DNA of 37,863 nucleotides, taken from the NCBI GenBank assembly GCA_002789015.1, contig PFSJ01000004.1, forward strand, positions 1 through 37,863, in the 5' to 3' direction. The first letter of the stretch is position 1. Every line of letters begins with the position of its first letter. The stretch comes from a candidate division WWE3 bacterium CG_4_9_14_0_2_um_filter_35_11. Its GTDB lineage: Bacteria; Patescibacteriota; WWE3; 2-01-FULL-39-13. A model generated the notes under the pieces. The model worked only from the letters and a program-made list of their open reading frames with translations, was not told the origin of the DNA and did not search any database. A program made the position numbers and the translations under genes. Of this stretch, positions 1 to 37,863 are shown piece after piece.

Positions 1-769
1 TGGCAGTTGAAACTATTGATATTGAATCTGCACCTGAAGGACTGGTTGGGTCAAATGTCCACGCACCACAGACGGGGGAGGTTTTATCGATTACAAAATC
101 TTGTGTACATTTTTGAACGTTATTAGATGGATCATACCAATTAAAGTGCATCTGATAGGTGCCATCTGCGACAACCGACCCTGCCTCATTTTTTAAATCC
201 CATGCTTTACTTAGTGTTGTTGATGTATTAGCAGTGTCATTGTTCTGCAATTCTTTAATGTGAGTACCCCCTTGATATATATACACGCCAGTTTTTGCTA
301 TCCCGTTTGCGTCACTGGCAGTACCTGTGCCTGTTACACTTGTTCCATTAATTTTATTTGAAGGAGAAAAGGTAGGATCTGTACAAACGGGGGGGGTTGT
401 GTCAGAGGGAGTTTCACCACCACCACCTCCACAATCACATGCACCACAAGAAATACTATAACTACACCCATTACAAGAGTTACCAGACACAGTTGCAACT
501 CCATCTACAGTGCCATTTTCACAAGCTTTAGTACAATTACTTGTACAATATGCTGTCTCTGATTCACAAGTACTAGGAAGAGCACCACTATCACAATCCC
601 CAGTTTCAACACAGCCATATGCAGTACATGCAGCATAAACACCATTTGAAAAAAATATAGAAAAAAAGACAAATGCAACAACAAAAAAAATAGAATTTAC
701 ATAGTTATTAACTATAAAAGTAAACAAAACAGCAAGAAAATCATTACATATATATTTTCGACTGGACAT
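1..769 (-). CDS. Partial (N-terminal part) Cys-rich secreted/surface protein with signal peptide; continues past the left window edge
   Basis: Manual translation of the minus strand from ATG at 769: MSSRKYICNDFLAVLFTFIVNNYVNSIFFVVAFVFFSIFFSNGVYAACTAYGCVETGDCDSG...CNGCSYSISCGACDCGGGGGETPSDTTPPVCTDPTFSP..., open to position 1. Hydrophobic N-terminus, Cys-rich segment, then Ig/adhesin-like repeats. Absent from the ORF track because there is no stop in the window. Confidence 0.7.
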   Translation of the reverse strand, partial: MSSRKYICNDFLAVLFTFIVNNYVNSIFFVVAFVFFSIFFSNGVYAACTAYGCVETGDCDSGALPSTCESETAYCTSNCTKACENGTVDGVATVSGNSCNGCSYSISCGACDCGGGGGETPSDTTPPVCTDPTFSPSNKINGTSVTGTGTASDANGIAKTGVYIYQGGTHIKELQNNDTANTSTTLSKAWDLKNEAGSVVADGTYQMHFNWYDPSNNVQKCTQDFVIDKTSPVCGAWTFDPTSPSGADSISIVSTA

Positions 770-1163
770 TAAAATTATTATATACCAATATATAAATTAG
801 AAAAACAAGAAAGTAATGAGTTTTTATTTTTAAAAAACTTAAGGGGATAAAGAAAAATAGCTTTTTAGTTGGCGAAATCAGGTGACCAGCCAAAATACAA
901 CTTTTCCACCACGTCGAAACAGGTCACCACAACAAAAACTACTACGAAGACTATATAGACGTTAATAGGTATCAACTGATAAAACTTATTAATAACACTA
1001 AAGTTTCTATTTTGAAAAGATGACCACAGGTTACTTAAAAAACCACTGAACATTAAAATCAGTATATAACAATATTTCGTCAAAAAATACTTACAAGAAG
1101 GTTTAATTTAAGTGGACAAAAGATCAATATTAAGATTAGTACTAAGGTAGTTTATACCGTTTG

Positions 1164-2384
1164 CTAACTACCGCTAACACTGCCTGTCAAATCCAACTTC
1201 TTATCAACAAGACTTCCAACTATGTTTCCATGTTCATCATATTGAATCGATATTAGTTTATGTTCTATCCTCCCATCCTGTAACCTTACAGTAATTTCAA
1301 AACTATAAGTGGATTTTGCAACTACAGACAATTCTTCTGGATTTCCATTTAAATATCCTAATTTTAAAAGCGCTAATATATACTCGGCCTGTTCTCGATC
1401 GCACCCAGCTATCCTCATTAAACTAGCTCCAAATTCTGGCAAATTAAAATTTCCTGAATATATCGGGAAATCATTTTGTTCATCCTGAACTACAAGCGCA
1501 GATTTGGTTTTGTCCCAATTAAGAAGTAAAAAATCGGTACTCGAAGCATTAACAAAATTTATAGTTGCATCTTCTGGCATCAGTGATATTCCAATCGTTT
1601 CCAAAACATCATCTTGTCCCTCGTAGTGCGTTACACCATGTGTCACAGCAATGATTACTGGTTTTCCATATTGGTCAAAATAAAATAATGGACCCCCAGA
1701 ATATCCCCTGTCACCAGTTACTGAACTTTCCCGATTTCCAACTTGCTTAAAATACATTTTCGAATTAAGGCCATCCATCTCATAACGATCTAACAACATT
1801 TCACGAATTTCCCGAATTACACTTTGACCTTGCTGTTGTGCCGAGACAGGAAAACCAACCTGATAGATTGTTACCGCATTTTTAATTAGATAATCAAGCA
1901 ATTCCACATCTACAGGGGCGTAAAGCATTTCCGAATCATCGGTGCCTACAGACGGAACAAGTAATAGGGCTGAATCAAATTGGCTTTTCGGACCAACTCG
2001 ACGATCTGCAGCTAAATAAGATTGTCTTAATAAATTCCTATTCATTGCTACGGTGGTCCCTTGTATCGTTGCCAAACTATCAGCGGAAATCCCATCGAAA
2101 CAATGTGCAGCAGATTGATGAACATCATATTCAAGCCCATCTAATAAAATTTTCCCTGTAGTAAATGCAGCGCATCTATTTTCTATTCCACCATTCCGTG
2201 TAACCACAATGCTAGACACGGTTTTAGCAACTTCAAGTAGTTGCTCTTTAACTTCTTGGGAAACATCTCCAACTATCTGGTCTTCTGATTGTCGATTAGT
2301 AACCAGGCCAAAACCCTCGAGAATAGGAGCAATTGGAACACCTGGAATATTTATATTTTCTGGAGGCAAATATTCTAGACTCAT
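1164..2384 (-). CDS. Trypsin-like (chymotrypsin fold) serine protease family protein
   Basis: Motifs SAAHCF (catalytic His), FDSALLLVP (Asp) and GDRGYSGGPLF (Ser) in correct order. Confidence 0.75.
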   Translation of the reverse strand: MSLEYLPPENINIPGVPIAPILEGFGLVTNRQSEDQIVGDVSQEVKEQLLEVAKTVSSIVVTRNGGIENRCAAFTTGKILLDGLEYDVHQSAAHCFDGISADSLATIQGTTVAMNRNLLRQSYLAADRRVGPKSQFDSALLLVPSVGTDDSEMLYAPVDVELLDYLIKNAVTIYQVGFPVSAQQQGQSVIREIREMLLDRYEMDGLNSKMYFKQVGNRESSVTGDRGYSGGPLFYFDQYGKPVIIAVTHGVTHYEGQDDVLETIGISLMPEDATINFVNASSTDFLLLNWDKTKSALVVQDEQNDFPIYSGNFNLPEFGASLMRIAGCDREQAEYILALLKLGYLNGNPEELSVVAKSTYSFEITVRLQDGRIEHKLISIQYDEHGNIVGSLVDKKLDLTGSVSGS

Positions 2385-2489
2385 AATGAAATTATTAAAC
2401 CATTTACATCAATCATCTTTGCTAGATTATACTATGGGGCTACAACTTACGTCAATTGAGTGTACAGGCCAGCATTTTAAGCTAAAACC

Positions 2490-2556
2490 CTATCTCGCCA
2501 CAACAATTACTTCGCCAAGTTATTTTACAGTTAGCTTCGGCTGTGTATTTGTTCAT
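2490..2556 (-). repeat. Cupredoxin-gene 3' tail copy R1 (longest copy, one-base frameshift)
   Basis: Reverse complement reads aaatacacagccgaagctaactgtaaaataactTggcgaagtaattgttgtggcgagatag = KYTAEANCKIT(frameshift)GEVIVVAR*, vs KYAAGENSGITGEVIVVAR* at 6161. Confidence 0.8.
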
Positions 2557-2561
2557 CGACC

Positions 2562-3758
2562 TCAATCTATCATTCCGCCCCAAATAAAGTCGTCGAATGT
2601 ACTTGGCATGTTTTTACCGATAAGTCTGTACTTAGAGGTTTTTATTTTTTCAGCATTTCGTGAAAGTTTTATAAGATCTGTATCAACCGGGGTCTCTTTA
2701 ATTTCAAAAGCATAATCATCATTTAAAATAAAACCTATTTCTGAATTATCATCTGCAAAATACGTCAACTTTCTTCCAAATACATTTTGATTTGCATGTA
2801 AAAACAGTTGGTGACAAAGGGTATTTTCAAACTTTGCCCCAACGGAAAGATCATAATTGATATTTGCTATACCTGTATCAACAAAATACAACTTCGGAGA
2901 CATCCTAAACCTTACATCAGCTGATTTGCTAAATGGCTGAATTAACCTTATAAGATAAGTTTGTTCCATAAATGCTAGATACGAATCGATAGTCTGCCTA
3001 GTTATACCCAATATTTTTGACAGCTGGCTTACATTTATCTTGTTTCCTATTCGTCCTGCCAATAACTCAACTAATTTTGCAAACTCTTTTACAGATCTAA
3101 ATTCTGATAAAATTTGTACATCTAAATTGATATAAGAGCTAAAAATCATCTCTAACTGCTTCTTTTTATCTTGCAAATCGCTTATTAAAACAACCTTGGG
3201 AAGCCCACCAAATTCAGTATACTCTTGGTACAATTGCCCTAATTTTTGGTAAGCAAATTTAGAAAATTTAGCACTGTAGCTAAATTTAGGCAATATATAG
3301 TCCTCTTGCCTAAAACGCAAAAACTCACTAAAAGATAACGGATAAAGCTCATAGATTATTTTTCTTCCAGCCATTGATTCGCTAAATAGATTTTTTAAGT
3401 AATACGAGCTTGACCCAGTAATCAAAAATTTAATGTTGTAATGATCGTGTAAATACTTAACAATACTTGGTAGTTCTGGCAAAAGCTGAATTTCATCAAC
3501 CGCTATATACATCTTTTGTGATATATCTAACCCAAGGTTTTGAAATTCCTGAATAAGGGAATCATAGTCTGAAACTAAAAACAATTTGCGATTGCTAATA
3601 TTTTCAAGATCAAAATAATACTTATTTTCTGATTGAATTTGAGATAATATCCATTTTATAGTTGTAGTTTTACCAACCTGCCTTGCACCTGTTAAAACTA
3701 AAACCTCGTCTTTCTCAATTTCTTTTCTTAATAATTCCCAAATATCCCTAGTGAACAT
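2562..3758 (-). CDS. AAA+ ATPase, DUF4143-type (archaeal-type ATPase family)
   Basis: Walker A TGARQVGKTT, Walker B-like YIAVDEIQLLP, ITGSSSYYLKNLFSESMAGR and C-terminal nuclease-like/DUF4143 organisation. Start taken at internal Met (MFTRDIWELL) rather than 3809. Confidence 0.85.
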   Translation of the reverse strand: MFTRDIWELLRKEIEKDEVLVLTGARQVGKTTTIKWILSQIQSENKYYFDLENISNRKLFLVSDYDSLIQEFQNLGLDISQKMYIAVDEIQLLPELPSIVKYLHDHYNIKFLITGSSSYYLKNLFSESMAGRKIIYELYPLSFSEFLRFRQEDYILPKFSYSAKFSKFAYQKLGQLYQEYTEFGGLPKVVLISDLQDKKKQLEMIFSSYINLDVQILSEFRSVKEFAKLVELLAGRIGNKINVSQLSKILGITRQTIDSYLAFMEQTYLIRLIQPFSKSADVRFRMSPKLYFVDTGIANINYDLSVGAKFENTLCHQLFLHANQNVFGRKLTYFADDNSEIGFILNDDYAFEIKETPVDTDLIKLSRNAEKIKTSKYRLIGKNMPSTFDDFIWGGMID

Positions 3759-3829
3759 ATAACTTCCATTGTACAATAACGGCAGATTTTTGCAAAGTAC
3801 AGTTAGCAACTATAGCCAATAACTGCATA

Positions 3830-3872
3830 CTACCTCGCCACGACAATCACTTCTCCTGTTATTTCATCCTTT
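3830..3872 (-). repeat. Cupredoxin-gene 3' tail copy R2
   Basis: Reverse complement reads aaggatgaaataacaggagaagtgattgtcgtggcgaggtag = KDEITGEVIVVAR*. Confidence 0.85.
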
Positions 3873-3873
3873 G

Positions 3874-3905
3874 CTCAATCTATCATTCCTCCTCAAATAA
3901 AGTCG
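3874..3905 (-). pseudogene. Remnant 3' end of a second DUF4143 AAA+ gene
   Basis: ctcaatctatcattcctcctcaaataaagtcg matches the 3' terminus of the AAA+ gene at 2561-2592 at 30 of 32 positions; reads DFI*GGMID* vs DFIWGGMID*. Confidence 0.7.
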
Positions 3906-4029
3906 GCATGCGAGCATTCCCGACTTGCCACCAAAACACGATTAGTGATAATACCACTTGGCGGTCCACTGTAAATCGTAAATATGGACAACAATAGATT
4001 TATTGACCTTAATCCTTGGATTATGTAGG

Positions 4030-4073
4030 TCACCTCACCACAATAATTATTTCTCGGATAATTTTATCGTTTG
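4030..4073 (-). repeat. Cupredoxin-gene 3' tail copy R3 (diverged)
   Basis: Reverse complement reads aacgataaaattatccgagaaataattattgtggtgaggtga = NDKIIREIIIVVR*. Confidence 0.7.
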
Positions 4074-4176
4074 CCTCAATATTATTATCATGATTTATTA
4101 TAAAAGCGTCTTAAGTATTAGGTTCATAGGACAATATTGATGCATTTTCGTCCTGCAGCCAAGACCTAACGTTGCT

Positions 4177-4440
4177 TTAGTAAATGTCTTCGTGAGTGCC
4201 AATGTCTAGCAGATTCATTAAATCACCTTTAAGTTTAAAGATAACCCTAATGTTCATATCTATTGATATACTCCATACATTATCAAACCTGCCAGTAATT
4301 TTATGTAACCTAAGTGATGGATGATTCAAGTCGTTAATTGCCAACCACAATTTACCTTTAACCTTACTATTGAGTTGCGGATTATTTTTAATAATCTTTT
4401 TATACCTTCTTATATAGTAAGTTGAAGCTTGTATCTTCAT
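4177..4440 (-). CDS. RelE/ParE-superfamily toxin
   Basis: 87 aa, SLRLHKITGRFDNVWSISIDMNIRVIFKLKGDLMNLLDIGTHEDIY is typical of RelE/YafQ-like mRNA interferases; 4 nt overlap with upstream antitoxin ORF. Confidence 0.85.
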   Translation of the reverse strand: MKIQASTYYIRRYKKIIKNNPQLNSKVKGKLWLAINDLNHPSLRLHKITGRFDNVWSISIDMNIRVIFKLKGDLMNLLDIGTHEDIY

Positions 4441-4715
4441 ACATACTTATCCAAATCGTCTAAACTCTTAAGCTCAAAGGATCTACCAGCATTGTATTCT
4501 TCCATCGCCTCGGCAACTCTTTTTTCGAGCTTTGCGGAAGCCTTAAAGGTTGGAACATCAGACAAAATAGATTGTTCTACAGCCTTTGAAATAAGGAATT
4601 TCACATATCTAGAAAGATCATAACCAAAAACATCAGCTTTGGTTTGCAAAATAGACGCTTCTGGTTTAGTTAACGTTAATTGTATTTTAGTCATAGTTAG
4701 ATTGTAGTTAGACAT
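4437..4715 (-). CDS. Antitoxin of the RelE-type pair (RelB/DinJ or RHH-like)
   Basis: Small ORF directly upstream of and overlapping the toxin; N-terminal KIQLTLTKPEASILQTKADVFGYDLSRYVKFLISKAV resembles RHH antitoxins. Confidence 0.75.
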   Translation of the reverse strand: MSNYNLTMTKIQLTLTKPEASILQTKADVFGYDLSRYVKFLISKAVEQSILSDVPTFKASAKLEKRVAEAMEEYNAGRSFELKSLDDLDKYV

Positions 4716-4739
4716 AACGGCCTTGTCAATAAAACCGTC

Positions 4740-4782
4740 TTATCTCGCCACGACAATTACTTCGCCAATAATTTGACTGTTT
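4740..4782 (-). repeat. Cupredoxin-gene 3' tail copy R4
   Basis: Reverse complement reads aacagtcaaattattggcgaagtaattgtcgtggcgagataag = NSQIIGEVIVVAR*; 35 of 43 nt match 6161-6203. Confidence 0.85.
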
Positions 4783-4784
4783 GA

Positions 4785-5504
4785 TCAAAGGTTATTTCGA
4801 AGCTCATTTCCCAAGTTGTTTTTAAAGTCTCTAATTATCTGCCAGTGGCTTTTTGGCAGAAATTGCTTTAATTCTTTTTCAAAATCAATGTTTGTTTTCT
4901 CTAACACGTCCAGTATCTCAACTAGAATGCTCTTTGCTTTAACAGGCAACAGATTTTTACGTAATACAAAGTAGATGTCAAAAAAATCTCTTGGCTTTTG
5001 CCTGTCTAATAGTGCTTGAACTTTTTCCCAAATCAGCTGTTCTGTAGATAAATTCACAATAGTATATGGAATCAAAAAATCACTTGCGATTGTAGTCACG
5101 TCGCCTTTCAAACGTTTTTCACGCTCTGAAACATTGAATTCAATTAAAATTAGTTCTTGATTTAACAAAAATTGCAGATGTGCAAGATACCCACCTGTAG
5201 TTTTCTTAGACTCAATTACCTCAACTTTAATTCCTTCTCGTTGAATTTCTTGTAAAGAATCTAGCAAAATGCTTTCCAAATCGTTTAAATTGTTAAGTGA
5301 AGTACTAAAATCCAAGTCTTCAGAAAACCTTGGACTTCCGAAAATTAGTCTTAATGCTGTTCCTCCTTTGAAAAAAAGCCTGCTTGTTTGAGGTTGTTGA
5401 TAAAAATAAGACAAGAAAACGTGTTGAATATACTCTCTACGCACATTTAATTCGGTCGTTTGTAACTTGCTAGCCAATGTTTTAATGGCATCTAGTGACA
5501 TCAT
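4785..5504 (-). CDS. abiEii: AbiEii/AbiGii-family nucleotidyltransferase toxin
   Basis: FFKGGTALRLIFGSPRFSEDLDFS is the diagnostic nucleotidyltransferase motif (GGTAL...R.S.DLDF); paired with AbiEi-like ORF. Confidence 0.9.
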   Translation of the reverse strand: MMSLDAIKTLASKLQTTELNVRREYIQHVFLSYFYQQPQTSRLFFKGGTALRLIFGSPRFSEDLDFSTSLNNLNDLESILLDSLQEIQREGIKVEVIESKKTTGGYLAHLQFLLNQELILIEFNVSEREKRLKGDVTTIASDFLIPYTIVNLSTEQLIWEKVQALLDRQKPRDFFDIYFVLRKNLLPVKAKSILVEILDVLEKTNIDFEKELKQFLPKSHWQIIRDFKNNLGNELRNNL

Positions 5505-6112
5505 AATATAGTTTTCAAAAGATCAGTAACATTCTTGCTAGATCGATTACCATAAAGACTAACATACTGAAAAACCTTGTCTTTATTGATCTTGTTAACA
5601 TTAATAATTAATCGATCATTTTTAGGTATCCTGTTTAACATTACAAAATAGAAATAATCTACCAAAGCTTTCTCGGATTCGGCAATCAGTATAGATTTAT
5701 CCTGATTTTTAATCAAAGCGTATCCTGTAAAAGCTTCTCTTTTGATTGAATGATAAAAAAAGACTTTATCGTGAACAGTAAAGGTTCTAGTTGGTTTTGT
5801 CGTTGCAGACGTAACTGTGTACGGCATTTCAGGAATTATTCCATAGTAAGCTAAGGCGTATTCGAATGAAATATAAGAAGGTTTATACAAAGCATTCGCA
5901 ATTTCTTCTTCACTAGGCAAATCAGTATTTAAAGTATAAAGCCCTTGCTTTAAACGCAGTAAAAAACCATCTTTAGCCTGTCTTTCAAGAAAATATTTCG
6001 TCTTGGAAGAAGAAATTTGAAATGTTCTCGAAAAAATATCTGGTGTAAATATATTTATATTCCTTTTTTTTAGTTCTTCTCGCACCTCAATCGGTTTCAT
6101 TAAAGTATACAT
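5501..6112 (-). CDS. abiEi: AbiEi-like antitoxin/transcriptional regulator
   Basis: N-terminal winged-helix-like region (KTKYFLERQAKDGFLLRLKQGLYTL), SFEYALAYYGIIPE; 4 nt overlap with AbiEii. Confidence 0.85.
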   Translation of the reverse strand: MYTLMKPIEVREELKKRNINIFTPDIFSRTFQISSSKTKYFLERQAKDGFLLRLKQGLYTLNTDLPSEEEIANALYKPSYISFEYALAYYGIIPEMPYTVTSATTKPTRTFTVHDKVFFYHSIKREAFTGYALIKNQDKSILIAESEKALVDYFYFVMLNRIPKNDRLIINVNKINKDKVFQYVSLYGNRSSKNVTDLLKTIL

Positions 6113-6130
6113 ATCTACACTTTAATGAAA
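6095..6130. promoter_or_regulatory. Perfect 12-bp inverted repeat over the abiEi start, candidate operator
   Basis: TTTCATTAAAGT-atacatatctac-ACTTTAATGAAA; overlaps the ATG of abiEi. Confidence 0.65.
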
Positions 6131-6160
6131 TGCGGATATCCTGTCAACATGACAACAATC

Positions 6161-6703
6161 TTACCTCGCCACGACTATTACTTCTCCAGTTATGCCACTG
6201 TTTTCGCCTGCCGCGTATTTGTACGTTCCTAGGTAGTCGAATTGTTGCGAGAATGCTTTTTCGTTTTCGATTGGCAATAAATTCCCCCATTCGTTTTCAC
6301 CTTTTATTGTTAAGTCGGCAACCGCTCGGTTTCTCCAGGTTACTAAATCACCTTGAAATATTGTTATGCTTTCTGGATCAAATTTTTTCCCATCGAAAAC
6401 AACAAAGTAATTTTCTGGATTTTGGCTTTTTGCAATTTCTTCAAATTTAGCCTTTGTTTCTGGATCATAAATATTTGGAGCGTTAACAATATTTGGAGAT
6501 TCTTGCTTTAATTCGTCATATGTTTTTTTAGTCGCACTTTCTAAAAATTCTTTTGTTGGAACATTTGGATCTACTTCAGCTTGATTAGTTTCTGAAGTAC
6601 CAGGGACAATATTTTTGCCTCTTATAATTCCAAAATAAACAACTACTCCCGCAATCAACAAAAATACACTAAATATCGTTACGGCTTTCATTTTGTCTTT
6701 CAT
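6161..6703 (-). CDS. Membrane-anchored cupredoxin-like protein (parent gene of the tail repeats)
   Basis: N-terminal TM segment; DGKKFDPESITIFQGDLVTWRN...FDYLGTYKYAAGENSGITGEVIVVAR has plastocyanin/cupredoxin-like strand motifs. Confidence 0.75.
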   Translation of the reverse strand: MKDKMKAVTIFSVFLLIAGVVVYFGIIRGKNIVPGTSETNQAEVDPNVPTKEFLESATKKTYDELKQESPNIVNAPNIYDPETKAKFEEIAKSQNPENYFVVFDGKKFDPESITIFQGDLVTWRNRAVADLTIKGENEWGNLLPIENEKAFSQQFDYLGTYKYAAGENSGITGEVIVVAR

Positions 6704-6716
6704 AATAAAATTAAAA

Positions 6717-7517
6717 CTAATTTAACTCAACATTACCTAAAGAAACAACAGCCTCATCAAACACAGACGGCAACTGGCTAAAGTATCTATAAACAGCAAT
6801 ATTTCTTTGAACAGAACCAGAGATACCTTTGGATTGAATCAGATAACCAGATTGTGTTCCCTCTACACCTGTATCAGAAACAGTTATAGACATACTTGTG
6901 TAAAGAGGCCTAAATCTAACAAGACTTACTCCAACTGTTGATAAATCAGAAATTGTACAAACACCATTTGTTGGGCTCAAAGAAGTAAAATCGTTTGGAG
7001 CATCAGATGGGCTCCCACAATGATACATTAACCTTTGTACCGAATCACTTTTGTACAAATAAACGGCCAAAGATGCATTTACAACTGAATTATTTGTAAA
7101 CTGTATGTCTATCTTTTTACCACTACCACTATTCACATTTATTTGCTGAACTGAATTTTCTGAAAGACTTGGAATAAAAACCTTGTTGTCACAAAGGGGA
7201 TCAGAGTTGCTACACGGATAATTTGTAATTGTTACATTATATGTACAATTATCGATTTCATAATCCCCAGTATCTTCAGTCGTAAGAGAAGTAGGAACAC
7301 TGCCACCAGACTCTTCCGCAGAAGTTATTTCAGACAAAGCTCTTTCAGACCCTGCTTCTGAACATGCTTGAGCCTGATCAGACTGCGTTGAATAAACGGT
7401 TTCCTTAAGATTCAAATTTGATTGAGTGATACTAGAAATGGCAACCCCAAGAGCCGTAACCATTGTTACAATGACTATAATTAATGCTGCTTGACCTGAT
7501 TTATGCTTTATCATCAT
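6717..7517 (-). CDS. PilX/GspK-like pilus assembly protein
   Basis: N-terminal KHKSGQAALIIVIVTMVTALGVAISSITQSNL hydrophobic helix and position in prepilin cluster. Confidence 0.65.
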   Translation of the reverse strand: MMIKHKSGQAALIIVIVTMVTALGVAISSITQSNLNLKETVYSTQSDQAQACSEAGSERALSEITSAEESGGSVPTSLTTEDTGDYEIDNCTYNVTITNYPCSNSDPLCDNKVFIPSLSENSVQQINVNSGSGKKIDIQFTNNSVVNASLAVYLYKSDSVQRLMYHCGSPSDAPNDFTSLSPTNGVCTISDLSTVGVSLVRFRPLYTSMSITVSDTGVEGTQSGYLIQSKGISGSVQRNIAVYRYFSQLPSVFDEAVVSLGNVELN

Positions 7518-7519
7518 TT

Positions 7520-8101
7520 TTAATATGTACCCCTAACTGTAATAAAACTTTGGAACGTTTTTGAAATATTCCAATTCCCACAACTTGAATTACTTACAAC
7601 CATTGTAACAGTTATATGAGCAGGATTTCCAGGTGAAACTATAAAGTCTAAACTTGTTATGTTAACGCCATTTACGCTATCGTTTGTAAGTTTCTTTGAG
7701 TCAGTATAGCTACCATCACTTGATGCGTATACAAAATTATTTGTAACAGTAGCACCATTACATGAGACAGAAACACCACGCTGACCAATATACAAAGAAG
7801 TTGATCCCTGGCCCAAAATAAGTTCATCAGAACCAGAAGGCCCACTTCCAGAGCATGTAGAAGAAGCACTGTTTTTTACGCAATTTGCAGACAAAGCTTT
7901 AACTGCCATTTTTTCAATATAGCTCATTGTATATTCACCGTTTCTTTCTACTTCAGCGATAACTTTTTGTCTTTGGGAAGACTTAATAACAGAAAGCAAA
8001 ACGCCTGCGGTTATAGAAAGAGCAACGCCTAAAACTCCAATTGAAATCAAAAGCTCAATTAAAGTAAATCCATTATGTTTATGTTGTTTCATTTTATTCA
8101 C
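7520..8101 (-). CDS. Type IV prepilin-like protein (PilW/GspJ-like)
   Basis: Prepilin motif HNGFTLIELLISIGVLGVALSITAG. Confidence 0.8.
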   Translation of the reverse strand: MNKMKQHKHNGFTLIELLISIGVLGVALSITAGVLLSVIKSSQRQKVIAEVERNGEYTMSYIEKMAVKALSANCVKNSASSTCSGSGPSGSDELILGQGSTSLYIGQRGVSVSCNGATVTNNFVYASSDGSYTDSKKLTNDSVNGVNITSLDFIVSPGNPAHITVTMVVSNSSCGNWNISKTFQSFITVRGTY

Positions 8102-8547
8102 CGTTTACTCAAAACAGTACTAATAACCACTTTCTTATATCCACCTTCACCACCAGTTTCAAGCCACTGTGAGGTTACGGTAATTTTTTTCATAGTAGCT
8201 ATTCCTGCATATGTGGAAATTTCGATCTTCCTTTCAAAAGAGTTTGAAGCACCTAACGAAATAGAATCCCATGAATTACAATCAAGAAGAGAAGATACTC
8301 CAGTAGGAGATCCTGCATCAATTTTATAACAACCGTCTACTAATGCATCAAAACCAAATCCATCTCTAAGATACCTAATAGCTTCAATTCCAGATGAAGA
8401 CAATTTTTCTGCTTGAGCTCTTCTCGAAGACGACGTACTAGTTTTAACAGAGACAGATCCTAAAACTACTAATGCAAAAAGCACCATAACGGCAAGTCCA
8501 ATTGCCAAAACAACTTCTATTAAAGTTTCTCCACGATTTAATTTCAT
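8098..8547 (-). CDS. Type IV prepilin-like protein (PilV/GspI-like)
   Basis: N-terminus NRGETLIEVVLAIGLAVMVLFALVVLG. Confidence 0.75.
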   Translation of the reverse strand: MKLNRGETLIEVVLAIGLAVMVLFALVVLGSVSVKTSTSSSRRAQAEKLSSSGIEAIRYLRDGFGFDALVDGCYKIDAGSPTGVSSLLDCNSWDSISLGASNSFERKIEISTYAGIATMKKITVTSQWLETGGEGGYKKVVISTVLSKR

Positions 8548-8550
8548 ATT

Positions 8551-9030
8551 TTATTCAACAACCATTTTGCCTGTTTCATATACTCTTATCGTTTTGCTTT
8601 CTGTACCAAAATTTACAACAATATCTTGGCTTGCTCCAGCTGTTCCTGAAATTCTTTTCCCAGTTAATCTTTCGAATTCAATTGTACAAACGACACAACT
8701 AAAAGTAGATCCTGTGCCTGAAAGCGTTGACGTTTTAGAAGTACCAGAAGTACCATCGGTAAATAAAGGTTTAACAACATAGGTAGCTGTATTATTCGTT
8801 GGAATAATTTGCCAATTCGCATCTTTACCAGAAACAACAACCCCGTCAATTGCCTTACTTCTGGCGGATCTAATATTTTCCGCAAAAATATCTACATTAT
8901 TTTGAAAAGTGCGTCGATCTGCAAAATTGCCAAAAGAGGGAAGGGCAGCAACAGTTAAAATGCCCATAATTCCAACAACAATCAAAACCTCAATAAGAGT
9001 AAAAGAATTAAGATTATTGGACAGTCTCAC
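8551..9030 (-). CDS. Type IV prepilin-like protein (FimT/GspH-like)
   Basis: N-terminus LNSFTLIEVLIVVGIMGILTVAALPSFGNFADRRTFQNNVDIFAENIRSARSKAI. Confidence 0.8.
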   Translation of the reverse strand: MRLSNNLNSFTLIEVLIVVGIMGILTVAALPSFGNFADRRTFQNNVDIFAENIRSARSKAIDGVVVSGKDANWQIIPTNNTATYVVKPLFTDGTSGTSKTSTLSGTGSTFSCVVCTIEFERLTGKRISGTAGASQDIVVNFGTESKTIRVYETGKMVVE

Positions 9031-9052
9031 AAAAGAATATTAGCATAAAATT

Positions 9053-9511
9053 TTAGAAAGAATTTGTTAAACAATAATCTCCAGTACCACCAGCTCCAGT
9101 AGGAGTACACGTTGTTGCTCCATTCAATTGATCTGCACCAGATTCGAGTTTTGCACATAAGTTAAATGTTTGATATGGAGAAACCGAAGTGTAGCAGTAC
9201 GCAAAACCAGATTTTGGATCTGCAGGAATTGACTGAATATATTTGGGAGAACCAGCAAGTGGCAAAGCAGAAACCGAATTTCCGGATTGGGTCGCAGGAT
9301 ATGCATTATTATCCGCATAGTATTGCTCCAATGCACTTGATATCAAAGCCAAGTCTTTCTTTCTATTTGAATCACGGGCTTTGGCAAATTGTGTGTTTGG
9401 ATTTATAACAACAATCACCAAACCAGATAAAATCCCTATAACTCCAACAACAATCAAAAGCTCAATTAAAGTGAAGGCGAGGCGGTGAGGTTGGGCAGAG
9501 AATCTGGGCAT
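9053..9511 (-). CDS. Type IV pilin (GspG-like)
   Basis: AFTLIELLIVVGVIGILSGLVIVVINPNTQFAKARDSNRKKDLALISSALEQYYADNNAYP. Confidence 0.85.
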   Translation of the reverse strand: MPRFSAQPHRLAFTLIELLIVVGVIGILSGLVIVVINPNTQFAKARDSNRKKDLALISSALEQYYADNNAYPATQSGNSVSALPLAGSPKYIQSIPADPKSGFAYCYTSVSPYQTFNLCAKLESGADQLNGATTCTPTGAGGTGDYCLTNSF

Positions 9512-9525
9512 TTACTTAGAACAGA

Positions 9526-10193
9526 CTAACATAACAGAAAAAAACTATCAACATACCGCATACTGCACAGCACAAAAACTCCCATGTCGTTTGTTTGACT
9601 TTTTCGTAATTCATTGATAGCATGATTACGTTGGTTAACCGCAAGGTTTATTCGGCTAAACCCAAGCCGACGGCCAACATCTTTATTCAGTATCATCCCT
9701 GTTGTGCATTTCTCTTTCAAGATTTTTGTTTTGGGCATTGATAATACCAAATTTATCCTTCTTTTTTCAATCACTGCCTCAAAAGCCCAATATTTATATA
9801 GTTTTCCAGCTCTCTCGTATTCATTTTCCTCCTGCCAAAATGTAGCACGTTTTAGTAAGTCTATAGCACTGGGTAAAAGTCGGATGTTTGTTTCTATTCG
9901 TTTCGAGTCCCGTTGGCTTCTATTCCCTTTAAAAATTAAATATTTATCCCTTTTGCATTAAATATTATTTCACCATTATCAAATGCTGGACATAAAACGC
10001 TTTTGGTCTTGTCAAATATTTTTCTTATTTGGTCTTTGTAGCTAATTTTCATATCGGGTTGAAAATTCAAAACACTCGTACTAAATAATAACACTATCCA
10101 TGCACCCATGAATTTAGAAATGCGAATACATAAACTTGGACACTCTAATCTTTGTTTGTATTTTGGTGGAAAAACTCGCGACAAAGCCTCCAA
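9526..10193 (-). pseudogene. Frameshifted small ORF, possibly a BECR-fold (Barnase-EndoU-ColicinE5/D-RelE) nuclease-like protein
   Basis: ORF 9936..10193 ends ...CPAFDNGEIIFNAKGINI*; a -1 shift at gcaaaaggg continues into RDKYLIFKGNRSQRDSKRIETNIRLLPSAIDLLKRATFWQEENEYERAGKLYKYWAFEAVIEKRRINLVLSMPKT..., which joins the ORF at 9526..9774. Family call rests on recollection of similar proteins. Confidence 0.5.
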
Positions 10194-10210
10194 TTAATTA
10201 AGCATGAACA

Positions 10211-10624
10211 TCATAAAATACAACCGGCTCCTTGAGTTAACCTTTGAGGATCTCCTGAAACAATATCGTATGCACAAGTAAATTCGCATGCTACGGTTGA
10301 ACCAACACCTGCTGGCAAGGTTCCGGTTACGGAAATTACATTTCCTGTTGCCGAAACATCATAAGTTGATGTAGAAGGGGAGTCTACTGGATCAATTCCA
10401 CCAATTTTAGTCATGTCATTACATTTTAAAGGATCATATGTAGTTTGGGCACATGAAAAAAGGCCTAAACAAAGTTTATTCGTATTCGCTTGCAAAACTG
10501 CCTCCGCAGACTTTCTTTGTTGTGCGGCTGGATTTAAAACAACCAAAATAACACCAGCCAAAATACCAATAATAACAATAACTATCAAAAGCTCAATTAA
10601 AGTGAAGGCAGAAAACTTTGACAT
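10211..10624 (-). CDS. Type IV pilin
   Basis: AFTLIELLIVIVIIGILAGVILVVLNPAAQQRKSAEAVLQANTNKLCL. Confidence 0.85.
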   Translation of the reverse strand: MSKFSAFTLIELLIVIVIIGILAGVILVVLNPAAQQRKSAEAVLQANTNKLCLGLFSCAQTTYDPLKCNDMTKIGGIDPVDSPSTSTYDVSATGNVISVTGTLPAGVGSTVACEFTCAYDIVSGDPQRLTQGAGCIL

Positions 10625-10678
10625 CTTTAAAAATAAATATGTACTAAAAATACATTAACACAAAGATGGGAAAAACAA

Positions 10679-10706
10679 AAAAGGGCCCCAGTTTCCCGGG
10701 GCCTTT
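10679..10706 (-). terminator. Rho-independent terminator downstream of pilin 10748..11206
   Basis: GC-rich inverted repeat aaaagggcccc-agtttc-ccggggcctttt, T-rich tail on the minus strand. Confidence 0.75.
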
Positions 10707-10747
10707 TCGGATTGCTAAATCAGATAGCAAACTAAGCTAGTAACAAT

Positions 10748-11206
10748 TTACCAGCAACCTGCATCAGGAAGCAATCTAGTAGCAGTCCCTGCTCCGAAAT
10801 CAAAACTACAACTATAGTTACAAGCTGTTGAATCTGTTTTTGGCACACCAGCAGTAGCTGACAAAGTTCCTGTTATTGTAACAACATTTCCGGAAATAGC
10901 AGAAGCGAAAGTTGAAGCAGCTGGAATACCAGTAGGATCAGCAGCGCCAATTAAAGCTAGTGTCGTTGCAAAAGTCGCACTTCCACAATTTCCGGCAGTT
11001 GCCGTAGTCGCCGCGCATGAGTTTAATGCTAAACAAAGCTTATTTGTATTAGCTGAAAGGACTGATTCAGCAGACTTTCTCTGTTGTTTGGCTGGGTTAA
11101 GTACTACCAAGACTACACCGGCTAAGATTCCGATGATAACGATAACTATAAGTAACTCGATAAGGGTAAACCCTTTTCTTCCGAAGCGGACAGGAAATGT
11201 ATTCAT
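10748..11206 (-). CDS. Type IV pilin, paralogue of 10211..10624
   Basis: GFTLIELLIVIVIIGILAGVVLVVLNPAKQQRKSAESVLSANTNKLCLALNSCAATT. Confidence 0.85.
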   Translation of the reverse strand: MNTFPVRFGRKGFTLIELLIVIVIIGILAGVVLVVLNPAKQQRKSAESVLSANTNKLCLALNSCAATTATAGNCGSATFATTLALIGAADPTGIPAASTFASAISGNVVTITGTLSATAGVPKTDSTACNYSCSFDFGAGTATRLLPDAGCW

Positions 11207-11238
11207 TCTTCGTACTTTTTATCGAGGAAGGCTATTTA

Positions 11239-11988
11239 TCATAACAATCCTAGATACAAATTAATTAAATTAAAACCAACTAAATAACTAATCGTAAACC
11301 CAAATATTAGAAAAGGCCCAAACGGTATAGTTTGCGTTATCCGCTTCCTTCCCCTTATAACGAGTATTACCCCAACAATTGCCCCTGTCAAGAAGGAGAT
11401 AAAAAGCATAACTAAAGATAATGTTGGACCTAAAAAAAGTGCCAATATTCCAGATAAATAAATGTCGCCTTCACCCATAGCTTTGCCCTTTGAACCCAAA
11501 TATAGGATGCCGAAAAATGCGGAGGTTATAAGGGCTGCCCTGACATGATCCCAAATCGGGAAGTACATAAGGGCAGCCCCAATCAGATACGTCCCAACCA
11601 ACAGATAAAGATATATATCCGGAATAACATAATACAAAAGATCCGTAAAGACGATCAGGATTAAAACCAGTAAAACTAAAGCAAAAAACAAAGCTTGCAA
11701 TAATGGATAGCTCGCAAAAATAAATCCTGCACAGATCGCTGTAAAAAATTCTATAACAATATGTATTGGCGGAATACTTTTTTTACAGTATCTACATTTT
11801 CCTTTTAGAAACAAAAATGAAAAAACCGGTATCAAATCCATCATCGAGAGTTCATGCTTACATGAAACACAATAAGACCTTCCCTTAACAAATTGCTCCC
11901 CTCGATAAACACGTTCAATTACGACATTCAAAAATGATCCAATAAAAAGAAAAAAAATAAAAGCAATTAAAAAGATAATTAAAACCAT
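11239..11988 (-). CDS. pilD: Prepilin peptidase
   Basis: GSFLNVVIERVYRG, CVSCKHELSMMDLIPVFSFLFLKGKCRYCKKSI (two CxxC), and GKAMGEGDIYLSGILALFLG (GxGD). Confidence 0.92.
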   Translation of the reverse strand: MVLIIFLIAFIFFLFIGSFLNVVIERVYRGEQFVKGRSYCVSCKHELSMMDLIPVFSFLFLKGKCRYCKKSIPPIHIVIEFFTAICAGFIFASYPLLQALFFALVLLVLILIVFTDLLYYVIPDIYLYLLVGTYLIGAALMYFPIWDHVRAALITSAFFGILYLGSKGKAMGEGDIYLSGILALFLGPTLSLVMLFISFLTGAIVGVILVIRGRKRITQTIPFGPFLIFGFTISYLVGFNLINLYLGLL

Positions 11989-12504
11989 TTATCGTCCCGC
12001 TTCCAACTTTTTAATTCGTTCTTCGTGGTCACAAATGAGATCCTGATTTCTTTTTGCGATACTAGTTGATGCGACTTGCTCTACCTCTATGTCCATTGTT
12101 CTAGAAACCATAGAATCCTTATATCCTAAAAGATCAATTCTCATATCTGCAAACATGGGCTCAAGACTTCTAATAATGTCTTCTTTGAAAAAGTCGAATT
12201 TAAAATCAATATGCTTTTCTAATCTATCAAATCTTTCTTCATGGCTATCTAATCTTTCGTTAATATTGACTAATTGTTTATCAATCTGGTTAAAACGCTC
12301 ATCAATTTGTGTAAAACGTATATCATGATCATCTAACCTTTCTTCGATTTTATCTAGTCGCGCCTCAATTTTATCTAACCTTACTTCAATTTTATCCAAA
12401 CGGGATTCTATTTTCTCAAATCGTACATCCATATAGCTAATTAAAACCGATAGCTTTTCATCTAGATATTCAGTCGTTAAAGGCGTCTGCTTTTGGCTTT
12501 TCAT
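11989..12504 (-). CDS. Coiled-coil protein with heptad repeats
   Basis: RFEKIESRLDKIEVRLDKIEARLDKIEERLDDHDIRFTQIDERFNQIDKQLVNINERLD heptads; internal Met start chosen. Confidence 0.6.
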   Translation of the reverse strand: MKSQKQTPLTTEYLDEKLSVLISYMDVRFEKIESRLDKIEVRLDKIEARLDKIEERLDDHDIRFTQIDERFNQIDKQLVNINERLDSHEERFDRLEKHIDFKFDFFKEDIIRSLEPMFADMRIDLLGYKDSMVSRTMDIEVEQVASTSIAKRNQDLICDHEERIKKLEAGR

Positions 12505-12597
12505 GCAAGTATTCAACCACACATTTTCATTGCTATCAAGCGAGAAATGTTAAATTTTTCATTAAAAAGATCTAAACTTTGCATGGCCAAAAGAAGA

Positions 12598-13080
12598 TCA
12601 TTCTGGCACGCAAATATGTGTGCCTGGAGTTGCACTAGCTCCACTTGAATTCTGATAGGCTTGAGATAAAAAAGCCTGCGACGCAGGAACAAAACAAATA
12701 TGGACAACACTTGATGAATCCAAAGTCACAATAAATGAAGAAATATTTGAACCGCTTGCAAAACTAGAATCGACTTCGCCAACAGCAACCAAACGGTTCA
12801 ACCAGCAAGATGAAACAGTCGAAGCCCCATTACTAGAAGGCGCACTACAATTAGAAACAGAACCCCATGGATACACACCATTATATGAAACAAAATATCT
12901 ATTTACTGCCGATAAAAGGGCGGCACTATCTGTTTTCTTAGTTCCATCCCTCGCTTTTCCAGTTTGTTCTTTTGGATTTAAAGTCACAAGGATAACACCT
13001 GCTAAAATCGCTAAAATTGCAATCACAATACTAACTTCTATTAACGTAAGACCTTTAAAAAATTTCATTCTCAGCAACAT
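12598..13080 (-). CDS. Type IV prepilin-like protein
   Basis: KGLTLIEVSIVIAILAILAGVILVTLNPKEQTGKARDGTKKTDSAALLSAVNRYF. Confidence 0.8.
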   Translation of the reverse strand: MLLRMKFFKGLTLIEVSIVIAILAILAGVILVTLNPKEQTGKARDGTKKTDSAALLSAVNRYFVSYNGVYPWGSVSNCSAPSSNGASTVSSCWLNRLVAVGEVDSSFASGSNISSFIVTLDSSSVVHICFVPASQAFLSQAYQNSSGASATPGTHICVPE

Positions 13081-13092
13081 AAACGAAGTATA

Positions 13093-13800
13093 TCACTTAG
13101 AAATAATAGGGAAGTTGATCAAAAAACTTTCAATCCCCATCGACACATTAGCATTATTTGACCTTATTTTTTCAACTACCTCCATAAGATAAATCAAATT
13201 CTCTTGGCAAGCTTTTGTACTCAAATTAATTGAGTTGCCATTCTTACCTAGTGAGTCCAAAAGCATATTCCTTAAAAACATCTGCCAATTTTTCAAAAAC
13301 TCAACCGCAAATACTCTATCCTTAAATTTTGACTTGCTACTTGAAAACCAGTCGAACCTTTCCCCAATATCCATACTTATAACTTCAATAAACTCATCAA
13401 ATGAGTCGCCAGAAGAAAAAGAAGTGGAGGATTTTTGTGGATTTTTAATCCTCGTGATAATGCATCTAGATAAAACTGTATCAATTAAATTTTTTGGATT
13501 ATCAACTGATAAAACAATTTGAAGATATTCCGGAGGCTCCTCTATTAATTTGAGCAAAGAATTTTGAGCCTCAACAGTCATTAATTGGGCATCCTTAATT
13601 ATGGCGACTTTTTGAGTTGAATTAAGTGGGCGCAGGCTCGCGAACTTTATAAGTTCGCGAGCCTGCGCAATCGATATTTTTTTCCCACCCTCTGATTCAA
13701 TTAACATAGAATTACCATCTATCTCGGATAGCTTATAATTCTCTGTAATAAAAGCGTCTCTTGATTCTTTATTTTCTGACGTGATAATTAACGTTTGCAT
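13093..13800 (-). CDS. holB: DNA polymerase III delta-prime-like subunit
   Basis: ISIAQARELIKFASLRPLNSTQKVAIIKDAQLMTVEAQNSLLKLIEEPPEYLQIVLSVDNPKNLIDTVLSRCI. Confidence 0.85.
   Translation of the reverse strand: MQTLIITSENKESRDAFITENYKLSEIDGNSMLIESEGGKKISIAQARELIKFASLRPLNSTQKVAIIKDAQLMTVEAQNSLLKLIEEPPEYLQIVLSVDNPKNLIDTVLSRCIITRIKNPQKSSTSFSSGDSFDEFIEVISMDIGERFDWFSSSKSKFKDRVFAVEFLKNWQMFLRNMLLDSLGKNGNSINLSTKACQENLIYLMEVVEKIRSNNANVSMGIESFLINFPIISK
13631..13669. repeat. Intragenic perfect palindrome (18-bp arms, 3-nt loop) in holB
   Basis: GCGCAGGCTCGCGAACTT-tat-AAGTTCGCGAGCCTGCGC. Confidence 0.95.
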
Positions 13801-13834
13801 AATTAATCCCTATGATATACTGAACCTAGAGATC

Positions 13835-15646
13835 ATGTCGACAAACACTGCCCAAACGTTAGAAGACTTATTGCTCGCTGATGGACTTATTAGCAAGCAC
13901 CAATACGAAGAAATCAAAAACGAAAAACTTCGTTCTGATAAATTAACCAAACAAATAATCCTTGAAAACCAATACATAGATGAAACTCAGCTTGCAATGG
14001 AATCATCAAAGCTTGAAGGAATTCCATTTATTGACCCGCTTAACCTTTCGATTCCACCTGAAACCGTTCAATCAATTCCTGAAGAAATGGCAAAGAAATA
14101 TACAATCATTCCTATTGAAAAAAACGAGAACACACTTGGCATCGCAATGGCCGATCCTCAAGATTTATTAATTATTCAATTTCTCGAGAGAAGCTTAAAA
14201 CTTAAAATAAAGCCATACACCAGTACAAGAAGTGCCATATTGGGCGCGATAGATAGGGAATATAGCAAAAGCCTTGGGAAGGATGTAAATAAAGCCATTG
14301 AACAAGCAACAGAAACTTCGACAAAAAAAATGACGGAAAGTTTGCAAAATATTGATCAAGCAAAACAAATTATAAAAGTTTCACCGGTTGCCCAAATAGT
14401 TAGCGTTATCATTGAATACGCTGTTAAATCCGGTGCATCTGATATTCATATAGAACCTTTTGAAACAGGCACTAGAATAAGATATAGAATTGACGGAATT
14501 TTACAAGAGAAATTCCCACTACCAAAAGAAATTCATAATTCAGTAGTTGCAAGAATAAAAATCCTTGCAAATATGCCAATTGATGAAAGACGAAAACCTC
14601 TTGATGGTAAATTTAGAGTTATTTTTGGTGATTCTAAAACTGATTTACGCGTTTCAACACTTCCAACCATTTTTGGTGAAAAAGTTGTTATACGTCTTTT
14701 GAAAGATCAAAAAGCTGTATACACATTAAAAGGCCTAGGAATATGGGGAAATGCACACAACGTTTTCAACAAAGCACTTAAGCAAACAACAGGAATAATT
14801 TTAGTGACTGGGCCAACTGGATCTGGAAAAACGGTTACATTGGCAACTGCGCTATATAAAGTTAACTCAATTAAAGTAAATATAATTACACTTGAAGATC
14901 CAGTTGAAATAAACATTCCCGGAGTTAATCAAGTCCAAATAAATATAAAAGCGGACCTTACATTTGCAAACGGATTAAGATCTATATTAAGGCAAGATCC
15001 AAATATTATAATGGTTGGAGAAATTAGAGATGGTGAAACTGCTAGGCTTGCAATTCAAGCAGCACTTACTGGACACCTTGTTTTGGCAACACTTCACACA
15101 AACTCTGCTGCGGGTGCAATTCCAAGACTTACTGATATGGGAATCGAAAGTTTCTTCTTGGCATCGACAATAAATGCCGTTTTAGCACAGCGCCTGGTAA
15201 GAAAAATTTGCGAAAACTGCAAAGAAGAATATGAACCAGAAGAAAATATAAAAAAGGATATTCAAGAAACCTTGGGTGAAAAATTAATAAAGATTGGACA
15301 AGGCCACAACCCATTTAGTGACGTATATACTGATGAAGATGTTCCTATTAATAATCAAATTCAAAAAGAAACACAGGCAGAATTTGATATAAATAAATTA
15401 AAACTTTATAGGGGGAAGGGCTGTGAAAAATGCAACCAAACTGGATATAAAGGAAGAATCGGGATATACGAAGTATTAGAGGTAAATAATGAAATCCAAA
15501 AGCTTGCTGAAAACAACGCGATTACTGATGATATTGAAAAACACGCAAAGGATAATGGCATGATAACGCTCGTCCAAGATGGTTACCTTAAAGCATTATG
15601 GGGAATAACAACAATAGATGAAGTACATACAGTTGCAGATGAATAA
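13835..15646 (+). CDS. pilB: Type IV pilus assembly ATPase PilB
   Basis: GTGSGKTVTLATALY-type Walker A (GPTGSGKT), ASDIHIEPFETGTRIRYRIDG, GEIRDGETARLAIQAALTGHLVLATLHTNSAAGAIPRL, CxxC zinc motifs. Confidence 0.95.
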   Translation: MSTNTAQTLEDLLLADGLISKHQYEEIKNEKLRSDKLTKQIILENQYIDETQLAMESSKLEGIPFIDPLNLSIPPETVQSIPEEMAKKYTIIPIEKNENTLGIAMADPQDLLIIQFLERSLKLKIKPYTSTRSAILGAIDREYSKSLGKDVNKAIEQATETSTKKMTESLQNIDQAKQIIKVSPVAQIVSVIIEYAVKSGASDIHIEPFETGTRIRYRIDGILQEKFPLPKEIHNSVVARIKILANMPIDERRKPLDGKFRVIFGDSKTDLRVSTLPTIFGEKVVIRLLKDQKAVYTLKGLGIWGNAHNVFNKALKQTTGIILVTGPTGSGKTVTLATALYKVNSIKVNIITLEDPVEINIPGVNQVQINIKADLTFANGLRSILRQDPNIIMVGEIRDGETARLAIQAALTGHLVLATLHTNSAAGAIPRLTDMGIESFFLASTINAVLAQRLVRKICENCKEEYEPEENIKKDIQETLGEKLIKIGQGHNPFSDVYTDEDVPINNQIQKETQAEFDINKLKLYRGKGCEKCNQTGYKGRIGIYEVLEVNNEIQKLAENNAITDDIEKHAKDNGMITLVQDGYLKALWGITTIDEVHTVADE

Positions 15647-15660
15647 AGAAAGGAAAAAAC

Positions 15661-16740
15661 ATGTCCAAAGAATATTTAATTGACGAACTTTTAACAAAAA
15701 TGATAAGTGAGAAGGCGGAAGACCTGCACTTAAGTGCAGGTCTTCCGCCGACAGCGCAAATCGCAGGCGATTTGCGCCCACTTCCTGGATTTGGCGTTTT
15801 TGACAAAGAAGAAACAACTTATTTAGTAAGCCAATTATTTACAGAAGAACAAATCGCCATACTCTATGAAGAAAAAGAGTTAAATTCTCTTTATGAAATG
15901 GATGATAAATCACGTTTCAGGGTCAATGCATATTTCGAAAAAGGTAGACTTGCTGTTGCCATAAGATTAATTCTGTCACATATTCCTACACTCGACGAAT
16001 TAAATTTGCCGCACATTTTGTATGAATTTTGCAAACTTCCGCAAGGTCTTGTAGTTTTATCTGGAGCATCTGGTATGGGAAAATCTTCAACAGCCGCCGC
16101 CATGATAAATTGGATAAACCAAAATCGAAGCGTCCATATTGTAACAATAGAAGACCCAATAGAATATATTTTTGAATCAGACAAATCACTAATTCATCAA
16201 AGAGAATTATACGTAGATACGTTAAGTTGGACACATGCTCTTAAAGCATCATTAAGGGAAAGTGCGGATGTAATTTTTATTGGAGAAATCCAAGACACAG
16301 AAACAATGTTGCTTGCCATTACAGCTGCAGAAATGGGACACCTCGTAATAACTTCACTTCATTCATACTCAACAGTACAAACAGTAGATAGAATTGCGGG
16401 AATGTTCCCAGAGCAACAACAATCTCAGGTAAGAATGCAATTGGCATCAGTCGTCGAAGGCATAATAAATCAAACATTGGTACGAGGCGTTGATTCAAGT
16501 AAAAGATATCCTGCTGTTGAAATAATGATTGCAAACTCTGCGATAAGAAATACGATTCGCGAAGGCCATTCACACTTTTTACACAATTTAATTAACACAA
16601 GCGGAGACCTCGGAATGATTACTATGGAAAAATCACTTGCCGAATTAGTAATAAACGGAAAGGTTAATTTAGAAGATGCGTTAACAAAATCAACAAACAC
16701 AGATGAAATTATTAGATATACAAAAATCCGATCAAAATGA
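15661..16740 (+). CDS. pilT: Type IV pilus retraction ATPase PilT
   Basis: AEDLHLSAGLPPTAQIAGDLRPL, SGASGMGKSSTAAAMINWIN, IEDPIEYIF. Confidence 0.92.
   Translation: MSKEYLIDELLTKMISEKAEDLHLSAGLPPTAQIAGDLRPLPGFGVFDKEETTYLVSQLFTEEQIAILYEEKELNSLYEMDDKSRFRVNAYFEKGRLAVAIRLILSHIPTLDELNLPHILYEFCKLPQGLVVLSGASGMGKSSTAAAMINWINQNRSVHIVTIEDPIEYIFESDKSLIHQRELYVDTLSWTHALKASLRESADVIFIGEIQDTETMLLAITAAEMGHLVITSLHSYSTVQTVDRIAGMFPEQQQSQVRMQLASVVEGIINQTLVRGVDSSKRYPAVEIMIANSAIRNTIREGHSHFLHNLINTSGDLGMITMEKSLAELVINGKVNLEDALTKSTNTDEIIRYTKIRSK
15714..15749. repeat. Intragenic perfect palindrome (18-bp arms, no loop) in pilT
   Basis: GGCGGAAGACCTGCACTT|AAGTGCAGGTCTTCCGCC. Confidence 0.95.
15754..15777. repeat. Second intragenic palindrome (11-bp arms, 2-nt loop) in pilT
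   Basis: GCGCAAATCGC-ag-GCGATTTGCGC. Confidence 0.95.
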
Positions 16741-17945
16741 AATTCATATATAAGGCCAAGCTAAATGATGGAATAAGAGAGAGTAGCGGTACAATTGATG
16801 CCCCAAATAAAAATTTGGCAATAGCAAAACTTAGGTCTTCTGGCCTATTTGTTTATTCATTAAAACCAATCAAGGAAAAAGGTAATGGTTTTAATCTCTT
16901 TTCACTCCTCGAAGGAATTTCCCTTTCTGAAAAAGTAAAATTCACAGACCAAATGGCAAGCATGTTAAACGCAGGGCTTCCGATAACAAAATCACTTGAA
17001 ATACTTTCGACACAAACAAAAAATAAAAAGATGGGGCAAATTTTACAAAATATTTTAAACGATGTTGAGGGTGGTGCACCACTTTCCAAGGCTATGCAAA
17101 ATCAAGGCACTATTTTTTCTCCAAGCTATATAAGTTTGTTAAGAGCAGGCGAAGCATCGGGAAAAGTCGATGAAGTAATGAGAAGACTTGCCGACACACT
17201 AGAAAAACAACGAGAATTTGGCAGCCGTGTCAAAGGCGCCATGATTTACCCAGGAATTATCACTTCTGCAATGTTCATGGTCTTCTTTTTAATTGTAATT
17301 TTTGTCATACCTAAAATGTCTGCAATTTATGATTCGTTTAACATTGACTTACCATTTATGACAAGAGCATTAATTGCACTTTCTGATTTTTTAATAAAAT
17401 TCTGGTGGATAGCCATATCATTGATTCTCGCTTTTATTACAGGGATAAGAATGTTTTCAGCGACAAATGAAGGTGAAACTATCTTTTCGACAATAAGTTT
17501 AAAACTCCCAATATTTGGTGAAATAGCAAGACAATCGGCAATTGTCGAACTAACAAGGACACTTGGGCTTTTAGATGAAGCAGGCGTACCAATTATAGAA
17601 GCCTTAGCAATTTCAAAAAACTCAATGAAAAATAGACTTTTTAGAAACTCGATAGACCATTTTATTGATGATGTGAAACACGGTTTACCTCTATCTCAAT
17701 CAATTGACAAAGAAAAGATTTACCCACAAATGGTTGCACAAATGCTAGTAGTCGGTGAAGAAACTGGGACCGTAGGTGAAAGATTAAATGGATTAGCAAA
17801 ATATTATGAAGGTGAAGTTGATAAGGTCGTAAAAAATCTATCAACAGCAATGGAACCTTTGATAATGCTTATGCTTGGCGTAATGGTCGGGGTTTTGATC
17901 ATTTCAGTAATTATGCCTATTTATCAACTTACATCCCAATTTTAG
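16737..17945 (+). CDS. pilC: Type IV pilus inner membrane protein PilC
   Basis: FTDQMASMLNAGLPITKSLEILSTQ..., RAGEASGKVDEVMRRLADTLEKQ, VVGEETGTVGERLNGLAKYYEGEVD. Confidence 0.95.
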   Translation: MKFIYKAKLNDGIRESSGTIDAPNKNLAIAKLRSSGLFVYSLKPIKEKGNGFNLFSLLEGISLSEKVKFTDQMASMLNAGLPITKSLEILSTQTKNKKMGQILQNILNDVEGGAPLSKAMQNQGTIFSPSYISLLRAGEASGKVDEVMRRLADTLEKQREFGSRVKGAMIYPGIITSAMFMVFFLIVIFVIPKMSAIYDSFNIDLPFMTRALIALSDFLIKFWWIAISLILAFITGIRMFSATNEGETIFSTISLKLPIFGEIARQSAIVELTRTLGLLDEAGVPIIEALAISKNSMKNRLFRNSIDHFIDDVKHGLPLSQSIDKEKIYPQMVAQMLVVGEETGTVGERLNGLAKYYEGEVDKVVKNLSTAMEPLIMLMLGVMVGVLIISVIMPIYQLTSQF

Positions 17946-17973
17946 CAAGCTTCTGATTATCTTTCTATGGTAG

Positions 17974-19944
<1,971 letters not shown>

Positions 19945-19945
19945 T

Positions 19946-21139
19946 ATGAAATTTTTAAAATGGGAAGCACTGTCGATAATCTTAATTCTAATAATCTTTT
20001 ATTATTTCTTTCAATTCAATAATGTTTATACGCTGATTGCGTTTGCGTTAGGCATAATTACAGCATTCTTCCTTTTACATAAGAACGCCCCGTTAATTGC
20101 ATTTGTTATATTGTCGGGGATTTTAATTTACTTTTTCAAATATGATTTGGTATTTCTTCCAGCATATTTGATTGGTGCAAATATCTCGTATTTATATTTC
20201 CATTTTTCAAAGCAAAATACAGTAAACCCAAAGCTTATCGAAATTAACTTAATGAATACAATACTTCTTGCAAGCTTGGTTTTTCAAAGTAGCATTGAAA
20301 AATTTAGGGGATATAACAAATTAGTTTTGAATGAAACATCATTCACTATTTTATTGGTTATTTTAATTCCTCTTGCACTTTATTTTTTACTTAAGATGTT
20401 TAGCATAAATAAAATCGTTATCTCTATTTTTACAAGTATTATTGCAATAGCGTATTCTATTTTATGTTTTTCATTCTTTAAAGAAATTGGAGTTGCGACG
20501 ATTTTGATTCCATTAATTTCTGGATTGATTATAGGAATAATAAATTTATTCATAAAAAACAGATCAATTATAATTGAGATAAATGAATTCCTTCTCCTAA
20601 TTCTAATTCCATACCAAATTGCTGGACTTTTAGGAATTAGCCTTTCGTTTTTGAGTGCTTTCATTTATATAGCTGTCATCGGATCAGCCACAGGCAAGGA
20701 TTTAAATTTGTTCAAAAATACGGTTTCAAAATTAATTCCGCTTTTGTTCGTTTTTGCTTCATCAGAAATTAATGAAAACAAAGGCATAATAACAAGATTT
20801 AATCTTGTGAGTGGATATCAAGCATCATGGATTTTTATTATTTTGATACTAATCGAACATTCAAAAAAATACACTGGAAAACTAAAAAATTTACTGACTA
20901 CAAATGAAATAGAGAAATCATTTCCTTTTCTAATATCCCTTTTTACAATTGCTACAATTGCCATTATAATTAGGCTCGGAGGATCCGAAGCACTGTCTTC
21001 ACTCCCGCTCGTAATTAGTATCTATTTATTTTTATTTGGTTTTGTTAAATCTAAAAAGAAAGCTACGGATATTGAGCCAATCGAAGCAATGTCTGGACTT
21101 TTGAGTGCAATTTCTTTTTGGGTACTAACAAGGATATGA
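19946..21139 (+). CDS. Polytopic membrane protein of unknown function
   Basis: About 10 hydrophobic segments, no recognised motif; sits between gyrB and ppa. Confidence 0.65.
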   Translation: MKFLKWEALSIILILIIFYYFFQFNNVYTLIAFALGIITAFFLLHKNAPLIAFVILSGILIYFFKYDLVFLPAYLIGANISYLYFHFSKQNTVNPKLIEINLMNTILLASLVFQSSIEKFRGYNKLVLNETSFTILLVILIPLALYFLLKMFSINKIVISIFTSIIAIAYSILCFSFFKEIGVATILIPLISGLIIGIINLFIKNRSIIIEINEFLLLILIPYQIAGLLGISLSFLSAFIYIAVIGSATGKDLNLFKNTVSKLIPLLFVFASSEINENKGIITRFNLVSGYQASWIFIILILIEHSKKYTGKLKNLLTTNEIEKSFPFLISLFTIATIAIIIRLGGSEALSSLPLVISIYLFLFGFVKSKKKATDIEPIEAMSGLLSAISFWVLTRI

Positions 21140-21684
21140 AATCTATGAATCTTTTTCACGCCATTAAACAAGATAAGGCTCCTGAAGTTTTGAAACTTCT
21201 TGTGGAAATTTCTAAAGGAGATTTTGTGAAGTATGAATATAATAACGAAATCGGATATTTAGAAGTTGACCGCGTTTTATATGGCCCAGTTCACTACCCA
21301 GCCGTTTACACAGATGTTCCTGGAACATGGAATGTACACGATGGAGATCCATTAGATGCAGTTTTATACACAACAGGAAATATTATTCCAGGTGCTGTGG
21401 CACACGGCCGAGTAGTTGGCGTAATGGGAATGGAAGATAATGGAGAATTTGATGACAAAATAATTTGCGTTAATAAAAAAGATCCAAGATGGGATTATGT
21501 CAATGATATTTCAGACATGCCAAAACATGAATTAAAAGATCTTCAAACTTTTATGGAAACATACAAATATGCACAAACAGGTCCTGGAACTGTAAAGATT
21601 ACAGGTTTTAAAGGAAAAGAAGATGCATACAAATTAATTGCCGAATCGATGAAGGCATACGAGGAAAAATTTAAACAATCATAA
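21136..21684 (+). CDS. ppa: Inorganic pyrophosphatase
   Basis: [49 protein letters not shown]. Confidence 0.9.
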
Positions 21685-24308
21685 TGACAGATAACACAGA
21701 CTTAATGGAAATTGGAGAAACTGAAGATTTGCAAAAGGGGCAGATATTAGATACATCAATATCAAAGGAAATGCAAAAAGCTTATTTGGACTACGCAATG
21801 AGCGTAATTGTTTCAAGAGCTCTGCCCGATATCAGAGATGGTCTAAAACCTGTTCACAGACGCATTATTTTTGCTGCAAGTCAAATGAATCTAACTGCAG
21901 ATTCCATTTACAGCAAGTCTGCAAAACTAGTCGGAGAAGTAATTGGTAAATATCACCCTCACGGAGACACGTCAATTTATGATGCTCTCGTTCGAATGGC
22001 GCAAGATTTCTCATTAAGATATCCATTAATAGACGGTCAAGGTAATTTCGGTAATATTGACGGAGATCCAGCCGCCGCAATGAGGTACACAGAATGTAGG
22101 CTCGCAAGAATTTCCGACTATTTACTTGCTGACATAGATAAAGATACAGTTCCTTTTGGAGACAACTATTCTGCTGAATACAAAGAGCCAACGGTTCTTC
22201 CTGCGATTATTCCAAATCTTTTGATGAATGGATCAGCAGGAATTGCAGTCGGAATGGCAACAAATATTCCTCCACATAATCTAAATGAAATTGCAGATGC
22301 ACTAAGTCTAATACTCAAACAAGGAGCAGTCACTAAAAGCCAAAAGGAAATCATCAAAATAAGAGCGTACGATCTTATTGAAACAGAAGCTCCCGTTACT
22401 AGATGGGAAGTAAGCAATAATATTTCACTAGAAGAGCTAGCAAATATTATAAAAGGCCCGGATTTTCCAACTGGATGTACGATATACGATAAATCAGAAA
22501 CATTAAAATACTTTGCAACAGGTCGCGGACAAATCATACAAAGAGCCGAAGCCAAAATCGAAGAACTTAAAGGTGGGAAATATTGCATAGTAGTTACCGA
22601 AATTCCATATCAAGTTAATAAAACTACATTAATCGAAAAAATCGCTGATTTAGTAAATAACAAAAAAGTCAGGGAAATAAGCGATATCAGAGACGAAAGC
22701 AGTCGAGGCAAGATGAAAATAGTCATTGAACTCAAAAGAGATTCAAACCCTCAAAAAGTTCTTAATTATTTGTACAAATACACTCAATTACAAAATGCAT
22801 TCAATGCAAACATGCTTGCACTTGTGAATGGAAAACCATTAACACTTGGGATCAAAGCATTCCTTGATGAATTCATCAAACATAGAAGAGACGTAATAAT
22901 CAATAGATCTATATACCTACTAAGAAAAGCCAGAGAAAGAGAACACATATTAGAAGGTCTCAAAAAGGCATTAGATTTTATAGATGAAGTAATTGCGATC
23001 ATAAAAAAATCTAAAGATTCAGAAGAGGCAAAAGCTAACTTAATAAAACGATTTGAATTAACTGAAATTCAGGCTCAAGCAATTTTAGATATGCAACTTA
23101 GAAGACTTGCAGCACTTGAAAGAGAAAAAATCGAAAACGAACTTAAGGAAATTCAAAGCACAATTACAAACCTTCTTCAAATATTGGCGAATCCATCAGA
23201 ATCAATCAAAATAATAAAAAGTGAGCTTGAAGAAATAAAAGCAAAATTTGGAGACATTCGAAGAACAAAAGTAATAAAAGGAAAAATCGGAGAGCTTTCA
23301 GACGAAGACCTAATCGCAAACGAAGAAACATTAATTGCAATAACAATTTCCGGATATATTAAACGAGTTAAACCAGATACATATAAAACTCAAAGCAGAG
23401 GCGGAAAAGGCGTAGTTGGAATGAAAACAAAAGAAGAAGATGAAGTTGCAGTCATGAGACTTGCAGATACACACGACAAAGTATTATTCATAACAAATCA
23501 AGGAAGAGTTTATGAAAAGCATGTCTGGGATATTCCAGAAAGTAGCAGAACATCAAAAGGGACTGCACTTGTTAATGTTATTGAAATGAGTTCAAGCGAA
23601 AAAGTTCAAGAAATAATTACAATTAAGAAAGACTATGATGGAAAAAAAGAAGACCTTTATATTTTGATAGCCACAAGATTCGGCCAAATAAAAAAGACAG
23701 CTTTATCAGAATTCGATAACATCCGAAGAACTGGAATAATCGGAATGGGAATGAAAGAAGGCGATGAAGTAGTAAGATCAATGCTAACATCAGGCGAAAA
23801 CGAAGTAATACTTGTTACAACAAAAGGAAAATCCGTTAGATTCAAAGAAGAAGATGTTAGACCAATGGGAAGAAGTGCAAGTGGAGTAAGGGGAATCAAA
23901 GTGAAAGCCGGCGATTTCGTTGTGAGCATGGAAATTCTGTCAAAAGAAAACCTAACTGAAAGTTTATTGGCAATAATGAGCCACGGCTATGGGAAAAAGA
24001 CTAAAATTTCTCAATACACCTTACAAAACAGGGGAGGAAGCGGAATTAAAGCAGCCAACATCACAGCAAAAACAGGAGACATCGTCGCAATAAAAATCAT
24101 GAATAGCGAAACAAAAGATATAATTCTAACTTCTGAAAACGGACAAATAATAAGAATTCCGGCTAAATCAATACCAACTTTAAGTAGAGATACCCAAGGA
24201 GTCATCCTTATGCGACTAAATTCTGGTGACAAAGTTTCAGCCGTTTCAGCATTTGGAAAAGACGACGAAATCGATGAGGGTCAAGCGACAAATGAAGCTG
24301 AAATTTGA
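21684..24308 (+). CDS. gyrA: DNA gyrase subunit A
   Basis: [62 protein letters not shown]-terminal beta-pinwheel repeats. Confidence 0.97.
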
Positions 24309-24324
24309 TGCTATAATTTTTGTT

Positions 24325-26463
24325 ATGAAGTTCCTGCTTGTTAAAGTCCCGCATAACAATGAATACACATACGAGCAAGGATTAGCACTGATATCAAGCC
24401 TTGTTTCAAGATCTCCAAATCGCAATATTTTTTCATTTTCAAAATCAAATACAACAATTTATTCATTCAACATAATTTCAGTAAGCCAAAACATATATTT
24501 TATAATTGGAACAAAAGAAACAGAGCTTATACATCTCAAAAATCAACTTTTAGCTCAATATGGAAAAGCAGATGTTATTGACCTTGATTCTTTCGAACAA
24601 ATTGGAAATGTGAATTTTGCAAACATACAATTCGCAGAATTAAACCTGTCAAAAAGCGGAAATCTTCCGATAAAAACAATGACAGGGTTTCAAGACGTTG
24701 ACCCACTCGGATCAGTTTTATCAAGCATGTCCAGATCACCAGATCCAAATGCACTTTTCTGGATTCAAATTATTCTTACACCAGCAAATAATAATTGGCA
24801 AAAAAGAGCATCATCAAGAATCAATGCAATTAATGCATCTGAAATAAAATCACAAAGGATGCAAACTGAAAGCACCTTAATACAAGAAAAAATAAAATAC
24901 TATGGATTTAATGCAAACATAAGATTAATTTCAGACACATATGCAAATATCAACTATATGTCTGGAGCATTTAGTATTTTTTCAGAACCAAGTGGGAACT
25001 CACTATCAATCAAAAATCCAAATATATTTAGCAAAACAAAATTACAAACTGCAATTGCAACGCATTCATCATATGGAACTTCAAACCTATTGAATTCGCT
25101 AGAAATTGCGACGTTATGGCACCTGCCATCAGGATCACTTAACATTCCAAACATTAAATGGGGAAAAAGGCTTCAATTAGATCCACCAGAAGATTTGCCA
25201 ATTGCACGCGAAAATTCAACTGATGAAGAAAAAAAAGACATTACATTTATTGGAAAAGTTAACTATAAAAATAGAGACCACATATTCGGAATCAAATCCA
25301 AAGACAGATTAAGACACGTTTATATCGTCGGAAAAACAGGAACAGGAAAATCATGGTTCATAGATAACATGGCAATAGAAGATATTAGAAAGGGAAACGG
25401 CGTCGCCGTGCTGGACCCGCACGGCGACGCCATAGACAACATAATGGAATACATTCCAAAAAATAGAATCAATGATGTCTGCTACTTTAATCCAGCCGAT
25501 CCAGAATACGCATATCCACTCAATATATTAGAGGTCAAAAATGAAAACCAAAAAGAGCTTGTAGTTTCAGGCATAATTGCAATCTTCTACAAATTATATT
25601 CTGAATCTTGGGGTCCACGTCTCGAACATATACTCCGCAATGTATTATTCACACTCGTCGAAGCTGAAGATGCAACACTTCCAGATGTTATGAAAATACT
25701 ACATGATAAAAAATATCGAGATAGCGTGCTCCAAAATGTCGATGACCCACAATTACATCAATTCTGGAAAAAAGAATATGAAGCAATGAGCGAAAAATTC
25801 ATGAGTGAAGCTATTTCCCCAATATTAAATAAGGTCGGTCAATTTGTAACTTCACCTTTGATTCGAAGAATAATCGCTCACAAAAAGTCAAAAGTTATAA
25901 TATCCGATTTAATGAATAACAAAAAAATATTTCTCGCCGATCTTTCCCAAGGAAAGATCGGCGAAGACAATGCAACACTTTTAGGATCAATGCTAATAAC
26001 ACAAATCCAAGTTGCGGCAATGAATAGAGCTTTTCAAAAAGAAGAAGATCGTATTCCATTTTATTTATACGTCGATGAGTTCCAAAATTTCGCTACATCA
26101 TCATTCACAAAAATTCTTTCAGAAGCAAGAAAATATAAATTAGGATTAACCCTAGCAAATCAATATATTACCCAGATTGACGAAAATGTTATGGGAGCTA
26201 TACTAGGTAACGTTGGAACGATTGCCTGCTTTAATGTAGGAGCAAGAGATTCAGAAATTCTTTATAAGGAATTTGGAACCAGCATTGATGCAGAGGATTT
26301 AACCTCACTTGATAGCTATCAAATGATTATTAAGATGATGATTTCAAGCGTTACAACAAATGCGTTCACATATTATTCGCTCCCTTTGCCTAAAAATAAA
26401 TCAGGGCACAGGGAAAAAATAATAGGCCATTCAAGAAAAACTTATGGTATTAAAATTAATTAA
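24325..26463 (+). CDS. HerA/VirD4-like (conjugative transfer-type) ATPase
   Basis: VYIVGKTGTGKSWFIDNMA Walker A, GVAVLDPHGD Walker B, LADLSQGKIGEDNATLLGS, YVDEFQNFATSSFTKILSEARKYKLGLTLANQYI. Start set at internal Met just after the gyrA stop. Confidence 0.88.
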   Translation: MKFLLVKVPHNNEYTYEQGLALISSLVSRSPNRNIFSFSKSNTTIYSFNIISVSQNIYFIIGTKETELIHLKNQLLAQYGKADVIDLDSFEQIGNVNFANIQFAELNLSKSGNLPIKTMTGFQDVDPLGSVLSSMSRSPDPNALFWIQIILTPANNNWQKRASSRINAINASEIKSQRMQTESTLIQEKIKYYGFNANIRLISDTYANINYMSGAFSIFSEPSGNSLSIKNPNIFSKTKLQTAIATHSSYGTSNLLNSLEIATLWHLPSGSLNIPNIKWGKRLQLDPPEDLPIARENSTDEEKKDITFIGKVNYKNRDHIFGIKSKDRLRHVYIVGKTGTGKSWFIDNMAIEDIRKGNGVAVLDPHGDAIDNIMEYIPKNRINDVCYFNPADPEYAYPLNILEVKNENQKELVVSGIIAIFYKLYSESWGPRLEHILRNVLFTLVEAEDATLPDVMKILHDKKYRDSVLQNVDDPQLHQFWKKEYEAMSEKFMSEAISPILNKVGQFVTSPLIRRIIAHKKSKVIISDLMNNKKIFLADLSQGKIGEDNATLLGSMLITQIQVAAMNRAFQKEEDRIPFYLYVDEFQNFATSSFTKILSEARKYKLGLTLANQYITQIDENVMGAILGNVGTIACFNVGARDSEILYKEFGTSIDAEDLTSLDSYQMIIKMMISSVTTNAFTYYSLPLPKNKSGHREKIIGHSRKTYGIKIN
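25399..25431. repeat. Intragenic palindrome (13-bp arms, 7-nt loop) in the HerA-like gene
   Basis: GGCGTCGCCGTGC-tggaccc-GCACGGCGACGCC. Confidence 0.95.
25934..25964. repeat. Second intragenic palindrome (14-bp arms, 3-nt loop) in the HerA-like gene
   Basis: TCGCCGATCTTTCC-caa-GGAAAGATCGGCGA. Confidence 0.95.
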
Positions 26464-26466
26464 AAT

Positions 26467-27888
26467 ATGACACAAAAAACAAAAATAATAGCAACTTTGG
26501 GTCCAGCATCAGAATCTGAAAAAATTTTAGAAAGCCTAATATCAGCTGGAACAAGTGTTTTTAGGTTCAATCTAAAACATAATAATCTCGAATGGCATAC
26601 TAACCTTGCACGCAGACTTAAAGCTATCGCAAAGAAATTAAATAAAAATATTGCACTTTTGGCAGATCTTCAAGGTCCAGAATTAAGAATAGGAATACTT
26701 CCAAATAACGTCGATAAAATAGTACTTTCAGAAGGCCAAGAAGTCGTTCTTTCAGAAAAAGAAGAAACACAAACGACATGGATTCCTTTTCCTAGCATTT
26801 CATCAGTCAAAAATCTTTCAACTGGTCACAGCATTTTCATAGATGATGGAAAAGTCGAACTCGAAGTAGTTTCAATAAAACCAGGAAAAATAATAACTGT
26901 TGTAAAGCAGGGTGGGGGACTCGGAAGTCAAAAATCAGTAAGTATTCCACAAGCGACAATTGATATTCCTACTTTAATGCCAAAAGATAAGGAAGATATA
27001 AAATTTGCCATTAAAGAAGACTTTGAATTCATAGCACTATCATTCGTAAGGGACGGGACAGATATTGCGACGTTAAGATCGTTTATCAAAAAGTATGGTG
27101 GAAACCAAGCAATTATCGCAAAAATCGAGACATTAAAATCAATTGAAAACATGGATGAAATTGTAAAAGAATCAGATGGAATAATGGTCGCACGTGGAGA
27201 CCTAGGCGTTGAAGTTCCAATCGAAAAAGTTCCAAGAATTCAGAAAGAATTGATTCTTGCATCACGAACACATTTCAAACCAGTTATTGTCGCAACGCAA
27301 ATGTTACTTAGTATGGTGAATAATCCAACTCCTTCAAGGGCAGAAGTTGCAGACATCGCTAATTCAGTCTTCGATAAAACAGATGCTTTAATGCTTTCAG
27401 AGGAAACCGCGATGGGACTTCATCCTGTCAAAGCTGTGAATACGATGTCTAAAATTGCTAGATACAATGAAATGCACGAATTTGTTGATGACCTTATTTT
27501 GAAACCAACTAGTTTTGAAGAAATTGTTATTTCAGCATCAATAAAATTCAGCAGACAAACTCCAGACGGCGAAGAAAATATAAAAGGTTACATTATATTT
27601 ACAGAATCTGGAAAGTCGGCACGTGTGTTATCAAGATTCAGGCCACCACTACCAATTTATGCGTTTTCGTCACATCCAAGCGTTATAAGAAAATTAGCAT
27701 TATCATATGGAGTCGTCGCAAATCATATGACACTTCACAAAAACCCAGTTAACAATATAAAACAAGCGTTAAAGATTTTGCAAAAAAACAAATCAATTAA
27801 CAAGGGTGATAAATTAATTTCGATATTTGGAAACAATGTCGGAGTTCCAGAAGCCAACAACACAATAAGCATCGTTTCTGCTACATAA
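26467..27888 (+). CDS. pyk: Pyruvate kinase
   Basis: KIIATLGPASES, LLADLQGPELRIG, MVARGDLGVEVP, TQMLLSMVNNPTPSRAEVADIANSVFDKTDALMLSEETAMG. Confidence 0.95.
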   Translation: MTQKTKIIATLGPASESEKILESLISAGTSVFRFNLKHNNLEWHTNLARRLKAIAKKLNKNIALLADLQGPELRIGILPNNVDKIVLSEGQEVVLSEKEETQTTWIPFPSISSVKNLSTGHSIFIDDGKVELEVVSIKPGKIITVVKQGGGLGSQKSVSIPQATIDIPTLMPKDKEDIKFAIKEDFEFIALSFVRDGTDIATLRSFIKKYGGNQAIIAKIETLKSIENMDEIVKESDGIMVARGDLGVEVPIEKVPRIQKELILASRTHFKPVIVATQMLLSMVNNPTPSRAEVADIANSVFDKTDALMLSEETAMGLHPVKAVNTMSKIARYNEMHEFVDDLILKPTSFEEIVISASIKFSRQTPDGEENIKGYIIFTESGKSARVLSRFRPPLPIYAFSSHPSVIRKLALSYGVVANHMTLHKNPVNNIKQALKILQKNKSINKGDKLISIFGNNVGVPEANNTISIVSAT

Positions 27889-27895
27889 CACTATT

Positions 27896-28921
27896 TTATC
27901 GTTCTCGTGAATGGAATTTTTCGTGAATCTCTTTTAGATGTCTATTTGTAACATGAGTATAAATTTGTGTTGTCGAAACATCTGAATGTCCAAGGAGTTC
28001 CTGAACAGAACGCAAATCAGCACCAGACATAAGTAAATCAGTTGCGAATGAATGCCTTAAAACATGTGGCGTAACATCAACTGATAATCCAGCCATCCTC
28101 GCATATTTTTTAACCATACGCTGAATCGAACGCGGAGTTAATCTTAGTGACTCACCATCACGATCATTGTCATCCATAAGTTTTCCACTGTATCTTACAA
28201 ACAAGGGTTTATATGGATCTTTTCTAGTGAAAATGTATTGTTTTAACCATTTTGACGCAGATTCAGACAAGTAAACAGTTCTTAACTTGCGACCTTTTCC
28301 TACTATCGCAAACTCTCTCTTATCAATAATTTGAGGCGAAAGATTATCGCGATTAAGCCCAGATAGCTCACTAATTCGCATGCCAGTACTAAAAAGTAGC
28401 TCGAGGATTGCACGATCTCTAACACCGCTTTTTTTACTTAAATCCTGAACTCGAACAAGATCCTCAATTTGGCTTTCATTTAAAAACTTTGGAACTCTTG
28501 GCTCCGTTTTTCCTAATGTAATTTTATCTGGAGCTAAAACAGAATTAAATCCGCGTTCAACAATTAAATATCTCAAGAAGGAACGTAATGCAGTTAAATA
28601 TCTATTTTGAGTATTAAAACGAATAGGTTTATTACTTTTTCCGCTAATTTTTCTATTAAGATATAACCTAAAATCACGAACTACATCTTGAGAGATTTCT
28701 TTATAACTTACGACGTCTGATTTTGAGGAACCATGAACCCAGGTTGCAAATTCTTTAAGATAAAAATGATACATCTTAATCGTTCCTTGAGATAAATTTT
28801 TTTCAACTTCACAATATTGCAAAAAATCGCTTACAAGACGTTCAACGGAAATGGAAGACTTTGAGGTTGTTTTTGATTCTGACAATGTGCTTATCGCACT
28901 GTCATTTAAGTTTGTCGGCAT
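27896..28921 (-). CDS. xerD: Xer-type tyrosine recombinase
   Basis: SAM-like N-domain; LLFSTGMRISELSGLNRDNL, HVLRHSFATDLLMSGADLRSVQELLGHSDVSTTQIYTHV (R-HxxR-H/Y). Start set at internal MPTN. XerC vs XerD not resolvable. Confidence 0.93.
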   Translation of the reverse strand: MPTNLNDSAISTLSESKTTSKSSISVERLVSDFLQYCEVEKNLSQGTIKMYHFYLKEFATWVHGSSKSDVVSYKEISQDVVRDFRLYLNRKISGKSNKPIRFNTQNRYLTALRSFLRYLIVERGFNSVLAPDKITLGKTEPRVPKFLNESQIEDLVRVQDLSKKSGVRDRAILELLFSTGMRISELSGLNRDNLSPQIIDKREFAIVGKGRKLRTVYLSESASKWLKQYIFTRKDPYKPLFVRYSGKLMDDNDRDGESLRLTPRSIQRMVKKYARMAGLSVDVTPHVLRHSFATDLLMSGADLRSVQELLGHSDVSTTQIYTHVTNRHLKEIHEKFHSRER

Positions 28922-28985
28922 TAACAATAAAGTACGACGTCTCACAACTAACGTCAATAGGATTTAGGGCCCCACTTTTAATATC

Positions 28986-29015
28986 CGAGGCCTTATAAGG
29001 CGTTCTAACGCCTCG
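28986..29015. repeat. Nested, mutually exclusive inverted repeats upstream of the Xer gene
   Basis: CGAGGC...GCCTCG (28986-28991/29010-29015), CCTTATAAGG (28991-29000) and AGGCGTT-ct-AACGCCT (28998-29013). Confidence 0.8.
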
Positions 29016-29252
29016 CAATATACAGGTGGAGACTGATAAATCGACATGAGAAGTAAACCACTAAACTGACATGACAATTCGGAATTCTCGGAAAAAATCG
29101 TCATATATAAACATAAAACAAATAAATATACGAAATACTAAGAAGGGAAGTAAAAAACAAAAAAATAAATAAGGGATTAATAAAGAATAATTGCGGCCAC
29201 AGCTATACAAATTTTAAATACATCAAATAGGGAATAATAACCAACACCCTAC

Positions 29253-29280
29253 ACGTCGTAAAATATACCTTTTACGACGT
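29253..29280. other. Candidate dif-like Xer recombination site (11-6-11 bp)
   Basis: ACGTCGTAAAA-tatacc-TTTTACGACGT, perfect 11-bp inverted repeat around a 6-bp centre, 332 bp upstream of the Xer start. Confidence 0.5.
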
Positions 29281-29652
29281 CACGTGCAGGAGCTACAGCG
29301 AGTGTCACAATTAAGGATAAGATAGAAAAATAGGGAAACCAACATTAATTACGAGTGAATTACGGCCGAATTTCCTATTTATATCCCCCAATTATTTTAT
29401 ATTCCATGGAAAATAGAACTTAATTAAATACCAAATTAGGATGTACTCGACTTATCCACAAGCAAGACACCAGACCGATATCGCTATCACTACAACATAT
29501 AACTTGACAAACCATGACAAACTGACCGATAGTATTCATGGCTAGGATACGCCTTTCGGGTCACGCGGATACGTCGCAAAATGATATGACGAAACACCCT
29601 ATAGTTTTTTGGCGAACTTCCCTATTTCTTCTATCAAAACTTAGAATTTGCT

Positions 29653-30459
29653 TTAAAGAAAATTTGTAATTAGATATAGAAAACTCAATATTAATAAGCT
29701 ATCAAGAAGCAACCGATTCGATATTCTATGTATTAAATAATTATTAATTAAGTTAGAGGTCACAAACAGGGCCCCAGCGGAAAGCATGCCCCGAGCAAAA
29801 TCCTCAAGCGGATAGAAAACTAGTATTATCGATACCTCAGACAAAAATACATAAGCAAAAACGCTCAACCTTACAATTGTTATTAGCTTGCTCTCCGGAC
29901 TATTCAGCGCCCCTTCCATCATATAAAACCAACGTATAGACCTAAAAAGTAAATAATAAAAGGCAAGGAAAAAAGCTGATTGAATAACTAAACTAACGAC
30001 CGGGTATTCAACATAAGGAGAAAACTTATAAATAATAATTGAAGAGAAAAAGACAGTCATTAACTGATACGCATAAACAACGGATTTTGCTGGTTGTAAA
30101 AGAGGAATGGTCTCCTCGCTTGACTCGGAAACTATGTAAATGTTAATTGATAAAAGCAAAAGATAAAGCCCAAAAGAAGAAGCAAAGATATATGCGAGCT
30201 TTGGGTAAACGCTAAGAGTAGGAAAAGCATCCAAAACAAGCATCGCTGAAAACGCACAAAGCGAAACAAACATCACTTTAAAAAACACCCCTCGCCTATT
30301 CTTAAAAATCTTGCGAAACGAATAAATCAAGATACCAATAAATCCAAATACAAAGAATGAAACAATATATGAGTTTTTTTGCAAACCAAAAGAATACAAT
30401 AAAATATTAAATATAAAATAAAGAAAGGAAATTATAAGAAAGTAAATCTTTTTGCTCAT
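29653..30459 (-). CDS. Polytopic membrane protein of unknown function
   Basis: Multiple hydrophobic helices; upstream gene ruvC in same orientation. Confidence 0.65.
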   Translation of the reverse strand: MSKKIYFLIISFLYFIFNILLYSFGLQKNSYIVSFFVFGFIGILIYSFRKIFKNRRGVFFKVMFVSLCAFSAMLVLDAFPTLSVYPKLAYIFASSFGLYLLLLSINIYIVSESSEETIPLLQPAKSVVYAYQLMTVFFSSIIIYKFSPYVEYPVVSLVIQSAFFLAFYYLLFRSIRWFYMMEGALNSPESKLITIVRLSVFAYVFLSEVSIILVFYPLEDFARGMLSAGALFVTSNLINNYLIHRISNRLLLDSLLILSFLYLITNFL

Positions 30460-30461
30460 TT

Positions 30462-30938
30462 TTAGCTAACTTTTATCTGATGACAAATCGCCATTGCTAA
30501 TGCATCTGAAGCATCAATGCCTTTTTTCTTTAGAATATCTTCTCCAAGATATTCGGCAACTTTTTCTCTAACAGCTTCTTTTTCTGATCTTCCATAGCCA
30601 GTTAAAACCATTTTCGCTTCTAACGCCGTATATTCGAAAACGGGAAGCTTGAACTTTCCAGCGACTAAAATATGAATTCCCCTTGCTTGACCAACTGTTA
30701 ATGCAGTTTTGACATTCGTATTAAAAAATAATCTTTCAATAACAAGGATATCAGGAGAATGTTTCTTCACAAGTTCAACTGAACTATTATAAATTTTTAA
30801 AAGTCTCTCTGACATTAAATTATCTTTTGAAGTTACGATTCTTCCATAATCTAATAATTTCATAGAAGCTGAAGTCGACACCTCAATAACTCCATAACCA
30901 GTCTTTGCGGTACCAGGATCAATCCCCATAATTATCAT
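30462..30938 (-). CDS. ruvC: Crossover junction endodeoxyribonuclease RuvC
   Basis: [52 protein letters not shown]. Confidence 0.95.
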
Positions 30939-31468
30939 AATAGATCTGCGTTTGTATAGATGTTCACTACGTCGTCAAGAGATTCCAGTTCTTCATATAA
31001 ACTCTCGAATCTCCCACGCCCTTCGCCAGATAAAGGAATTGTAAAAGTCGGATCCATACTCGAATCAAAAACATATGTAACAGAACCAGCCTCTGCTAAA
31101 GATCCGCCAAATTTGTTAAATAAGCTTCTAATTTCTGAAACAGTCCGGTTTTTATTATCGGTCAAACATTTAATCAACACAGCAACGCCAGAAGGTCCAT
31201 ATCCTTCATAAATGGCTTCTAATACCACTTGTCCATCTAGCTTGCCTACACCACGAGCAATTGCCCTCTCAACATTAGCTTTTGGCATGTTGCCTGCCTT
31301 AGCTTTATCAACCGCTGCTCTTAATGCTGGATTTGCTGAAACATCTTCGCCACCATTTCTTGCGGCAATTGTTATATCTTTTGCAAGACGAGTAAAAACT
31401 TGAGATCTCTTACTATCCTCAACACCCTTTTTTCGTTTTATGGTTGACCATTTTGAATGACCTGACAT
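30935..31468 (-). CDS. yebC: YebC/TACO1-family protein, short form
   Basis: [40 protein letters not shown]..., ends [16 protein letters not shown]. Confidence 0.92.
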
Positions 31469-31489
31469 GGAAATATCTTATCACTAATA

Positions 31490-32560
31490 TTAATATCCTG
31501 TAAGAACCACGGATACACTTGTCCTGAAAACTTGAGGATTGATACCAGACTCTCTTTTAATATCGTCAACCAAAACAATATGTTTAATGTTAAATGTTTT
31601 AGCAATTTTATTAACTAAAGGCGAATCCACCTTATCTGTAATTATTGTATTTTCATCAAAATCAACAAAGGAATTTTGAGTGTCCAAAACTGATCCACCA
31701 ATGTTTTTTATTACGCGTGAACCCCATCCTGCAAGACCAGGGATTTTTGGATCTTTTGAGGCATTTGAAATAAACACCTTTATTGTCTCTCTTTGAACAG
31801 AAGAAAAATCCATTTTACTTTGCCATAACGAATCCCAGTTTTGGGAATCTAATACTTGATATACATTCAACTCAAATACTGATCCAGACTGCTCTGATGT
31901 ATTTTTTATAAAATCCAAAATCGAAAAGATATCAATGATTGTTATGTTAGTTATGGCAAGTGATCTAAACTTCGTAATTAAGCTCGGAAGTTTAAGATAA
32001 TTTTTAATTCTTAAAGCTACTGATAAATCATTAGCATCAATTCCGCCAACAATTCCAGATAGCTCGTCAAATCCAGCATTATCCAAAGCGACATACCCAT
32101 CGATGTTAATAGCCAGATTTTTTAAAATAGTTTGAGAAATAAGATAAAATCCACGTTCCTGATTACTATTTCCCACTTTATATACGTCTGACAACATCCC
32201 TTTTCCATAATTCAAACCGTATTCAATATCAACATCAACAGGAATCTTGTACAAATCGTACCTTTTCGATTCATTATTCATATGCAAAATAGTCAAAGCA
32301 TTAATGCTTGAGCTTTTATCATTTTTGTCATCAAGTTTAACCAACAATATATTCGTGAAATCTTCTTGCCAAACCGCACTACCGTCAACATTCAAAACTC
32401 CAGACGCATTAGAAAAAGGTGCGTTTAAAAATTTATAAAATGAAAATCCGAGTAAGACAAATACAGAAACTACAACAGAAACAAGTCCAAACCCAAACAG
32501 TTTGACCTTTCTGCTAAATGCTGAACTGCTTCTTCTTTTGTATTTTTTTCTTCTTCGCAT
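31490..32560 (-). CDS. LytR-CpsA-Psr / LytR_C-type envelope protein
   Basis: Basic N-terminus plus one TM; VDVDIEYGLNYGKGMLSDVYKVG, IDGYVALDNAGFDELSGIVGGID; C-terminal VKVFISNAS...GLAGWGSRVIKNIGGSVLD resembles LytR_C. Confidence 0.75.
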   Translation of the reverse strand: MRRRKKYKRRSSSAFSRKVKLFGFGLVSVVVSVFVLLGFSFYKFLNAPFSNASGVLNVDGSAVWQEDFTNILLVKLDDKNDKSSSINALTILHMNNESKRYDLYKIPVDVDIEYGLNYGKGMLSDVYKVGNSNQERGFYLISQTILKNLAINIDGYVALDNAGFDELSGIVGGIDANDLSVALRIKNYLKLPSLITKFRSLAITNITIIDIFSILDFIKNTSEQSGSVFELNVYQVLDSQNWDSLWQSKMDFSSVQRETIKVFISNASKDPKIPGLAGWGSRVIKNIGGSVLDTQNSFVDFDENTIITDKVDSPLVNKIAKTFNIKHIVLVDDIKRESGINPQVFRTSVSVVLTGY

Positions 32561-32637
32561 CAGGATTATGGTTCCCTGCCCTGATACTAATAGCCATACT
32601 ACTTAACAATTTACATTATTGCAACGGTGATATCTTT

Positions 32638-34344
32638 TTACCCATTCTTTTCAATAGATGGATGTTCATGCCCTAAAGACCTTCTTTTACCTAAATGTTT
32701 TATATGATTTTCCCTTTCAGTGTCGAATTTCGATTTATCGAATTTATGCTTTTCCACAAGCCCAGAAGCATAGGTTCCGCCCAAAAAATGTGGCATAACG
32801 ACATATGATGCTCCATGCTCATAAAATCTATATGCATCGTCAATACTATGGGAAATGACCATAATAATTGCAATATCATTTACTGAACGAACCTTATCTA
32901 CTAAAGAAATCGTAACCTCATAATCAGGAATGGTTGAAATCACCATCTTTATTTCCTTTAAAGAAAGTTCGTCAAGAAACTCATTGTCAGAGGCATCTCC
33001 ATATTTACAATTCACACCCGACGATTCAAGGTCATTGATTACATCAGGGTCGTAATCAATTATTAAATACTTCGCTCCTATTTTTCTAAATACGCCAAGA
33101 AAATCAAAGCCAATTCTGTTATATCCAAATAAGATAGAATCGTAGATTTCATCTTGCGTATTTATTTTGATTTTAACCTTTCGTTCAAACACATTTAAAT
33201 ATTTTGAAAACAGTTTATATAACGTGTTTGAGTACATAATCATATAAGAAGACCCAGCAATAGTTACTAATCCAACAACAGTCACAAGAGACACAACCTT
33301 TTCACTTAAATGTCCCAATTTGTATCCAAGCGCTATCAATATCAACGAAAATTCACTAATTTGAGCAACTGTAAGACCTGCCATAAATCCTGTTTTCTTA
33401 TTAAATCTTAGAAAGCCCATTAAGCTCATAACAATCAACGGATTTCCTATTAGAACAAAAAGTGAAAATATAATTGCAGGAATCGCAATTTCAGAAATAT
33501 TTCCGATCATCAATCTTGACCCAAGCAGAACAAAAAATAGAATCAAAAAGAAATCTCGAAGAGGCCGCATCTTTGAACTAATCTCATAATGATAAGGAAA
33601 CAAAGACAACGTAACCCCAGCAACTAATGCACCAATTTCGATTGAAAGCCCTAATGCGTGAAAAAACGCTGCTAAACCCAAGCCCCAACCGATTGAAAAT
33701 AAAAACAGAAATTCCTGCGAAACTGCAAAAAAGCCTGAAAGTTTTGGTAACAAAAACTTAATTACAAGATACAATATAATAACAAGGGTTGCGCTTTTCC
33801 ATGCGAGCTGAAATGAAATATCTAAAAAGCTATTCCCAAGAGCCGAAGCTGAAACAATTACCAAAAAGATAGTCGCCAAAATGTCTTGGACTAATAAAAA
33901 GCCAACAGATATTTTTCCATATAATGAGTCTAAATCACCCTTATCAGTAAGCAATTTCAGTATTATTATGGTACTACTAAACGTAAGTGCAACAGCAATA
34001 TACAGAGATTCAATAAGACTAAAACCTAACAAAGATGCGACCATATATCCAACAATACAAGTAAAAAGCACCTGTCCAAGCCCTGTTATTACCGCTACTT
34101 TTCCGACTTCGCGAATAACCTTGGGACTTAAATTTAAACCAACGATAAAAAGTAAAAGTGCAACACCAAATTGAGAGAATATTTCGAATGACTCAGCCGA
34201 CTGCATTAAGCCAAATACAGCTGGACCAACAATAACACCAGTAAGGATATACCCAATAAGCATGGGTTGTTTGAGGACCTTCATTAAAGCGGAAATTACG
34301 GTAGCAATGACAATAACAATGCTTATTTCTGTGAAAATATCCAT
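32638..34344 (-). CDS. CPA2-family cation:proton antiporter with TrkA-N domain (KefB-like)
   Basis: PMLIGYILTGVIVGP..., GVALLLFIVGLNLSP, C-terminal nucleotide-binding domain FGYNRIGFDFLGVFRKIGAKYLIIDYDPDVI. Confidence 0.9.
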   Translation of the reverse strand: MDIFTEISIVIVIATVISALMKVLKQPMLIGYILTGVIVGPAVFGLMQSAESFEIFSQFGVALLLFIVGLNLSPKVIREVGKVAVITGLGQVLFTCIVGYMVASLLGFSLIESLYIAVALTFSSTIIILKLLTDKGDLDSLYGKISVGFLLVQDILATIFLVIVSASALGNSFLDISFQLAWKSATLVIILYLVIKFLLPKLSGFFAVSQEFLFLFSIGWGLGLAAFFHALGLSIEIGALVAGVTLSLFPYHYEISSKMRPLRDFFLILFFVLLGSRLMIGNISEIAIPAIIFSLFVLIGNPLIVMSLMGFLRFNKKTGFMAGLTVAQISEFSLILIALGYKLGHLSEKVVSLVTVVGLVTIAGSSYMIMYSNTLYKLFSKYLNVFERKVKIKINTQDEIYDSILFGYNRIGFDFLGVFRKIGAKYLIIDYDPDVINDLESSGVNCKYGDASDNEFLDELSLKEIKMVISTIPDYEVTISLVDKVRSVNDIAIIMVISHSIDDAYRFYEHGASYVVMPHFLGGTYASGLVEKHKFDKSKFDTERENHIKHLGKRRSLGHEHPSIEKNG

Positions 34345-34361
34345 GGCAGGATCCTTATATT

Positions 34362-35150
34362 TTAATTACTCAAATAGTCTAACATAACAGTTAGATCTTC
34401 CGGCAATTTTGATTCTAATTTCAACACTTCCCCACTAACCGGATGTTTAAATTCTATCTTACTTGCATGTAAAAATTGTCTTGTAAACATATGCCTGTCC
34501 CTTTTACTACGAGTTCTGCCGGAATATAAAAAATCACCAACGACCGCATTTCCTAATGCTGTAAGATGAACCCTAATCTGATGTGTTCTTCCAGTTCGCG
34601 GATAGCACTCAAGCAAAGAAAAATCACCATCATTCTTCGACTTTATTATTTTCATTAATTTTATTTTAGTAACCGCAGGTTTACCAGATTCGACAACTGC
34701 AAATCTTTGCCTGTTTTTAGGATTTCTTGCAATTGGAGCATCTATCTCCAAACTTTCGCCTTCTTTAAAATCATCAATCAAACCATAAACTAAAGTTGTA
34801 TAAACCTTATGAACCTCTCGTGATTTAAATTGATCCTGGAGATTTTCAAACGCAACTCTATTTTTCGCGACGATTATAATTCCTGAAGTATCTTTATCTA
34901 ATCTGTGCACAATCCCAGATCTATCTTTAAATTCAGAATATTCCGTATCATCATCTTCTAATAAATCCGAAATCGCAATCAAATCTTGTAATGTAACATT
35001 GTCTTTTTGAGTTTCTGCTGCGTTTATAACAAGACCTGTAGGCTTATCAAGAACTACAAGATCATCGTCCTCAAAAATGACACGAATGTCTTTAAGTAGT
35101 CCTAAATCTAAATTATCCTTCTGATTATTATTTTGCAAGTTTACTTTCAC
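34362..35150 (-). CDS. rluD: RluD-family 23S rRNA pseudouridine synthase
   Basis: GIVHRLDKDTSGIIIVAKN and CYPRTGRTHQIRVHLTALGNAVVGD. Confidence 0.92.
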   Translation of the reverse strand: MKVNLQNNNQKDNLDLGLLKDIRVIFEDDDLVVLDKPTGLVINAAETQKDNVTLQDLIAISDLLEDDDTEYSEFKDRSGIVHRLDKDTSGIIIVAKNRVAFENLQDQFKSREVHKVYTTLVYGLIDDFKEGESLEIDAPIARNPKNRQRFAVVESGKPAVTKIKLMKIIKSKNDGDFSLLECYPRTGRTHQIRVHLTALGNAVVGDFLYSGRTRSKRDRHMFTRQFLHASKIEFKHPVSGEVLKLESKLPEDLTVMLDYLSN

Positions 35151-36186
35151 AGGTCATGCAATACTGAGCAGTTGGATAAGCTTTTAATCTTTTCTCGTCT
35201 ATTGCCATTCCACACTTGATGCAAAACCCATAAGTACCTTTTTGAATTTCTGATAAGGATCTTTTTATCTCTGACTTTTCCTCTTTTAGTTCGCCTTTTA
35301 TCGCTACATCAATACCATGTTGCTGGTTATCTTGAACCTCGTCACCCAATTCATCTTCGTTCCTGAAACCGTCAGAAGCTTCAATATTAAATGGATCATT
35401 GACCTCGATGTCCTTAACATCTTTATCGATCTCTTTTGATCTACCCATTAAAGTAGACTTAATCTTCTGTATAAATAAATTGCTAAATTGTTTTACTGGA
35501 TTCACTTTGACTCCCTCTATATTTAATCGTCGCTTGATTAAAAACAACGACGAAATTAATATCAAAAAATAAAAACTAAACTGGAACCACCAAAACCAAT
35601 TTGAGAAATTTTGATGTGTAAGCAAGAAAAGAATAGCAATGAGACTAGAACCGGTCAAGTATGTCGCAAATAGTCCACCAGTAAAAGTAAGCCTATTTAG
35701 TCTTTTTAATTCAAAATATCTAAGGCTCGAGCCAAACTTATGATTTACTTTTAGATACCTAATAAAGACTGTTAAAAGGGCGAACCCAACGAACAACAAT
35801 AATGTGGACAGATCAAACTTCCTAATCCAAAAACCGAAAAATAATATGGCTTGGTAAATTGATAAAGCTGGCGCTAACATATCGCCGATTTCCCAACCAT
35901 CCCAGCGATTTTTTTTAATTGCAATATAAACGGCAATTGCACCACCAATTAAAATCCCTTCGAGTATCAAAGGAGATGTCAATAATTGATATTTCAAATA
36001 ATCTAAGCTCAAATTTCTAAACAAAAGTTTTCCGCCTAGGAAACTCCCTATACCTATCATAAATACAGAATCAAAGATTCTATCACTACTAAAGCCTTCA
36101 GCTGTAGCGTCTCTCCAATATGCAAAAATGAAAATCAAAAAAGCAAAAACAATAATCGCAACAGACGTTGCCCCGAGATCTATCAT
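35128..36186 (-). CDS. Polytopic membrane protein (possibly Lgt-like) fused to TraR/DksA-type zinc finger
   Basis: About 7 hydrophobic segments, then LSEIQKGTYGFCIKCGMAIDEKRLKAYPTAQYCMTCESKLAK (DksA/TraR C4 zinc finger). Confidence 0.7.
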   Translation of the reverse strand: MIDLGATSVAIIVFAFLIFIFAYWRDATAEGFSSDRIFDSVFMIGIGSFLGGKLLFRNLSLDYLKYQLLTSPLILEGILIGGAIAVYIAIKKNRWDGWEIGDMLAPALSIYQAILFFGFWIRKFDLSTLLLFVGFALLTVFIRYLKVNHKFGSSLRYFELKRLNRLTFTGGLFATYLTGSSLIAILFLLTHQNFSNWFWWFQFSFYFLILISSLFLIKRRLNIEGVKVNPVKQFSNLFIQKIKSTLMGRSKEIDKDVKDIEVNDPFNIEASDGFRNEDELGDEVQDNQQHGIDVAIKGELKEEKSEIKRSLSEIQKGTYGFCIKCGMAIDEKRLKAYPTAQYCMTCESKLAK

Positions 36187-36223
36187 GAATCAATTTTACA
36201 CCAATTTAAGAATACACCGAGAG

Positions 36224-36784
36224 TTAATATCCCCTACCCGTATAGTTTCCGCTTTCTGTGTTAACTTTGATGACGTCACCTTCTTTTATAAATTGAGGCA
36301 CTTCTACAGATAATCCGTTTTCGACAACAACATGTTTTGAAGCAGATGAAGATGTATTCCCCCTAATAGCAGGTTCTGCCTCTGTAACTTTATAAAACAT
36401 ACTCGGAAGCAAAATCACACCTAATGGCCTGCCGTTAAAGAATGTAACCTGAAATTCTTTTCCTTCTACCAAATATTTTTTCTCATTGCTTGCGCGAGAA
36501 ATAGGAATTTCCTCCCCAGCATACGAAACTGGATCCATGAAATAAAGCTTTTCGAAATCGGAATATAAATACTGCATATTTCTATTTTCTACATCAGCTT
36601 CCTCAACTTTTTCATTATTACCTAGTGAAATTTCCTTAATAGATGAAGATATTAGATCTACGCATTTAACTTTAATAACTGCCCCACCCCTTGCCATTTT
36701 TATGTGTTCATACTGTAAAACTCTATATGGAGTTCCATAATACATAAAGACTACACCGTTTTTTAGATCGGTTGAATTAAGCAT
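36224..36784 (-). CDS. efp: Translation elongation factor P
   Basis: STDLKNGVVFMYYGTPYRVLQYEHIKMARGGAVIKVK..., C-terminal VPQFIKEGDVIKVNTESGNYTGR. Confidence 0.92.
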   Translation of the reverse strand: MLNSTDLKNGVVFMYYGTPYRVLQYEHIKMARGGAVIKVKCVDLISSSIKEISLGNNEKVEEADVENRNMQYLYSDFEKLYFMDPVSYAGEEIPISRASNEKKYLVEGKEFQVTFFNGRPLGVILLPSMFYKVTEAEPAIRGNTSSSASKHVVVENGLSVEVPQFIKEGDVIKVNTESGNYTGRGY

Positions 36785-36807
36785 GGGAATATTATACAAC
36801 AACTAAA

Positions 36808-37863
36808 TTATTCGTTTTCTTTAGCTGTTTGCTCAAAGAATCTTGTCTGTTCGCCTCTAAAATAGAGCGGAACAACGCCTGTTGGACCATTTCTATGTTT
36901 AGCAATTACTAAATTTATTTCGTTTCGATTATCTTCATCTGGCCGATACAAAAACATTACAACATCAGCATCTTGTTCAATACTTCCGCTTTCCCTTAAA
37001 TCACTAAGCTGTGGAAGCCCAGTGCCTCTTTGTTCAACTGAACGATTTAACTGTGCAACGGTAACAACAGGAATCTTAAGCTCCTTTGCTAAAGCTTTTA
37101 AGCCCCACGAAATTTCTGTAACTTCTTGAACACGATTTTCCGCGTTTCTTCCACGCATAAGTTGTAAATAGTCAACCATTATCATCTGAACGCCTTTATC
37201 CACGCACAAACGCCTGGCCTTTGTGCGAAGTTCCATAATCGAAATGCTCGGAGTGTCGTCAATATAAATCGGCGCGTCGCCTAGAACGCCCATGGCTTCA
37301 CCGTATGCCGCCATATCACTATCACTTAATCTTCCACTTGTGATTTTAAAACTATCAATTCCAGATTGTGCAGAAACCATACGAATAACAAGTTCATCAC
37401 GGCTCATTTCTAAAGAGAAAATACCAATTGGAACTTTATTTAAAACAGCAGTATTTTGAGCAATATTTAACATTAAGGAAGTCTTTCCGACAGAAGGCCT
37501 TGCGGCAAGAATTATTAAATTCGAAGGCCTGAATCCATTTAATTTATTATCGAGTGATTTAAATCCAGTTGAAATTCCCCTTAGTTGTCCTTTATTTCTA
37601 TAAAGTTCATCGAGTAAATCAAAGCTTTCCTCAAGTGCTGTTTTTAAAGAAACAAACTCCCCTTTTAGCGAATGTTGGGAAATTCCAAATAATTTTTGCT
37701 CCGCTTTGTCCAAAACATCTTCAACATTGTCTCCTTCGTCAAATCCCATGTTCGCAATATCTGCTGAAACTTGGATTAATCGCCTTCTTATGTAAGCGTC
37801 ACGAACTAATTTTCCATGACTTTCAACATTACTTGCACTTGGAGTCTGATTTAAAAGATCTGT
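36808..37863 (-). CDS. dnaB: Replicative DNA helicase DnaB, partial (start beyond the right edge)
   Basis: ILAARPSVGKTSLMLNIAQN, SLEMSRDELVIRM, IMVDYLQLMRG; frame remains open to 37863 (TDLLNQTPSASNVESHGKLVRDAYIRRRLIQVSADIAN). Confidence 0.95.
   Translation of the reverse strand, partial: TDLLNQTPSASNVESHGKLVRDAYIRRRLIQVSADIANMGFDEGDNVEDVLDKAEQKLFGISQHSLKGEFVSLKTALEESFDLLDELYRNKGQLRGISTGFKSLDNKLNGFRPSNLIILAARPSVGKTSLMLNIAQNTAVLNKVPIGIFSLEMSRDELVIRMVSAQSGIDSFKITSGRLSDSDMAAYGEAMGVLGDAPIYIDDTPSISIMELRTKARRLCVDKGVQMIMVDYLQLMRGRNAENRVQEVTEISWGLKALAKELKIPVVTVAQLNRSVEQRGTGLPQLSDLRESGSIEQDADVVMFLYRPDEDNRNEINLVIAKHRNGPTGVVPLYFRGEQTRFFEQTAKENE

Follow-up and report, generated by a model that had tools for sequence, protein, structure and literature searches.

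An island of accessory genes was found inserted behind a cupredoxin-like gene in the window, a 37,863-nucleotide stretch from a candidate division WWE3 bacterium. The island comprises AbiE, a RelE-type pair, a DUF4143 ATPase with a further DUF4143 remnant and a protease-type gene. Such cassette addition is not special to this gene but is genome-wide and phylum-wide, a scope which the earlier note on this DNA had missed. The reading preferred, with moderate confidence, is insertion with long target duplication (ILTD), in which the inserts are toxin-antitoxin-like modules and favoured gene ends are used repeatedly.

The five recurring tails in one orientation that the earlier note had claimed were located at 2490-6203, all on the minus strand and above chance. 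When the 45-nt gene tail was compared without gaps, 37, 35, 28 and 27 of the 45 positions were identical at the other four copies, against a top score of 26/45 for 200 shuffles of the region. Most of the tail pairs were also recovered by self-BLAST at 6e-8 to 1e-3, and R3 was the most decayed tail. The features, from the gene outwards, are given below.

6161..6703, minus strand: target gene, cupredoxin-like secreted protein of 180 aa (ORF; 82% identical orthologue in G001/L015)
6159-6203, minus strand: current tail R5, last ~45 nt of the cupredoxin-like gene
5501..6112, minus strand: AbiEi antitoxin-like gene, cassette 1 (R5-R4) (PADLOC AbiEi E=7e-39)
4785..5504, minus strand: AbiEii nucleotidyltransferase gene of cassette 1, with the stop codon adjoining R4 (PF08843 E=4.7e-29)
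4740..4782, minus strand: displaced tail R4, NSQIIGEVIVVAR and stop (82% over 45 nt to R5)
4437..4715, minus strand: putative antitoxin of cassette 2, between R4 and R3 (ORF forming a pair with the toxin gene; without Pfam match)
4177..4440, minus strand: RelE/YafQ-type toxin, cassette 2 (PF15738 E=2.7e-6, slightly below the curated cut-off)
4030..4073, minus strand: displaced tail R3, NDKIIREIIIVVR and stop (28/45 matches, shuffled maximum 26)
3874..3905, minus strand: 3' end left over from a second DUF4143 gene, in the R3-R2 interval (94% identical across 32 nt to 2561-2592 of the intact gene)
3830..3872, minus strand: displaced tail R2, KDEITGEVIVVAR and stop (91% over 32 nt to R5)
2562..3809, minus strand: AAA_14 + DUF4143 ATPase, cassette between R2 and R1 (PF13173 4.4e-31, PF13635 5.5e-23)
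2490..2556, minus strand: displaced tail R1, likely native, with a one-base frameshift (~70 nt aligned to the G001 gene end)
1164..2384, minus strand: trypsin-like protease-type gene of 406 aa, distal cargo (PF13365 weak, E=0.07; missing from the G001 site)
1045..1075, minus strand: copy of a Cys-rich gene's first nucleotides and upstream region (87% over 31 nt)

The cupredoxin assignment is weak, the window gene having no Pfam match and its homologue in G004 matching PF13473 (Cupredoxin_1) at E=2e-4. The ATPase at 2562..3809 also matched the PADLOC candidate defence family PDC-S01 (5e-58). The "AAA+ remnant region" described earlier between R3 and R2 is indeed a remnant and was refined to the last 32 nt of the second DUF4143 gene. 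The copy at 1045..1075 lies 284 nt away from its original at 761-791. The window also holds type IV pilus genes for PilB/PilT/PilC-type proteins.

On its upstream side R1 is ~27 nt longer than R2-R4, and its best match is the gene of the sister species (KYTAEAN...), so on sequence grounds it is likely the native tail. The starts (left ends) of R2, R3 and R4 coincide within ~4 nt; a single left boundary for every copy of an array holds for these three and was rejected as a general rule, being contradicted by the array L230. The similarity ranking of the tails is non-monotonic, R2 being nearest to R5 and R4 nearest to R1, which simple serial duplication within a single lineage does not fully explain. 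The synonymous excess among the window tails is weak; R2 showed synonymous divergence from the G001 gene. The similarity of R5 and R4 proposed to continue past the stop was limited to TAAGA and the common TTGACA, with nothing more shared. Promoter-like sites follow R5, R4 and R1, and their frequency in the region was not above that of shuffles. A scan behind the protease-type gene gave no sixth tail, and an Rfam search of the window gave no match.

The cupredoxin locus was compared in related genomes. G001, of the same genus, has one tail and zero cargo, an empty site from which it follows that the island was inserted. G006 carries other cargo behind the same gene. In another family, G009 has, unlike its congener G015, one more AbiE cassette together with a displaced cupredoxin tail of 34 nt, both of which sit between the cupredoxin gene and an AbiE pair common to both genomes; this comparison demonstrates a single gene-proximal accretion step. 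These three cases bear out the earlier proposal that this gene has repeatedly received accessory DNA downstream of its end, its old tails being displaced in the process. Of the two outcomes named as refuting it, full-length tandem paralogues at the tail positions were not found, and an absence of cargo variation did not occur. Tail copies downstream of other cupredoxin homologues were not found by the first method; the degenerate copy in G009 was detected solely through comparison with G015. The tail DNA pattern matched only G000 and G001 among 45 genomes of the class and gave no match in IMG/VR.

The same arrangement was observed at other genes, among them khpA, truB, dedA and recF. Related genomes carry single operons between direct repeats, mostly of 30-165 nt, which copy the end or sometimes the start of a neighbouring gene. 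In a phylum-wide sample of AbiEii loci, direct-repeat brackets were present at 18/64 and inverted ones at 3/64 (Fisher P=3e-4); random intervals in control stretches were bracketed in 0.24%. The AbiEii-bracketing repeats measured 30-141 nt with one outlier of 410 nt, in a search that allowed up to 3,000 nt. A repeat of up to ~165 nt occurs at L214, and the length varies inside a single array (about 96, 65, 65 and 48 in L230). The stop codon of the flanking gene lay inside the repeat copy in 10/28 insertions against 7% expected (P=2e-5), while about half of the 28 repeats lay at no gene end passing the strict test. Targets also include the 5' starts of genes and possibly a tRNA. Repeats of different loci share no common motif (pairwise similarity 12.54 vs 12.49 shuffled), and AbiE operons of one family occur at unrelated targets in both orientations.

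The cargo, analysed as 69 cassette ORFs, includes AbiE, DUF4143/AAA_14, PIN, HepT/NTase, RhuM, Fic and Schlafen-like families. Among the 25 families listed for these ORFs there was no integrase and one transposase (IS200 Y1, in L108); no IntI-like gene was seen in the cassettes. At khpA, G002 carries AbiEii and a 69-nt displaced tail that is 97% identical, and the site is empty in G000, G001 and G003 of the same family, with a homologous distal neighbour in all three. At dedA, G002 and G003 lack cassettes; this empty site is weaker because the distal neighbour is unmatched. The tail pairs of L230 differ by 5-11 synonymous and 1-2 non-synonymous codon changes against a random expectation of 74% non-synonymous, and tails at L101 and L228 also show synonymous divergence. 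Copies 1 and 3 of L230 are alike for ~75 nt beyond the stop, copy 2 is not. The genomes are mostly metagenome-assembled; the brackets are present in single-contig genomes too (e.g. L246, L259). Repeats near frr/rseP (L092) were left out as lacking defence cargo, and pilin-gene repeats were excluded as paralogous leader sequences. No AbiEii relatives were found on plasmids, and 1/14 AbiEii loci on viral contigs was bracketed, weakly, which is too few to judge restriction to Patescibacteria.

Under the preferred reading, a single defence or toxin-antitoxin operon would insert beside a chromosomal gene, mostly at its 3' end, and duplicate 23-165 nt of the target at the insertion point. The gene-joined copy would leave the gene intact and the second would become a displaced tail beyond the cassette. 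Favoured genes, the cupredoxin gene among them, would receive cassettes serially, the newest lying nearest the gene, so that tails would accumulate. The gene-bound tail may subsequently be swapped, and cassettes exchanged, through homologous recombination with relatives' DNA taken up by natural transformation; this is proposed on the ground that most differences among displaced tails are synonymous, and reshuffling through imported DNA is probable. Direct observation covers the repeats, the empty sites, the single-operon cargo, the variable repeat length, the absence of any shared motif and a single step of accretion next to the gene. The enzyme step is inferred, no enzyme having been identified and no insertion caught in action. 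Against long target duplication stands the agreement of the R2-R4 starts, which is compatible with a fixed recombination site. The non-monotonic ranking of the tails, the weak synonymous excess in the window, the repeats at no gene end and the mostly metagenome-assembled genomes also count against the preferred reading.

That agreement favours site-specific recombination in trans, in which a host tyrosine recombinase or a lost element's integrase would put circular cassettes into tail-borne att sites, in the manner of gene-3'-end integrative elements or pdif/Xer modules. The candidates are the XerC-like gene at 27896-28957 or a second tyrosine recombinase. G000 does have two such enzymes and the tails remain coding like element-borne gene ends; however, both are of the same two types as in G001, G002 and G003, repeats of different loci lack a common motif, their lengths differ within L230, the targets extend to 5' starts and possibly a tRNA, and the cassettes carry no integrase among the families listed. 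This explanation is considered unlikely. An equally doubtful possibility is a dedicated, unrecognised recombination machinery of Patescibacteria that adds defence cassettes at gene ends by tail duplication, giving polar arrays that grow outward; it would be a gene-tail analogue of the integron or of CRISPR repeat duplication.

Homologous recombination alone, in which cassettes already joined to a donor tail are imported by transformation and cross over at the tail without any target-duplicating insertion now, would account for the synonymous tail divergence (L230, L101, L228, window R2 vs G001) and the ~75 nt shared by copies 1 and 3 of L230, and is also in accordance with the pilus genes of the window. 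It leaves unexplained how a cassette would first become attached to the tail of a new gene, and members of one AbiE family do occur at many unrelated genes; further, the 97% identical khpA repeats fit fresh duplication and repeats are seldom >165 nt. It is given little credence. Of the two mechanisms suggested earlier, a single site-specific integrase is disfavoured (no shared motif, variable length, no integrase among the families listed), whereas homology-assisted insertion of imported DNA is the better fit and stays open. Whole-gene tandem duplication with decay to tails, chance or assembly artefact is very improbable: R3 and R1 are partly decayed, but the G001 site has one gene and zero paralogues, gene-body remains are absent between the tails, the copies outscore shuffles and single-contig genomes carry brackets.

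Gene-end cassette insertion looks like a little-noticed route of defence-gene gain in the reduced genomes of Patescibacteria, and bears on how these streamlined, mostly uncultured bacteria with few mobile elements acquire such genes. Each tail array serves as a fossil record in which individual insertions are preserved, with their order, exact cassette ends and past host-gene alleles; sequence alone therefore suffices to order and count gains of defence genes. The displaced tail is a simple signature for finding new defence cassettes, and long target duplication, an old and poorly explained phenomenon, gains toxin-antitoxin-like modules as cargo and a phylum-wide range.

Several known systems resemble the tail arrays. 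Tyrosine-integrase elements at gene 3' ends (tRNA, guaA, prfC type) restore the end, displace the old end, leave direct repeats and accrete in tandem. All four features are also found here, but no integrase was seen in the tail cassettes, the repeats are unrelated between genes and their length is variable; an element or dedicated integrase and a common att core are not met (only tyrosine recombinases were checked genome-wide). Integron cassette arrays have one-operon cassettes, often toxin-antitoxin, with short-repeat separators and growth at one end. The tail arrays share the one-operon cassettes, often toxin-antitoxin, the separators and the one-end growth; their separators, however, are copies of the host gene's coding end and so presumably not structured attC (folded imperfect palindromes), no IntI was seen in the cassettes, and the cassettes lie in either orientation at different loci. 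The pdif modules of Acinetobacter plasmids (XerC/XerD) are small toxin-antitoxin modules with short flanking sites and no recombinase of their own; the tail cassettes are likewise small modules lying between short sites, with no integrase of their own among the families listed, but the tails have no common motif.

The closest precedent is ILTD, described for Helicobacter pylori restriction-modification genes (Nobusato et al. 2000 Gene 259:99) with target duplications "in the order of 100 bp", according to PMC3874152, PMC3031569, PMC1643837 and PMC4978471. The likeness is of defence/addiction-type genes between long, variable direct target duplications without a carrier element. Three of its traits hold here: the insert lies between long direct repeats of variable length; relatives exist with one copy and no insert (cupredoxin G001; khpA G000, G001, G003; G009 vs G015); and, within the 25 listed families, the cargo encodes neither integrase nor transposase apart from the IS200 in L108. 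The WWE3/Patescibacteria case differs in its repeats of 30-165 nt, biased to gene 3' ends, and in successive insertions that pile up at one gene, leaving as many as five tails. Its cargo is AbiE, DUF4143, toxin-antitoxin, RhuM and others, and the restriction-modification criterion is not met; the system is therefore an ILTD variant rather than a member in the strict original sense.

The last 45 nt of the cupredoxin-like gene matched four other places at 37, 35, 28 and 27 of the 45 positions, against a maximum of 26/45 in 200 shuffles of the region. This in-window comparison confirmed as real the five tails in one orientation that the earlier note had described (R1 to R5, from 2490-2556, the most distal, to about 6159-6203, the gene-bound copy). 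The window is contig C20 of the 751-kb source genome (G000), and the features are as follows.

6161-6703, minus strand: cupredoxin-like gene
5501-6112: AbiEi, between tails
4785-5504: AbiEii, between tails
4437-4715 and 4177-4440: RelE/YafQ-type pair, between tails
3874-3905: 32-nt 3' remnant of an otherwise lost DUF4143 gene, between tails
2562-3809: intact AAA_14-DUF4143 gene, between tails
1164-2384: protease-type gene, beyond the last tail

The protease-type gene and a second stretch of the same genome (L105, G000:C23, 10205-11299) place protease-like or secreted-protein genes as cargo of tail-flanked insertions in one genome.

The window island is an insertion: the corresponding site of the same-genus relative G001, a WWE3 metagenome-assembled genome (CALRDH010000005.1, stretch L015), has a single tail and lacks the cargo. 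The G001 orthologue is 82% identical, and no more than about 100 nt behind it comes a large Cys-rich gene, of a kind that in the window starts at about 770. R1 aligned to the G001 gene end over about 70 nt, reaching further upstream than the other tail copies, as expected if R1 is the old native tail. The stretch of G001 likeness kept by R1 is where the gene-bound R5 diverges from G001. In the window, a 31-nt direct repeat (87%; 761-791 and 1045-1075) puts a copy of the region where the Cys-rich surface-protein gene starts 284 nt upstream of it, perhaps through a further small insertion of this type, here at a 5' gene start.

The earlier note had proposed inspecting what follows the gene in relatives, and its expectation was met by the empty site in G001, by other cargo in G006 and by an extra cassette in G009. 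In G006 (another family of the same order) the cargo behind the homologous gene comprises a Phd/PIN pair, two DUF4143 ATPases and a MNT/HEPN pair, and the cassette boundaries carry related sequences. Behind the gene, an AbiE pair (81% identical) is shared by G009 and G015, which are congeneric species of a further family. Only G009 has an additional AbiE cassette between the gene and this common pair, and the two cassettes are separated by a degenerate fragment, 34 nt long, of the cupredoxin tail. Judged from sequence, this difference represents a single, gene-proximal step of the proposed process.

Tail-flanked insertion is general, beyond the cupredoxin-like gene. In stretches of G000-G006 around DUF4143 and AbiEii genes, many single-operon cassettes were found bracketed by direct repeats, each repeat being specific to its own locus. 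The gene ends serving as targets include khpA, truB, dedA, brnA and an N6-methylase gene, the gene starts are those of recF and a metallo-beta-lactamase-fold gene, and a tRNA-Met gene is possibly also a target. The cleanest case is khpA, which in G002 is followed by an AbiEii cassette and then by a displaced tail of 69 nt (97% identical) and in G000, G001 and G003 directly faces a gene homologous to that beyond the G002 displaced tail. The dedA array of G001 was encountered in a stretch chosen as control. In L095 (G002:C16) a PIN-domain gene has a complete tRNA-Met(CAT) gene on either side (3079-3154 and 4050-4125), the two being nearly identical; duplication of a whole tRNA gene as target is one possibility, an ordinary tandem pair of tRNA genes another. 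A RhuM gene is inserted between the methylase and the next genes of a restriction-modification-type locus in L101 (G002:C5, 10956-12178), where the displaced methylase tail is 89 nt with largely synonymous differences. In L108 (G000:C11, 1797-4261), where an IS200 Y1 transposase gene occurs together with an AbiEii gene and a BrnT/BrnA-like pair, two sets of direct repeats possibly reflect nested insertions.

The survey covered 64 AbiEii loci phylum-wide, drawn on AbiEii match alone. At a score of at least 37 bits, direct repeats bracketed 18 of the 64 loci and inverted repeats 3 (Fisher P = 3e-4); at 44 bits or more the numbers were 13 and 1 (Fisher P = 5e-4). In control stretches 0.24% of random 550-nt intervals were bracketed. 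The repeats measured 30-141 nt, with 3,000 nt permitted, except for the survey's only long repeat, in L233 (G206:C21), where two direct 410-nt copies with 100% identity stand 4.4 kb apart on either side of an AbiEii gene, perhaps owing to a mobile element or an assembly effect. In 10 of 28 insertions a repeat copy contained the stop codon of a flanking gene directed into the cassette, compared with 7% of shifted placements (P = 2e-5), and in 4/28 a 5' gene start (P = 0.09). Since these 28 were selected for having repeats, they do not sample insertions at random.

The cargo is inferred to be the mobile part and the tail a property of the target, since cassettes of one AbiE family stand behind unrelated genes in both orientations with homology confined inside the repeats. 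Insertion of the cassettes by one site-specific recombinase is not excluded, because the starts of R2 to R4 fall within about 4 nt. It is nevertheless unlikely, as no common motif was found among the repeats of the 28 insertions, the repeat lengths vary, no integrase family was among those listed for 69 cassette ORFs, and the only two tyrosine recombinases of G000 are of types also found in G001-G003. A XerC-like tyrosine recombinase is encoded outside the island on the same contig (27896-28957), with counterparts in related genomes. Type IV pilus genes adjoin the island in G000. For Patescibacteria, a proposal current in the literature is that DNA is taken up via pili and proteins of competence (PMC12455944); the present data have no bearing on it.

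Arrays of inserted cargo resembling that of the window occur elsewhere too. In L230 (G122, outside the WWE3 class) a tail ending in SYAASGPGGFAPGEPELYGL and a stop occurs in five copies, with a Schlafen-like gene, an AbiE pair, a BRO-N gene and an ATPase with a MNT/HEPN pair between them, and L214 has two DUF4143-type cassettes and three tail copies. Between the L230 tails, 5-11 codon differences are synonymous and 1-2 non-synonymous, against a random expectation of 74% non-synonymous; the L101 and L228 tails showed the same tendency, and the signal was weak in the window. The synonymous excess thus marks displaced tails as recent copies of working gene ends, which either had diverged in separate lineages or had their gene-bound counterpart exchanged by recombination; they are not ancient copies left to decay where they stand.

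No account of such insertion in Patescibacteria was found in the literature searched, which left most subscription journals outside its scope. The idea of insertion with long target duplication arose from Helicobacter pylori genomes, for restriction-modification genes; according to later papers no carrier element is involved and the duplications are long, variable in size and around 100 bp (PMC3874152, PMC3031569, PMC1643837). The present cases work alike, but they differ from the Helicobacter pylori phenomenon in the cargo, the bias to gene 3' ends and the serial stacking.

Follow-up and report, generated by a model that had tools for sequence, protein, structure and literature searches.

The 28-bp element upstream of the xer gene in the analysed DNA is very probably the dif site of the chromosome, served by a single Xer recombinase. 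The analysed stretch of 37,863 nucleotides, hereafter the window, belongs to a candidate division WWE3 (Katanobacteria, Patescibacteria) genome of 750,652 bases (~0.75 Mb) in 31 contigs. The basis for the assignment is the uniqueness of the site in each genome, its class-wide conservation, its linkage to xer, its co-occurrence with the linked Xer, the presence of FtsK with a gamma domain, and the change in polarity of a KOPS-like motif at the site. From these features, we infer binding and cleavage by Xer, strand exchange, activation by FtsK, and the cellular role of Xer and dif. Recombination would fuse two sister chromosomes into a dimer. Septal FtsK, guided to dif by GGGNAGNG/TAGGGNAG motifs, would then bring both dif copies together and activate two Xer dimers. 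One Xer protomer would occupy each 11-bp arm, and Xer strand exchange over the 6-bp centre would release the monomers.

The features around the site are listed in Table 1. The perfect 11-6-11 architecture described in the first-pass annotation, which was made from the sequence, is correct in coordinates and letters. In the orientation of xer, the site reads ACGTCGTAAAA GGTATA TTTTACGACGT. It has the geometry of dif sites, that is, ~28 bp with two ~11-bp arms and a centre within 6-8 bp. A perfect 11-6-11 palindrome is expected by chance ~0.01 times per window of such composition (1 of 100 Markov resamples). The genome-wide search that the annotation proposed as a check, with up to 3 mismatches allowed, found 1 copy of the 28-mer in the source genome; at the same threshold, it is also single within the window. 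The site is intergenic, in a ~700-bp non-coding stretch between the membrane-protein gene and xer, 331 bp ahead of the ATG of xer. This membrane-protein gene is the usual upstream neighbour of dif-xer in several families.

Table 1. Coordinates of the predicted dif site and associated features in the window.
Feature	Positions	Strand	Description
dif site (predicted)	29253..29280	.	11-bp arm ACGTCGTAAAA, 6-bp centre TATACC, 11-bp arm TTTTACGACGT
xer	27896..28921	-	341 aa from ATG; ORF open to TTG 28957; PF00589; E. coli XerD as closest solved structure
Half-site ACGTCGTA	28933..28940	-	Directly ahead of xer start
Second half-site TTTTGCGACGT	29571..29581	-	Opposite side of dif from xer; also in G002 (L002 about 1201-1211)
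KOPS-like motif TAGGGAAG (+ strand reading CTTCCCTA)	29617..29624	-	Oriented toward dif
Further KOPS-like motif	13107	+	Oriented toward dif
Multi-pass membrane protein gene	29653..30459	-	268 aa, no family; conserved; flanks dif-xer intergenic region
ruvC	30462..30938	-	Next gene of conserved neighbourhood; in G002 also 5' of site

One further perfect 11-6-11 palindrome is present in the window, at 15718. It belongs to a longer palindrome, GC-rich and without a gap, within a gene. The window has several GC-rich perfect or near-perfect palindromes of ~31-40 bp (13630-13668, 15714-15749 (and 15754 on), 19161-19200, 25399-25431, and 25934-25964), all inside ORFs, including gyrB and pilus/TraG-like genes, in a genome of 35% GC. 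They resemble in-frame palindromic insertions.

The site is conserved beside xer in relatives, as the first-pass annotation expected of a dif site. A second species of the genus (G002) has arms identical to those in the window, with GATGCA as the centre instead; the Xer of this genome agrees at 89%. A 28-bp element is also found upstream of orthologous xer in other families of the order and throughout the class. The class consensus in xer orientation is ACGTCGTTAAA-CATACA-TTATACGACGT. A sequence-only profile (R1), built from 20 distinct sites, was scanned genome-wide over 45 class genomes. The xer orthologue is present in 40 of them, and 36 of these 40 genomes with an intact xer match have a strong site. 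The four misses are two genomes with xer near a contig end (G030 and G043), one with a diverged candidate beside xer (G013), and one with a divergent Xer (G017). The profile scan found no site in any of the four genomes without xer (G003, G008, G009, and G010). G037 also has the site, next to an xer that is present although broken across two frames. This broken xer beside dif (L202 1503-2593) is a frameshift or an assembly error.

Site and xer share a contig in 35 cases, and in all of them the site is 5' of xer, at a median distance of 394 bp; this linkage is somewhat favoured by the profile, because R1 was trained mainly on sites initially found near xer. The xerS/difSL-like arrangement anticipated in the first-pass annotation is thus borne out. 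The distance is within 1 kb in 33 of the 35 and ~4 kb in two genomes (range 67-4152 bp). An earlier scan of 380 phylum genomes with a consensus pattern agrees with the profile: there is one site per matching genome, and all matching genomes are within the class. No match to the site with up to 3 mismatches was found in other Patescibacteria classes in these 380 genomes. Multiple copies at gene ends, which the annotation had named as evidence against dif, did not appear. Departures from a single copy are confined to three genomes: G014 and G037 each have a second, weaker match, and G023 has what looks like a duplicate at a contig end.

A tyrosine recombinase adjoining a palindromic core site is also what would be seen if the site were the attB of an integrative element and Xer its integrase. 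However, Xer is orthologous class-wide and lies in a housekeeping context (ruvC, yebC, and the membrane protein), and a search of 2.9 million viral contigs with the site pattern found none that carries it. The site occurs only once in the genome, so an attL/attR pair is lacking. Moreover, an att site would not be located where the KOPS-like motif converges. An attB origin of the site is extremely improbable.

The site could instead act as a terminator or other RNA hairpin, or as an operator of xer, and as RNA, the window copy has a favourable fold (z -4.2). In some genomes, half-sites also lie close to the start of xer: ones similar to ACGTCGTA in G002, G001, and G004, and related ones in G006, G014, and G024. 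However, there is no terminator call on the window site, and Rfam showed no match to an RNA family in the dif-xer intergenic region. Across the 20 distinct sites, the pairing covaries no more than in shuffles, and most sites have broken inner pairs. Conservation therefore lies in the sequence rather than in a stem, and a conserved stem-loop was rejected. The variable distance between site and xer also speaks against these readings, and the location of the site ~4 kb from xer in two genomes argues against a promoter role. Both the RNA and the operator explanations can hardly be considered credible. The half-sites near the xer start may have another use; as a guess, it is possible that Xer binds its own promoter or autoregulates through them.

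The first-pass annotation saw only one Xer gene. This stands for the cognate recombinase of the site, but a second conserved Xer-like tyrosine recombinase is encoded elsewhere in the genome. Two XerC/D-like tyrosine recombinases are conserved in the class: the linked Xer (P0001) and an unlinked protein of ~290 aa (P0002). P0002 is conserved in 39 of the 45 class genomes and scores 157 bits to XerC. In the source genome, P0002 (orthologues L010 and L194-L199) is encoded at G000:C2:10561-11427, beside an FtsB/DivIC-like gene.

In a two-recombinase dif of the XerC/XerD type, Xer would bind one arm and P0002 the other. The wide conservation of P0002 is compatible with such a site, as are the class-consensus arms, which are slightly unlike at their inner ends (TTAAA vs. 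TATAA). However, both arms have the outer ACGTCGT, the arms are identical in the genus of the window, and the P0002 gene is unlinked to the site. The four genomes with P0002 and without P0001 (G003, G008, G009, and G010) all lack the site, and the site, in some cases of perfect consensus, is kept in five of the six genomes without P0002 (G005, G014, G020, G028, and G037); these counts come from related genomes, some of them incomplete, and so are not independent events. Because the site is absent with P0002 alone and kept without it, it follows the linked Xer and does not track P0002. Co-occurrence does not support P0002 as an obligate partner of Xer, and the two-recombinase type is very unlikely. 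The genomic comparison therefore supports a single-recombinase system, as the annotation had proposed from the symmetry of the arms.

The linked Xer aligns with E. coli XerD along its length, and the catalytic R/K/H-R/H/Y residues are all present. In XerD, a pair of residues, R-Q, contacts FtsK-gamma (PMC5357621), and the residues K-E of Xer align with this pair. This calls for caution about a direct activation of Xer by gamma. The FtsK motor domain is observed in 44 of the 45 class genomes, and FtsK with the gamma domain in 42, including the source genome (G000:C10).

A G-rich family of words containing GGGNAG is oriented toward the site from both flanks, and its polarity changes at the site. 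Polar words were discovered in three single-contig genomes and tested in ten others. In these ten held-out genomes, GGGNAGNG is found 267 times toward dif and 58 times away (p=3e-33), and GGGGAG shows a ratio of 254:89. The ratio for TAGGGNAG is 245:26 in 13 genomes; the pooled data also served to refine this word, so the exact value does not count as a held-out result. At random pseudo-sites, the polarity of TAGGGNAG is absent (~1:1). The best switch point of GGGGAG has an offset of 0 from dif, and dif is among the best-scoring switch points of TAGGGNAG in 12 of the 13 genomes. Counts in the window are few, 2:0 for TAGGGNAG and 5:1 for GGGGAG toward vs. away. In the family of the window, where counts are also small, all TAGGGNAG copies and nearly all GGGGAG copies point as expected. 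KOPS of E. coli is GGGNAGGG (PMC2680272). Some other candidates for KOPS were rejected. The generic skewed words GTTGTT and GGTTTT do not switch at dif; GGAGGAGG is polar in the discovery genomes and 9:10 in the ten others. The matched parts, Xer, dif, FtsK-gamma, and the KOPS-like motif, are testable in E. coli, and culture of the organism is not needed.

In the three single-contig genomes, dif is located 92-109 degrees from dnaA. The first-pass annotation had expected a GC-skew extremum near the site, and this was found in part. With ~45% of the genome sampled in each case, the gene-strand-corrected GC-skew switch of G044 is near dif (750 vs. 774 kb), that of G040 is about 190 kb from dif, and in G033, positions of 340 and 190 kb fit about equally. 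Thus, GC skew is only partly informative as a locator of dif, and it is the polarity switch of the KOPS-like motif that falls at dif instead. The offset between dif and the skew switch could also come from assembly error or recent inversions. In Thermococcales (archaea), dif sites are also positioned off 180 degrees from oriC (PMC2958812, PMC5357621). The WWE3 dif would mark the terminus precisely, which is of use in closing genomes and in estimating growth rates of these uncultured cells.

Inverted pairs of 28-bp Xer-like sites are observed in Saccharibacteria (L095 6861/6979, L104 9043/9175, L113 8910/9030, and L120 3588/3710). They have ACGTCGC-type arms and reverse-complementary or nearly reverse-complementary centres, and the two sites are 118-132 bp apart. 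In each case, the pair brackets a short stretch resembling a promoter, which separates two similar type IV pilin genes of divergent orientation, a few kb from xer. This stretch looks like an Xer-driven invertible promoter that switches pilins. The literature search found nothing resembling such an arrangement. As a tentative and rather doubtful proposal, the WWE3 class could have a division-time segregation terminus, marked by dif and the convergence of the KOPS-like motif, that is set apart from the usual fork-meeting place, marked by the GC-skew switch; Saccharibacteria may have co-opted an ancestral linked Xer and its ACGTCGT-type arms for flipping the pilin promoter.

The literature search found no report of a dif site, Xer specificity, or a KOPS motif for Patescibacteria. 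By analogy, the WWE3 system would work like XerS/difSL and XerH/difH, being a member of neither. XerS/difSL of streptococci and lactococci likewise has one recombinase, a site right beside its gene, and FtsK-dependent chromosome dimer resolution (PMC5357621). However, difSL has a length of 31 bp and an 11-bp centre, whereas the WWE3 site measures 28 bp and has a 6-bp centre, and the WWE3 Xer scores 126 bits against the XerS model, below its cut-off of 267. XerH/difH of Helicobacter and Campylobacter shares the single recombinase, the site near the gene, and similar arms (PMC5357621), but the match of the WWE3 Xer to XerH is weak and restricted to the C-terminal part (E 7e-14, vs. 5e-42 for XerD), which places it outside XerH.

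XerCD/dif of E. coli is alike in the 28-bp, 11-6-11 site, in the centre (TGTATG in WWE3 vs. TGTATA in E. coli), in 6 of 11 identical positions in the left arm, and in the KOPS core GGGNAG. E. coli XerD is the closest to the WWE3 Xer in the solved-structure search. In contrast to E. coli, WWE3 has one recombinase, near-symmetric arms, and a site linked to xer, and its Xer is below the curated cut-offs for XerC (248 vs. 335 bits) and XerD (243 vs. 330). XerA/dif of archaea also combines a single recombinase with a 28-bp 11-6-11 site, and the dif of Sulfolobus is close to xerA (PMC2958812, PMC5357621). The WWE3 Xer is just under the XerA_Arch cut-off (211 vs. 220). Archaeal XerA seems to work without FtsK, whereas the WWE3 site is accompanied by FtsK-gamma and the KOPS-like motif. 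A linked single-recombinase dif module with an XerC/D-like enzyme, distinct from XerS and XerH, bears on the origin or the collapse of two-recombinase systems.
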